From: Ananas comosus
Taxonomy: Eukaryota; Streptophyta; Magnoliopsida; Poales; Bromeliaceae
Assembly (NCBI RefSeq): GCF_001540865.1
Contig: NC_033624.1
Location: 966,735 to 1,030,734, forward strand
Direction of reading: 5' to 3'
Length of the DNA: 64,000 nucleotides
Shown here: in pieces, positions 1 through 64,000 of the stretch
Layout of the letters: each line of letters begins with the position of its first letter
Position numbering within the stretch: position 1 is the first letter of the stretch
Translations under genes and position numbers: made by a program
The notes under the pieces: model-generated
What the model saw: the letters and a program-made list of their open reading frames with translations, nothing else
Databases searched by the model: none
Told to the model about the DNA's origin: nothing

Positions 1-1230
1 GAAATTTGATGAGCACGGCGCATAAAGAGAGAGAGAGAGAGAGAGAAAGAGAGAGGGAAAATCGGAATACCGTCGAAAATTAGGGTTTCGAGGGAGCGGA
101 TGGATTGAGGAGCTCCACCGCGGCTACGAGGGGGACGAATCCGACGTAATAAAAGAGTGGATTGGGTTTTTTAGGGTTCTTACGAAACCCTAATTGTTCT
201 TTCGTTTTTCTCTTTTTTAATTTAACCTTTCGATCCAGTGGATCTTGCATTGCCCTAAACGGCAAAAAAAGGTATAAAACTCTTTTTAGTCCCCTTTGCC
301 ATTTGGATTTAAATATACACTTTACAAAGGTTTTCATTTCGGGAAAATTTCCCAAAGCGCCCTGCAATATAGAGAATTTGATGTTTAGTACTTAATAGTT
401 TAATAAAACTCTAGCATGTTATTACTATGCTGTAATAAAATAAAAACTGCAGAAAGATAAAATACTATATTTTTACTATTTTATCATTTACAAAATAAAT
501 AAATATGATGATACTCTTTTACAAAAATCAAATAGAAATTGTAGAGAAGTAAAATTTTTCATTCTATAGTATATTGTCAAATTATAAATACGCTGCACAA
601 TTATTTTAGCTTATTCTTTTATTTATAGTGGTAAAGAATTATTTAGATAATTTTTATTGTAAAAATTTATCAAATTTAATCGTAGTTAAAAATTTAATGC
701 ATCTTATCCATGAACAAACTTAGTAGCATTTGGCCGCATGGCCATGGATGATATTGGAATAGGCATTTGCTGCGATGGCACTGCGAATTGAGGGGTCAAA
801 TTTCTTAAATTAAAAAGTGAAGAATCTGTTTGTAAATATGCTAAAAGTTGGGGAGTATGTGTATACAAGTATTGTCTTCCTATTAATAATCTTTAAAGGG
901 GTTTCGTGCAAATTAAGTACAAAGCCATCGCTATTGGCGTGGCTGCTTCGTACAGGACAACGTTATCCGCATGGAGGGCAAAGTTATGGGCACCCAAATT
1001 GTCCCCCAAACCCACTAAGTAAAAGAGTCATAATGTTAGAATCTATTTGCTGAACGACACTTTATTAGAGAGCTCTCCAACTAGAAGAAGGGATGTTAAT
1101 TATTCAATTATAATCTACGCGGATATCTAAATAAGTAATTAATTGTGATCTATTGAGTTCACAATGATCCTACTTGTCGAGGACTTCACAGTGAGGTTTT
1201 ATTTTGTTTCGTGCAATGTTGCTACTATAT
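1..1230. other. Left-edge intergenic DNA, possible 5' end of a gene leaving the window
   Basis: Positions 27-57 are a (GA)n run. They are followed by an AAACCCTAA-type box near 85 (minus sense) and a short GC-rich stretch at 95-145. Read on the minus strand this resembles a plant promoter and 5' leader with a CT-rich leader, so a gene may start here and run leftward out of the window. No coding sequence is visible. From 380 to 1230 the DNA is AT-rich and I see nothing functional in it. Confidence 0.3.
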
Positions 1231-1689
1231 TATTTTTTTTTGAGAAAACGATAGCATGTTATCCATTTCATTCATTTCGAAAATGAACTTAATTGGCTAC
1301 AAACAATGAGGCAATATGACCTCGAGAAAGAAAATATAGCTCAAAGAAAGAAGAAAAGAGAAATAACAACAAAAGTAATCGACAGGTTACTCAGCTTAAC
1401 AAAAGTCTCTCCACTCTCTTACCAACTCCTCGATACATCCGACTACAAAAAGAAGGTCGGCAAAGAGATTTTTAAAAATCACGTTATTTCTTTCCTTCCA
1501 AATTAGTCACTAGCACGCTGTTACGGCAATTAGATTCTGCAAAATTTTGCCCAATCTAATATTTTTGGTCATTTTATTTTAGATTGTCAGTACATCATCC
1601 ATTATCTTTAAACACTAGATGTCCTCTAAGGTTCGAAAAAGTATAAACCTAGTGTACACACATCCTATAAGGAGGTGGTCCACGGTCTC
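1231..1689 (-). mobile_element. 5'-truncated LINE fragment with poly(A) tail
   Basis: The element is in minus orientation. Its poly(A) tail appears as a T run at 1233-1241, and the 9-bp repeat ctactatat flanks it at 1222-1230 and 1690-1698, which looks like a target-site duplication. Near its 5' end the minus strand encodes ETVDHLLIGCVYTR, which resembles the zinc-binding segment at the C terminus of plant LINE reverse transcriptases. Stop codons follow. It is a dead 3' piece of a LINE, not the same sequence as the long LINE at 37.3 kb. Confidence 0.7.
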
Positions 1690-2664
1690 CTACTATATAT
1701 ATTGTTGTTACACAAGTTAGTATGATTAGAAGGTATATTGTATTAAATTTTTGTTTATAGAAATTGAAATTCAAATTAAAACTTTTAATTTTGGGACCAA
1801 GTTTTATGTTATCACAACAAAAGCTCTAAATATTTATGGTTAACAAGCGGTTTAGTTTAAAATGATTAGAGATTACAGTTTAAAACAGAGATAAAAATAA
1901 AATCAGACAGACGTTATAGAAATAACACAAGGAAATTTTACTTTTAAAATAATCAGAGAAAACCGGTTTTTGTAAAAAAATATAGTAATTATTGTCAAAT
2001 TTAGTGAACAAAATTTATATCAACCATATACTAAAAAAAATTCACATGCAATTTTTTTTTCTTTTTCCCTCGTCACATTTATCATGAGGACTGAAAAATT
2101 GAGGCCCCATGTTATTCGACCAAGCTCGTATACTAATATCTCTATTTCAAAATTTAGCAGTCATGTCATAATCAGTAACATAAGGTGTCAAAATTTTGCT
2201 GTAGTATAATAAACTTCTTCACAAAGAGCACTCACTTTTGTGCAAATTTTAGTTGGAACAAACGAGCCATTGATTCATCTTATTATAGTCTCTTTCGCGA
2301 AATATTTTATTCAGCATGCCTCTTGTGATTTACTAAAAAAATTATATATCGGACAAAATAAGGTGTATGATTAAATTTTTAGTTTCTGATGTTATATTCA
2401 GCCATCAATATATATTTAAGGAACAAAATCAAGTACGTTGTTAATTAGTACATTATGCTATTATTATATCAAATTAATTATGAAAATATGAAAAAAAAAA
2501 AAAATTCAAACAGAATCAAACTCTTTTCTCACACTCATATAAGAAAATCTTCGGATCGAATAAGTTAACTGTGGATAACTTAATCCGGCAAACATTATTT
2601 ATGAACAAATGAAAAATTTAATAACAAGGTGACATTTTAATGATCTTAAAAACAAAGCAAAAAA
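1690..2664. other. AT-rich intergenic DNA
   Basis: About 1 kb of AT-rich DNA without a credible reading frame or repeat boundary. It lies downstream (3') of the zinc-finger gene and would include its 3' untranslated region at the right edge. Confidence 0.6.
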
Positions 2665-3120
2665 TTAAGGAGGTGAAGAAAAGGAAGAAGAGGTGGAGGA
2701 GGGAGCAAGGGTGAGGTGTAGATCCACCCCATGTTCGACAGAATCCCCAGCCGTCCGATCGACCGCGAAGGGCGGCGGCCACGACGGCACGAGAGCGACC
2801 CGCGACCAAGCGAGAGCCGGAGGAGGCACGAGCGCGCGCGCGTGGAGCGGCGCCCCCGCGGCGGCGGCGGCTCCGGGGCCGCACCAGAGCGCGCGCTCCG
2901 GCGCCGGGGATGAGGGCTCGGCGGCGAGAGGCGCGCGGCGGCGCAGGGGCGGCGCCGCGCGGAGGTGTGCGGCGGCGGCGGCGGCCGCGCGGTGGCGCTC
3001 CTTCTTGTGCGCGTTCTGGTGGCCGCCGAGCGCCTGCGAGTTGGCGAAGTCTCGGCCGCAGTAGGAGCACTCAAAGCGCCTCCGCGCCGCCGCGTGGTCG
3101 GTCGCCGCCGCCTCTCCCAT
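2665..3120 (-). CDS. Single C2H2 zinc-finger transcription factor (QALGGH type, EAR motif)
   Basis: Intronless gene for 151 residues, probably a nuclear DNA-binding repressor. One C2H2 finger is visible at about residues 18-38: Cys18, Cys21, His34 and His38, with the plant-specific QALGGH core at 29-34. Near the C terminus, residues 133-138 read DLHLTL, an LxLxL EAR-type repression motif known to recruit TOPLESS co-repressors. The rest is Ala/Pro/Arg-rich and low complexity. This one-finger-plus-EAR layout is that of the C1-1i group (KNUCKLES, SUPERMAN, ZFP5/6/8 relatives); which member cannot be told. The start is the first ATG of the frame. A TATA box on the minus strand at 3189-3196 lies about 70 bp upstream. 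The coding sequence is extremely GC-rich compared with its AT-rich surroundings, which is normal for intronless monocot genes. Confidence 0.85.
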
Positions 3121-3188
3121 TGGAGGAGTTGGGGGTAGGTGAGAACTGAGAAGTGAGAACGGGAGGGGACGAGGGGATGGATGGGTTG

Positions 3189-3196
3189 TTTATATA
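3189..3196 (-). promoter_or_regulatory. TATA box of the C2H2 gene
   Basis: The minus strand reads TATATAAA here. It lies about 70 bp upstream of the ATG at 3120, a normal spacing for a short 5' leader. Confidence 0.55.
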
Positions 3197-3486
3197 CGAG
3201 AAATCTCTTTTCATATATTATTATTACCACTATAGTTTAATCAAAATTATAATCTACTATTTACGCAGTACTTTTTACGTACAGTAGAGTTTATTAGTCT
3301 ACTCACTGTAGCTAAACTCTATTACATATACAACAATAAGTTTGCTTGGCGTGAAAGACTCGCTAAAAGATTAATAAAAGTTCGATGCGGCCATAAAGTT
3401 GCAAAATAAGATATTTACATAGATTTAAACGTGATATTAAGAATAGATTAAGGTTCAATCGGTGCAATTAACTGCGTGCTGTAAAA

Positions 3487-3534
<48 letters not shown>

Positions 3535-3820
3535 TATTTCTACATCACTTTTGAAGTTCTAGAGGCTAATAATAAGTCAAACAAGCTTTACAAACTCATT
3601 GTTCAGATCTGAGTTCATGTGCTTCCTTAGTTCTTTTTCTTTATTATTATTATTATTATTATTATTAAGCATCAAGTACTCCTATTTAGTTAGTAATCTT
3701 TCGCTTCATGCATGATTTACTGGAAATTGAGTGCATGTCGGCCACAAACCATATCTGTCCGTACTTTCAATATTCTCTCTTTCTCTCCCGTATTCAAGTC
3801 AATACAGTGGCGCTCATAAT
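3197..3820. repeat. Intergenic DNA with (TA)n and (TTA)n microsatellites
   Basis: A (TA)n tract runs from about 3489 to 3532 and a (TTA)n tract from about 3641 to 3668. The rest is AT-rich with no gene. Confidence 0.7.
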
Positions 3821-4308
3821 TAGGGAGGTCAATGGGCATAGATATCTAAAATATTATCCGAACCTGAATCCGAAAGGGCGGGTTTACCTGAGCTAAACGG
3901 CTATGAATTCGGTTATGGGTATAAAAAATAAAAACTCGACGGATATGGATACGGGTATGGATTTTGTATTTATCCGATCCGAACCCGAACCCGACCCGAA
4001 CCTGAATCCAAATCCGAATAAATTATATATATACATACTTTATTTTTATTTATTTATATAATATATAAAATATTTAATAATTTTTATCCCTTAGATCTTT
4101 ATTCAACGGTATGGATTTTTAGAACTCGCCGGGTCCGGATCCGGGTTCGGGTTTCGGGTTTTTGGTCGGGTACAGATATGGGTATGAATTTTTAAAACCC
4201 GCCGGGTTCAGGTACGGGTACGGATTTTAATTTGGTTTTCGGGTTTGGATTCGGATTTTTAAAAGTCCGACCCAAACCCGACCCAAACCCGACCCGTTGA
4301 CATCCCTA
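3821..4308. mobile_element. hAT-type MITE with 8-bp target duplication
   Basis: The 488-bp element starts TAGGGAGGTCAATGGG and ends with the reverse complement of TAGGGATGTCAACGGG. The 8-bp repeat CTCATAAT flanks it exactly at 3813-3820 and 4309-4316. An 8-bp duplication with TAGGG termini is the hAT-superfamily signature. The inside is non-coding, with runs of degenerate CCCGAACC and its complement. Confidence 0.85.
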
Positions 4309-4316
4309 CTCATAAT

Positions 4317-4806
4317 ATATGCTCGATTCTCCCACAATAAGGAAAAATTCTGATTATTGAGACCGCATTATCTATATTCCCAATCAATTAAATTTGTTTC
4401 TAGAATTTATCAATCTCATTATAATTTTTTTCTAAAAAATTTACTATATGGGTTTGATTGGCTTGAGACATAGTGATGTAGTGCCACTGCTATATAAAAG
4501 ACTATCTTTGATCGAAGTAGGGACTGTTTGGTTTAATGTAATGTTCTAAAAATATTGCATATTTTATACCTAATAATATGGAAATGAGAATATGGAAATG
4601 AGAATACTTCTTAATCCATAATAATTTAGTATTCCTATCGTCTAAAAAACTATAACAATTCCACTACTTCACTAATATCTTTTACAACTACCTAACTTTA
4701 ATTAAATGATAATAATTTGAATATTTTCAATAGAAGTATATAAAGAATTATCGGAATATTACAAATCATAAACTAAACTGGTGCTAACTGCTAAGAGTAA
4801 TATATT
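4317..4806. other. AT-rich intergenic DNA
   Basis: No gene. A GGGACTGTTTGGTTTAAT stretch near 4518 resembles the end of a PIF-like MITE, but no matching right end was found, so no element is called. Confidence 0.5.
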
Positions 4807-4820
4807 AATCCATCAAATAG

Positions 4821-4976
4821 ACCGACCGTTCCTAAAGCAAGTGGCAAAGGGTTTGGTGGTTGGTATCCGAGACCCAAGTTCGAATCCTAGTTGATTCACA
4901 TTTACAGCTAAGTTTATTTCTAAATGAAATAAACGAAGCGGCTAGCGTGCTACCTATCTCTCAAAAAAAAAAAAAA
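4821..4976 (+). mobile_element. tRNA-derived SINE, complete copy
   Basis: About 155 bp, starting ACCGACCGTTCC and ending in a poly(A) run (4963-4976). A pol III B-box-like AGTTCGAATCC lies near 4877-4887. The 14-bp repeat aatccatcaaatag flanks the element at 4807-4820 and 4975-4988, a target-site duplication typical of LINE-driven insertion. Two more full copies (6749-6909, 8652-8803) and weaker ones lie in this window. Confidence 0.85.
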
Positions 4977-5501
4977 TCCATCAAATAGGGTTTTGCTTAA
5001 TTGTGATACATATTAATGCAAACCTTTTTTACTGAATGACTATGATATTCGTGGAGAATCAATTCGTGGACAATGGAGCAACAATATGGTTATTTTAATT
5101 AACTAAAAGATAGGCCAATTTGTATAAAAAATTCACAAGTTTTGAACTTCTGCAAAATTATGCCACTTTTTTCAATTTTGCAGTTTCGGACTGGATTTTT
5201 CGCCATTGGACGAAAATATTCTTATTTCTTTTTTTTTTTCTCTCTTCTTTTTTTCTCTTTTTTTTTTTTCCCTTCGTTATTTTTTTCTTCTGCCACCTCC
5301 TCCTTCGCAGTGCCCTCCCCATCGCTTCCTTCTCCTCCAACAAACCCACCTCCTCCTTCCACAGCCTCTCCCTCTTCCATGACTACACCCCCACCTCCTC
5401 CTCCAGATCCAACCCCCACCCCCATGGTGCCAATCTCGAAGAATCCTGCGGCGGCAGCAAAGAAGGAGGATACCGGAGATCCCTCTTCGCTGACAACTTC
5501 T

Positions 5502-5811
5502 CCTCCGATCTCCTCCACGCCGATGCTGTTACCGACCTAGCAGAGATCGCCGGCTGCATGATCCGCACTGGGTACAGCCAGGAGCTGAGCCAGATGTACA
5601 TCGCCGTCTGTCGTGACGCCATTGCGGAGACCCTCGCCGCCGTGACGCCATTGCGGAGACCCTCGCCGCCCTCGGCAACAACAAGATGAGCATCGAGGAG
5701 GTCCAGAGGATAGAGTGGGGCACCATCGACTCCAAGATGAAGAAGTGGATCCGCGCTCTCAAGATCACTATCCGAGTCCTACTCTTTAGCGAGGGAGATG
5801 AGAGCGTGTAA
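5502..5811 (+). pseudogene. Captured EXO70 exocyst subunit fragment, frameshifted
   Basis: Inside Mutator-like copy 1. The plus strand encodes DLLHADAVTDLAEIAGCMI then TGYSQELSQMYIAVCRDAIA, and after a frame change NKMSIEEVQRIEWGTIDSKM and KKWIRALKI. These match the middle of plant EXO70 proteins, whose family pattern there runs from a GY-x-x-E-x-x-x-x-Y segment to a LSIEEVQ and KIKKWI segment. A 29-bp direct duplication (5612-5640 and 5641-5669) shifts the frame, and the match ends at a stop near 5811. Only about 100 residues of a protein of some 600 are present, so it is not functional exocyst. Confidence 0.75.
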
Positions 5812-5930
5812 AGAATGTAATTTTTTAAGGTGTAAAAAATGGTGTAATGGTGTAAAAAGAAAGAAGGAAGAGAAAGAGGAGGAGAAGGAGAAATTGTGCA
5901 ATTTTGGGCAAATAGTGCAAAATTGGGCGA

Positions 5931-6220
5931 AATGGCGCTCGGCGTCTGGATGCCCCTCACGGTGGTCGCCGAGAACGACGATCGCGCGGTCGCCGCGGGC
6001 TTCTCGGACGTCGACTTTACGCTTAGCTTCCATCAAATCGATGTCGCACTGCTGCGCGTAGCCCCATTCGCGGTCCCGCGCAACGGCTTGTGGCCGCTGT
6101 AGTGCGTACGACGTGCCGGCGGCGTCGGTCCCGCTCGATGCCGGCGCTATGCAGGCCATGGACGCCGATGCGATGCAAGCCATGGACGCCGATGCGATGC
6201 AAGCCATGGACGCCATGGGA
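5931..6220 (+). pseudogene. Probable captured LEA-2 / NHL-type protein fragment
   Basis: Inside Mutator-like copy 1. One frame reads AAGFSDVDFTLSFHQIDVAL then RVAPFAVPRNG and hits a stop; a second frame continues as AYDVPAASVPLDAGAMQAMD. Together these resemble the beta-rich core and downstream PLD-xx-AMxAMDA region of LEA group 2 / NDR1-HIN1-like proteins. That assignment is from memory of the family and is moderate only. The AMQAMDAD unit is repeated in tandem (about 24-bp units near 6145-6215). Frame changes and the missing N terminus make it a fragment. Confidence 0.45.
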
Positions 6221-6748
6221 GAGGGAGAGGCGGCGGAAGGAGGAGGTGGGTTTGTCGGTGGAGGAGAAGGCGATGGGGAGGGCGCTTTGGAGGAGAAAGT
6301 GGCGGAACTCGTCCTCCAGACAGGTAGTAGCGATCTGAAGCACGTCCTAGAGAAAAAAAATAACAAAGAAAAAAGAAAGTGGAGAGAGAAAAAAAAAAAG
6401 AGAGAGAAAGAAAAGGAATGAAGATATTTTCGTCTGATGACGAAAATTTCGGTCATAATCTGCAAAATTAAAAATTATGGCCCAAAAACTTATGAATTTT
6501 TTATGCAGATTTGCTTAAAAGATACTAACATGAAGATCATGATAGATTCGTTCCATGCGATAACAAGTTAACATCACATAGAGCATGTGACAACAAATTC
6601 TTTTTTTAAAAAAGAAGTCCTATGATAGTAAGTTAATTTGTGCGAGAATCAAATATGTTATAAATTATTTTGAATTAAGTTTATTAAAAATTTTGTATTG
6701 GAAAGGAAGCTATTTTCGTACGAAACTGAATAGGCTTAGAATCATACT

Positions 6749-6909
6749 CTAATTTTTTTTTTGAGAGAAAGATAGATAGCATGCTATCCGATTCGTTTAT
6801 TTCATTTAGAAATAAACTTAGCTAGAAATATGAATTAACTAGGATTCGAACTTGAGTCTCGGATATCGACCACCAAGCCCTTTTGCCATTTATTATAGGG
6901 ACGGTCGGT
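6749..6909 (-). mobile_element. tRNA-derived SINE, copy 2 (minus)
   Basis: Same family as 4821-4976 in reverse: poly(T) at 6753-6762, then GAGAGAAAGATAGATAGCAT and on to GGGACGGTCGGT. The 9-bp repeat aatcatact flanks it at 6740-6748 and 6910-6918. The duplicated site directly abuts the duplication of the next element at 6919. Confidence 0.8.
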
Positions 6910-6927
6910 AATCATACTTTATTTTAA

Positions 6928-7327
6928 CGGAAAACTTCAAAAACCCTCCTTGTGGTTTCAATTTTTTTCACTTTAGTACTCTGTTGTTTAAAATGTATTA
7001 AGTTAGTACCTTGTGATTTCTCACTTTATCACTTTAGTACCCTGTGGTTTAAAGTGTATCAAGTTAGTACCCTGTGGTTTTGCACTTTATCACTTTAGTA
7101 CCCTGTGGTTTTAATTTTGTATCAAGTTAGTACCCTATAGTTTTTTAAACTATAGAGTACTAAAGTGATAAAGTGTGAAACCACATGGTACTAAAGTGAT
7201 AAAGTGCAAAACCATATGGTACTAACTTGATACACCTTAAATAATAGGGTACTAACTTGATACACTTTAAATCACAGAATACTAAAATGAAAAAGTGTGA
7301 AACCACATGGGGTTTTAAAGTTTTCTC
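6928..7327. mobile_element. Small Mutator-like MITE ('GTACCCTGTGGTTT' family), copy 1
   Basis: A 400-bp foldback element. Its left half repeats CACTTTAGTACCCTGTGGTT and TATCAAGTTAGTACC units, and its right half carries the inverted complement. A perfect 9-bp duplication, ttattttaa, lies at 6919-6927 and 7328-7336. Termini resemble GGAAAACTTCAAAAACCCTC. Two further copies with different 9-bp duplications (17027-17383, 63535-63956) confirm the boundaries. No coding content. Confidence 0.85.
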
Positions 7328-7336
7328 TTATTTTAA

Positions 7337-8632
7337 AGTGATGAATGGGGATGTACTAACAATATGTACATTTATGCTGCTCAGTCCTTTTACGAGGGTT
7401 CATAACCTGTCTATTCACTACGTGCCATCATGTGACTTAACATGTGTTCCCGTACGGATGTTCTATACGGTATTTATCTGTGTGTACTAGAATTGTTTGA
7501 GTGCGTGTGTGAAAACTCGCAGGAGATACTGAGCCCCAGTAGGCAGGAAAAATTCTAGAATGCAACAAGTATATTTGTGACGTAGCGGAACAAATCAATC
7601 AAATATTTTTTTTTAGAAATGTATGTCCTATTATGAATGCAAAAAAATATTTTTATTGTACTTTTGTTTGAAAAGAAGGAATATGATTGGCTTGTCATTG
7701 ATGACGTGGCGCAAGTATGATAGTACAGAATTCCTCCACTAGGCAGAGGCTCTGTAACTTTTTCACAAAATAAAATAAAAGAAAAGAAAAATTTTTAAAA
7801 ACTATATGCCATCCTTCAATTGATCATATATTTTTATGGACAATTAATGCGTTGTACCATAAATAGATGCATAAGTTTAATTATTTCATATTTTTAGCTA
7901 ACTTTATGTCTAAAAAAGAACGAAATAGATAGCTACTATCTTTCTGTCAAAAAAAAAAAAAATTGTATTAAAATTACTCTGCTGTGAATGTACTATTTTC
8001 ACAAACGACATATAAGGAGACATCTTGCAGCACTTGTATGAATATGAAACCAACTATGCTAAAAGCAAGATTCGAACATAGAGTACATAAGAAAAGATGG
8101 CTTGAGAATAAGTTAATGGTGGGTCTTCAAATGCTTCGCCGTCTCGGAACTTCCCTCACTTTCACAAACGACGTTTTCTTCTACACAAGCTTTTCCCGCA
8201 TGTTTGGTCGGCTCAGAGAGCTTCTCTAAAGAAATGTAAGTTAGATGTTGTTAGGCGAGTGATTTCTTAATTTGGTCCGAGATCAGAAGCTGAATTAAAT
8301 ATAAAATATTAAAATACTATTCTCTAATAGATTATTAGAGCATGCATACATAATATTAAATTTCAGGTTTACTTTCTTGATGTCAGGTACGTTATAGCTT
8401 TTGCAGTAGAAGAGTTAATTATTCAACGAACATCAATACACACCAGCTCATATCATCCAAATTAGATCATCTTAATATCCTTTTGTGAATTAGGTTTCAA
8501 ATTTTAAATATCTAATATATACTCTCTCCTCACCGAAAGAATAGCTGTTCCTGAATTTAGGCCAAACTAATCCATATATGAACGCAAAGGTTCCAATAGG
8601 ACGGAACATGACATGAAACTGCTTGCAAAACA
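7337..8632. other. Intergenic DNA with a degenerate SINE 3' end
   Basis: About 7850-7964 matches the 3' half of the SINE family (a TTTTTAGCTAACTTTATGTC-like stretch then a poly(A) run). Nothing else could be recognised; the short reading frames are not supported. Confidence 0.55.
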
Positions 8633-8651
8633 GTGTTATGAAAAGTAAAGT

Positions 8652-8803
8652 TTTTTTTTTTTGAGAAAAATGTTGCATGCTTTCTGTTTCGTTTATTTCA
8701 TTTAGAAATAAGCTTAGCTGAAAATGTGAATCAACTAGGATTCGAACTTGGGATCTCGGGTACCAACCATTAAGTCCTTTGCCATTTACTTTAGGAACGG
8801 TCG
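8652..8803 (-). mobile_element. tRNA-derived SINE, copy 3 (minus)
   Basis: Poly(T) at the left end, then TGAGAAAAATGTTGCATGC and through GGATTCGAACTTGGG (the B-box region in reverse) to GGAACGGTCGGT. It is flanked by the 17-19 bp repeat gtgttatgaaaagtaaagt at 8633-8651 and 8804-8822, an unambiguous target-site duplication that suggests a fairly young insertion. Confidence 0.85.
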
Positions 8804-8822
8804 GTGTTATGAAAAGTAAAGT

Positions 8823-10411
8823 CGGTAGGGCAAAAGGGACAATGAGTACAGAGAAGAACATCTTTTACGTGACACCATATCTAGCTAACGATACATGATA
8901 ACACTGAGGGGACGTTGGTGGAGAAGCACACATTAGTCTCGAATCCAAATCATTAAAACTCATCTTATTTTGCTACTACTTCGTAGCACCTAGCTCTTTC
9001 CACTCCATTTTTAGCTAAGTTTGATTACGAGTGCGACCCACTTGAAAACACTATAAGATAGCCCAAATCATGTTGTGGGTCCTCCACATGTGTTGGGGCA
9101 TAGCACGTGTCGATGTGATCGGCATGACACGGTGACAATTTGGGTGGTATTGTGATAAGGTTTAATTCGTTTGTTATTATATAATAATGACACATAAGGT
9201 CAACTGCTTTGCACCCACAACATGGAGCATACATAAAATTTAATATATATGTTGAAAAGGACCTTGACCTCAAAATTAAGTAGAATAAGTAACTTGACAA
9301 GCCAATAAACTATTAGAGCCATTAAAGGTTTATTATTACTTTGAAACAACTCTGATACTTGATGATAAAATGCCTCTTTGTAATAAAAAATCTAAATTTT
9401 TTGACTAGAGGGAGAATATCAGGTGAACTTTTCTATTTTCAGCTGAAAATTTGGTAGTGTAGAAGTTTTTCTATCACAAAAATAGCAATTCTAAAGGATG
9501 CAGTAGAATTATTAGATCGTTTATTTTTTCCAAGCTAATCTCTACTGTACGACTCTAACTAAATATAGTGAGAATAATATCAAAATTAAAATTCTATCGA
9601 AAATTATTTTTTGGTTTAAATAAAAGTACTCTCGGTCCTTTAGAAATATTCCACTAGTACTAAAGAAAAATCTTTTTACGTGGCAAATCTTCAGCATATC
9701 TGATATGCACTAAGTACATGCAAGCCTTTGTTTCACCTTTTTGTTTTTTTTTTTTTGAAAAAATTCTTTTATTATTTTAATTATCTGTAGATGATAACGA
9801 TTGGGGTTTTGAAAGTAGTTAGTGGTGGAAACAGGTTTCCATAATAAGTGGTGCAAACGATGTGATGTAAATAAAGCTCAAAAGTGGGAGTTGATCGATG
9901 TGAATGCGTAATTATGAGGTTTTGTTAGATTTTTACAAACGCAATCTTCAATGCTTGTGTACTTAACAATGTCATTTAAAAAAAGTAAATATCATTAATC
10001 AACTCGTATTATTATAAGTAATATTAAATAACTAATTTGAGAGTTATTTAAACTTCAACAATAACATTAGTTGCGTTTACTTTTCAATTTGATGGCGAAC
10101 TAAATGTCATACGTATAAAATTGAATCACTCATAATATTTAGAGGAATTTTTAGACACGCTAAGCATTATTTAGGTGTAAATTATCAAATTGATCATTAT
10201 CTCTGACTTGAATAAACATGAGGTCCCACAAATAAAGTGAAGTCATTTCGAATAAATGTAACATGCATGATGCATCATGTACTTGTTCTAGGCTCAATGA
10301 AAATGTGAAATAAAATATGTAATAAAAATAATTAAATATTGACCATTTAGTCTAAATCAAGCGCACGTGTTACTCTTTGGGTTGATTTTGGATCCCCAAA
10401 GATTTAATGGT

Positions 10412-10417
<6 letters not shown>
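8823..10417. other. AT-rich intergenic DNA
   Basis: About 1.6 kb without a gene, RNA gene or bounded repeat that I can recognise. Confidence 0.6.
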
Positions 10418-10453
<36 letters not shown>

Positions 10454-10456
<3 letters not shown>

Positions 10457-10995
10457 GCGGACGCTGTGCTCCTCAGGAGCACGGAAGTCTCCGTGCATCC
10501 TGAGCCGTTTTCGATGATGGAATTCTGAATCGACGATCGGCTCCGTTAGACTTGATCTAGCGCATTTGAAGTTTCTAGAAAATAATTTTTGCGATTTTTC
10601 GATATCATTTACCTATGATCGAAAGGATTCAAAATCCATAAATTTTAATGGTTGATATTTGCCGTTTTCAAGTTTAACGGTGTAGAAGTATTCAAATCAG
10701 ATGAAATTTTGATAGAAAATTTTTTATACTATCTACAACAAGATCTATATTTCTGATCGAATTTTAGTGCTATTCACACTTTTTATAGATTTTATTTTCA
10801 GCCGTTAAAATTATTGATTTTGAATCCTTTCGATTGCTAGGTAAATGATATCGAAAAATCGCAAAAATTATTTTCTAGAAACTTTAAATACGCTAGATCA
10901 AGTTTAACGGAGCCGATCGTCGATTCGAAAACTCCATCATCGAAAACGGCTCAGGAGCACGGAGGCCTCCGTTCTTGAGAGCACAGCACCTGCTC
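10454..10995. mobile_element. Hairpin-ended element in a (TA)n tract, type A copy 1
   Basis: A 542-bp element with terminal inverted repeats of roughly 130-200 bp. Each end carries a near-palindrome built on GGAGCACGGA...TCCGTGC followed by CCGTTTTCGATGATGGA and CGACGATCGGCTCCGTTA. (TA)n lies immediately on both sides (about 10418-10453 and 10998-11050). No coding capacity. It matches 26784-27337 almost throughout. Location and structure are like the rice Micron family, which inserts into (TA)n, but homology to Micron is not shown here. Confidence 0.8.
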
Positions 10996-11053
10996 ATAAT
11001 ATATATATATATATATATAATATATATATATAATATATATATATATAGTATAT

Positions 11054-11484
11054 GAGTGAGACTACTATGGCTTCGGAAGCACGAAGTCTTCCGTGCTTTC
11101 AGATCGTTTTCGATGTTGCGACTTTCGAATCGTTGATCGGCTCCATTAAACTTGATCTAGAGTATTTGAAGTATCTAGAAAATAAATTTTATGATTTTAC
11201 GATGTCATTTGCATAGTGAACGAATGGGCTCAAAATCAACGGCTGAAAATAAAAATCTTACAAAATATAATAATATGACATTAATATTTTAAATCAAAGA
11301 TATTGATCTTGTTTTGTATAGTATAAATTTTCTATCAAAATTTCACATGATTTGAATATTTCTACACCGTTAAACTTGTAAACAGCTCACTACGGCCATT
11401 AAAATTTGTTGATTTTGAGCCCATTCGATCACTAGGCAAATGATATCGAAAAATAATAAAATTTATTTTCTAGGTACCTCACTC
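11054..11484. mobile_element. Hairpin-ended element, type A, internally deleted copy 2
   Basis: Same family: left hairpin GGAAGCACGAAGTCTTCCGT, then TCGTTTTCGATGTTGCGACT and GATCGGCTCCATTAAACTTG. The right terminal repeat lacks about 100-150 bp, although both extreme ends still read GAGTGAG (in inverse orientation). (TA)n tracts flank both sides. Confidence 0.7.
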
Positions 11485-11499
11485 TATATATATATATAT

Positions 11500-12560
11500 A
11501 TATCACTACTAGTAAAATGTACGTTCAAATGCACGTAATAATTATTAGAAAAAGTTATAATTTTTTTAAATTATTTTTTAATTTTAGGCCATATTTTATA
11601 TGATTACCAAATATATATCTAAAAAATTTAAAATAATAAATCACACTATTAAGAAAGATATGCTTTAAATGATAAATAATTAACAATAATCTCTAATGCA
11701 AAAATTACTTTTAAAATTAAAAAGAAAAATAAAATCTGTTAGAAAATAAATTTTTGAAATTAAATAGAAAAATAAAATCCGTTATCTTAAAAAGAAAATA
11801 TATTTTGAAATTAAATAGATAATATCTAAAAAAGATATTTTAAAATAAAATAGAAAAATATCTTTTATAGAATTTTCACACCCATAATCTGTTATAGAAA
11901 ACTTATTTTTGAAATTAAATAGAAAAATTTATATTTTAGGATTTTCACATCAGTAATCTGTTATAGAGAACTTACGTATTCATTATTGTTTCTATTTTTA
12001 TTTTTATTCTTATATTTAAAATTTTTCGTACGGAAAGAGAAAAATGGGCGCTAATTTTCCCACCGAAAAATGGGTCTGTCGACAGACCCAAATTTAAATA
12101 TACGTGCTTTTATATATAGTATAGATTATTGGCCACTATAAACGACTTCGTGGATTTTGTTTTATGTGTAGCCTTAGCTATCTAAAGGAGCATCACAAAA
12201 GTTGTCAAAATGTATAAAAAATGTTTCTAAAGTTTCCTTAAATTTCTCTCTAATATTTTTTTTCTCTCTCATTCTAACCACCCATCAAATTTGATGGATG
12301 GTTAGAAAATTAAGAACACAAGAACTGTTGAGCTCCTAATTGCATAGTAACCCTACTCCTTTATGCTCTTATTTTTTCCTTTCTTCTAATTATTTTCATA
12401 CATATCATAACCAAATTATGAAATTAGGATCCAAATAGTATCTCTAAAATTTAAATTAAAATGTATTTATTATTGTTACATTTAGTATCTCTAAATTAAA
12501 ATGTATTTATTATTGTTACAATTAAATAGTGAACCAAACTTTGTCTAACTAAAACATTAC
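11500..12560. other. AT-rich intergenic DNA with a short tandem duplication
   Basis: A unit of about 50 bp around AAATGTATTTATTATTGTTA is duplicated in tandem at about 12427-12520. No gene is seen. Confidence 0.5.
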
Positions 12561-12823
12561 TTTTTCATGGGGTCTATTAGTACAAATCTTAGAACATGGT
12601 CAGGACCGAAATGGGCTGGGCTAAACCCGGACCCGTGTCGCACTCGAGTGCCTCCGAGGCGCAACGTTAGCACTCCCAATTCGCCGCGTTGTTATGTTTC
12701 AGCCCAAGGGTTTCCTCTAACCTGTGCCGGGGCGAACCCATCAATTACGAGAGCCTCTCCGGCGCAGGTTAGCTTAGTTCTACCTCACGGCGCACGATAG
12801 ATCGACCAAGCGTCTCACAGTTC

Positions 12824-12865
<42 letters not shown>

Positions 12866-13637
12866 CCTTCGCCATGGATGAGCTCGTCTCCTGTGGCGCT
12901 TTCGATTCCCTTCTTTCTAAATAATTCTGCGTACATTAGGGTTAGCGTGTCGATTCCGATCGAGATTTTAGTGGCGAAAATGGAGCATGATCGATCGAAG
13001 ATTGAGGAGGTGGCGCAGGAGACGATGGAGAAACCATTGAGACTCACGATCCACGGAGGTCGCTATTAATTATTGGGGATTTCTCTGTTCTCTCCAAGCA
13101 TTGAGGTCAATCTCGCTTATACGAAGTTAGCTCCAAGGTGAGTTCATCGAAGAACACTATGTTACTCTAATTTTGTTGCTCATTTAGTGGTTTTTTTTTT
13201 AATTTCATTAGATTATGTGTTAATTATAACTACTAGTGATTCTGTGTATAATTATGTGATCCTTATGCTTGCTTGCTTTGATGACAATAGTTCTCATCTT
13301 TTTATAAGTCTAATGTTCTTGTAAGAGAGCAATTGAAGTTGGTAACTGCTGTTTACTTCTCTGGTGATATTGAGAACTCGTGTAATGCAACTATTTAATA
13401 CTAAACGCTAAATCCTTTTTTCACCTGTAACTACACTGTGAAACTAATCTAAATAAATGAACTAATCTACTATCGCCTGTTAATCAGGACATGCTACTAA
13501 TTAATATAGTTAGTAACCATTAGTGGAGGCGCGAGGTGCGGGGCCACGGAACGCCAATGCTTCCACCAACAGGATGAAAGAAAAGGAGGAAATAGAAAAG
13601 AAATTGAGTACTTGATGAGAGGAGGAAGTGTTAGATC

Positions 13638-13681
<44 letters not shown>

Positions 13682-14130
13682 TAGGAGAATAGAGAGGAAA
13701 GCACATCATCTAATTCTGCCCTCTTTCATCATCGCATTCTAGTCGGAAAGAGAAGCAAAGAGGTTCACTTCACTCTGTTGTATTCTTGACAAATTAATAT
13801 TAGGTGTAGATTTTCACTAGTGCATGTTATTTGCTCAAAACTTGTATTGGTTGGTAAGTTTAACATAAGATTGATGCAGAGATAGATAACATGGAGAACA
13901 TGCCTTGAATATAAATTTTTTTGGAATAAGGTCTAAAACTGAGGGTTTTGGAGTCAATTTTGATAAATTGAGACATCACAGGGGATGAAATATAATAGTT
14001 AGTAGACATTTTCTTGTGTTAAAGATTACTAAACAAATTCTTCGCTACTATTTATTTGTCTTGTTCCAATTCAGTAAAACATGAATAAACCCTTTAATTC
14101 AATTCTTAACTTATTTCCTTATTAATGAAG
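12561..14130. other. GC-richer intergenic stretch, possibly a decayed gene's upstream exons
   Basis: GC content rises at 12590-13080. A (CT)n run (12825-12864) precedes an ATG at 12873 that opens only a 16-codon frame. GT-type donor sites such as AAGGTGAGT (13136-13144) occur. A (TTG)n microsatellite lies at 13637-13680. This could be the leader and first exons of the gene whose J-domain exon follows, but no N-terminal half of a J domain was found. Confidence 0.35.
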
Positions 14131-14253
14131 GTTCCATCCTGACAGAAGTGTGGATGATATTGAAACTTCAGAGCAGTTTAAAGAGGTTTCTAATTCCTAC
14201 GACATTTTATCTGACCGAGACGGAAGAAGATGCTATGATAATGGCGAATTGAG
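14131..14253 (+). pseudogene. Orphan J-domain (DnaJ/Hsp40) exon
   Basis: Bounded by an AG acceptor and a GT donor, this 123-bp exon encodes FHPDRSVDDIETSEQFKEVS then NSYDILSDRDGRRCYDNGEL. It holds the HPD tripeptide that stimulates Hsp70 ATPase and helix III-IV of a J domain. The FKEV-x-x-SY-x-ILSD-x-x-x-RR-x-YDN pattern is closest, in my recollection, to the ARG1 / ARL gravitropism J-proteins. No flanking exons with the rest of the domain or the ARG1 body could be found within several kb, so it is probably a gene remnant. Confidence 0.6.
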
Positions 14254-15700
14254 GTACTGCTCTCTCTTGCATAGAATGTTCAAACCTTAAGATTCCGAAT
14301 CCATTTTGTAGTTTCTAGTTTAGATATCAGATCAACAAAGAAATATATGCATGCTGCTCTATTAGTCTGTCATTTTTGGGTGACAATGCACGGGAATTTC
14401 CTCAACTGTAGGCCATTTGACATAGGCTTTTACACTGTAAATTCACTGCTATATTACAAAAGCTAATTTATTAGCTGTATTTAAAGGCATAAGCTACTTT
14501 TTGAAGAACACATTCTAGGAAAAGAAAGAACTAAGAGAAAATACAACACAGCAGACTTGTCTCATTTCTGCTAAAACAAAGAGACGGCACACCAGACTGG
14601 TAGAGAACGAGACAACTTAACCGACTCATCATTATTCTCCAGAGCTTGAATGGCACTAACACTCACTCAGACTCATCATTATAACCGCGCACCTTAAGTC
14701 TCACAATGGTACCTTTGAAACTAGTAGTACTCTAGTAGTTTGTGGGGCATGTTGGTTGATGTTCGCTTCCGCTATCTCGGATATCTTATACGGCCCTCTT
14801 GTCCCTTTTGTTGTAGTGTTGCTGCAGGCCCACACGGCAGATGCCGCGGTGGAACTGCACTATTGAGATAATTTTAAAACTGGTGTTCATAATATAAAAT
14901 TTCTCTACATTATGTACTTTGGAAGGAGATATTATTTCAAACACTTCAAATTAAAATTTAAATGTATAATCTGTAATATTTAGATGGTTTAAGTATGAAA
15001 AAATTATAATTTTGAAATTTATTATCTAGGCACTAAGCAGACTCAAAAATCAATAATATAAGAAAATATTTACTTGATTCGTAGTTTATACATGTCTAAA
15101 TTGCATAATTATAACATAAAACCTTTAGAAAAATTAAGAAATATATCATTAATTCTTTGTCAATGTAAAGATATTTTAGAGTTACGTTAGATAATTTTTA
15201 GATAATTTTTCATTAGGTGGATTTGTTCCTTAAGGCCCTTTCTGGATGTCGAAATAAGTCATCAAGTGATATCCTACTAGGTATAAAAATTCTATATTAT
15301 AATGGTGAAGATAGATATGTTGCCAAAAAGGTTTCAAGTTATTTTTTTAAAATAAGATAAATTATTGGGCCGTGGTATTCTCTCCGAAAACACAGAGCTG
15401 AATAGACTTTCGACTTCGGAGAGCCCTCTGATTAGAGGGGGCTCTAACAAAGCACAGTGGGCCCCTCTCAATCAAAGGGATCTCGGAGATTGGAGAGTTT
15501 ATTCGGCTCTCCGACTTTAGAGAATTTTTTTTTAAAATTATCTTATAAATAAAATAATACTATTCTATTAAATTATGAGATGCTAAGATTTTTTAAAAAA
15601 TAAAAAAGTAAAGCTACTAGCTTTCAAACATAAAGATCTCTTCTTACCGAATAAACTACTTCGGAATATCTTTATTCAGAATTCCGAAGGGGCTCTAAAA

Positions 15701-15701
<1 letters not shown>
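14254..15701. other. Intergenic DNA with a foldback near 15.4 kb
   Basis: At about 15390-15435 and 15480-15520 there is an inverted repeat of about 40 bp (left arm begins GAGCTGAATAGACTTTCG). It may be part of an unbounded MITE between 15220 and 15700. No gene is seen. Confidence 0.4.
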
Positions 15702-15752
<51 letters not shown>

Positions 15753-15755
<3 letters not shown>

Positions 15756-16290
15756 TTGAGCTAGAATACTCTCGATAGTAAACGAGCCCGTTTACTATCG
15801 AGTTGTTTTCGATGATAGAGCTTCCAAATTGACGATCGGCTGACCGTTAAATATGATCTAAACTATTTAAACTACCTAAAATCAAATTTCACGCACTTTC
15901 GATATTGTTTTTTATCCATCTAGTGAACAGAAAATGAATGGCTGAAAATAAATATTTTTAAAAAAATGATGAAAGATCTTGTAATCAAGATCAAGAGTAT
16001 AGATCTTGTTTTAAATAGTTTAAAGAATTTTCTAACACAAAAATTCAATTGATTTGGATATTTTTACACCGTTAAACGGAGAAAACGTCTCTTATCCACC
16101 ATTAAAATTACAAATTTTGAACCCTTTGATCATTAGGTAAATGATGTCGAAAAGATTTGAAATTTGATTTCTAAACACTTCAAGTGGTATAAATCATGTT
16201 CAACAAGCCGATCGTCAATTTGGAACTCTATCATCGAAACAACTCGATAGTAAACAGGCTCGTTTACTATCGAGAGTATTCTAGCTCAAC
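15753..16290. mobile_element. Hairpin-ended element in a (TA)n tract, type B
   Basis: A 538-bp element starting GAGTTGAGCTAGAATACTCT, with the inverse at the right end. Each end has a 32-nt near-perfect palindrome (15771-15802 and 16243-16274) built on CTCGATAGTAAACGAG. It then shares the GTTTTCGATGATAGA and GACGATCGGCT blocks and the ACACCGTTAAAC centre with type A elements. (TA)n flanks both sides (15702-15752, 16291-16370). Confidence 0.8.
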
Positions 16291-16334
16291 TATATATATA
16301 ATATATATATATTATATTATATATAACTATATAT

Positions 16335-16375
<41 letters not shown>

Positions 16376-16377
<2 letters not shown>

Positions 16378-16618
16378 GACTGGAATACTATTAATAGTAA
16401 AACTCTCTTTTTGCTATCAAATTTTTAACTCTTGGATGAAAAATTGTAAGATTAGGATGATATTAGTCAGTTAGAGTTGAGTGGTCCTCCTAGGGTTGAG
16501 TGGTCCCCATTGGATTATAGTATTTAATCTAATGGTTAGAAATGATGAAAAGAGTTGATCCAAATGCTAAAAAGCTAGTAGCAACAATAGAATTTTGCTA
16601 CTAATAGTACCCCAGTCC
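16376..16618. mobile_element. Short MITE next to (TA)n, type C
   Basis: About 243 bp with ends AGACTGGAATACTATTAATA and, reverse complemented, GGACTGGGGTACTATTAGTA. The centre (GTTGAGTGGTCC, ATCTAATGGTTAGAAATGAT) recurs at about 56290-56480. It sits between two (TA)n tracts. Confidence 0.6.
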
Positions 16619-16619
16619 A

Positions 16620-16656
<37 letters not shown>

Positions 16657-16872
16657 CTTGGCGCAAAGTTCGGGAGCGGGAATAGGTATTTCGAGCTGGA
16701 TACAATGGGACCAACACCTGGTTGTTTGGCGTTGGCTGCTGTTGTCGTCGTTGTCGCGGACCGTGTCCACCCAAAATAGTTTCTCGTATAGGGGGTTTCC
16801 TTGGACTTTTTTTTTGTGCTCTCATTTGGCCTTTGCTGATAACTATTTTTGGCACGGGTCTGACATTCTTGC

Positions 16873-16904
<32 letters not shown>

Positions 16905-17017
16905 CATTATTTTTAGAGTGAGAAGAGTTGTATTTGACCTTCCACCTTAGTCTTTACTTCGCCCGGAAGGCTTTGTTTGTTCAATCTTTTTGTAAAATAT
17001 CTATTAATCTTTATGAA
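16619..17017. repeat. Intergenic DNA with (TA)n and (AAT)n microsatellites
   Basis: (TA)n at about 16631-16656 and (AAT)n at 16877-16904. The DNA between has no recognisable gene; reading frames there are driven by the microsatellites. Confidence 0.6.
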
Positions 17018-17026
17018 TTTTTAATA

Positions 17027-17383
17027 AGATAAACTTCAAATACCATCGATGTGGTTTCGCACTTTCTCACTTTAGCATCTTGTAGTTTAAAGTATATCAA
17101 GTTAGTATCCTATGATTTCATTTTTATTTTTTTGTCAGCTTTTTTGTTAATATTTTGTTAAATTATATACAAAAAATTTTAGATCCTTCACCTAGTTTTA
17201 TTGAATATTCATTTTAGTATCTTTTAGTTTTAACTTTGTCACTAATTTAACGAAAAAAACTAGTGGAATCAATAATAAGAAAATAAAAAAAAAACCATAG
17301 GGCATTAAATTGATACACTTTAAACTACATGGCGGTAAACTGAGAAAATGTAAAACTACATAGATAGCATTTGAAATTTTTTC
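17027..17383. mobile_element. Small Mutator-like MITE, copy 2
   Basis: A 357-bp member of the family at 6928-7327 and 63535-63956, starting AGATAAACTTCAAATACC and ending with the inverse. The perfect 9-bp duplication tttttaata lies at 17018-17026 and 17384-17392. It is more diverged inside than the other two copies. Confidence 0.8.
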
Positions 17384-17392
17384 TTTTTAATA

Positions 17393-18376
17393 TAATATAT
17401 TTGTGCCATATGTACTTTTTTTTTGCACCTCTGGTGAAGATGACACTTCTACTTTCCTCCATCAAATTTTTAATTAATGTATCTCATGCTATCAAACTTT
17501 CAATTAATATATTTAAATAGTTTCAATGCAGCCTACAATCCTCATTTCTCTATTTTTAATTAATATATTCGAACAATCCGTTGCCATCTACAATCCTCAT
17601 TTCTTCATCTTTAATTAATTCATTAGTTTTTTCTCCCTTAACTTATTGCCACTATTTTTGCAAGAAAAAAAAAAATCAAACTTCTAACTTTAAATCACAA
17701 AAGAAAATTTTCATAGTGCATGAGCTACTACTATGAAGGAAAAAGTCTAGCATCCGGATGCGCCTATATCTATCATGCAATTGAATAAAATTGATTTATG
17801 TCTTGGCTATTCATGTAACTCTTTTTGTTAGGTTGAGTTTCTTTTAATAATTTAGTATCAGACTCAGCCATATGCCACTATAATTTGGGTTATTTTCTAT
17901 ATACCACGCACATTAGCAGAAATATATATATTAGAATTATTTCTGAGCCGACAATAGTAGAACACCGCTTAAAGATGCAGGATGACTGTAGCCATCCTTG
18001 AATTCTACAAATTACTTTCTTCTTAGTTTATATAGAACTCAAAAAAGGTGAAGTTCATAGCAAACCTCAGATCTTATATTTTTCTGAGAAAATTACCTCG
18101 TCTGTCGTAGGAACTCTAAAATCTAATAGTTGATAATTTTTTTTAAAATTTTAGTAAAAAAATAACAAGGCAATTAGAAAATATGGACGATAAAAAGTTT
18201 ATGTCTATGGTTATATCAGTCTAAAATTTCAATTTGGATCAACAGTACTGCTGCCCACGTGACAACACTAGTAGCGTGTATCTACCCCTTTATTCATTTC
18301 CGAGGCAGTAGCATGTATCCACCCTTTGGATCTATTCCCGACGACTAAGTTGCAATTTAATATTTCCGTCCAAAGA
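17393..18376. other. AT-rich intergenic DNA
   Basis: About 1 kb in which I see no gene or bounded repeat. Confidence 0.55.
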
Positions 18377-19006
18377 TTTTTTTTTGACCTTTTTGCATAA
18401 AAAATTTACTTATTTTAAATTTTTACAAAATTAGGTCATCTTTTTTATTTCTGCAGATTCAGTCCGTTTTTTCAACAAACTGACCAAAATACCTTTATTA
18501 TTTTTTCTCTTTCCTCTTTCTCTCTTCTCTTTGTTTCTGTCGTTCTTTTTTTTTTTCTCGCCGAAAAAAAAAGAGGCGGACTGTCGCCTTCTTCTTCACC
18601 GTTGCCTCCCTTCTCACCCTCCTCTCCACCGCCCGCGACCCCCTCCTCCTCTCCCTCGCCACCGCGGACCCCCAGCCCGATCCCGTCGCCGCGGCGGTAG
18701 CGGCCGCGGCGAATGGGGTCGGGCTGGATGCGGAGAAGAAGACGACGGCGAAGAAGAAGAAGGGGAGGCCGAGCGGCAGGGCGCAGGAGGGGGAGGCGGA
18801 AGCACAGCCGGCACCGGCGCCGCGGACCTCTAGCCTGATCCCGTCGCCGCAGCGGCAGCAGCAGCGGCCGCGGCGAACGGGGTCGGGCTGGATGCGGAGG
18901 CCGAGGCGAAGAAGAAGACGACGGCGAAGAAGAAGAAGGGGAGGCCGAGCGGCAGGGCGCAGGAGGGAGAGGCGGAGGCGCAGCTGGGGCCGGCGAGGAG
19001 TGGGGA

Positions 19007-19252
19007 CCATTACACCATTACACCATTTTGCACCATTACACCATTACACCATTTGCACAATTACACCATTACACCATTACAATTTTGCACCATTACACCA
19101 TTACATCATTTGCACCATTACACCATTACACCATTTTGCACCATTACACCATTACAATTTTGCACCATTACACCATTATACTATTTGCACCATTACACCG
19201 TTACACCATTTACACTATTACACCGTTACACCATTTGCACCATTACACCATT
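19007..19252 (+). repeat. Minisatellite of ACACCATT / TTTGCACCATTAC units
   Basis: About 245 bp made of variants of CACCATTACACCATTTTGCA in tandem inside Mutator-like copy 2. The complement of the same unit (GGTGTAATGGTGTAAAA) occurs once at about 5840-5857 in copy 1, so the repeat belongs to the element family. Unit lengths vary with no spacers, so it is not a CRISPR array. Confidence 0.8.
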
Positions 19253-19440
19253 CGCTGATCGGCAGCTTCTGCGCGGCGGCGGGAGGAGGGGCGGCGCCGA
19301 CGGAGAAGAACACGCCCGACGTCGGTGCCGGCGCCGGCTGCGCCTCCACCTCCGCCTCCCCCTCCTACGCCCTGCCGCTCGGCTTCCCCATCTTCTTCTT
19401 CGCCGCCGTCTTCTTCTCCGCCTCGGCCTTCGCATCCAAT

Positions 19441-19926
19441 TTAGGCCTTCATCTTCGTCGTCGTCCTCTTCTCCGCCTCGCCGTCGTCGGGCTGCATGTA
19501 CAAGATGGCCAACTCGGTGTACCGGTCGGACCCGCCGGAGTCGCGCTTCACCAACTCGTCGGACGAGGGGCGCGATCGGGACATGACCAGCCTGTCGACG
19601 GCGCCGTCCGACGACAAGTAGTACGACGGCGAGTCGTCGGAGAGCGTGATACGCGGCATCAAGTCGTCGGCGCACGTCGACCGCCTCTTCTTTGACCCCC
19701 CAGGCGCCGACACGGGCTCCATACTCTGCGACGCGGCGCCGAAGAAGGCGGAAGACGACGACGACGACGACGACGACAGCGCAAATAGCGACGGCGACGC
19801 CGATGGCGGGGTGGTGCCGTTCAAGGAGAGCGTGGTGGTGGCCATGGAGTCGCGCGACCCCCTCCCCCGCCCCCCGCCCCCTCCCCCCCCCCCGCGTCTC
19901 TCCTCCGCCTTCGCCGCCGCTGCCAT
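19441..19926 (-). pseudogene. Unrecognised GC-rich open frame, probably captured
   Basis: The minus strand is open for 161 residues inside Mutator-like copy 2, with a less repetitive middle (SDRYTELAILYMQPDDG, DDLMPRITLSDDSPSYYLSS) that looks more like real protein than the surrounding Ser and Gly runs. I cannot assign a family. It is most simply a captured exon fragment; the window holds no intact parent gene. Confidence 0.3.
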
Positions 19927-20309
19927 GGTCGTGGGCTCGGCGACGGCAACGGAGACGACGGTGGGGATGGGCTCGGCGGCTGCGACGGCGGCGGGGGAGA
20001 GGGAGAGGGGGCCGCGGGCGGTGGAGAGGACGGTGAGGAGGGAGACGACGGTGAAGAAGGAGAGTGAGGAGGGAGGCGAGGATGAAGAAGAAGGCGACGC
20101 TCCGGTCTGTCTCTTTTTTTTTCGGCGAGAACAAAAAAAAAAAGACAGAAACGAAGAGGAGAGAGAAAGAGAAAAGATAAAAAGTAATAAGAATATTTTG
20201 GTCAGTTTGCTGAAAAAGCGGACCGAATCTGCACAAACGAAAAAGATGATCCGATTTTGTAAAAGTTCAAAATAAATAAATTTTTTTTATGCAAAAAGGC
20301 TTTTTTTTT

Positions 20310-20834
20310 TTCTCTCTTTTATTATTAGAAAGAAATCAATATCATTCCAGCCATTTGCGGCTGAGGGGTTGAAGAAATTAAAGATATGATTTCTTTTTGG
20401 CTGTGGATTAGATTTTGGCATTCCTCATTCCCGATTCCCCATGCGAGGGCCCCAATGGCATCAGGTGGAGGAATTCTACACTGTCACCTGATGGTGACTC
20501 CCACGTCATGTGACCTCGCTCCGTCCCTCTCTCTCTGTCTCGTAATATATTTCCATCATTAATAGGTTCAGCCCCTCGGAGGTAAAAGCCAAACATATGC
20601 CATAAGAGCATGCATGCAATGAGATATTAAAACCCATAAATTATGAATATTTATTGTTTATATTTATAGGTGTAATTATTATATAGTTTAGAGACCAGTC
20701 TAGGTTCATTTATTTATAAATCGCATTTAAGTAATTTATAAATTTCGAGTGATAGGCATATTAGTTTGACCGCCAAAATCAATTACAGCTGGATTTTTAT
20801 TTTATTTATATTAGTGAAGTCGTTGGATGATTGC
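20310..20834. other. Intergenic DNA
   Basis: Moderately GC-rich around 20420-20560 but without a supported gene. Confidence 0.5.
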
Positions 20835-20837
20835 TAA

Positions 20838-21682
20838 GGGGCTGTTTGGTTGCACGCATTTGCAACTGCAGTGCAGTTGCAAATGCGTGCAGCCTCAATT
20901 TCTTTATTTGGTTTAGTGTAGTTGAGTTCAACTGCTGCAGTTCCAACTACACAAGAAGGTCCAAATGCTGCAGTTGGAACTACATCCAAATTGGCCGTAG
21001 TTCTAACTACAGCAGTTGGTGAGGAATAAGATCACCCACAAAATAACAATAATAAATAAATAAATAAATAGCTAAATAAATAAATAATATATGTATATAG
21101 GTAAATAAAAATACTTGTAAATAAACTCATACTAATAAAATTTTTTAGACAATACAAGCTTTGTGCAAAAAATTAAATTTTTTAAATTTATTTTATTTAA
21201 AATATAAATATAGTTTTTTTAAAAAATTTTTATAGAATGTGATCGTGTATGTTAATTTAATAAGTTTTAATTAATTATAATTATTAAATTTGATAAAAAA
21301 AAATGAGAGAATCGTTTAAATTTTAAAGTTTGATTTACATATTAAAATTAAATAAATTAAAAATTTTAAATGTGTCGATTAATAAGTTGAAGAATATTAT
21401 ATATATCTACTTATTTATTTATAAATAGTAAATTTAAATGATTAATAAATTTATACAATTATTTTATGTTTAGTGAAGGTAATCTCACCACTCTATCTGA
21501 AAATGTGACAAAATTCACAAATACAACTATCAGCTTCATATTACCAAACAGAAGAAATGTAACTGCAGCAGTTGTAACTGCGTAAAACCAAACAGACTAG
21601 GTGTAGTTACAACTGCAGCATTTGCAACTGCATGTATTTTCAACTATATTGTTTCTGCAACTACATCCAACCAAACAGCCCC
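20838..21682. mobile_element. PIF/Harbinger (Tourist-like) MITE
   Basis: An 845-bp element with perfect terminal repeats GGGGCTGTTTGGTTG (left) and its complement (right), flanked by TAA on both sides (20835-20837, 21683-21685). The 3-bp TWA duplication and GGG-type ends fit PIF/Harbinger. The left subterminal region is a perfect palindrome with 19-bp arms (20852-20870 and 20872-20890). The interior is AT-rich and non-coding. Confidence 0.8.
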
Positions 21683-21685
21683 TAA

Positions 21686-22350
21686 GAGTAGGTTTGGTTC
21701 CACATAAAAATTGCTGGAAGGTTTTTTCACGCTCGAAAAATTATTTTGTAGATTTTTTTTAAAAAAGGCAAGCTTTTCGTTTTCTGTCCTGTCTCATCTC
21801 GGGGCAGAAAGCGAAAACTCACCGTAGAAAACACGCGGCTCAAGGGTGTTCCTCGCATCGCGGTCCACGAGCTCACTACGCCAGTGGTCCACACTGGACC
21901 TTGAGCATTAATTTGAAACATAAAATTAAATTTTAATTTAAAAAAGTGAAATTAAAATCTTATAATTAGAAGTTTTAATTTTAATTTTAAATTTTAAAAA
22001 TTAAAAGTTAAAATTTGACATTTACAATTTTAAAATTGAAATATGAAAATTAAAATTTAAAATTTAAAATTTAAAAATTTATATAAAATTTTTAAATTTT
22101 AAATTAGAAGTTTGAAACTTGAAATTTAAAATCTGAAATATAAAATTTAAAATTTAAAATTAAAATTTTAAATTTTAAAATGAACAATTTAAACTTTAAA
22201 TCTAAAATTCATATTTAAATTTTGAAATTTTAAACTTAAAAATAAAAAATTTACAAATTACGAATTTAAAATTTAAAATTAAACATCTTTTTTTAGAATT
22301 TAAAATTTGACGCAAAAGGAAGGAGAGAGGGATGGAGCTTAAGAATGATA
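21686..22350. repeat. AAATTT/TTTAAA low-complexity block
   Basis: From about 21910 to 22310 the sequence consists almost wholly of short A and T runs, with AAATTTAAAATTT-like palindromic words recurring irregularly. No gene is present. Positions 21700-21905 are more mixed but also hold nothing recognisable. Confidence 0.6.
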
Positions 22351-22360
22351 AATTTTTTTT

Positions 22361-23505
22361 GGCCAATTTGTATAAAAAATTTACAAATTTTGAGCTTTCG
22401 CAAAACTGTGCTGCCTTTTTCGATTTTGTAGATTCAGTTCGAATTTTTAGCAAACTGATCAAAATATCCTTATTATTTTTTCTCTTTCCTCTCTTGTTTC
22501 TCTCGTTTATTTTTTTTCTCTCCGAAGAAGACGGCGGAGGCGGAGGCAGAGGAAGAGGCGAAAACGGCCCGCCTCGCCTCTCACGCTCATGCCCTCGCCC
22601 TCGCTCTCGCCCGCGCACCTCCCGTGCCTCNCCACCCCGCCGAGGCCACGCAGTGACTTTTTTTTTTTTTCCTTTCCAGCCCTTCTTCATCGTTTTCGAC
22701 GACGACGCCGCTCTCGTCATTTTCCGCCCTTCTCGCCCTCTCCCTCTCCCTCCTTCACCGCCTCCGACGGCGACGCCTCTCCACCGATGCCGACGTCGTA
22801 GAGGTCGCTGCAGCGCCGCAGCCTCGAAGCAGGGGTCCTTAGCGGTGTCGTCACCAGCATCGTGGCCGTTGGCGGAGAGACGGAACAAAAAAAATTATAA
22901 AAAAAGAAAGAAGAAGAAAATAAAGATAAAAAAGTATAGAAAAAGGAAGAAAAAGATGAAATTATAATGTTAAAATAAAATTACATTGTTTAAAATTTTT
23001 TTTGAACTGTTTTAAATAAAGTTATACTTTTTGAAACAGAAATTATACTTTTTGGGACCAAATTTACATTCTTTAGGATACAATTGTAGTCTTTAGGTGA
23101 AATTTATACTATTTTTCTTTTTCTTCTTCTTCCACGGCGAAGGCGGAAAAGAAGAGAGAGGGAGAGGGCGAGAAGGGCGGGAAAGGACGAGAGAGACATC
23201 GTCGTCAGAAACAGTGGAGGAGGGTCGGAGGTGAGGAAAGCGGGGCTATGCTGGCGAGGGCGAGGGCATGAGGGTGAGAGGCGAGGCGGGCCGTTTCCGC
23301 CTTCGCCTCTGCCTTCACTATTTTTTTCGGCGAGAGAAAAAAAGAAAGAACGAGAGAAACGAAGAGGAGAGAGAAAGAGGAGAGAGAAAAAAAAAAAAGA
23401 TATTTTGATTAGTTTGCTGAAAATTCGGATCGAATCTGTAAAATCGAAAAAAACTATCCAATTTTACAAAGCTTAAATTTTGTGAATTTTTTATACAAAT
23501 TGATC
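22361..23505. mobile_element. Pack-MULE-type Mutator-like element, copy 3
   Basis: A 1145-bp element. Left end GGCCAATTTGTATAAAAAAT; right end, reverse complemented, GATCAATTTGTATAAAAAAT. The terminal inverted repeats extend about 350-400 bp inward, through the GC-rich GGCGAGGCGGGCCGTTT region and the CTTCTCGCCCTCTCCCTCTC region. A perfect 10-bp direct repeat, aatttttttt, flanks it at 22351-22360 and 23506-23515. No gene fragment was recognised inside; the open frames are products of low-complexity GC-rich sequence. One N lies at 22631. Confidence 0.8.
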
Positions 23506-23515
23506 AATTTTTTTT

Positions 23516-24030
23516 CTTAGACAGAAATAAATTATTAAATTATTTAATTTTTTAAAACATAATATAACTATGTTTTAAAAAATTAATGCTCCGATACAAT
23601 ATAACGAATTTTGCGCATGATTTAATTGTTACACTGGTAAAATACTAACTCAGAAACCAAGGCAAAACAGGTCACAAATTTCCACCACTCAAATGTTTAT
23701 CCCCTCGGCCGCAGCCGCCAAATCCAGGAGGAATTCTACACGGTCTTACTTACACCACGTCATCAATAATAAGTCAATTATATTTCTTCTTTTCAAACAA
23801 AAGTACAATAAAAATATTTTTTTACAATTATGGTCAGATATTTTTAAAAAAATTAATTTGATTGGTTTGTTACGTCACGTCACTAATATATCTGTTGCAT
23901 TTTAGAATTTTTCCAAATCCGGACACTACCTTTTCACACCCGGCTTTTTACACGCACCCTGTCGATATATACTGATCCTATTGGTTCCATTCCATGTGTG
24001 CATATATCTGTATTGCATGTATATGGATGG
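23516..24030. other. Promoter-side intergenic DNA of the first DOG1-like gene
   Basis: AT-rich and without a gene. It ends at the TATA box at 24032. Confidence 0.5.
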
Positions 24031-24031
24031 A

Positions 24032-24039
24032 TATATATA
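24032..24039 (+). promoter_or_regulatory. TATA box of DOG1-like gene 1
   Basis: TATATATA lies 57 bp upstream of the ATG at 24089. Transcription starting about 30 bp downstream would leave a short leader and would exclude the in-frame ATG at 24056. Confidence 0.5.
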
Positions 24040-24088
24040 GATAAGGGCACGTACGGTGGTATATCCAAGTGGTACTCCGTCCATCACC

Positions 24089-24982
24089 ATGTCCTTTCTC
24101 TCCTCCTCCAACTCCCGCTCGTACAGCGGCGTGGGTGAGGCGCGCAACGGCCAGCGCCGCAGCGAGTGCTTCGCCAGGTTCTACGAGAACTGGCTCGCCG
24201 AGCAGGAGCGCGACCTTGCGGACCTCCGCTCCGCCGCCGCCGCCGCCGCCGCCCGGGGGGGCGGCGAAGAGGAGGAGGATGGGGGGGGTCGTCGGCCACT
24301 GCAGAATTTAGTCGACAGGGTGGTGGGCCACTACGAGTACTACTACCGCGCCAAGGCGGCGTCGGCGCGCCGCGACGTGCTCCCGATGTTCTCGCCGACG
24401 TGGACGAGCTCGACGGAGAACCTCTTCACCTGGGTCGGCGGGTGGCGGCCCAGCACCGCCATCCAGCTGCTCTACTCCAAGTCCGGCCTCCAGCTCGAGG
24501 CCCGGCTCTCCAACATCATCCGGGCTCTGCCCTCGCCGGACCTGGCGGGCCTCTCGCCGGCCCAGCTGGAGCGGGTCGACCGGCTGCACCGGCGCACCGT
24601 GCGCCGCGAGAGAGAGATCGCCGAGGACGAGGCGGCGGTGCAGGAGGCGGTGGCGGAGGCGAGGATGTTGGAGATCGCGCAGGCGATGAGAGGGTCGGAG
24701 GGGACGGAGGCGGCGGTCGGGGAAATGAGGGGGCAGATGTCGGGGAAGGAGGAGGGGATGGAGAGGGTCCTGGAGATGGCGGACGAGCTCAGAGTGGAGA
24801 CCATCAAGGGGCTGGTGGAGATATTGGAGCCGATCCAGGCCGTGCATTTCCTCATCGCCGCCGCCGAGCTGCAGCTCGCCGTGCGTCAGTTCGGGATGCG
24901 GAAGGACGCCGAGGCCGCAGCGTCTGTCGCAAACGGGGAGAGAGAGCCCCATCTGACGACGGTGATCAGGCCGGCGACTTAA
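24089..24982 (+). CDS. DOG1-domain protein 1 (DELAY OF GERMINATION 1-like / TGA-associated)
   Basis: Intronless, 297 residues. The DOG1 (TGA-type) domain starts with CFARFYENWLAEQERDL near residue 27 and continues through LVDRVVGHYEYYYRAKA, then the hallmark WTSSTENLFTWVGGWRPS block, then a Glu/Arg-rich helical region (LERVDRLHRRTVRREREI) and a C-terminal AVHFLIAAAELQLAVRQFG helix. Domain of this type occurs in seed-dormancy regulators DOG1 and DOGL and in the C-terminal half of TGA bZIP factors. This protein has no bZIP region, so it is DOG1-like rather than a TGA factor. A Gly/Glu-rich insertion near residues 55-72 breaks the first helices. The start at 24089 is chosen because the upstream in-frame ATG (24056) is too close to the TATA box. 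The neighbour at 28281 is a paralogue on the same strand. Confidence 0.85.
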   Translation: MSFLSSSNSRSYSGVGEARNGQRRSECFARFYENWLAEQERDLADLRSAAAAAAARGGGEEEEDGGGRRPLQNLVDRVVGHYEYYYRAKAASARRDVLPMFSPTWTSSTENLFTWVGGWRPSTAIQLLYSKSGLQLEARLSNIIRALPSPDLAGLSPAQLERVDRLHRRTVRREREIAEDEAAVQEAVAEARMLEIAQAMRGSEGTEAAVGEMRGQMSGKEEGMERVLEMADELRVETIKGLVEILEPIQAVHFLIAAAELQLAVRQFGMRKDAEAAASVANGEREPHLTTVIRPAT

Positions 24983-25523
24983 TTGGGTGGGTGTCGCCGA
25001 GCTTTATAATATTCAGTCTTGCATTATGCACTGCTTACTTTCCTTCCTGCCGTTAGGTTTCACTCAGAAGTAATATTTTCGTTCCAGTTTTAAAGTGTTA
25101 GTCTTGGTTAGGCGTGTATCTCTCTCTCTCTCTCTTTTCTAAATGCATGCTTCGTCTTATGGCAGTGGTTGTGCTAACTTTTGTCTGTTCCCGTTAGTAG
25201 TGCTTGAACTAAAATACAACGGGGACAAAATCTTTCTCTGCGGTGGCCTAGTGCCTACCTAAAGCTACCGTCTTTGAATTTTGAGGCTGATTTCAATTTC
25301 ACCTTTCCAACTGTAATCACCGTGTTTGCTTTTTTAATGTCTCCAGTTTCTCCAAAATGTGCCCTGAGTCGAAGTAGAGAGACTAAATTATTACGGCCTA
25401 AAACCTGCACTAGACTTTGGGTTAAAGCTTTCATCACTATGAAAGTAAAGTTTTTTTTAGTTCTGCTATTTATTTAGCAGAAATAAATAATATAAAATTA
25501 TAATTTATTTATAAATAATAATA

Positions 25524-25556
<33 letters not shown>

Positions 25557-26178
25557 GATAATGATAATAAAATAAAGTGTAGTGTGAATTGATGAATAGC
25601 ATTTCAACAACTCGAAATAAGGATCCCTAACTTAGTTTCAAGTCAGACTATGTTGGGATTTGGTTAAAAAAACTGTAAAAGCTATAACTATAATTTATAC
25701 AAGAGCTTCCATTGTTTGGTTGAGATTTGTTCATTCACCGCTGTATTTGATTACATAAGTAGGATGTACATTTTATACCTTTGGTTTAAACGTTTTATAT
25801 TTTTCAGAGTAATCCTACAAGTACATCTACCTTATAGGTGTAAGCCTTTGGAAGGCCAGAGAAGTCACTCACATGCTATTTTATTTATTTTGTTTAGCCC
25901 TAAAAGTCTAAGAAAGAGATTTTATGAACCATTGATATATTGAGTGTATATATTGAGTGTAAGATTTTAAATGTAAGAAAACTGGACTTTAAAAATTATT
26001 CTTATTTGATTGAGAACGTATTTTGATTTTTATACATATACATTAAAGTATTATTGTGCACTCCTATATAGAGGATATATATAGCATTTTTTATAAAAAA
26101 TTAATAAGATAAAAAAATATATAGGATGTGCACTCCTATACAGAGTGTATATATAGCATTTTCTATAAAAAATTAATA

Positions 26179-26242
<64 letters not shown>

Positions 26243-26760
26243 TATTGGCCTAATCCACTAACTGTAATAAGTCATTAGTATGAAACAACTAGTCGAGAAC
26301 GTGTAAGCCTAGTTATTACTATTAGTACACCCATCAAATGTAAGTCTTTTACATTTTTTGGGTTTATTCTATAGGGGACTGTTGAGGTATTATATGTTTC
26401 TTTAGTTCTAAGTTCTGATATTTTCATCAATCTAATCATTAAACGTAAGATTTATAATCTATTTATAAATGTATATATAGATAGTATTGCTGAAATCAGA
26501 ATAAGTAAAGTATTTTGCTCAAATAAGCGAGCCATCGAGACGACTCTAACAAGCGGGAAAGAGGAGAAGCAAAACAAAACAACTAATTAAACAAACTTGC
26601 ACAAAAAAAAAAAAAAAAGAAAAAGAAAAAGAAAAAAAAAGGCGAAGACCGGAACAGCTTACTCCGTCATCATCTGAGCGCACGTTGAATCAGCAAATCT
26701 ATTCCAAAAAGAATTGTCGGACGCGGATTGTGCAGATTTATTCCGAGAGGCGCAGGGCTA
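24983..26760. repeat. Intergenic DNA with (AAT)n, tandem duplication and (TA)n
   Basis: (AAT)n at about 25518-25555. A unit of about 72 bp beginning TGTGCACTCCTAT is duplicated in tandem at about 26055-26190, followed by a (TA)n tract (about 26180-26240). No gene is seen between the two DOG1-like genes. Confidence 0.6.
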
Positions 26761-26783
26761 TATATATATATATATATATATAT

Positions 26784-27337
26784 GAGCAGGGCTGCTGTGC
26801 TCTCAGGAGCACGGAGGCCTCCGTACTCCTGAGCCGTTTTCGATGATGGAGTTTCCGAATCGACGATCGGCTCCGTTAAACTTGATCTAGCGTATTTGAA
26901 ATTTCTAGAAAATAATTTTTACGATTTTTCGATATTATTTACCTAACAATTGAAAGGATTCAAAATTAATAATTTTTAACGACTGAAAATAAAAATCCTA
27001 TAAAAAGTGGTGATATAGCACTAAAATTTTCGATCAGAAATATTGATTTTATTATAGATAGTATAAAAAATTTTGTATTAAAATTTCATCTGATTTGAAA
27101 ACTTCTACACCGTTAAACTTGAAAACGGCAGATATCAACCATTAAAAATTATTGATTTTTAATCCTTTCGATCACTAGGTAAATAATATCAAAAAATCGC
27201 AAAAATTATTTTATAGAAACTTCAAATGCGCAAGATCAAGTCTAACGGAGCCGATCGTCGATTCGAAAATTCCATCATCGAAAACGGCTCAGGAGCATGG
27301 AGGCCTCCGTGCTCCTGAGAGCACAGCAGTCCTGTTC
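26784..27337. mobile_element. Hairpin-ended element in a (TA)n tract, type A copy 3
   Basis: A 554-bp element with inverted termini GAGCAGGGCTGCTGTGCTCT (left) and GAACAGGACTGCTGTGCTCT (right, reversed). 32-nt near-palindromes lie at 26802-26833 and 27288-27319. It is closely similar to 10454-10995 and flanked by (TA)n on both sides. It lies between the two DOG1-like genes. Confidence 0.85.
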
Positions 27338-27359
27338 TATATATATATATATATATATG

Positions 27360-28208
27360 GAATTCATGAAAATTTAAAAATTATTTTTTAAAAAAAAATT
27401 TATAAGTTAGATGATTTATTTTTTTAAGTGGAGATTAATGTTTGAACTCAACATCATATATATTTTTATTTTAAAAAGATTGGAAAATAAATTTACATTA
27501 CTCAAATATAATTATCAATATATATTTTTCTTTATTCAAACCATTAATCTCTTATTCTAAACTTTATAAAATACCATGCATTCAAATTTAATTATGAATT
27601 AAAAGAGAGTAAATACTGAGAAAAGGTGAAGAGTTAGAAGAAAATAAATATACATATTTTTTTAAAAAAGAAAGATAATATACTATTTATTTCGTTTAAT
27701 TTTTTTTTAAAAAAATTAGCTGAATACATGAAGCAACTAGGTTTCAAACTTGAGATATTCGATTAGGCAGCAACTAACAAGTCCTATTCATCTGTCTTGG
27801 ATGTATATATATATATATATATATATTTATATCCTTTGGCTATCCATTCTATTCTATGTGTAAATTTTGGGAGGCCTCTAGTTTCAATTTCAATGGTAAA
27901 TATAAAATTAAACTTGGCGCGCGACCTGGCTCCCATGCGGATGGACACGTGGGACCGGCTGCCGCTGGAGCTGGAGCTGGAGCTGGAGCAAGACGAAGAC
28001 GAAGTTGAAGCTTCCCCCTTTTCTTCTCTTTTCTTCCCTTCTCTTCTCTTCTCTTCTCTTCCTCCGCTGCCCTGCAGCCATTCGTTCATTCCTGCATTCT
28101 TTCATTCATTCCGCTAGCTGAAAACTTATCTCGTAAGTAAGGACTTACGAGCGGATGTAGCTAGGAAGGGGACGAAAGAAGCCCAAATGTTTCCTTCTCT
28201 CCGAAGAC
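27360..28208. other. Intergenic DNA with a degenerate SINE
   Basis: About 27700-27790 is a decayed minus-strand copy of the SINE (AACTAGGTTTCAAACTTGAG matches its B-box region). (TA)n at about 27805-27825. A GGAGCT hexamer repeat lies at about 27965-27988. No gene is called. Confidence 0.5.
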
Positions 28209-28280
28209 ATGCAATGGCGCCGCGCCCTATTTATTCAGATGCTACGCACCCCTCCACCTTCCCTTTTGGCCCTTCCGGAG

Positions 28281-28940
28281 ATGGAAATGGAGACGTTCTA
28301 CGAGGGGTGGGTGGCGGAGCAGGAGCGGATCCTGGAGTTGCTCGTCGCGGCGCCCCGCGATCGCCCCGACCTGCACGTCCCGCTCGTCGCCCGCGCCCTC
28401 GCGCACTACGACGGCTACCGCCTCCGCCGCTCCCGGGTCGCGGACCGCGACGTGCTCCGCGCGTTCGACCCGCGCTGGCTGACCCCGCTCGAGCGCTCCT
28501 TCATCTGGATCGCCGGATGGAAGCCCGCGCTCGCCTTCCGCTTCGTCCCCCGCGACGGCGGCGTCGACGACGAGGCGGGGGGGAGGGCGGCGGTGGAGGA
28601 GCTGCGGAGGGAGGTGGCGGAGGAGGAGCGGGCGCTGGCAGCAGCGATGGCGAGGGTGCAGGAGGGGCTGGCGGCGCCGGCGGTGGTGGAGGCGGTGCGG
28701 CGCCCCGGGAGGAACGGCGAGGAGAGGGCCAACGCCGCCGCGGCGGTGGAGGACTCGCTGCGGAGGCTCCTCGACGCCGCCGACGCTCTGCGGGCGCGCA
28801 CGGTGCGGACCATCGTCGACGTCCTGCAGCCCTGGGAGGCGGTGCGGTTCCTCGCCGCCGCCGCGCAGTTCCACCTCGGCCTCCGCCGCGCGGGCCTGCA
28901 GCAGCGCTACAACGAGACAAGGAGGGCCGCCGTCGGATAA
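28281..28940 (+). CDS. DOG1-domain protein 2 (DOG1-like)
   Basis: Intronless, 219 residues from the chosen start. It opens with METFYEGWVAEQERILELL, then LVARALAHYDGYRLRRSRVA, the diagnostic PLERSFIWIAGWKPALAFRF block, a Glu/Ala-rich coiled helical middle, and a C-terminal AVRFLAAAAQFHLGLRRAG helix. The same motifs occur in the same order in the gene at 24089, so the two are tandem paralogues about 3.3 kb apart. The family acts in seed dormancy and related signalling; no bZIP segment is present. An in-frame ATG at 28209 would add 24 residues unlike other DOG1 N termini, and a TATTTAT sequence lies between the two ATGs, so 28281 is preferred but not proven. Confidence 0.82.
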   Translation: MEMETFYEGWVAEQERILELLVAAPRDRPDLHVPLVARALAHYDGYRLRRSRVADRDVLRAFDPRWLTPLERSFIWIAGWKPALAFRFVPRDGGVDDEAGGRAAVEELRREVAEEERALAAAMARVQEGLAAPAVVEAVRRPGRNGEERANAAAAVEDSLRRLLDAADALRARTVRTIVDVLQPWEAVRFLAAAAQFHLGLRRAGLQQRYNETRRAAVG

Positions 28941-29238
28941 AAAGATAAATAGATAAAAGCTAGCCGGTAGGTATTATTGTCTATCGTACGCGAGTGAGTG
29001 TCTTAGACGCGTGGTCCTAGTCATAAATAGTGTTTTGAGTCTGAGTGAGCGAGGAGCGAGCGAGTGTCTACGCGCTTCACGCTCCAGCAGGAGAATAAAT
29101 AAATGATCATGACTAGTCGGTTATTAGGTTAGTAATCTCTGGGTCTGTCATTCTCTACCAGTCTATTGTGTCGTCGTCTCGGGCTTTGTTTGTTTTAGTA
29201 GAATTTTTTAAGAAAAAGAGTCTTCGTCTGTCAGCGTG

Positions 29239-29480
29239 TTTTTTTTTTTTTTTTTTGAGAAATAAGTAGTACTACGCTATCTACTTAAGGATGAACTATG
29301 CTACATTGGTGAAGCAACATCAGCCTCGGGAGTGGGCGGGAAAAAAACAAAAAAGAAACACTACGATTAACCAGACAAAACAACTTCGTCGGCTGTTTAA
29401 TCTTGTGCACTGCTTGGCGGGTTTTTCTAAAAATCACATTATTCCTAACCTCTCATATAATCCACCAGCAGGCTAGCAAT
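29239..29480 (-). mobile_element. Probable LINE 3' fragment
   Basis: A poly(T) run (29239-29256) is followed by GAGAAATAAGTAGTACTACG, then downstream by TCTAAAAATCACATTATTCC and CAGCAGGCTAGCAATTT, which resemble parts of the LINE fragment at 1231-1689. The right boundary and a target duplication could not be fixed. Confidence 0.4.
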
Positions 29481-30980
29481 TTGAGTAGTGAGGTGATGGA
29501 TCACTTTCTCAAACTTCTAATCTTTCTTCCACTTTAATGGCCTGGACTGTTTGTTTGCTTTGAACTCATCACAGTAGGAATACAAATTAAAAGCTGCAGA
29601 TATCCGGAGAAGCTAAGTGATCCTCTGGCCCAAGCAACATAAGACCGCTGCCTCAAGTACTGCTAGTGGGTTAATCTATCCGTTCGTCTGGGAGAGTTGT
29701 GCATCTCCACCGCCAGGCCCATCACATCACGGATCACCATTAACAGTTCAGATGAGACTGAAGGATCACCATTAACGGTTCAGATGCCCCCTCCGTCCCG
29801 GAGAGATGGACAGTTAGATTGCTGGCGCTCACCAGTCTTCTTAAAGGATGAGCTGAATCTGCAAAATATCTACTGCAGAATATCTAGAGTCTCCCCGTAA
29901 CCAAAAAATTTAAAATACATACATCAGTTATATTGTTTATACGACGTCTCCAACCAATCAGTAGCTTCAGATTCTTCTTAGCTTTACGCATCCGATTATG
30001 ATTATTAGAAAAATATTTATTGTACTTTTCTTGCAAAAAAATATATAAAAAATATTATTAAGCTGATTATTGATTATGTGATCAGTAAGTGCGACATAAT
30101 AAATCCTCTCCCAAATAACACGCCACGTGGCCCAAGTCCGCCTTTGTCTTGTGCCGTACACGATAGCTGAGTGTTCCAGTATTTTTTTTTTGCAGGCGAC
30201 AGAGGGTCGGTGTATGTTCGAGTATGGTAAAAGAACTCTAAAAAATAGTGATTCTTAGTTTCTACACAATTCAAATAGCCATACATCTTTTATTATTATT
30301 ATTATTATTAACAAAACTGGATCTTCAATAGTAATTTCTCACACAAATTTTGACTAAAAGACAAAAGTATTCACGTTCTTATACCTGTTTCTAGCTCTAC
30401 AAGCGACTCTACAATAAGCTAGATAATAACATAATGCTTTGGATTTGCCAGACTCGGCTAATAAGAACTTATTTGGTATCGCCAGTTAAAACTGCACATA
30501 TCGTTATAAACTTTAGAAAAGAAGCCAAAGGGAATTGAAGTAACTCAATTCTAATAAAACACCTAAAAACATTTGATACTCCAAGTCAATCGAGACCGCG
30601 AAAAGATAGGCATACCAATTTTCTTTTTCTTTTTTTTTTTTTGGGTGGGGGGTGGGGGGACATATCTATTAGTGTCCTAAATACAACAAACAACTGCTTA
30701 TGGGCAGTATTAGCTGTAGCAGCATTTTGACTGATCTATTACTATAACATCATTTCAGAGAATTCCCGCCTCCCCTGTTTTATGCTAGAATTCTGTTCCA
30801 TACATCACATTCTAAGATCTACTCAATTCTAAGCATATACAGAGAAAACCCAAAGTCCTTGATAGATCCAACAACAGCTAGTATGAAAGATGGATTCCTT
30901 ACGACTGAAAGTTCAGTAAAAAGGGTTAAAAGTAATCTCACCATCTAATTATATTGAGGCACTTAGAAAAATGTCTGCAC
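29481..30980. other. Intergenic DNA downstream of the DUF789 gene
   Basis: No gene. It contains a (TTA)n tract (about 30292-30310) and a G-rich run at about 30640-30660. The right part is 3'-flanking sequence of the DUF789 gene. Confidence 0.5.
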
Positions 30981-32240
30981 TCACCTCAGAGAAGTATTGT
31001 AGTGTGAGACGAAAAAACGGTAGTCAGGGGTATCAATCTTTAGGCCGCGAAGCCAATTATCAGCTGTTTGCAAAAGAGAAGCAGCTAATTGCTGGTCAGA
31101 CAAGCCATTTGAAGTCCAGATAGAATCCCTGAACCTGTAGGAAGCTAGCCCGAGCAAAGGTAATGCGAGCTTCTTCGAAGCATCTGCGGAAGTGCTTTTG
31201 AAGTTCGCAAGAGAATATATATCGGGATGCCCACTTCTTGCGTCTGCTAAGAATTCAATTCATTCACGAACAGTTAGCACGACGACCTTACTTAACAAAC
31301 ACCAAGAGATGATTTTGTATCATATAGGGCGTATGTGGCCCCACTGGAGCTTCTGTAGGAGTGACGTTTAGTGAGCTGCTTGAGGGTGAAAAAAAAAAAA
31401 ACCCACCAATTTTTCAGAATTTCATTAAGATCCCCCCAACAGATTCCTGTTGTAACAAAGAAGCAGAAGCTTCAGGAAAAAGCTCTTGCTTTAGGGGCCC
31501 TGAAGCACATTTTTGTTTCCCTACAAGCCAGAAGCTCTAGATTCTTGTTTGCCAAACTCTCGGCATCAGCGATTTGCATAGAGAAGCAATTAAAGCAGGG
31601 CCGAATAGATAATTAGCCCTGATAAAAGGGGACTCTATAATATGATTAGCTCCATCTTAAATGTACTCCGATGAATTATAATTGTTACCTTTTAAAGGCG
31701 TCGACAATGAGTGAAAGGTCAAAAAGCAAGCATCCAGGTCCTGTAATGTGGGGCCTGTGGGTATCCTATATATAGGATACCTGCATTGTATTTGAGCAAA
31801 TTTATGTCACGTAAACGAAAAAAGATTTGTTCATAAAAGAGAAACAAAAAAAAGATTGGTTAATAAAAGAGTACTAACAAAACAAGGTGAGAAGGCCATA
31901 CCAAGCTACAGAGATCCAACTGGGAGGCAGTAGATCACAGCTCCTTAACACCTTTAAATCAGGAAATTTAGTTGCAAGAACAGAAATCTGCAGGCATAGG
32001 TTAAGAAATTAGCAAGAGGATAATAGCATGAGGTATTTACATATATTATGCCCCTATGGAAGTATCTATTTAAACACATATACCAGCAAAAATTGAATTT
32101 TTAAGTGTCTTGCAAAAGCTTAATTTCTCACACATATATATCTATTATTCTACAATGATGCTCCTCTTTAAAGACATCGTCTAATACAAGCCAACTAACC
32201 AACTTCACATCAGGTCATTGGATTTTTGCACTTAACAAAA

Positions 32241-32280
<40 letters not shown>

Positions 32281-34877
32281 TTCTGTTTATTACAGTGTAG
32301 ACATGCCAATAAATGACATTGTGGAGATATGTATGCATGTCAAATTAGTACATGTACTCATAAATACCCTCGTATAGGCCCATTATTTTCGTTTGGAGGG
32401 GAATACATCAAAGGTTTACCCATGAAATTGCTTCATAATTAAAAAAAAAACCCCAAAACGCGCTTGCTATTTTAATCAGCAAAAAGAAGAAACCCGAGAA
32501 ACTTACCTTATCTGCCAAAGGTTGTCTCCCATAGGGTGGATCATACTCTTGGTATTCAAATATGGGCACTTGTGATTGGTTGCAAGCCTCGCTATCATCA
32601 CTGGAAAAGCCTTCTTGATCAGCACATCCCGTGTTTCTTAAGGATTCTCTTCGTTCGGCAATGAGCTTCTCACTCTCACTCTCACTGCTAGCATCGCTGC
32701 TTGTATCCTGGTAGTTTTCACCGTCACTTTCCTCGCCAGGTCGCCTTTCAATAAAAGGAGGGTCAAGGTATTGAGCATAAGAAAAAGGTTGTATGACTGA
32801 CATTTTAATGGTGACTTAAACATACACATATATCAGCCGAAAACTAAAATTCAACAGTGTAAATGTATTGCATGTATCACAGTGTAAAGTGGTCTCGCAC
32901 AAAATCCTCAATTGAGTTCGGCTCTTAGAAGTTGGGATTTTGTTCAGATTTATTGAGACATTATTTCAAATAAGGGAGTCCAAATTCTCGAAAAGTTATT
33001 CAGATTTATTGAGACATCATTTCAAATAAGGGAGTCAAAATTCCCGAAAAGTTATCTATTAATTGTATAAAAAGAGGGAGTCAGCCATTATCCACGTGAA
33101 CAATAACAGCATAGGTAATAAGTAGCGCCGTCAGATAGTTTTGAAGGAAATAAAGAAAAAAGAAGATAATGCGCAATCACATATCGTGATAGTCCAAATC
33201 AACAGAACAGGACTATAATGCACGGAATGTCAACGAACTTTACAATTAAGAAAAAATAGCATATCGCAAATCGTGATAGTCCAAATGGACAGCACAGGCC
33301 CATAATGCACTGTATGCAGAGGAACTTTGGAACTCATGCTTATTTAGGTCAAGCCATTTGAGATGCTCAGGCAGAAGGTTTCGTTCATGATTACCCGATG
33401 AAAGATTCTTCATAGAAGAATCAAACTCACCTATTCCCGTTGCTTATAAATAGCTATGGAAGAGAGCAATTATAATGGCTACAAAGCAATATTTGGACAT
33501 GAAAATAATTAAAAGTTAGAGAAGAGCATCTATAAAAGGATATCTTCAGATCTAAATTTTGTGCTAAACTTATGGCTCACAGGCCCTGAATCAACTAAAA
33601 TGATCTCATTACCAATCTATACAGATACCAAGCAAAACTGCATATAGCACATATGGCTATTTAAGTAAAAGAATTCTATGACCAAAGAAAACAAGCAAGC
33701 AGGGCAACATCCACCATAACTAAAAACAGTAATCAAAAAGAGCACGCTGAACTATAGAGAATCTGCAGCATTAGAAACTTGGCGATCAACAGCTTCTACC
33801 CAACAAACAAAGAATATAGCATATGCTTTCCTGGTTCAACTTCCACAACAGCTTCTGTACTCTAGAAGTGGAAGAAAGGAGTCTGACAGCCAAAAGTCTA
33901 CAGCTTGAGGCAGGAACAAGGCACGGCAATGAGCTTTGGCGTGCCACATGCAGAAGCTCCACTTTGAAGCTTCTACTACTAGCTTCAGAAGACACCAATT
34001 TTGACAACTTAGAGATTTTAACTGTAAAGTGATTAAGACTTTTGCAAATAATTCGACTCAAAGGCACTCCTACGGGCAGTTCCAGCCACGCAAGCAGCTA
34101 TATCCATAAGGTAGAACACACAACAACAATCATAAAGAGAAAAAGGTCCAATCAGAGATTCAACTAACAAAACCACACCATTAGGAACTTGATTATACCT
34201 CGTGCTCACACTCGGTCTCGACTTATTCACATATAGCTGAATAGCGGATAGGAAGGGCACATAATACTGTATAACATAATCCGTCCCGCTCAAAACCAAC
34301 GGCACGCCAACGCCGTAAGCACTCCACTCCTTGAACGACTCCCACAGATCGGCGAGATTATAGTACGGGAACGATTCAGTATTATCGCTTATCCTCCACC
34401 CCCTCATACTCGTCTGCCACAAAATTAAACGAAGAAGAAGATTTAGCACCCTTAATCACATCACCAAACAGTAGAGAAGAGGAATCATGTCAAAAAGAAT
34501 CTATTGTGGAAATTACGAACTTTGGACAAGTATTGAGCTTGAACTAGTAGATTCGTGGACTGGATGAACCGCTCCAAGTTCCCCGAAGGCGGGGGCGGCG
34601 GCGGCGGGGGCGGAGGAGAAGAGGAGGGCGAAGGTGAGGGCTTCGACGCTTCCGAATCGGCCGATTCCGCTCGGCTCTCGACCTCCCGGGCCTCGGGCGG
34701 TGGCGCCGCCGGCGTAGGCTGACGCGGCGGCGGCGCCGCCTTCGCCGCTGCGGCGGCGCGCTGCTGCTCCTCCTGGAGCAGCTGCTGCTGGTGTTGCCTC
34801 CGGATCGGCGGGGGCCAGTAGAACCGATCGTCGCCGTGGCCGCGGGCGAGCGACGACGATCCGCCGGAGAGAACCAT
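30981..34877 (-). CDS. DUF789 family protein
   Basis: Six exons, from 5': 34521-34877, 34199-34413, 32507-32744, 31902-31987, 31689-31780, 30981-31243; together 417 codons, 416 residues, all with GT-AG borders and matching phases. The N terminus is Pro/Gln/Ala-rich, then [20 protein letters not shown]. Exon 2 gives the family core [10 protein letters not shown] and [20 protein letters not shown]. Exon 3 has an acidic Ser-rich segment ([16 protein letters not shown]). Exon 4 gives [20 protein letters not shown], exon 5 [20 protein letters not shown], and exon 6 [12 protein letters not shown] and a [10 protein letters not shown] tail. These are conserved blocks of plant DUF789 proteins, whose biochemical role is not known to me. 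The stop codon at 30981-30983 lies within a strong donor-like AGGTGAGT, so an extra 3' intron is possible. Confidence 0.85.
32943..33054. repeat. 56-bp tandem duplication in DUF789 intron 2
   Basis: Two adjacent copies of a 56-bp unit starting TTCAGATTTATTGAGACA, differing at a few positions (32943-32998, 32999-33054). A second imperfect duplication of about 86 bp around CGTGATAGTCCAAAT lies at about 33180-33340. Confidence 0.75.
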
Positions 34878-35079
34878 CGCAAGAGGATCGGAAGGAGACG
34901 GCCTCGGGGAGTCCGACGATGATGGGGCAAAACCCTAGGGTTTCGATGCGATCGATCGGGGGAGGTTTTGCGAATTGTGGTTTTAGAAATTAGGGTTTTT
35001 GGAGCACAAAATCATGGCAAGTGTTTGGGGATCTAGCGATGGGCGTGGTGGTGTGGGAGGACTCGGAAAAATATATATG

Positions 35080-36245
35080 GAGTTACTCAACTCTTACAAC
35101 CTCTTCGCCTCCCGTTTCTAAAATTTTACTCAATTTTTTAAAATAAAAGAAATTTTTTGCACATGAATCCTTAGCAATTTTGGATATTGCTAACACTGTG
35201 CCCAATGCTATGCTCAAAATATTATTTTCCCAATTCTTTCTAAATTAAAAATATTATACATTTATGTAATTTTATTTATCAAAAATTAAGGAAATTAAAG
35301 TTTACTGCAGATGAATGCATAGGCAAATGTGGAGTCAAATAGATCTCAAGATTAATTAATTTTTTTTAAGAAGTTTGAGATCTAAAGTATATTCTCTTAA
35401 AAAAACAACCTTGAGCACGCAATTACCCTCTATTAAGAGTATTTTCTCATGTAATGTAATACCGTGCACACAGTTATAGACACAAAAAATCATAGTTTTC
35501 ATGTATTTGAAAAATACTGTTATAAATTTCACGATATGGATTCCACGTTACTTTATCTAATAAAAAGATTTTTTCATTCTATATATGCATAGGAATATAC
35601 GATAGAGGAGGTATAGTATTATTCCTCGACTAATTCTCACAATCGATCCTAATGTTGTTGTATTTCCCTATATATATTGATATAATTGAAACTTATTAGG
35701 AAATCAGTGAATATTGCTGATGTGGCTTAACATACTAATACACGTTTTAATTGCTCGCTTATCCTAATACCGCAAAGAAGGAATTAATTAATTATAACCT
35801 TTGAGCAACAAAATCGCGATTTATACATGCTTGGTTTGGTTGGTTTTTGAAATAAGTTTTCTTCTCTAGCTCAGATAAAAGTTTTGAAACCTCTTTCACG
35901 AAGAAAAGTTAGAATAATATTTATCTTTTTCGAACAATTGAGTATAAATGTGTCCAAGTAGTTCTACACAAAACTTGGCTTCTCCAAAAGCACCGTTTAC
36001 CAGCGCTTTAGTTCGAAGCGATCTATTAAGCAATTGCTCATCAACTTTGCTTCGTCAATAGCTAAAAGAAATTGAGTAGCTTAAAATACATATATATAAA
36101 TGAATGTATAAATAGTTATACAACACTCTCTTTTAGTCTCTCGATCCCCATCACAACTTCTAAAGAGAAAAAAAATTGTTGAAATATGTTTCAATTTATA
36201 ACCATATTCATTACCATATTTGAATAAGTTAATTTCCAGGATAAG

Positions 36246-36297
<52 letters not shown>

Positions 36298-37284
36298 NGA
36301 GCTGTTTGTTTCTATGCATGATAACAATGAAGATGCCCGAGCCTTTGGGGGAAATGTAAACCTCTTATTAATTGTGTGAAAGAGTTGTTGAGGAGCAACC
36401 ACACTTAATTAAAGTTACCATAAATTTAGCCAAGCTATATATATATATATATATATAGGAGTATATATTTCTGCAATATTATTTTAGTTCAAATGAAAAA
36501 AAAAAGAAGAAAAAACACAAGAATAATGCTACGGCAATTGGCTTAATTAGGTCTTGGTAGGGTAGGTGTAAGGCAATTAAATTACCACATTGAAAAAGGA
36601 AAAAAAAATTATCACTCATTCACCGAAAATTAGGCTCAGATTAAAAAAAGCACTGAAAAATAGAAAAACAAAAATGCTTAGTGGCTAGTTTAAAATTACC
36701 ATCCATGATTTTTTTTCTCGAATATTACTATATTCAGTAGGAACTGCATTGCTTAAAACTGAGAATCTAATGAAAAAAATGTTAGTAAAACAATCTCTTT
36801 TTTTTTAATACTTTTTATTGCTTAATAAATTTATTGAATAAAAAAGATTCAACAAATGTCACGGCCATTCAAACAGAGGGACCAAGAAAAATGACAACCT
36901 CTAAAAAAACTAAGGAAAATTAGAAGTGGCCACTATGTCCACAATTGTGTGGGGCTCAACTTTTTTGATAGTTAAGTAATTTTCGAAAATATTTGTTTCT
37001 TAATTAAATAACAATAGTGTAATATATATGGCTAGTCCTTGCAGTGCCTTGAGCATTACAACTTTATTTATCCTTCTATTTTTTCTTTTCATGGAAATTA
37101 AAACTGTAACTTTAATTGTACAATAAATTATTAATTACATTATAAAAAATAAAAGTTTGTAAAAATTACACTACCAGTTAGTAGAAGAGGCAAAAGTGTA
37201 ATATACGAGAAAGATCCGAACCTAACTATTTAAGTAGAAAGTACAAGAATCGAGTTTGCAATATCAGAAAAGTAGAGGGAGTAT
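35080..37284. repeat. AT-rich intergenic DNA with (TA)n tracts
   Basis: (TA)n at about 36249-36297 (ending in an N at 36298) and about 36437-36459. On the minus strand a TATA-like TATATATT at about 35069-35078 may belong to the DUF789 promoter. No gene is recognised. Confidence 0.55.
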
Positions 37285-37488
37285 CCAAATATATATTTTT
37301 TTTTTGAGTAAACAGGGATATACCCTATTTGTGTTTAGAGAACCAAAAGGGATTTACAGACCTAGTTTCCGTTGATTGTAGTCTAATCCAACCGAAGGCA
37401 AACTCCACACCCACATTATAAGAGAAGGTAAGAAGACAAGTAAGAAAATACAGCAAAGAAAACATTGCAAGGCACTAATCTACACCCA

Positions 37489-40400
37489 TCACGTTCCAAG
37501 AGCACGTTGCCACAGAGCCATGGTGTCTATCACTTTTCTTTCAAGTTCGCCGCTTCTAGATAGCTGGTTGTCGAAGATTCGTTTGTTTCGTTCCTTCCAT
37601 AATTCCCAGCAAATAGTTGTGAGCAAGGTGTCGAAGCCTCTTCTGTGCCGGCGTCCTTTGATTGAGATTCGAGCACGATTCCAGCGAGTAGGAAGATCCC
37701 CCGGTAGCGCGAGCAAGGCACGCTGAGTGGTCAAATGGTGTTGAAGCAGATTCGTCCAAACGGTCGTTGAGTATGAGCAGTAGAAGAAGATGTGCTGTAA
37801 ACTCTCGCCGCTTCTTGAGCAAAGGGTACAAATCGATGGTCCAACCCATCCCCTTTTCGCGAGAGTATCGGCTGTCAGAATCTTGTTTCTGGCTGCGAGC
37901 CACATGAAGATTTTCACTCTTAGCGGGATCTTGATCGTCCAGAGGCAAGGAATGTAGTTTGTGTTCACCCCATCATAGATAAGGAAGTTGTATGCTCGTC
38001 GTACCTGAAACCGTCCATCCGCATGCCAACGCCAAGATATAGAGTCGTTGTCGTTTGTAAGTGATGTGTTCTGGAGCAGTACCTGAAGCCGCGGCAGGTC
38101 CTCCTGTTGCTGGTCTCGGCCCAAGCCCGTCCCAAAGCCGAGGTCGATATTGTGGGCAAAACGCTGGATCCATTTAGCTACCGATAGATTTCTGTGCGTC
38201 GAGGCGGCATAGAGATTTGGGAATTGGTGTCTGAGAGTGAGTCCACCGGACCACCTCGCATTCCAAAAGGATGTTAAATGTCCACTTCCCAGCACTACAG
38301 TAGTGGATGCGTGGAGAGACGGTGCGGTGTCGAGGATCCCTTTCCATATCGGGCAGCATCTAAGAGCAGATTTGACTTCAGCTGCAGGGTGCCGGTACCT
38401 GTAGTGTTTTTGCATTAGAAGTTTGACCCAAGGCAGGTTGTGGTAGGTGTAGAAATTCCAGAGTACTTTCATAAGTAAGGCCAAGTTCATGATCCGTAAG
38501 CTTCGGATACCCAAGCCTCCCAATTTCTTTGGCCGGCACACATGTTCCCAGGTAACTAGGCATTGAAAACCATTACGTAGCATTCGACCCCTCCAGAAGA
38601 AGTGGCGGCGAAATTTGTCTATGATATTGAGCACCCAGGTAGGTAGCTTGAACAACGAGCAAAAAAAGGCCGGGATACTTAAGAGTACTGAGTTAATTAG
38701 TATAAGGCGCCCCCCTCTTGAGAGCGTCTGTCCCTTCCAATCCGCAAGGCGCTTGCTGATCCTTTCAATGAGCGGCATGTAGTCAGCTCTTCGCAGCCGT
38801 TTAGGTGAGAGAGGCAATCCCAAATAGTTGAGAGGAAATTCTTTCACTGGGCATCCCAAAGAAGTTGCCAAGGAGGATGCTTGAGCGTCCGGCAAATTGA
38901 TTGGGGTGACGGAGCTTTTGCTGTAGTTGATCTTAAGGCCCGAGCACCCCGCAAACTTGTCCAGAATCAGCTTTACGATCGCCGCCGACCTTGTTGATCC
39001 ATCAAAGAAGATGATCAGATCGTCCGCGAATTGTAGAGTATGCAGGCGGGCATTTCCGATTCCAACGTCCGGTAATAATCCTTCGGTGACGGCAATTTGG
39101 ATAAGTCTGTAAAGGACATCAACACACAGGATAAAGAGAAGTGGGGAGAGCGGGTCACCTTGTCGAAGGCCACGCCTGCACGGGAAGGATCTCCCCGGGG
39201 TGCCATTTAGGATCACTGACGTACTAGCCGAGTGAAGAAGAGAGCGTATCCATGAAATCCAGCGCTGGCTGAATCCCCTCGCTTGGAGAAGGTCAAGCAA
39301 GAAGCTCCAGTCAACTTGATCGAAGGCACGCTCAAAGTCGATCTTCAATAGAGCCGCACGTTGCTTGGTAGTGTACAGGTGATGAATCAAAATGTGGGCG
39401 CAATTGAAGTTATCAGAGATGTGTCTACCCTTTAGGAAGGCCGCTTGATAAGAGTTTATCAATCCACCCAGGACATTCTGTAATCGCGACGCTAGGACCT
39501 TCGAAATCAGTTTGGCGACACTGTGGATCAGGCTAATAGGCAGGAAGTCGTTGGCCGACAGGGCTTCGTTCTTCTTCGGTACGAGACATAACCACCCAGT
39601 GTTGGCTCCCGTGAGATTCGCCAATCCATTGTAGAAGTTATTGAACATTCCCATAATATCGTCTTTGATGAGGTTCCAGAAATGCTGGTAAAAAAGCATT
39701 GGCAATCCATCCGGACCCGGGGCCTTCTCAGGGGCAGAAGAGAATACAGCTGTTTTCACTTCGGAGATAGTGAAGGGGGCATGTAGAGATGAAAGATCAA
39801 TCTGTTGATCTGCGTAAATCGCGTGTAAGTTGATATCGACTGAGGGGTTAAGTTGGACACCCAGCTGGTTGCGGAAGAAGGAGAGGAGATGTCCAGCAAT
39901 CTGATCGGGTGAGGTAAAGGTGCTTGATCCGGTTGAGAGCCTAGAGATGAAATTCTTGCTTCTGCGGGCACTGGCTTGTTGGTGGAAGAATTTGGTGTTG
40001 GCATCTCCCACTTTTAGCCATTGGACTCGAGAACGCTGCTTCCACTTGATCTCCTCCTGCAGACAAATGTCTTCATATCTGGTCTTGAGCTTGGGTCGCA
40101 GAATGTATTCCGGCGTCGTTAGAGGTCGGTACTCTTCAGCCTTGTCCAACCACTCGATCCAAAGAAGGCAGCGTTTACCTTGTTCTCTAGAGGCTAAAGA
40201 GATGTCTGCGCTCCAAGAGCGGAGTGCAGATTGGACCGACTCAATCTTCCGCAAGATAAGATTAACCGGATTTGTGTCATGCAGAACGGACCTCCAGGCT
40301 GCAGCGACGATGCCGCGGAGTGCAGGGTGGCGCAACCAAAAGGCCTCGAATCTGAAGAGGTTAGCAGAAGTATAGGATGAGAGTACCAGAGGAGTGTGGT

Positions 40401-41127
40401 CGGAACGCGGCCGCGGAAGAGCCCTGAGAGCAGATCGGGGAAAAACCAGGGTCCAAGCGTTGGAGATGAAGACACGATCAAGTCGCTCCAGTGTCGAAGT
40501 GACTCTACCGTTAGACCAAGTAAAAGATTTGTTCGCAATGGGGATGTCGATCAGTCCACTCTCCTGGACTGTTTCCCTGAAGCTCAGAATATCGTTGATA
40601 TTTGTAGTCGGTCCGTTCTTGTCCTGAATGGAGAGGAGGACATTGAAATCCCCGAGCACTACCCACGCCCCTGATGATGTTGCGCTGATAGAACGCAGCT
40701 CAAGGAAGAAGTCAGCTTTAAGATTCGGCGCCGTAGGTCCGTGGACATTGGTAATCATAAACATTTTCCCATCCACTTTCCGCTTAAGCACAACGGTGAG
40801 TGAAAACCTGCCCGAATGCTCTCTTACGCAATCGAAAAGAGTCGGATTCCATGCTGTCAACAGACCGCCTCTTGTCCCTTCGGCACCTAAAAAACGGAAG
40901 TCTTGCAGATGAAAGCCCCCAAAGGAGCGAAACTTGTCTTGAGAGATAGAGGAAAGCTTAGTTTCTTGAAAGCACACCACGCAGCATTTACAGTGTTGGA
41001 TGAAAGATTTGACGACCGCACATTTGCGGTTGTCATTGAGACCCCTCACATTCCACGTAAGAAAACGAAAAGTTCTATTCCTGGCCATAAAAAGAGAGAA
41101 AACCCCAAACAGCAAACAGCAACCCAA
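37489..41127 (-). CDS. LINE ORF2: endonuclease-reverse transcriptase
   Basis: 1212 residues without a stop. The N-terminal APE-type endonuclease shows FLTWNVRGLND (Asn25), QETKL (Glu55), GDFN (159-162), LDRVFI and RSDHTP (His244). The reverse transcriptase follows with APGPDGLP (about 469), KIDFERAFD, RRGLRQGDPLSPLLF (about 651) and the catalytic FADD (700-703). The C terminus carries the zinc-binding zf-RVT segment (CTLCSRSGESLQHIFFYCS), then WELWKERNKRIF. This order is that of plant L1-clade elements, whose ORF2 nicks the target and primes cDNA on it. All visible catalytic residues are present. The ATG at 41127 is the first in frame; initiation at the MARNRTF methionine (residue 14) is equally likely. 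Confidence 0.93.
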   Translation of the reverse strand: MGCCLLFGVFSLFMARNRTFRFLTWNVRGLNDNRKCAVVKSFIQHCKCCVVCFQETKLSSISQDKFRSFGGFHLQDFRFLGAEGTRGGLLTAWNPTLFDCVREHSGRFSLTVVLKRKVDGKMFMITNVHGPTAPNLKADFFLELRSISATSSGAWVVLGDFNVLLSIQDKNGPTTNINDILSFRETVQESGLIDIPIANKSFTWSNGRVTSTLERLDRVFISNAWTLVFPRSALRALPRPRSDHTPLVLSSYTSANLFRFEAFWLRHPALRGIVAAAWRSVLHDTNPVNLILRKIESVQSALRSWSADISLASREQGKRCLLWIEWLDKAEEYRPLTTPEYILRPKLKTRYEDICLQEEIKWKQRSRVQWLKVGDANTKFFHQQASARRSKNFISRLSTGSSTFTSPDQIAGHLLSFFRNQLGVQLNPSVDINLHAIYADQQIDLSSLHAPFTISEVKTAVFSSAPEKAPGPDGLPMLFYQHFWNLIKDDIMGMFNNFYNGLANLTGANTGWLCLVPKKNEALSANDFLPISLIHSVAKLISKVLASRLQNVLGGLINSYQAAFLKGRHISDNFNCAHILIHHLYTTKQRAALLKIDFERAFDQVDWSFLLDLLQARGFSQRWISWIRSLLHSASTSVILNGTPGRSFPCRRGLRQGDPLSPLLFILCVDVLYRLIQIAVTEGLLPDVGIGNARLHTLQFADDLIIFFDGSTRSAAIVKLILDKFAGCSGLKINYSKSSVTPINLPDAQASSLATSLGCPVKEFPLNYLGLPLSPKRLRRADYMPLIERISKRLADWKGQTLSRGGRLILINSVLLSIPAFFCSLFKLPTWVLNIIDKFRRHFFWRGRMLRNGFQCLVTWEHVCRPKKLGGLGIRSLRIMNLALLMKVLWNFYTYHNLPWVKLLMQKHYRYRHPAAEVKSALRCCPIWKGILDTAPSLHASTTVVLGSGHLTSFWNARWSGGLTLRHQFPNLYAASTHRNLSVAKWIQRFAHNIDLGFGTGLGRDQQQEDLPRLQVLLQNTSLTNDNDSISWRWHADGRFQVRRAYNFLIYDGVNTNYIPCLWTIKIPLRVKIFMWLAARNKILTADTLAKRGWVGPSICTLCSRSGESLQHIFFYCSYSTTVWTNLLQHHLTTQRALLALPGDLPTRWNRARISIKGRRHRRGFDTLLTTICWELWKERNKRIFDNQLSRSGELERKVIDTMALWQRALGT

Positions 41128-41133
41128 AGAAGG

Positions 41134-41344
41134 CTAGGCCCCTAGTCCAGTAACCGCAGACGCCCGGCAGGTATCCTCGAGAACCGTATCTTTGTCAGAG
41201 ATGCCACATACCGTCTTGATGATTTGGATATCTTCCAGGGTCAGAGGGATAAGTTTATCTCTATCCTGTGGAGCCGGGGCCTCCATACTGGCCGCTGATC
41301 CCCCACTCTTCCCCACCAGAGGACGGTAGGAGTCCAGGTGGGGA
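41134..41344 (-). pseudogene. LINE ORF1 C-terminal remnant
   Basis: Open frame directly upstream of ORF2, ending in ASAVTGLGA and a stop 6 bp before the ORF2 ATG. It includes PLTLEDIQIIKTVCG. Only about 70 residues remain inside the element; the frame's extension to 41397 runs into host flanking DNA. By position it is the end of the gag-like ORF1. Confidence 0.6.
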
Positions 41345-41352
41345 CCAAATAT

Positions 41353-42011
41353 TATAAAACTAGAAAATTTGATCAAGTATAATTCCTTTTTATGCATAGG
41401 AAATATGTATTTCAGAATGGCGTGCTTGTATTATCTTTTTTTTGTTTTTCCTGAGAGAAAAAAAAATAGCAAACTATTCGCTTTATCGACTTAAAATGTG
41501 AAGTAAACATGTTTTGAATCAGGGAATTTTAAAACTTAATTATCAAGTTTTTAACCAACTATACTAGAGACACAGTTTATAAGATAGACATGGATTTGGG
41601 CCCCACCATGACACTGAGTTGAGTTGGTGGGTCAATATTTGAGTTTGATGTAGTTGTCCTCCATATCAAACTGGGCCCGATTCCAACTCGGTCTCATCTG
41701 CATAGAATCACTTGGTTGGAATCAGGATCAAGTTGTAAAAGATGCCTCATATTTTGGAATATAATTACGCTTGCAAATAATATGCATAGGGAGTGCGGAT
41801 TACACAGAGAACAAACTATTGAATTAAATAGTTTGTGCACGTACTATTGTAAGATTTATTTGTAAACTGTTATAATAATTTCAACTTCAATCCAATTTGA
41901 CACCTCGCAGAACAGAACACCAACCCTAACCAACAAATCTTAAGTTTCTAAGTCAATTCACAATCCTAGACACTATCCCCTGGACCCCTGCAACCACAAT
42001 TATCTATTAGA
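41353..42011. other. Intergenic DNA between LINE and polygalacturonase
   Basis: AT-rich, no gene seen. The right part is 3'-flanking sequence of the polygalacturonase gene. Confidence 0.5.
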
Positions 42012-44976
42012 TCAACCTATCACACTGTTCGAATTTGCCTTAACTTTATGATTTGAGAGGCATGGGATTGGGACCTGAGCACCTGAGAAGCTCCCATTCA
42101 CATTGAGGCAGGATGAAGTTGTGTTGCTGCATTGCCTACTATTATCGCATGTTACCAACTTGATATCGGCGAGCTCGACATTTTTGCAAGGCGCATCTCT
42201 GCTGCATAACAAGTTCACCGCTATTTTGGTCGTCGAAGTTCCCGTTATGTTTTCGAATGTTACGTTGCTAATTTGTACTCGCGATGGCTGGAAAAACAAA
42301 AACAAAAACAAAAACACCAGTTTTTCATTACTTGTCACTCAATTATAAGTGGTGAGATTGTATTTGGGTAAAGTAGTAGTACCTTCTTAGAGCAACCATC
42401 TAGGGGGCAATACTCTTGATCTATTATGATAGGGTTGGAGACATTGATCATGGTTATGTTTGAGAATGTGAAGTTTTGAGCCAGGCTAGCCGATGACCCG
42501 GGCCAAGTCTTGATCCGCACACCGTTGGTCGTGTTCTTCACCGTGCAATTCTCCACGAGCAACCCGATCACGTCCGTCTCGTTGTCGTACTTCCCTAAAC
42601 TCCCAACACTAGGAGGAAAAACAACAACAAAAAAAAAAACACCATGTTGACATTTTGATCATGATTTCGAAATACATCCTTATGTTTCAATTTGAACAAT
42701 TTAGTCCCTGAAGTTTATTCTGCATAATTGGTCCTCTGAGGATGACATTGAAATTGTTACAGTTGGAACTTCGAGGATGAAATCGAAATCGGGGGCAAAT
42801 TTGTAACCAGCCCAAGAATTCTTACTATGATAGTGCATTCGTAAAATTTTACCTTATTCCATGGCCAGGTCCGCAAGTGACATTTGAGACAAGCACATCT
42901 TTTGAGCCAGGTCCGATGGAGATGCAGTCATCGCCGGTGCCAATGACCGAGTTCCTGATCCGGATGTGACTTGTTCCTCCTACATGGATGCCGTCGGTGT
43001 TGGGGCTGTCTCCTGGGGCGGTGATATTAAGGTCGTGGATGTTGATGTGCTCGCACCGGTGAAAGTTCATGTGGAATGCTTTGCTGTCGACAAGTTTAAG
43101 CAGGGAAATCGTCGAATTGCTAACTTCTTCGAACTTGAGTGTCTACAAGTAATTCAATCATTGCATCAATACATAAGAAAATGATAGTCAACTTATGCAC
43201 AAAACTTATTTTATTTATTCTTCACCGTAACGCGGATATAAATTGTCGGAACCAGTATCACACACTGTTCCAGTATTGTTTTTAAAACCAATTTGGGTTC
43301 GAACCATGACATAGTTCACGTCGCATATTATAGGATCATATGTCAGGTTGGTCGGGTCAAATCAAATGACGTAAAAAGTTTGGGTTGCGATTTTGGGTGA
43401 CCCATTTAACCCAACCCGCTCGGGGTGGGTGGGTCTAAGCCAACTTCCGAACTACCTGAATTGGTTCAAGTCAGGTTCGGGTTGACCCACATGAGAGAGT
43501 TACTATTTTAGGCGAATCCATCCAACCCAATTGGGAATGTAGCATGGTCCATTAATTACCTTCATTGAGATCTTTAAAACTAGGCACATCAGTTTGTTTT
43601 CTCTATCAAATTCTTGGTATTACTGCATCAAACAATAACTTTCTCAAACTGTTAGTAACCTTTTCTCATAACTCCTGGAGCATAAATAAGATCATGGCCT
43701 CATGGGTGGTGATTAATTAACAAAGGGATTCATGTAACTGCTACTATTGGAATACAATAGTAGAGTTTCCACCATGTGCACTTGATGAGTATAGATAGTA
43801 CAAAGATTACTGGTGTAAGTGGCCAAAGCAGGTATGTAGGTTATTCATCTGATTACTTGGAACTGCAGAGGACTTTGGGGTGAATTCACAATCTTTCATA
43901 GCATTAAAGTAGTAAATTCTTACGGTGGGGGCAAGATCGCACGATTGACCATCGTCACACTTATTCTTCGACCACGCACGGGCGCCCTGGCCGTCGAGGG
44001 TGCCGCCGCCGGTGACCGCCAACTTGTCGAGGCCGTTGAATTTGATCCAAGAGCTATCAGGGAAATCGTCAAATTCCAAAGGAGCCTGCAGTGACCCCTT
44101 GATCTCAACCGAAGGAGCAATGTTGTTCTTGCACGGACCGCGGAATTCGACCGGGCCGAGATTGAAGGTCCCATTAGGGATTAAAAGGCGCGAAGTACCG
44201 TCGAAGTTGCACGCAGCTTTCCAAGCAGCCAAAAAGGCCTAGGAACAAAAGAAATTGAAGGAAAATAAGTTGGTGAACATGAATGAGTGAGTGCAAAACG
44301 TAGGAGTGCTTGTTTTACTTTAATAGAAAGATTCAAATGGCTCATGCTGAAAAGTTAATGTAAGGTAATTTATCTGAGTCTTTAGTTGATCTTTCTTCAA
44401 ACCAATTTGGTTGTATTTATGTACAGATTTATAGAGAAAGAAACTAAGCTTCTATCTTAATTTGGCATCTAACTGAGGTTTTTGAATCAGGTTTTCTTTT
44501 TTTTTGTTTTTTGTTTGGACAATGTATCCCCCCCTTCACCATGAAAACTCACAAAAACTTGCAAACTTGATAAACCTTTAATTCCAAGAAATTAAATATG
44601 TAGAAATTTAATAGGAGTGCATGAATTACTAAGGAAAACATACACAACTGCATGAATAACCATAGCATTCTAAATAGATACCACTATATTCCTACCCATG
44701 AAATCATATTCAGGTAGGACCCAGCCCTTAGACTCTAATTTTAGCTCTGAGCTTAAAAAATAACAAGAATATCCTACACCTGAACTGTGAGAAAGGTGAA
44801 TTGTCACTTACTGCTTTATTATCCTCTCTATCCACATCTGCACCATAATGAGTTACATCAAACACATTGGGAGGGTCATTGGCTTTGGCAAAGTAGAAAA
44901 CCCAAAATGAGAAGAGAAAAGCCACCCTGAAGTAGTGCACTGTGCTTACATGTTGAAGAGAGAGCATGGTGTACAT
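42012..44976 (-). CDS. Polygalacturonase (glycoside hydrolase family 28)
   Basis: Five exons, from 5': 44812-44976, 43924-44238, 42853-43142, 42383-42608, 42012-42287; 424 codons, 423 residues, all GT-AG with matching phases. The protein should hydrolyse alpha-1,4 galacturonan of pectin in the cell wall. A hydrophobic signal peptide covers about residues 14-32 (YFRVAFLFSFWVFYFAKA). VFDVTHYGAD opens the parallel beta-helix. All four GH28 motifs are present: NTDG (208-211), GDDC (230-233), GHGISVGSLG (253-262) and RIK (288-290), including the catalytic Asp residues. Several Cys near the C terminus fit the usual disulfides. Length and intron pattern suit the exopolygalacturonase or pollen-type clade, but endo versus exo action cannot be told from sequence alone. 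ATG at 44967 is an alternative start three codons on. Confidence 0.92.
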
Positions 44977-46085
44977 TTCATTCTACTTGAAGAGACTAAT
45001 TAAGGACGAGTGTACGTACATGTATATTACCCTTCTCTTTTGAATTGATTAAATAGCATTAAGAATGGCTCTGTAACTTCTCTTTTTCTCATAGGGAAAA
45101 TAAGGAAACGGACTTGTTTCCCTAAATAAGATTATTGCAGTAAATAAACTTACTACATTAGTGCCCACTCTTTACCACATAAAAAGATAATTCCTTAAAG
45201 ATTTTTTTTTTCCCTTTCTAGTGACGTGAAATGTTACCGTATCAGTTAAGTTTTTTTTTTTTTTCGCTACAAAAGTGAAACAGTAGTACGTGCATAAATA
45301 CACACGATATTTATGAATAAAGAATAACACTAGGACATATATTTGGTGACAATTAATAAGTTGCCAATGGTACATCTCAAATATGTAATAACGTATTCCA
45401 AGTAATCTAGAATTCACTAAACAGAGAGGGTCCGCCGTCCGATAACCCACTGCTCGATCGATCACCGCCGTCGATTGGAGTTGGATACGGTTTACTGCAT
45501 TCTTTTAGCTGTGTATTCTTCAACTCTTCACAATTGCCATTAAAAGGTTTAAGGAACAGAGTAGTGAATGAAATACAAATGAGTTCTATAAATAGGAGAA
45601 GCCATTAACGCTAAAAACAAAACACAACCTCAAAAATGTATACCACTTAGCAAAATGTGCTAAAATAAATATGAATTTTATGAAATGAAGTATGAATGGA
45701 TATGTCAGACAACAATGTGGGATTGCAATGTTTGATACAACGAAGCAATAACCGGATGTGACGGTTCGGTTTAGAAAATCAGCAAAAAGGAATATTTGAG
45801 AACCTAAAAGAACAGTATGCTTTGCATCTTTTCCCTCTACAGTCTTGCACTCTCCTCTTCTCTTTCTTGTCCCGACCCTTAATCCTATGAGGCGACAATG
45901 AGCCAGAAAGTCTTTGTACAACAGGAGTGTTTAAACCAAGAAAGTCGTTGTATAGAGAAGTTCACAAACTCGAGGACGCCGATTTAACTTATAGAACCCC
46001 CAAAACTCGCAGATGTTCTGGAGAAGGCCTCCCCGGATCACATAAATGATCATCGGTAAGAAGACCAAAAGATGGAAACCATATG
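44977..46085. other. Intergenic DNA, polygalacturonase promoter and RING-PHD 3' flank
   Basis: About 1.1 kb with no gene. The left part is the polygalacturonase upstream region, with no certain TATA box. The right part would include the 3' untranslated region of the RING-PHD gene. Confidence 0.5.
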
Positions 46086-49000
46086 TTAGTGATCAGAACT
46101 TTCACGTATCGTCTTCTGAAGCATATCTTTAATGAAGGAGCCGAAGCAAGATGAGCAGCAATTGTTTGAAACAAATGCAGGCTCTTTGCCATCGAAGTCG
46201 TGAGAACAGTTGGGAGGAGGCTGAAGGGGGCCTGTGACCATTCTACTGTGGTGCTTAATCCCGAATGCCGCCAAAATAATGTGCGTTGCCCGCCTCGCGA
46301 TGCGCTTGAAATTGTCACGCTCTTCAGTGAATATAAGAAAAGATCAGTTCGCGCGAATAAAGACAAAAAAGAAACCATAATTCAAGTTAATTATATCAGA
46401 GTTTTTACTTTGCATAGAGTGATGCCAATTACAAACATATATCAATAAACAACAATACGTGTCCTACAGAAATCCAAGGTTGTAGTAGATAGTATTTACA
46501 TTTGCAATTGCAGTACTAAAAAAGGGATCAAGCTATGAAGTACCTGCCTATCATACAATATGGCATGCAAACAACTCTAATTACACAAGCATGTAGACAT
46601 AAGCATAAATGCAAAATAGTTGCATAAAATCCTAACAACAGCAAGCAAGCTTTAATCATCAAAGTTTGCGTCCCCAAAAAAAGGTGATGCAGCTCTAAAA
46701 ATATAAGTTCTAAATTCTGATAGCGCATATGATGCTTATAATAGATAAATCAATCACCAAAAAAAAAAAATGGAGCTTGAGAAAACCTACCTAATGGGGA
46801 ATCCCTGGTCAAGCGTTTAAGGTCGCTCTTCACCATGGACTGCACTTGCTCCTTAGCCCCCTCCACATTCCTGAAACTTCTTCCCTCTCTATGCATGCAC
46901 GGAGCCAAATTAGTACGAGACTGAAAAGAATTCACCCCTTCCGCACCATGTAAAGGTTCTCGATTTCTTTGAATTTCTAAGGGCTCACTATCAGATTCTA
47001 TGCCAGGCGTCACACCAGTTCGTGGAAAGATCTGCCTAGATCTGCTACTGTTGGAGAGCAAAATCCTTATACGCTGTTGGATTGCACGCCTCCCAGAAAG
47101 AGTTGACACCTGTGATGCTGCCACCTGGTCCTCCTCGGGAAATTCTCTAGGGGAGAGGTTTAAATCAAACATCGATCTCTGAGGATTAGTATTAGCTGCA
47201 CCTTGAGGTGCATTGATGTCTATTTCAACATTTGCAGGACGGCTTTCATTATTATTTCTAGCTCCCCGATCGAACACGGTATCGGGTGCTTGAGAGAAAG
47301 ATGAGCCCTCTCCTGCAGCTCTACAACACTCACAGTACCAGTTGCCTTCAGGTACTTCTCTTCCCAGGCCAACACAATATGTGTGCGCGGGTGAGTCACA
47401 TATATCACAAAGTAGCATGAGATTATCATCACCACCTTGCTGGCATTCTATACACACGACGCTCTCATATGGATCAAGCATACCCCTCATTTCTTCTTCA
47501 GATGGTTGGTAAACCTGTCAAATTGAATGAAGCCAGACTAAGATATGGATCATAAAGCCCACAGATACTATATTTTGAAATGAACAAGGATGACACAACA
47601 GAAGAAAATAAAAATTAAGCCAAGTCCGTATAAATACGATTTATTTTCTCATGGTACCACGAAAGGGAAAAGGAAAAAGGAAAAGAAAGAGGGAACACAG
47701 CATGAGTCAGAAATCACTGGACTTTGTATCATGCGATTAATTCAAAAATCATCTGAGGGTGAATTTACATATTTTGATAATACACAAACAAACTTTTCAG
47801 CATTGCTATTGATGATCCAATTGTGAATATTGAAGCAAGAAGAAGCTTGAATTCTGGTGATATTAGCTAAACAAAATCAGTGAAGTTGATGCTTGCATGT
47901 CTAAATAATAACCAAAATTTATGCAAGCATGAATGAAAAATGCAGCATAAGCATGCCAAATTCAAAACTCCAAGACAGTCCAGGGATTAGGATCAGCAAC
48001 ATAGAAATATATAGAGCAAGCAAAGAGCTAGTTCAGACCATTATTTATCGAGGATAATTTTAGAAAACCAAAGTTTAATCCCTTATTAGATCACTACATC
48101 TTTAGCCATTTTCAGTACCCTAACAATGCTTAGGACCACAAGCCAAACTATGCAATGTTCATAAAAGGGCAAAAGGTAATAAGGTAAAGGATGGAAAATT
48201 CATATGCTTCAAAAAAGAAAGCTAGATAAATTACTGATAAAATCAACATCTAATAAGTGATCAACTACTGTGCAACAGTCATAATTAATGGCGAAAAGTC
48301 AAAACATGATCATAAATTTCAAGATTACTATTACCAAATTCATAAAAAGATCATAATAAGGCAAGAGAAAAAGGAAGAAGATTATACCTGATCACGCTTC
48401 TCTACCCTTATAACAGGCTTCCTGATTCCTAAACCTAGATCTGACTTGGACGACTTGGTAATAGTCACAAATCTCCTCTTGCAAAGAGGGCACCGCGATT
48501 CCACTTTAGACCACTCCATAATACACGCGAAACAGAAATAATGGGCACAGCAATTCAAAATACCCTGAATCGATGCTTTTTGCTCCTCTGACAAGCAGAT
48601 CCCACAGATCGGCTTTCCCAAATCATCATCAGCCTGTTTCTCCTTCCCTTTCTCCTCATTCTTCCTCCCTGCAAATATCCTCTTCGGCTGCGGGCAGTTC
48701 GTAACCCCTCCAACACCAAGATCACGTAGCTCTTCCTCTGAAATCATGTAATCTGAATCGTCAGATGAATCCAATCTAATCGATGATCGTCGCTTCCTCC
48801 TCTTCTTGCTCTTGACCGGAGCCTCCTCGACAAAATCATCATCATCATCTGACGTCACATATTCGAAATCCGATGTATCTGAATCCACCGACGATCTCTT
48901 CTTCACCGGCGCTGGATTATTTGTTCTGTTTCTTCTCCCAATCTTGTTCCTCTTCTTCTTTGTCTTCCTATTTACTTCCTCCGGATCTTTCACAATGAAA

Positions 49001-49854
49001 TCATCATCTTCGTAGTCATCATCATCTCTCAACTGCTCTCGTCTTCTCCTTCGCCTCTTTCTCGGCAGCTGCTTCACCGTTTTCCTCCCATTCTTTGTCT
49101 TTGAAACCCTAGATTTGCGCTTCCTTCCGATTTTTCTCGTATCTCCATTTCTCCTTGAACCAATCTTGTCAGAGCTCACAAGAACATCAATTTCTTCGTC
49201 ATCTTCCTTATCCGGCGAGAAATCCTCGTCCTCGTCCTCCTCGTCCTCGTCCTCCTCCTCTTCGTAGTCCGAAACCCTAGCTTTCCTGCCGCGAGATCGG
49301 ACCCTCCCCTTCTTCCTCCCAATCGCAGCCGTCCTTTTTTCCTCCTCCTCCTCCTCCTCCTCCTCCNCCGAAACCCTAGCTTTCCTGCCGCGAGATCGGA
49401 CCCTCCCCTTCTTCCTCCCAATCGCAGCCGTCCTTTTTTCCTCCTCCTCCTCTTCCTCCTCCTCCCCCTCATAATCATCATCATCATCATCCGAAACCTT
49501 AGCCGTCCTACCCCTTCTCCGGCCATTAGAGGAGCTCCTCCGTGGCTCCGATCGCGAGATCCTCTTCTTCTCTACCTTCTCCTCCTCCTCCTCCTCCTCC
49601 TCCTCCTCGTCGAACACCGCATCATCGTCCTCCTCGGAGCATGCGGATCCGCCAAAATCGAACTCCTCCTCCCCGGATTCCTCCTCGGAAGCGACCAAGG
49701 ACTCGGCGGAGCTCCCCGACCCCTCCCCGTATTCCTCCTCCGCCACGTACTCCTCATCATCGTCGTCGTCGTCCTCCTCCTCCTCCTTGTATCGCCCCCG
49801 TCGCCGCCGCCTCCCATTGGCCGTTTTGGAGCTCGGCCCCCTCCCTCTCCCCAT
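46086..49854 (-). CDS. RING and PHD finger protein with acidic N terminus
   Basis: Three exons, from 5': 48388-49854, 46791-47514, 46086-46321; 809 codons, 808 residues, phases consistent. The first 300 residues are long Glu/Asp runs alternating with Lys/Arg clusters, fitting a nuclear chromatin protein. A RING finger lies at about 417-458 (CGICLSEEQK, CCAHYFCFACIMEW, CPLCKRRF) and a PHD finger at about 510-553 (CIECQQGGDDNLMLLCDICD, HTYCVGLGREVPEGNWYCEC). RING fingers of this kind often act as E3 ubiquitin ligases and PHD fingers read histone H3 tails; both roles are inferred. The order RING-PHD matches the plant group that includes Arabidopsis At4g10930. MFDLNLSPRE (about residue 594) contains a DLNLSP EAR-like motif. 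The third exon gives RATHIILAAFGIKHHSRMV and ends at SSDH. An in-frame 99-bp duplication in exon 1 touches an N. Confidence 0.85.
49270..49453 (-). repeat. In-frame 99-bp tandem duplication with an N at the junction
   Basis: About 84 bp from 49270 recurs identically at a 99-bp offset from 49369. Each copy encodes KRTAAIGRKKGRVRSRGRK followed by ARVS. The single undetermined base at 49367 lies at the copy boundary inside a (TCC)n run. It may be a real expansion or an assembly error. Confidence 0.8.
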
Positions 49855-52800
49855 ATTACCTAAAAGGGCCTAAATATAGACTAACTTAAAATCGAAATAA
49901 ACTTCGGGCACTTATTTGCGAAAATTCTTTCGTGCGCGAAAATTGATGATGCGTGCGGCCTTGCGACGGAGAAAGGAACAGTTGCTACCAAAAGCACCTC
50001 ATTTTTTTTTTCCTTTTTCTTCTCAATTTAAAAAAAAAAAAAATTGGTGCGTATAAAATAAATAGTAGAAAATACGGGGTGGAGAGAGAAAAAGCGGGGG
50101 GAGGAGTGGGGTGTTGAAGGATCCGTACCTTAGAAGAGAGAGAAGGTCGGCGAAGAGAGGAGAGAGAAAGAGATAGAGAGAGAAAGAGTAAGAGCGAGAG
50201 AGGTGGGGGGCGATTTAAACGGGGGGGAGGTGGAGTAATCGGCGACGTCAAGTGGTGAAATGACCAAAATGCCCCCGTATTAATTTGGGGGCGATTCTTC
50301 AGCGCACCTAATTTCGATGAGCTGGTGTAACGGAAGTGCGGGGCCCACGCATCGTGCGGATGAGAACGCCCGAGGGCCTCATACGGAACACGTGGCGTGG
50401 ATCTACCGGGTGACGGCTTGAGTTAAGCGGTGTTTTTTTGCGGGACACCGTAATGGTTTCGAAACAGCGGCGGGGTGCGGACGCAAACCTGTTTGCGCCA
50501 CCCGTAACGCCGTTTGGTCTTGTCCCAAACGGGTCGGATTCGGATCTGCTCCACTGAGGATCCGAAATTAAATACCAAGCAACCTATGGATAGAAAAGAG
50601 TTTAAATGCATTGCGTCGCAGATGAGCAGCAAGATTATTCTGTCTGCTAAAATATCTGTAACGAATGATAAATTATATCAAGCCAGCCGGTTAAGTTCAA
50701 TCTTGTTCTCAGCTTATTAGCTGGTTGGTACAAGTTATTCTATTCGTACAATTGAAACCAGTTAAAAATACAGGAGCCAAAATTTTCTCTTTCCTAAATA
50801 GAAGCAGCAGCTATTCTTGAACAAGTGCAATATATGCTAACATAAATAAAACCTCACTACTGTTCAATCGCTCTCGTATAGAAACAGCTAAGAAATTTAA
50901 AATTGGAATGGTGATATATATATATATATATTAACATAGGACTTGTTTGGGGAAATTGGTAAATGCCTCAGCATGGGTTTGTAATAAAATATCTGAGCTG
51001 TAGAGAATCTAAGAAAGCATTGAAGCTTTCTTGATGAGTTCCTAAAAAGGGTTCATTCCATTTTGGCCAAGAGCTGGAAGCTTAAGCCATGTAAAGTAAC
51101 GTTTATGATTTTTAGATTCTGTTTCGTTCATAAATGTGTACAAGTTTTAACCCAAATGTAAACACGTGTAAGTGACAAATCAGGTGTCTGAATGGTTTCC
51201 ACAAATAAATGTGTGACAAAAACAAAGTAAACATTTTCCGACTCATAAAAATAAGCAATCGATCGGACAGATAGATGATGTTTTTCTACTATCATAGAGA
51301 AGCTCGAAGCTGAAATATAGAACTGTTGCACAAGCTAGGCCAAACATGCCTCACTTATTATATATGGCGGGCGAATAAAGTTAGAACATAATGTAGAAAA
51401 ATCATATGATTTTTAAGATTCTGTTTGGTTCCGTAACGATACTGATGTAATATGTAAACACATGCAAGTGACAAATCTGACATTTGGCTGGCTCTTGTAA
51501 TTGCGACGCATAAATACATGTAAATGGCGAGTTAGGCATTTGACTAGGTCCATTGAACAGGTGGTCTAATACATAAATAATGTATTTAGCTATCAGACAG
51601 AAGGTTAGATCAGGAGAAAAAAGATTGAACTATCGCACAAGCAAGACGAAATAGGCCTCAATTGTGGTTGGCCAATCTAGTTGAAGGAGAATTTTATTCC
51701 TTTGACCTTTCTTTGGGGCATAATAAAATTGTAACAACCATTTGAGTCTCACTGTTCTCAGTTAAACATGGTGGTTATAAAATCTTAGAACTCTCGAGTT
51801 TTCGTTAAAATATTTCGAACTACTCCTAGGACAAAATTCTCAAACCTGTTATATCATTAGCAAGGTACTCCCAAGGTGTGAGTGATAATTCTTTTCTTCT
51901 ACAATTTGGTTTATTTTGCTAAATCAGATTTGATCAGCTCTTAAATTGATGGGAAGTTAATCACTCATCAACTTACCATTTTCGGAAAAATCTTAGAGGA
52001 AATGAAAGCTACAGGAATGTTATACTCAGCAACTTGCCAAAGAACATATATAGTTTGTTCCAAAAGCGAATAATTAGCGTCGGATGCCGAGTACTCAGAA
52101 CCAGCATCTGACGCTGCAATCGAGCGATTAGTATCTGATTACTCCACGATAATTGATTTGGAACATCTTCCCTATTTCAAAGCCAAAATTAAATATTTAA
52201 CAAACACACAGCCAGAAATTTTCGACGAAGTCGAAAAGATGGAATTAGGATTTAGTGTTTGCAGCTTTGAAAAAAACTGAACTATGTCTCCTGAAAGAAG
52301 AAGTTCCCGAGCATTTCTAATGAAAAAGTTACAAAGCTCGTTCAAACAACTATATTCAAACTAAACATATATTATACTTGGGGTAAGGGAACCCAAGAAG
52401 CCCATCTTATTATCACAACAATTTCTCACACAATCAACTTTAGATTCATAAGTTCTTTTTTTTTTTTGTTGTTGGAAAGCTGAGATTCACAACTTATATA
52501 TTGCTTTATCATAAAACATTTAGAGAATAAGAAATCTGAGATGTGTGAAATTTGGTAACTAGCATTTTGTTGTTGCTTACTTTAAAGAAATAAATAGAAC
52601 ATAGACCAAGTGAGAAAACATAAATGAACCAAATATTATGCCGATGAAAATAAACAAACATAACAATACATTTTTACATACAAGGATAAACAAAATGGAT
52701 AGAGAAAAAGCCCACATCTTAAAACAAAAGGCGAAAAGAAAAAGAAACATGAAAACAGAATTTCTCCACCACCTAGGAGATCTACAGCATATAAACATCG

Positions 52801-52917
52801 AACTAACTGGATCCAGGGTCACTTCAAATTGCGGGAGCTCTAGCTTTCGACGTCTTTTGAACTCCTTGGAACAAAGCCCAACTGATCGTTAGCATTGCGA
52901 AGAGGTTCGCCACACTC
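49855..52917. other. Intergenic DNA: RING-PHD promoter, AT-rich spacer and a diverged tandem repeat
   Basis: 49855-50300 is the leader and promoter of the RING-PHD gene, with CT-rich sense sequence (50140-50200) and a possible 5'-leader splice donor near 50130. At about 51109-51355 and 51409-51660 a unit of about 300 bp (GATTTTTAGATTCTGTTT, AACACGTGTAAGTGACAAAT) is present twice with much divergence. (TA)n at about 50915-50930. No gene is recognised. The region 52560-52917 probably holds the CBP60 3' untranslated region. Confidence 0.5.
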
Positions 52918-54573
52918 TCAATTCCATTGCCAGGCAATGCTATTCAGTAAAACTGCTCTTCTCGCTGAGCATCGTCTTAAAACCGCCATCCATTTTAGCA
53001 CCGCGATCAGCTTAACCCACTTCCTACGGGCAGCATAATGCGCACTCTTATCACCCGAGACCTGAATGAAGCCATTACAATGATCCCAAATCGAGCAATA
53101 TGGAGAAGAGCTCAACATATCTACTTCAAAATTAGAACCCATCTTCACATTCTCACCTGCCATGCTTGGGTTGACCAATCCTCTAGGCTGTAAGCTTCCC
53201 CACTCTTCGTAGAGATCCCTCACATTCAAACTATTTGCTTGGAAGGAACTCAAATTGAGCGGATAAGAATCATGCCCACTCAACTGGGACATATCTTCTA
53301 AAATTGTATTTCCTGGCAGACAAGGTGGCCACAATGTTAATTTAGAAGAGCATACAAGCGTTGTAACATGAAAAGTAAACTAAGGCTAAGTGGTCATAAA
53401 ATTTCTCTTGTCAGTGACTTCAGATTTAGAGCAATCGATACACTGAACTCGAGCTTTATTTGTAGGAAATTATTGAGATTTGATAGCTGAAGCCAATTGA
53501 AACAGGAATTGAAGTCCCTTGCATGTAACAAATTGAAGTGCGTTGACCCATGTGAAATTTTACGATAAGTTCAATGACCGATGGTGCAATTTCCCCATTT
53601 AATGTCATCATAATTGTGAGTCTTAGTTCACCTTGAATGGATGGAGCGGGATGAGGAATCTGTTGGTCCATCAAGCTCGGCATTGGCATAGTAACCACAT
53701 CAGTTGGAGATGGTAGACTCGCGTTATTGTTAACAACTTGTTCTTTGAACTCAAGTATATGGCCCGGAAATCTATAAGCATCTTGCTGCAACTTGTTCGC
53801 CAATACCTGAAAACAAACAGGCCTTATTTAGGACAAATAGCAACTCTCTTAGCAAACAAGATATGCACATCATTTCATAACCAATTAATGTCTGTAATAC
53901 TTTGATACTAATGCTGCTCAAACCCACAAAATTTTGAACTTTGCATATTTGCCAATTATAATTGGTGAAGAATGGAATGAAGGAAAGAACGAGTCGATTG
54001 CCTGAGAGTGGTTGAGAGATGTAGGAAAGAAGAGAAGACTAGAAGATAAAATATTAAAATTCAAGGGTAATTTAGATATACGTAGGAACGATATCATTCA
54101 AATTAACATGAATGGCTTATAATTTCCACAGCACGTTCAACAAATATCAAACATTCAACGATAGATAACATACGTTACAGGATGTAGAGAAGCTAAGTGT
54201 AATTAAAAGTTTTAGTGCATAAGCGTCAAAAAAACTCAAGATCTTCATCAAAACTATTAGCCATTAAAAAAACTTACTCGACAATAGACAAAAACACTAA
54301 CACAAAATTGATACTTATATAAAAAAGTAGAGGAAAAATTAAGTTTGGGCAGAAGTACCTTTTGAGTTGCAGTAAGTTCATCCAAACTGTAACAGTTGCC
54401 ATTCATTATTGTTCCCACAAGCTCATATATACAGTTGAACAGCAGTACAACTCCCTGCTCACTACAATATGAGTATAGCTTGTCTTCTAGAATGCACTCT
54501 CTAGCATGCTCAGTGGTCGCTTCCCACATTTTATTTGACATCCCAGTGCCAAGTAACTATGAAGTATGCAAGA

Positions 54574-54620
<47 letters not shown>

Positions 54621-56193
54621 GGGGGAGGGGGTGAGAGCCGTTAGTTTGTGCACAAGGAAGTCTTTATCTCCAAAAAGAAATCACAATTGATATGGTTTTC
54701 TCACCCGACGAAGCCTATCTTGATCCACCACCAAATTCCTCAGGAAGTCTTGAACAGTAATGATCCCAAAGTCTGCGAGTTTTTTATGAAAAACTCCATC
54801 TTTTCCTATCTTTTCCAACCGCCACACATCATCAAGCAATGCTGGAGGATGATGTTTCTTGTACACTGAAATTCAAAGATATTTTAGATAATGCCGGTAA
54901 CAAAAATTTATTGAGCCATACACCTATAAGCATCAAAATTGCATAAATCTGCCCAAAAAAATTGATTTCCTGATACATATATACTCTTTCCAAAGGAGTT
55001 TAATGAAAATCAGTTTCAAGGACACTTAATGGTATTTAAGGGCATTCTGAGTATTTTTTATGTGTATAAAGGCATATACTATATTGCCAACTTTAAAAGC
55101 CATTAACAAATTTATAGGGTGCATATGTTATTTTCTAGAAAAAATTAAATAGTCAAAAGTTGACAAGATCTGGACTTACACTCTCCTCGGTGATCCTTAA
55201 TACAAAAAGCTTCACTAACTGCTTCATGTACTCTTTCAACTCCAGAATTATTTTGACAGACCCTCGCGCCTAGCCTGAATTTTCGACTTCTTATCCAGCT
55301 GGAGTTATCAGTAAAAGTGGCATCACAAATAAAACCAACCCCATTGCTCAGTGTGATTACCAGTTCCCCAGCGAGTAAAGGTCTTTTGCCCTCTCTTTCA
55401 CGTACAATATTTTCACTGAAATCCTTTTCAGTCCAGCCCAATTGTGAATCCGTTCCAAAATCACCGTCAAGAACAACAATTTCGATCTGGATTGACGATG
55501 AAGGACCGGTTGATATTATCCGGTTTGATGCCGAATCAAAAATTGAAACTTGGATTGGTTTTTTGTTCTCGGTTTCTATTTTGCTGCCTGTGAAGAGTGT
55601 TTGGGGCAGAGTACCCTGGAATTGCAGCCGATATCTTTTGTTTGAAGCCGCCTTAATCTGATGAGGAATTCTAAAAGACAAAATGCAAATGCATCTAAGG
55701 ACAGTAAGAAAAAAGACGAAAAAAAACAATTTTAAGATAGCTGCATGTCTATCAGTAGTTTTAAAGCAGCTTTATTCAGAAAAATGACAACTGACGTCAG
55801 TTTTTTTTGTGATGCTTTTACAAGTTTTGTTTTTTCTGTTAACTCTTGTTGTTTGTGACGATTTCTTTTTTTTGCAAATAAAATTTCTTAAAATTGTCTC
55901 AATAGGTCCCACTCTTAAATTTAAAAAATAAGTGATTCTGAACATGTTCCCAAAATAATAATTCTGATGAATTATTAATTGATATTAAGTGTTGGGCAAT
56001 GATATGAAGCATTTTAATATATAACTTAAAATGACAGCGGTATGGCATATAGTTTCTAAAATGCTTACTTCGGAGCTAAACGCACATGACGATACAGAGC
56101 TTTCTCCACCTCTTCTTGCACCTGATATCCATTACAGAGCACAACATATCAAACAATAAGGAACATTACTTTTCGAGAGGCATCAGAAGTTGC

Positions 56194-56290
<97 letters not shown>

Positions 56291-57311
56291 GAGCTCCTAT
56301 GCTTTTAAAAGTACCAAGTTATTGGTGCTTGTAGATTTTTAACCATTAGATTAAGTGATGTACAGTTAGGATGATGTGGGCCCCCTAGGGTTGAGTGGGT
56401 GGTTGGTTGAATAATATAATCTAATGGTTGAAAATGATTCGAGGAGTAAATCTAACGGTAAAAAATTTACAAGTATTAATGCTATAAATGCATATACAAC
56501 ACAGGCATCACAAAATTTCCAACTACACACAAATGAAGCAGGCAACAACCAATACAATAATTTTTAAAATTACGTGAACTTCGCAAGAACTGTATATTTT
56601 AAATCTTCTCTAGATATAATTTATCAACAGACATTGCAACTAAAAGATGATAGGAAAATAAATGCGGCTATTCCTATTTTACTGGATTTATACACAGATC
56701 GACAGAATAAGAAGATTTCAAGACAAGTGTGACTGAAATCTAACTAAGTGCCTGCTTTGAACAACTAGAGTGCCTCGAGATATTCTTTGAATAAAGCTGT
56801 TCGAATCAACTAATTTTATTAGAATTGCCCAACAGATTCACACTGCACCAAGAAGCTGAATCTCTGAAATGGAGCAAAACACTTTTTTTTTTTTCCATTT
56901 CTCGAATCCCAAGTATAAGGAAAGAAACACAGAACCACATGAATTAAAATGTCAAATTCAATTTCTCAAAAATCAAACTCATCAATAGCAAGATACTTGA
57001 GCAACATTAACTCTACCACTTTGCGAAGAAAAGGTTCCATCTTTGACAAATGGCGCTGCATGTACTGTGCTCCCATTACTTCTCGCATCGAACTACAATA
57101 ATTATAAGCAAATTGTTACAGAAAAAGGAAAAAAAAAAAAGAAGAAATTCTAAGAACCTATCACACACTGAAAATAAGAAACGAAATTAAATTAAAGAAT
57201 AGGAAATGCCACTCACTTGAGAAATGTTCGTCGTCTCTTTGCTTCCCGAGCCAACAATCCCTCACCCTTCCCCCCTTCTTCCTCCTCCTCCAAAGCCCTT
57301 TTCAGATCCAT
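52918..57311 (-). CDS. CBP60-family calmodulin-binding transcription factor
   Basis: Eight exons, from 5': 57217-57311, 57017-57092, 56069-56121, 55180-55670, 54705-54865, 54359-54556, 53548-53806, 52918-53312; 576 codons, 575 residues. It starts [10 protein letters not shown] with a basic AREAKRRR patch. The family-wide core spans about residues 52-300: [108 protein letters not shown] and [16 protein letters not shown]60 proteins act in the nucleus; CBP60g and SARD1 drive salicylic-acid synthesis, CBP60a-f bind calmodulin through a C-terminal helix. Here the C terminus has a basic Trp-containing helix ([18 protein letters not shown]) that could bind calmodulin. All introns but the seventh have good GT-AG borders and matching phases. 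The seventh needs a weak donor (ATGG/GTCAAC); reading through would instead add about 30 residues and stop at about 53456. Confidence 0.88.
56195..56480. repeat. (TA)n-(GA)n microsatellite and type C MITE-like sequence in CBP60 intron 2
   Basis: (TA)n at about 56195-56252 runs into (GA)n at 56253-56286. It is followed to about 56480 by sequence sharing TAGGGTTGAGTGG and ATAATCTAATGGTTGAAAAT with the element at 16376-16618. Confidence 0.55.
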
Positions 57312-59129
57312 TACGAGCTAAACCAAACAACAAAACCCTAAGCCCAGTAACGGCCACCGAATCAACCGCCGCGCACACTTCAAAATAGTAACTACTATAA
57401 ATGGGAGAAACGGATGAGGAGGGATCTGCGGGCGAAGCAGCGCCGAAGCTTCGCCCGAAACGTAAAGTAGGGCTCATCGTAAAACCCTAGAAATGCCAAG
57501 ATTCGATCTTTTCACCCCCCAAAAGGATAGGAATTTTGTCAGAGGACAAGGGGGGAAAGATACAAACCAGAGATTCTCGGGGCGCGAGCTCGAGATTGGG
57601 GTACGGAATACCAACAAGGTGTGAGACTGTGCCAAAAATTTGTTGATAAAAAAGGTGGTGGGGTTTTAGGGTTTTGTACATGGACCGGAGAAGCTTCGGA
57701 GAAGGGAGGCGGAAGGAGACGGGGTAGTCGCGCCGATCGAGGCTGCGACCGTGCGGGGCCCCGTGGCCATTGGAGCTCTGCTTCGATTCGTCGTGGTGTG
57801 GAGAGAGCGAGAGGCATGAACCCTAAACCCTAACCCCAATTCCTAGAAAAAGCTCGGGATGTGGGGAAAAGGAGACAAAAGGGAAGCGGAGAGAAGGTGC
57901 ACAAAAGCCCTGTTTTTTTCGCCGCTTTGTGCTTTGCCTTTTATTTTTTTTATTTTATTATTTTTTTTTTATTTTGGGCGAGGCTTTTGTTCGGAGAATA
58001 TTTGCAACGGTCGCTGGTTCTGTTTTGTTTTGTTAATTATTATAATTTAGCACTAGCTACGAGCTTTAATTTGATTTTAATAATAATTTAGCATTTAAAG
58101 TTATGGTAAATATATCAATATCAATTTGGAGTTCGTTATTATCGTCATATCAAATGCTAGGAATAGGAACTCGATTTCAAAAACAGTCCTTTTTAAAACA
58201 ACTTTTTGGGAGTTTTCTTTCCCACGCTTTGATACTGGACAAAAGCTATTGCTAATTTTCCTTCGCTTTTTGAATTTTTATATTTATTTATTTATTTATT
58301 ACTTTATATGATGAACGTGTTTCTTCGTTGTTGCTATAATAAAAGCGATAGAATAGATTTATGGATTGCTTTTTGCTCCACCTCTTTGCCAAAATTGCTA
58401 TCTACTCCCTGCCTTTTTTTTCCCACTTCCTTTCCTACTTTTTTAAGGGAATTTATTTATGCAGCAGCATCTCAATCCCACGTGGAACAAAAGTGACCGC
58501 ACACGTGAGCCCCACGTATGAGCCTCTGCATGAAGAGTGATGATCACGTCGCCTCAAAAAAGTACTATGGCTCGTGGCTAAATAAAATCACTTGCGAATT
58601 GGGAAAAATCCATTAATTAAATACCCTTAAATTATTAACTATTTAGCAAGTTACCCCACCCCCCCAAAAAAAACTCCTGAGATAAAAAGGTTAAAAAGTT
58701 AAACGAAGTGTAATGCTTTATAATAAAGCTCAATGATGATATAAATAAAATGACAAATACAACAAGCCCCCCCCACAAAATACAATCGGGTGCATAAACT
58801 TGTACGGAGAGTAGAAAACGGTGGAGCTATTTCCCCTTTCAAATATGCGAAGTGCCCCTCCAAAAAATAGTACCGAATATAACATGTCCAGTGCAAGTAT
58901 TAAATACATGAGTTTCTCTCGCTCTTCTCCCTCTTTTCCCTGCAATAGAGTAGTAGCCAACATACATACATACATGCCATAGGTTGAATCCCCCCTGCTC
59001 TTCTTCTTTGAAGAGTCCGATAAGCGGCGACAGAACCACAAAAGAAAGCAATGGTAGGTACGATCTGCGAACAATCATCTGCTTCCTGAGAAGCACTTCT
59101 GCTGCTGTTGTTGCACACGAAGCACTCCC
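57312..59129. other. Intergenic DNA: CBP60 promoter and Di19 3' flank
   Basis: Upstream of CBP60 there are telomere-box-like repeats, AACCCTAAACCCTAACCCC at 57819-57837 and AAAACCCTAG at 57481-57490, of the kind found in many plant promoters and leaders. The rest (57900-59129) is AT-rich with no gene. Confidence 0.5.
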
Positions 59130-62100
59130 TCATAAAGTGTTGTCGAAGATTGACGAAAGCACGAGCTCCTGCACGAGCTCACTCCTTCGGGCTCTCTCTT
59201 CCTGATCCTTGTCGGAGAGGGACGGCTCGGTTCTGTAAGATGAAGAACAAGGGATAATAATCAGACTTCAAAACTACCTGCCCCAGCAACTTGCTTTCAT
59301 TACTGTTGGTTTGTTCGACAACACCTTTTTCTGGATATCGGCAACAACAAAGACGAGTGAAAAATAAGTCCGACATTCAGAGTACAGTATTAACCTTAGC
59401 AAAACTGTTGCAATAAGAAGGCATAGGCTCACAAGTCATAAAATTGACTGCAATAGAAGAATTTGATGTTCATTAAAATGTAAAACTTCAACGTCACCAA
59501 TCAATCTTTATAAGCTTATCTAGCATCAGACAGAAAAAAAAAAAAATCTCACGCACTAAATCAACTCCCTTTAGTAACATTCTTACGTCGGACACCATCA
59601 AACCACTCCATGCAGGAAGTGTAAGAAAACTTTCGTTCATACCAAAAAAAAGGGGCATCCAAAGAAATTAAAGATGAGACGACGCAGAAGAGAATAGATA
59701 AAAATGTGTAGAGAAACCATCAAATATAGACCATTTTGAACTTGAATTTTATACTTTTGTACCAACACCCCCTTAAGTATTGCTTGTTTTAATTATTGTT
59801 ATTAGAAATAGTTTAATTGGAAATTCCAGAGAAATGAACCTCTCTGTTACCTATAGGCCAATAAGTATTAATTAAACATCCAATTTTGTCCGGGCGAAAA
59901 GCAGGAGGAGCAATTAAATTTAGTAGGATCACTATTAATTTAACGTGATCACCAATTCAACCAAGGGGAAATAACTCAAATCAAATCGAGCACTAGTAGA
60001 GACATGCCAATTAAAAATATATATAAAATTCAGGGTTAAAATGGTCTAGAATTGAGGGGAGGGGGTACAAATATTTTTCTACTGAAAGAAAAATATGCAA
60101 TCAATAACAACATACCTCTCTACAACTTTTTCATCTGAACAGTCATTAATCAAAAAGGCATTATCCAGTGACTCAGCTTGTAAACCTTTCGGTGATTCAC
60201 CTATGGGCAAATTGTAAACCAGAGATGACAGCAATGGATCGGGTGCAACTGCAGAAGGAGCAGCCGTACAGGAAGATCCTCCAAGAAGAGCTTGTAGATT
60301 GCCATCTCTCAAGTCCTTCCGCAACAAAGAAAGCAGAGAATGGGACCCTGTAGAAGCTTTGCGAAATCTACGTCTACGTTGCAAGTAATCTTCTATTAAG
60401 GAAGGCAAAAGAAACAGCCATTTACCCGCAGTCAGATAAAGAGGTTAAACATATATATTACCCGCTTTGAAATGAGAGTGTCTGAATGTTAAAAGTTTTG
60501 ATGTCACTATGCAACCTCTCGTTATTTTTATTTCTCTACCTTTTGATAATGGAATTTCTAACTCTTTTGACCTGAATATTCTATGAGCTAAAGAAACTTG
60601 ACAGTATATTCCATACATTTTTGACAAAACCTGTTTGTTTTGAAAGAAGCTCACAGAATTATCTGACATCACAAATGATGACGGTTAGGTAGTAAAGCCA
60701 AAAATTTAAAGTTTAGGGACCCATTTTAATATGCACAATTGTTCAAGCAAGGTCTGTATGTTTTAACTATAAACTGTGCTCAATTAAAATCTACAAATAA
60801 ATTTTTCACTAAGATGCTATCAGATAGAGGACTTTGTAAAGTTTGTAGATAACAACCACTGTGGTAAAGGATATTTTGAAGTAACTTCCATGTTGCATTG
60901 TCATGTGCCCAACCAAGTCCATTCCAACCCTCTCTGCACAAATGGGACATACCTGCAAGATGCAACTGATTAGAACTCTTAGCGTCAATACTATCACATT
61001 AATTCCAAAATCTTGAAGGCTAACTTCGTACAACTTTTTGCATGGTTGGGTATATTTATGCATAGTATAATTTCACACACTATGAGCCTGTGTGTAAAGT
61101 GGGCACATCTGCATCTATTTATTTATACATTTGTATGATTCTGCATTTTCACCAACTTCTGTATATAAACACCTTCACAGGAACTCATCCAAGAGTGCAT
61201 GACTAACTTCCTATAGACGACACATGAGACATATTTAAGCTCAACGCATATTGGGGTTCCTATAAAAGAATTTATCCTTTTCTTGTACATGGATTAATTA
61301 TTAACTATTAAGCATCTAGTTGATCGACTAACTGAATTAATTAAAGAAAACTGGAATCCAATTCAACATTTTAGCAAAAGACTAGCACATTGTGACGACC
61401 TGAGTTCTGAGTGGTCATTGCTGGAAAGAGAGAGTGCTTCCTACTAAGCCAATTACTCCTCCCTCTTTAATGTTATAAACATTGCCCATTTTGTGGTTGA
61501 AGAGGAAAATAAACCAACGTAATTTAAGTTTAGTACGAACTGAAATCATTAAAATTAAGAAGAAGAGACAGTTACCACCTTCAGCACCCAATGCAGCCAA
61601 ATTTTTGTTTGTCCAACCTTCGACTTAGTACTCCCTTAGTCACATCACTATGCTAAATGTGAAGTTGGTTATAAGTCGACAATGTGTGATAGTTCTAGAG
61701 AGAAAATGGAAAGCTAGGTGATGGGATCCCCACCAACTATGACAAGTTATTCCAGCTTTGTTCTTACCGATTATCAGTAATGTCTTAATGATTGTCGCAT
61801 TACAGATATCATGCACTTCTCTCCTTTTTATAGACCTTTCCTTTTACAACCTACAGATGAAATAATCGAGCGATCCCAAAATGCACTTCAAATTCCCAAA
61901 AGTGCTGATCCGTCTCTTTTATCTTGGAAACTCGTTTCCAGGATAAAAATACATTTCAGTTTTTTCTCAATTAACTCAATATTACAGTTTTAGTTCCAGT
62001 TGAACATCTACTGGGGTTTCTTCTTCTTTTTTTTCATCCCATCAATACCGACATACACAACTAGAAGTGAGAATTCAACGACAAGCATGTTACTTGGGAT

Positions 62101-62776
62101 GCAACCTCACAGTAATTTTTTCTCCTAAAAGAACAAAAATAGAGAAACCTCAACAAAGTAAACAAATTGATGGGGAAAAAAAGGAGGAGGATTTATATTG
62201 TTGGTGGCAAAATAGAACTATCAAAGCTCAGATTTTTCATTAAAAAACTAAATTAATCAATCAAAATATAGCAAGCAATACAGCTAAAAAAAAAGATCTA
62301 CGCTGAACCCAACTGAGATAAGAGTAAGAAAAAAAGGGACTTATTTAACAAAAATAGAAAGTCCTATGATCCTAATATCGCAGTAATTGTAAGATAAGAC
62401 CTATTCGATTAAGGAAACCGATTCAATACATCTCTAAACCATCGAAAAAGAGAGTAAATACCCCATTTTTAGCCTCGACATGGTGCTCGTCGTCGATGTG
62501 GCAACAAAGCCCCACGAAATCGAAATCCTCGGCGCAGAAGGGGCAGTTGAACTCCGCCCGCGACTCGTCGTCCTCGCCGTCCACCTCTTCGAACCCTAGG
62601 TACAAATCTAGGGTTCCAAAACCCCCGATCAAAAGATTCAAACCACATCGATCGACCAATCGATCCCAAACGAAACAAAAAGGAGGTGAACGGATTCGAG
62701 GGCTCTCACCGTATCGCGATTGGAGGAGGCGCTTCGAGGCGGCGGCGGAGAGGCGGCTCCACGAATCGGCCTCCAT
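59130..62776 (-). CDS. Di19-type (drought-induced 19) zinc-finger protein
   Basis: Five exons, from 5': 62710-62776, 62462-62607, 60875-60952, 60116-60384, 59130-59232; 221 codons, 220 residues, the usual family length. It begins MEADSWSRLSAAASKRL. The two Di19 zinc-binding units are at about residues 44-65 (CPFCAEDFDFVGLCCHIDDE) and 73-94 (CPICAERVGMDLVGHMTMQH). QRRRRFRK after exon 3 is a likely nuclear localisation signal. The C-terminal Di19 domain reads SLLSLLRKDLRDGNLQALLG and ends SELVQELVLSSIFDNTL. Family members are nuclear and respond to drought, salt or ABA, some being phosphorylated by calcium-dependent kinases. Exons 1, 2 and 4 are followed by GT-AG introns. The third intron, between FK (exon 3) and LQRRRR (exon 4), has AT-AC borders. 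The start is the ATG at 62776, which begins the Di19-typical MEAD; an upstream in-frame ATG (62851) is not conserved. Confidence 0.92.
60385..60874 (-). other. U12-type AT-AC intron of the Di19 gene
   Basis: The 490-nt intron starts ATATCCTTTA, the canonical minor-spliceosome 5' site, and ends in AC. A perfect branch-site match, TTCCTTAAT (60395-60403), lies about 11 nt before the 3' end, within the 10-16 nt window known for U12 introns. No GT donor near exon 3 keeps the conserved FK-x-QR junction, whereas this AT-AC splice does. Confidence 0.85.
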
Positions 62777-63525
62777 GGATCGATCGATCGATCTCGAAGC
62801 TTCGATTCGATGCGATTGGATTCGATTGCTCCGCGAAGGAAACCCTAGCACGAGAACCCACCCTAGTGGCGATAAAATTATTGCGGAGAATAGTTTCGAA
62901 AAATTATAGTAATTATTATTATTTATTATGAGCCTCTTAGCATATATTATATATACGTATGGGAGAGAGAGAGAGAGAGAGAGAGAGCTGGGAAAAAGGG
63001 TCGAGGGATATATTTTTTATTTACATTAAAAAAATTATTATTTAGATTAAATTTTTTAAAAATAAATATTTTTTTATAAAATTAAAAAAAGTAAAAAATA
63101 GTTTTTTTACTCATAAAATTATTTTTAAAATACTTTTTGAAAACTTAAACTTCTCCTTTCCACAGTGGGGAAAAAAAATAAAGTTGGAAGAAAATTTTTG
63201 CTTTAGCATTGCAATACAGTTAAAATTTTGGAAAAGAGGAAGATCATCTCATAGCGATGTTTTAAAACTCGGGTTGAATTTGTTGGTCAAACCAGTTGGA
63301 TCATGATTCAATCCTGGAATCTTTATTCCAAAAGATTAGGTTAGCTTAAAATTTACTCAAACTCGTTCAAATCAGTTTAGTGAACTGGTATATGTATTTT
63401 AATAATTCATTGAAATTATGCATTAATGTTTCAACAATTTACACTCTAATATTTGAAAGCAATACGGATACAATTATTAATTAACATTTTATATATATAT
63501 ATATATATAATATATAAAATAATAA
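62777..63525. promoter_or_regulatory. Di19 promoter region
   Basis: On the minus strand a TATA box (TATATAAT, 62948-62955) lies about 170 bp upstream of the ATG, with a (CT)n tract just upstream of it (62963-62987). Further right the DNA is AT-rich with (TA)n near 63491-63508 and no gene. Confidence 0.45.
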
Positions 63526-63534
63526 TTAAATATT

Positions 63535-63956
63535 GGGGAAACTTCAAATACTCCTCGTGGTTTCGCATTTTTCCACTTTATTACCCTGTGGTTTAAAGTG
63601 TATCAAGTTAGTACCGTGTGATTTCGCACTTTCTCACTTTAGTACCTTGTGTTTCAAGTGTTTCAAGTTAGTACCCTGTAATTTTATTTTTGTATCAATT
63701 TAGTATCCTGAGGTTTTAATTTTTTTTCTTTTTATTATCCCATTTCGGAGTATATAATTTAACGAAATATTAAACCACAGGGTACTAAAGTGAGAAAGTG
63801 CGAAACCACAAAATACTAACTTGATACACTTGAAACCACAGAAAACTAAAGTGAGAAATTGCGAAATCACGGGTTACTAACTTGATACATTTTAAATCAC
63901 AGAGTACTAAAAGTAAAAAAGTACGAAACTACAGAGGAGATATTTGAAGTTTTTTC
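63535..63956. mobile_element. Small Mutator-like MITE, copy 3
   Basis: A 422-bp copy, starting GGGGAAACTTCAAATACTCC and ending with the inverse. It has the perfect 9-bp duplication ttaaatatt at 63526-63534 and 63957-63965. It has the same repeated GTACCCTGTGGTTT and ATCAAGTTAGTACC units as copies 1 and 2, inverted about its centre. Confidence 0.88.
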
Positions 63957-64000
63957 TTAAATATTTATGACATTGTTTTCAACTGAAACACTCCTCTGTA

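What the first reader, a model, noticed from the sequence alone, without database searches (positions are those of the whole stretch)
60385..60874. AT-AC (U12) intron inside a Di19 gene
The Di19 coding sequence can be joined across this intron only by AT-AC borders. The donor ATATCCTTT is the exact minor-spliceosome consensus, TTCCTTAAT matches the U12 branch site, and the branch-to-acceptor distance is about 11 nt. The join gives FK-LQRRRRFRK, agreeing with the family. AT-AC introns are rare, and one splitting the zinc finger from the nuclear localisation signal of a stress gene could make its expression depend on minor-spliceosome capacity.
Basis: partly seen in the sequence, partly recalled or inferred. 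Interest (0 to 1): 0.8.

Follow-up and report, generated by a model that had tools for sequence, protein, structure and literature searches.

The report
Conserved AT-AC intron in pineapple Di19
A pineapple stress gene (Di19) contains a rare AT-AC intron, likely removed by the cell's minor splicing machinery; relatives in both monocots and eudicots carry its likely trace, and since an Arabidopsis Di19 gene is already known to have a minor intron, this is a solid but ordinary new example.

Summary
On the minus strand the window encodes a five-exon Di19 gene whose third intron (60874-60385, 490 nt, phase 0) runs ATATCCTTT...TTCCTTAAT...AC. My spliced model equals an NCBI 220-aa protein of Ananas comosus (isoform X2); isoforms X1-X6 all keep this join. 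'Only AT-AC can join the exons' is too strong: two in-frame GT-AG joins lie nearby, and one pineapple annotation uses one, but they fit the family 13-16 bits worse. Among 262 collected homologues, 56 carry an insert exactly at this junction; all 56 begin Ile-Ser (49 Ile-Ser-Phe, as ATATCCTTY would read), and 30 of 33 with a readable end have Tyr (as TAC) before the next exon. None of 59 transcript-like entries has it. So the intron is inferred to be shared by monocots and eudicots and often misannotated. AtDi19-2 is a published U12-intron gene, so this is a new member of a known kind. The stress-switch idea is untested; the annotated X1-X6 differences all lie downstream of this intron. Worth testing: the intron lies upstream of the Di19 part resembling the KCMF1 pin that docks into the UBR4/BIG ubiquitin ligase.

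The parts
62710..62776 (-). Di19 exon 1 (start codon at 62776)
   Evidence: spliced protein identical to P0001
62608..62709 (-). intron 1, GT-AG, 102 nt
62462..62607 (-). Di19 exon 2 (first zinc-finger half)
   Evidence: Pfam zf-Di19 at residues 41-93
60953..62461 (-). intron 2, GT-AG, 1509 nt
60875..60952 (-). Di19 exon 3 (second zinc-finger half, ends ...QHGSYFK)
60385..60874 (-). intron 3, AT-AC intron with U12-type sites, 490 nt, phase 0
   Evidence: NCBI isoforms X1-X6 all keep this join
60866..60874 (-). U12-type 5' splice site ATATCCTTT
60395..60403 (-). U12-type branch site TTCCTTAAT; branch A 11 nt from the intron end
60385..60386 (-). 3' splice site AC (intron end GATTAC)
60116..60384 (-). 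Di19 exon 4 (LQRRRRFRK..., start of Di19_C)
59233..60115 (-). intron 4, GT-AG, 883 nt; the protein differences among isoforms X1-X6 all begin after residue 158, in exon 4 or later
59130..59232 (-). Di19 exon 5, encodes the C-terminal stretch ERARRSELVQELVLSSI that lines up with the KCMF1 pin
   Evidence: (end printed one base short; corrected)

Best explanation
Intron 3 of this pineapple Di19 gene is an AT-AC intron with U12-type donor and branch sites, and it is predicted to be removed by the minor spliceosome as a constitutive step, joining the zinc-finger exons to the exons for the basic stretch and the C-terminal helix. Inferred: U11/U12 recognise ATATCCTTT and TTCCTTAAT, and the exon ends ...TTCAAA and TTGCAA... 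are joined in phase 0. If the intron is left in, translation would run 21 codons into it and stop (118 aa), giving zinc fingers without the basic stretch and the C-terminal helix; the stop would lie 693 nt upstream of the exon 4/5 junction, so that RNA would be a candidate for nonsense-mediated decay. The intron is inferred to be old: relatives in monocots and eudicots show the likely translated trace of the same intron ends. Its persistence needs no special regulatory role.
For: Exact donor, branch site, spacing and AC at the position fixed by homology, joint chance about 4e-10. Best of the five splice types tabulated (GT-AG, GC-AG, AT-AC, AT-AG, GT-AC) on a family profile, 389.1 bits against 379.4 for the best GT-AC and 376.4 for the best GT-AG. 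The join gives a protein identical over 220 aa to P0001; isoforms X1-X6 all keep it. 59 of 59 transcript-like homologues read straight through the junction. 56 of 56 inserts at this junction begin I-S (49 ISF), and 30 of 33 with a readable 3' end have Y before the next exon, the reading of ...TAC (no other kind of insert was hidden among the 'direct' ones). AtDi19-2 is a U12-intron gene whose splicing was defective in u11-48k mutants (PMC4892727, passages). Retention arithmetic.
Against: No RNA reads were available here. The homologues' DNA was not read; ISF and Y are translations. The X1-X6 isoforms are gene models and I could not check their read support. Two of 33 readable 3' ends (P0043 L, P0198 I) do not fit YAC; one H (P0191) could be CAC; in 23 of the 56 the 3' end could not be read. 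Two GT-AG in-frame joins lie near the junction, and the var. bracteatus protein P0003 uses one.
Confidence: 0.95

Rival explanations
1. The intron is an ordinary GT-AG intron that starts 11 nt upstream (60885, GTTACTTCA) and ends at 60390 or 60393, as in the annotation of Ananas comosus var. bracteatus (P0003, ...QHGNYLQRRRR).
For: Both joins keep the frame; P0003 carries exactly the 60885/60390 product.
Against: 12.7 and 15.8 bits worse on the family profile; deletes the nearly invariant F-K (28-sequence alignment A2); the donor departs from the usual GTAAGT (recalled consensus); isoforms X1-X6 all disagree.
Confidence: 0.02
2. It is an AT-AC intron spliced by the major (U2) spliceosome.
For: Such introns exist: 85 'major AT-AC introns or related subtypes' were examined in human cells (PMC8280824, passages).
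Against: Exact U12 donor and branch consensus with 11 nt spacing; only 4 of the 11 bases between branch A and the intron end are pyrimidines, so no tract there (read from the sequence); AtDi19-2 responds to loss of a minor-spliceosome protein.
Confidence: 0.03
3. One reading: the intron is a stress-responsive brake, so Di19 output tracks minor-spliceosome capacity in drought or cold.
For: [quoted passage not shown] in Arabidopsis mutations in DROL1, ortholog of CENATAC's main interactor TXNL4B, impair AT-AC introns (as cited in PMC11039992, passage). Retention would give a truncated product.
Against: No expression data here. All differences among isoforms X1-X6 lie after residue 158, downstream of this intron. 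Di19-2 splicing was not significantly altered in u11/u12-31k (PMC5853960, passages). A survey of over 3,000 genomes argues that neutral processes explain much of minor-intron evolution (PMC10639083, abstract start, passages).
Confidence: 0.1
4. The I-S inserts in homologues are real protein isoforms made by a downstream GT donor, not misannotation.
For: Some inserts are short and in frame, e.g. ISFL in the pineapple paralogue P0062, whose cluster has 5 members.
Against: 0 of 59 transcript-like entries has one; insert length and the residues after I-S-F differ widely between species.
Confidence: 0.05

Closest known systems
Arabidopsis Di19-2 U12 intron (papers on U11/U12-31K and U11-48K mutants)
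   Same: Same gene family, a U12-type intron studied by RT-PCR in minor-spliceosome mutants (PMC3422263, PMC4892727, PMC5853960; passages read)
   Different: Different species and possibly a different paralogue; the passages do not state its position or its end dinucleotides, so identity of position is not established, only made likely by the protein traces in other plants
NCBI gene models of Ananas comosus protein DEHYDRATION-INDUCED 19 homolog 2-like, isoforms X1-X6
   Same: The very gene; X2 (P0001) is identical to the AT-AC spliced model
   Different: I saw names and protein sequences only; the names say nothing of the intron type
A-type (AT-AN) minor introns dependent on CENATAC (human) and DROL1 (Arabidopsis)
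   Same: AT-AC ends with U12 sites (PMC8280824 and PMC11039992, passages)
   Different: Dependence of this intron on either factor is untested
UBR4/BIG complex with KCMF1 or plant DI19
   Same: Pineapple Di19 matches the DI19 chain of PDB 9qt9 (E 5.1e-58) and, more weakly, KCMF1 (6.1e-08); the C-terminal helix lies downstream of the U12 intron
   Different: DI19 lacks the ZZ domain of KCMF1 (PMC7618180, passages), and Pfam finds none in the pineapple protein; binding in pineapple untested

Membership tests
U12-type (minor) intron, AT-AC subtype | 5' splice site ATATCCTT | tested here: met
   ATATCCTTT at 60874-60866, minus strand; the consensus is recalled
U12-type (minor) intron, AT-AC subtype | branch site TTCCTTRAY close to the 3' end | tested here: met
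   TTCCTTAAT at 60403-60395, branch A 11 nt from the end; the consensus and usual range are recalled
U12-type (minor) intron, AT-AC subtype | AT...AC termini supported by the coding join | tested here: met
   Best of the splice types tabulated on the family profile; identical to isoform X2
U12-type (minor) intron, AT-AC subtype | conserved position and type in relatives | tested here: met
   56 of 56 inserts at the junction begin I-S, 30 of 33 readable ends are Y; protein level only, homologous DNA not read
U12-type (minor) intron, AT-AC subtype | splicing depends on U11/U12/U4atac/U6atac | not testable with these tools
   needs RNA from depleted plants
Di19 | zf-Di19 and Di19_C domains | tested here: met
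   PF05605 86.3 bits (cut-off 27.5), PF14571 103 bits (cut-off 29)
UBR4/BIG cofactor (KCMF1/DI19) | C-terminal pin helix | tested here: inconclusive
   residues 169-215 line up with KCMF1 286-328 at only 8.4 bits (i-Evalue 16); by count, the pin residues L318/F319/V320 mutated in PMC7618180 fall inside that stretch, and the paper reports pin homology for DI19 (passages)

The most novel reading that the evidence does not exclude
The Di19 AT-AC intron ties minor splicing to protein quality control: whenever it is left in, plants lose the pin-bearing half of Di19 and with it the plant UBR4/BIG ubiquitin E4 complex, so minor-spliceosome (DROL1-type) capacity sets the level of that complex.
Probability: 0.08. 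Interest if true: 0.65.

Novelty: new member of a known kind. Interest (0 to 1): 0.3.

Why it matters
It supports by an independent route an AT-AC intron at this codon and makes it likely that monocots and eudicots share it. It shows a practical problem: 56 of the 262 Di19 proteins collected carry what look like misread intron starts, and two pineapple entries (P0003, P0006) mangle the junction. It also suggests a cheap general test: an Ile-Ser-Phe insert at a phase-0 exon junction points to a misannotated AT-AC intron from proteins alone.

Tried and rejected
Rejected: a GT-AG join. Rejected: motif matches alone as evidence, since each 9-mer is about as common as chance in the window. Rejected: the I-S inserts as conserved isoforms. 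No relatives were found in viral contigs (15 pattern matches, none confirmed). Rfam at its gathering scores found no RNA family in the window, so no recognised minor snRNA gene lies here.

Papers: 10 of 10 searches used. In the held library no paper had both 'U12-type intron' and 'pineapple' or 'drought-responsive family protein' and 'U12'; of two with 'Di19' and 'AT-AC' one was PMC4892727 and the other a sports paper. A U12 survey of Arabidopsis that I recalled by its DOI is not held; Suzuki 2022 on DROL1 is known to me only through PMC11039992. So whether the Arabidopsis intron is AT-AC at this same codon was not checked in print.

Classification: the 262 proteins are the listed rows (best 120 each) of three searches with 1144, 1213 and 484 hits, overlaps merged. 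One search gave 197 direct, 53 I-S, 2 other, 10 unlocated, with a looser rule, 202 direct, 56 I-S, 2 other, 2 unlocated. One search checked the 202: 200 are plain direct joins, P0003 is the forced GT-AG join and P0067 lacks residues at the junction. The six that are neither plain direct nor I-S are P0003, P0006, P0067, P0075, P0086 and P0127; in P0003, P0006, P0075 and P0127 a Y precedes [ML]Q. The 59 transcript-like entries were picked by hand from the three tables (no NCBI, UniRef or nr source; contig under 2 kb, or a Trinity name). The third search was seeded with an insert-bearing segment, so 56 of 262 is no natural frequency; among the 120 listed in the first search it was 11.

Full report
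What is there. The finding lies in a five-exon gene on the minus strand (62776 to 59130). Introns 1, 2 and 4 are GT-AG; intron 3 is 60874-60385, ATATCCTTT...TTCCTTAATAGAAGATTAC, phase 0, 490 nt. The spliced product is 220 aa with zf-Di19 (41-93) and Di19_C (115-215) above Pfam cut-offs. It is identical to P0001, named by its source as protein DEHYDRATION-INDUCED 19 homolog 2-like isoform X2 of Ananas comosus. I take the window to be from pineapple on that ground.

Is the AT-AC reading needed? I tried 33,820 donor/acceptor pairs around the junction; 4,878 keep the frame open. On a profile from 96 non-pineapple Di19 proteins the AT-AC pair scores 389.1 bits, the best of the five splice types tabulated. 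The best GT-AC pair scores 379.4, the best GT-AG 376.4 (intron 60885-60390) and the next GT-AG 373.3. ATATCCTTT and TTCCTTRAY are each about as common as chance in the window; together, at the position fixed by homology, chance is about 4e-10, and 60874 is the only donor in the window followed by a matching branch site and an AC or AG. Two further ends for the same donor (497 and 501 nt) came up in that scan and would break the frame.

What annotations do. Isoforms X1 (P0002), X2 (P0001), X3 (P0008), X4 (P0005), X5 (P0009) and X6 (P0004) all keep the AT-AC join and differ only after residue 158. X3, X5 and X6 lose the C-terminal helix through changes downstream of this intron. The var. bracteatus protein P0003 has the GT-AG product HGNYLQ, and P0006 has a frame-shifted second zinc finger ending ...SEDYLQ. 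Whether reads back X1-X6 I could not see.

A trace of the intron in protein databases. The three protein searches listed 262 different homologues (capped lists). At the FK|[MLV]Q junction 56 of them carry an insert. All 56 start I-S: 49 ISF, 2 ISC, 2 ISL, and one each ISS, ISY, ISI. What follows differs widely between species. In 33 the next exon's start is readable: 30 have Y just before it, one H, one L, one I; in 23 it is not readable. A check of the 202 tagged as direct found no hidden insert at the junction. ATATCCTTY reads I-S-F, and an intron ending ...TAC reads Y; a GT intron in this phase would give V first. By the names, 12 of the 56 are monocots (Canna, Iris, Aegilops, Ananas, Dioscorea, Ensete, Asparagus, Musa, Dendrobium) and 44 eudicots (for example Gossypium, Populus, Vitis, Rhododendron, Malus, Citrus, Linum, Arachis, Sesamum). 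None of 59 transcript-like entries has the insert. A small control at the intron 2 junction is mixed: three inserts begin with V (P0006, P0197, P0038), as GT would read, but one (P0074) begins with N, and 39 of 262 could not be located there.

Known or new. Arabidopsis Di19-2 serves in three papers as a U12-intron gene. PMC3422263 lists it among U12-intron transcripts, low at 3 days, and counts Di19 among genes whose splicing needs U11/U12-31K. PMC4892727 reports its splicing defective in u11-48k. PMC5853960 reports it not significantly altered in u11/u12-31k, and unable to rescue that mutant, which sits badly with the first. I read passages of each, not the whole papers. The pineapple case is a new member of that known kind. 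AT-AC introns as a subclass depend on CENATAC in human (PMC8280824, passages) and on DROL1 in Arabidopsis (cited in PMC11039992, passage).

Mechanism. Shown: the sequence elements and the fit of the join. Inferred: minor-spliceosome removal. Predicted: retention would end the protein after 118 aa, without the basic stretch RRRRFRK and without the C-terminal part; the stop would lie 693 nt before the exon 4/5 junction, hence a candidate for nonsense-mediated decay (rule recalled). The C-terminal part matters because Arabidopsis DI19 was put forward as the plant counterpart of KCMF1, whose C-terminal helix inserts like a pin into UBR4; a mutated KCMF1 pin yielded monomeric UBR4 (PMC7618180, passages). 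Pineapple Di19 matches the DI19 chain of 9qt9 over 17-218, and its ERARRSELVQELVLSSI lines up with ERADRSLFVQELLLSTL of KCMF1, though that stretch scores only 8.4 bits. So intron 3 lies between the zinc fingers and the presumed pin. Whether plants use this as a switch is unknown; the annotated variants of this gene that lose the pin arise downstream of intron 3, which speaks against the U12 intron as the main control point.

Verdict. Interest 0.3.

Noticed in passing
59130-60384 (minus) and proteins P0004, P0008, P0009: Three of six NCBI isoforms (X3, X5, X6) lose the C-terminal helix that resembles the KCMF1 pin, through changes downstream of the U12 intron; such pinless Di19 could compete with full-length protein.
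   Followed up: partly
homologues P0041, P0043, P0062 and 53 others: Likely misannotation: intron start translated as Ile-Ser-(mostly Phe) in database Di19 proteins; the pineapple paralogue P0062 (ISFLKRRKP, 5-member cluster) is the least easily dismissed.
   Followed up: partly
37489-41133 (minus): 1,214-aa uninterrupted ORF with endonuclease, reverse transcriptase and zf-RVT domains, looking like a LINE-type retrotransposon.
   Followed up: no
24041-24982 and 28161-28940 (plus): Two ORFs with a DOG1 (seed dormancy) domain whose starts are about 4 kb apart, perhaps a tandem pair.
   Followed up: no
55145-55771 (minus): ORF with the N-terminal domain of calmodulin-binding proteins (Calmodulin_bind), about 3.4 kb from Di19.
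   Followed up: no
46750-47517 and 48382-49869 (minus): PHD-finger ORF and, upstream of it, an acidic ORF with an undetermined residue (X) in a repeat and a cysteine pattern that looks like a RING finger by eye (not tested); perhaps one gene.
   Followed up: no
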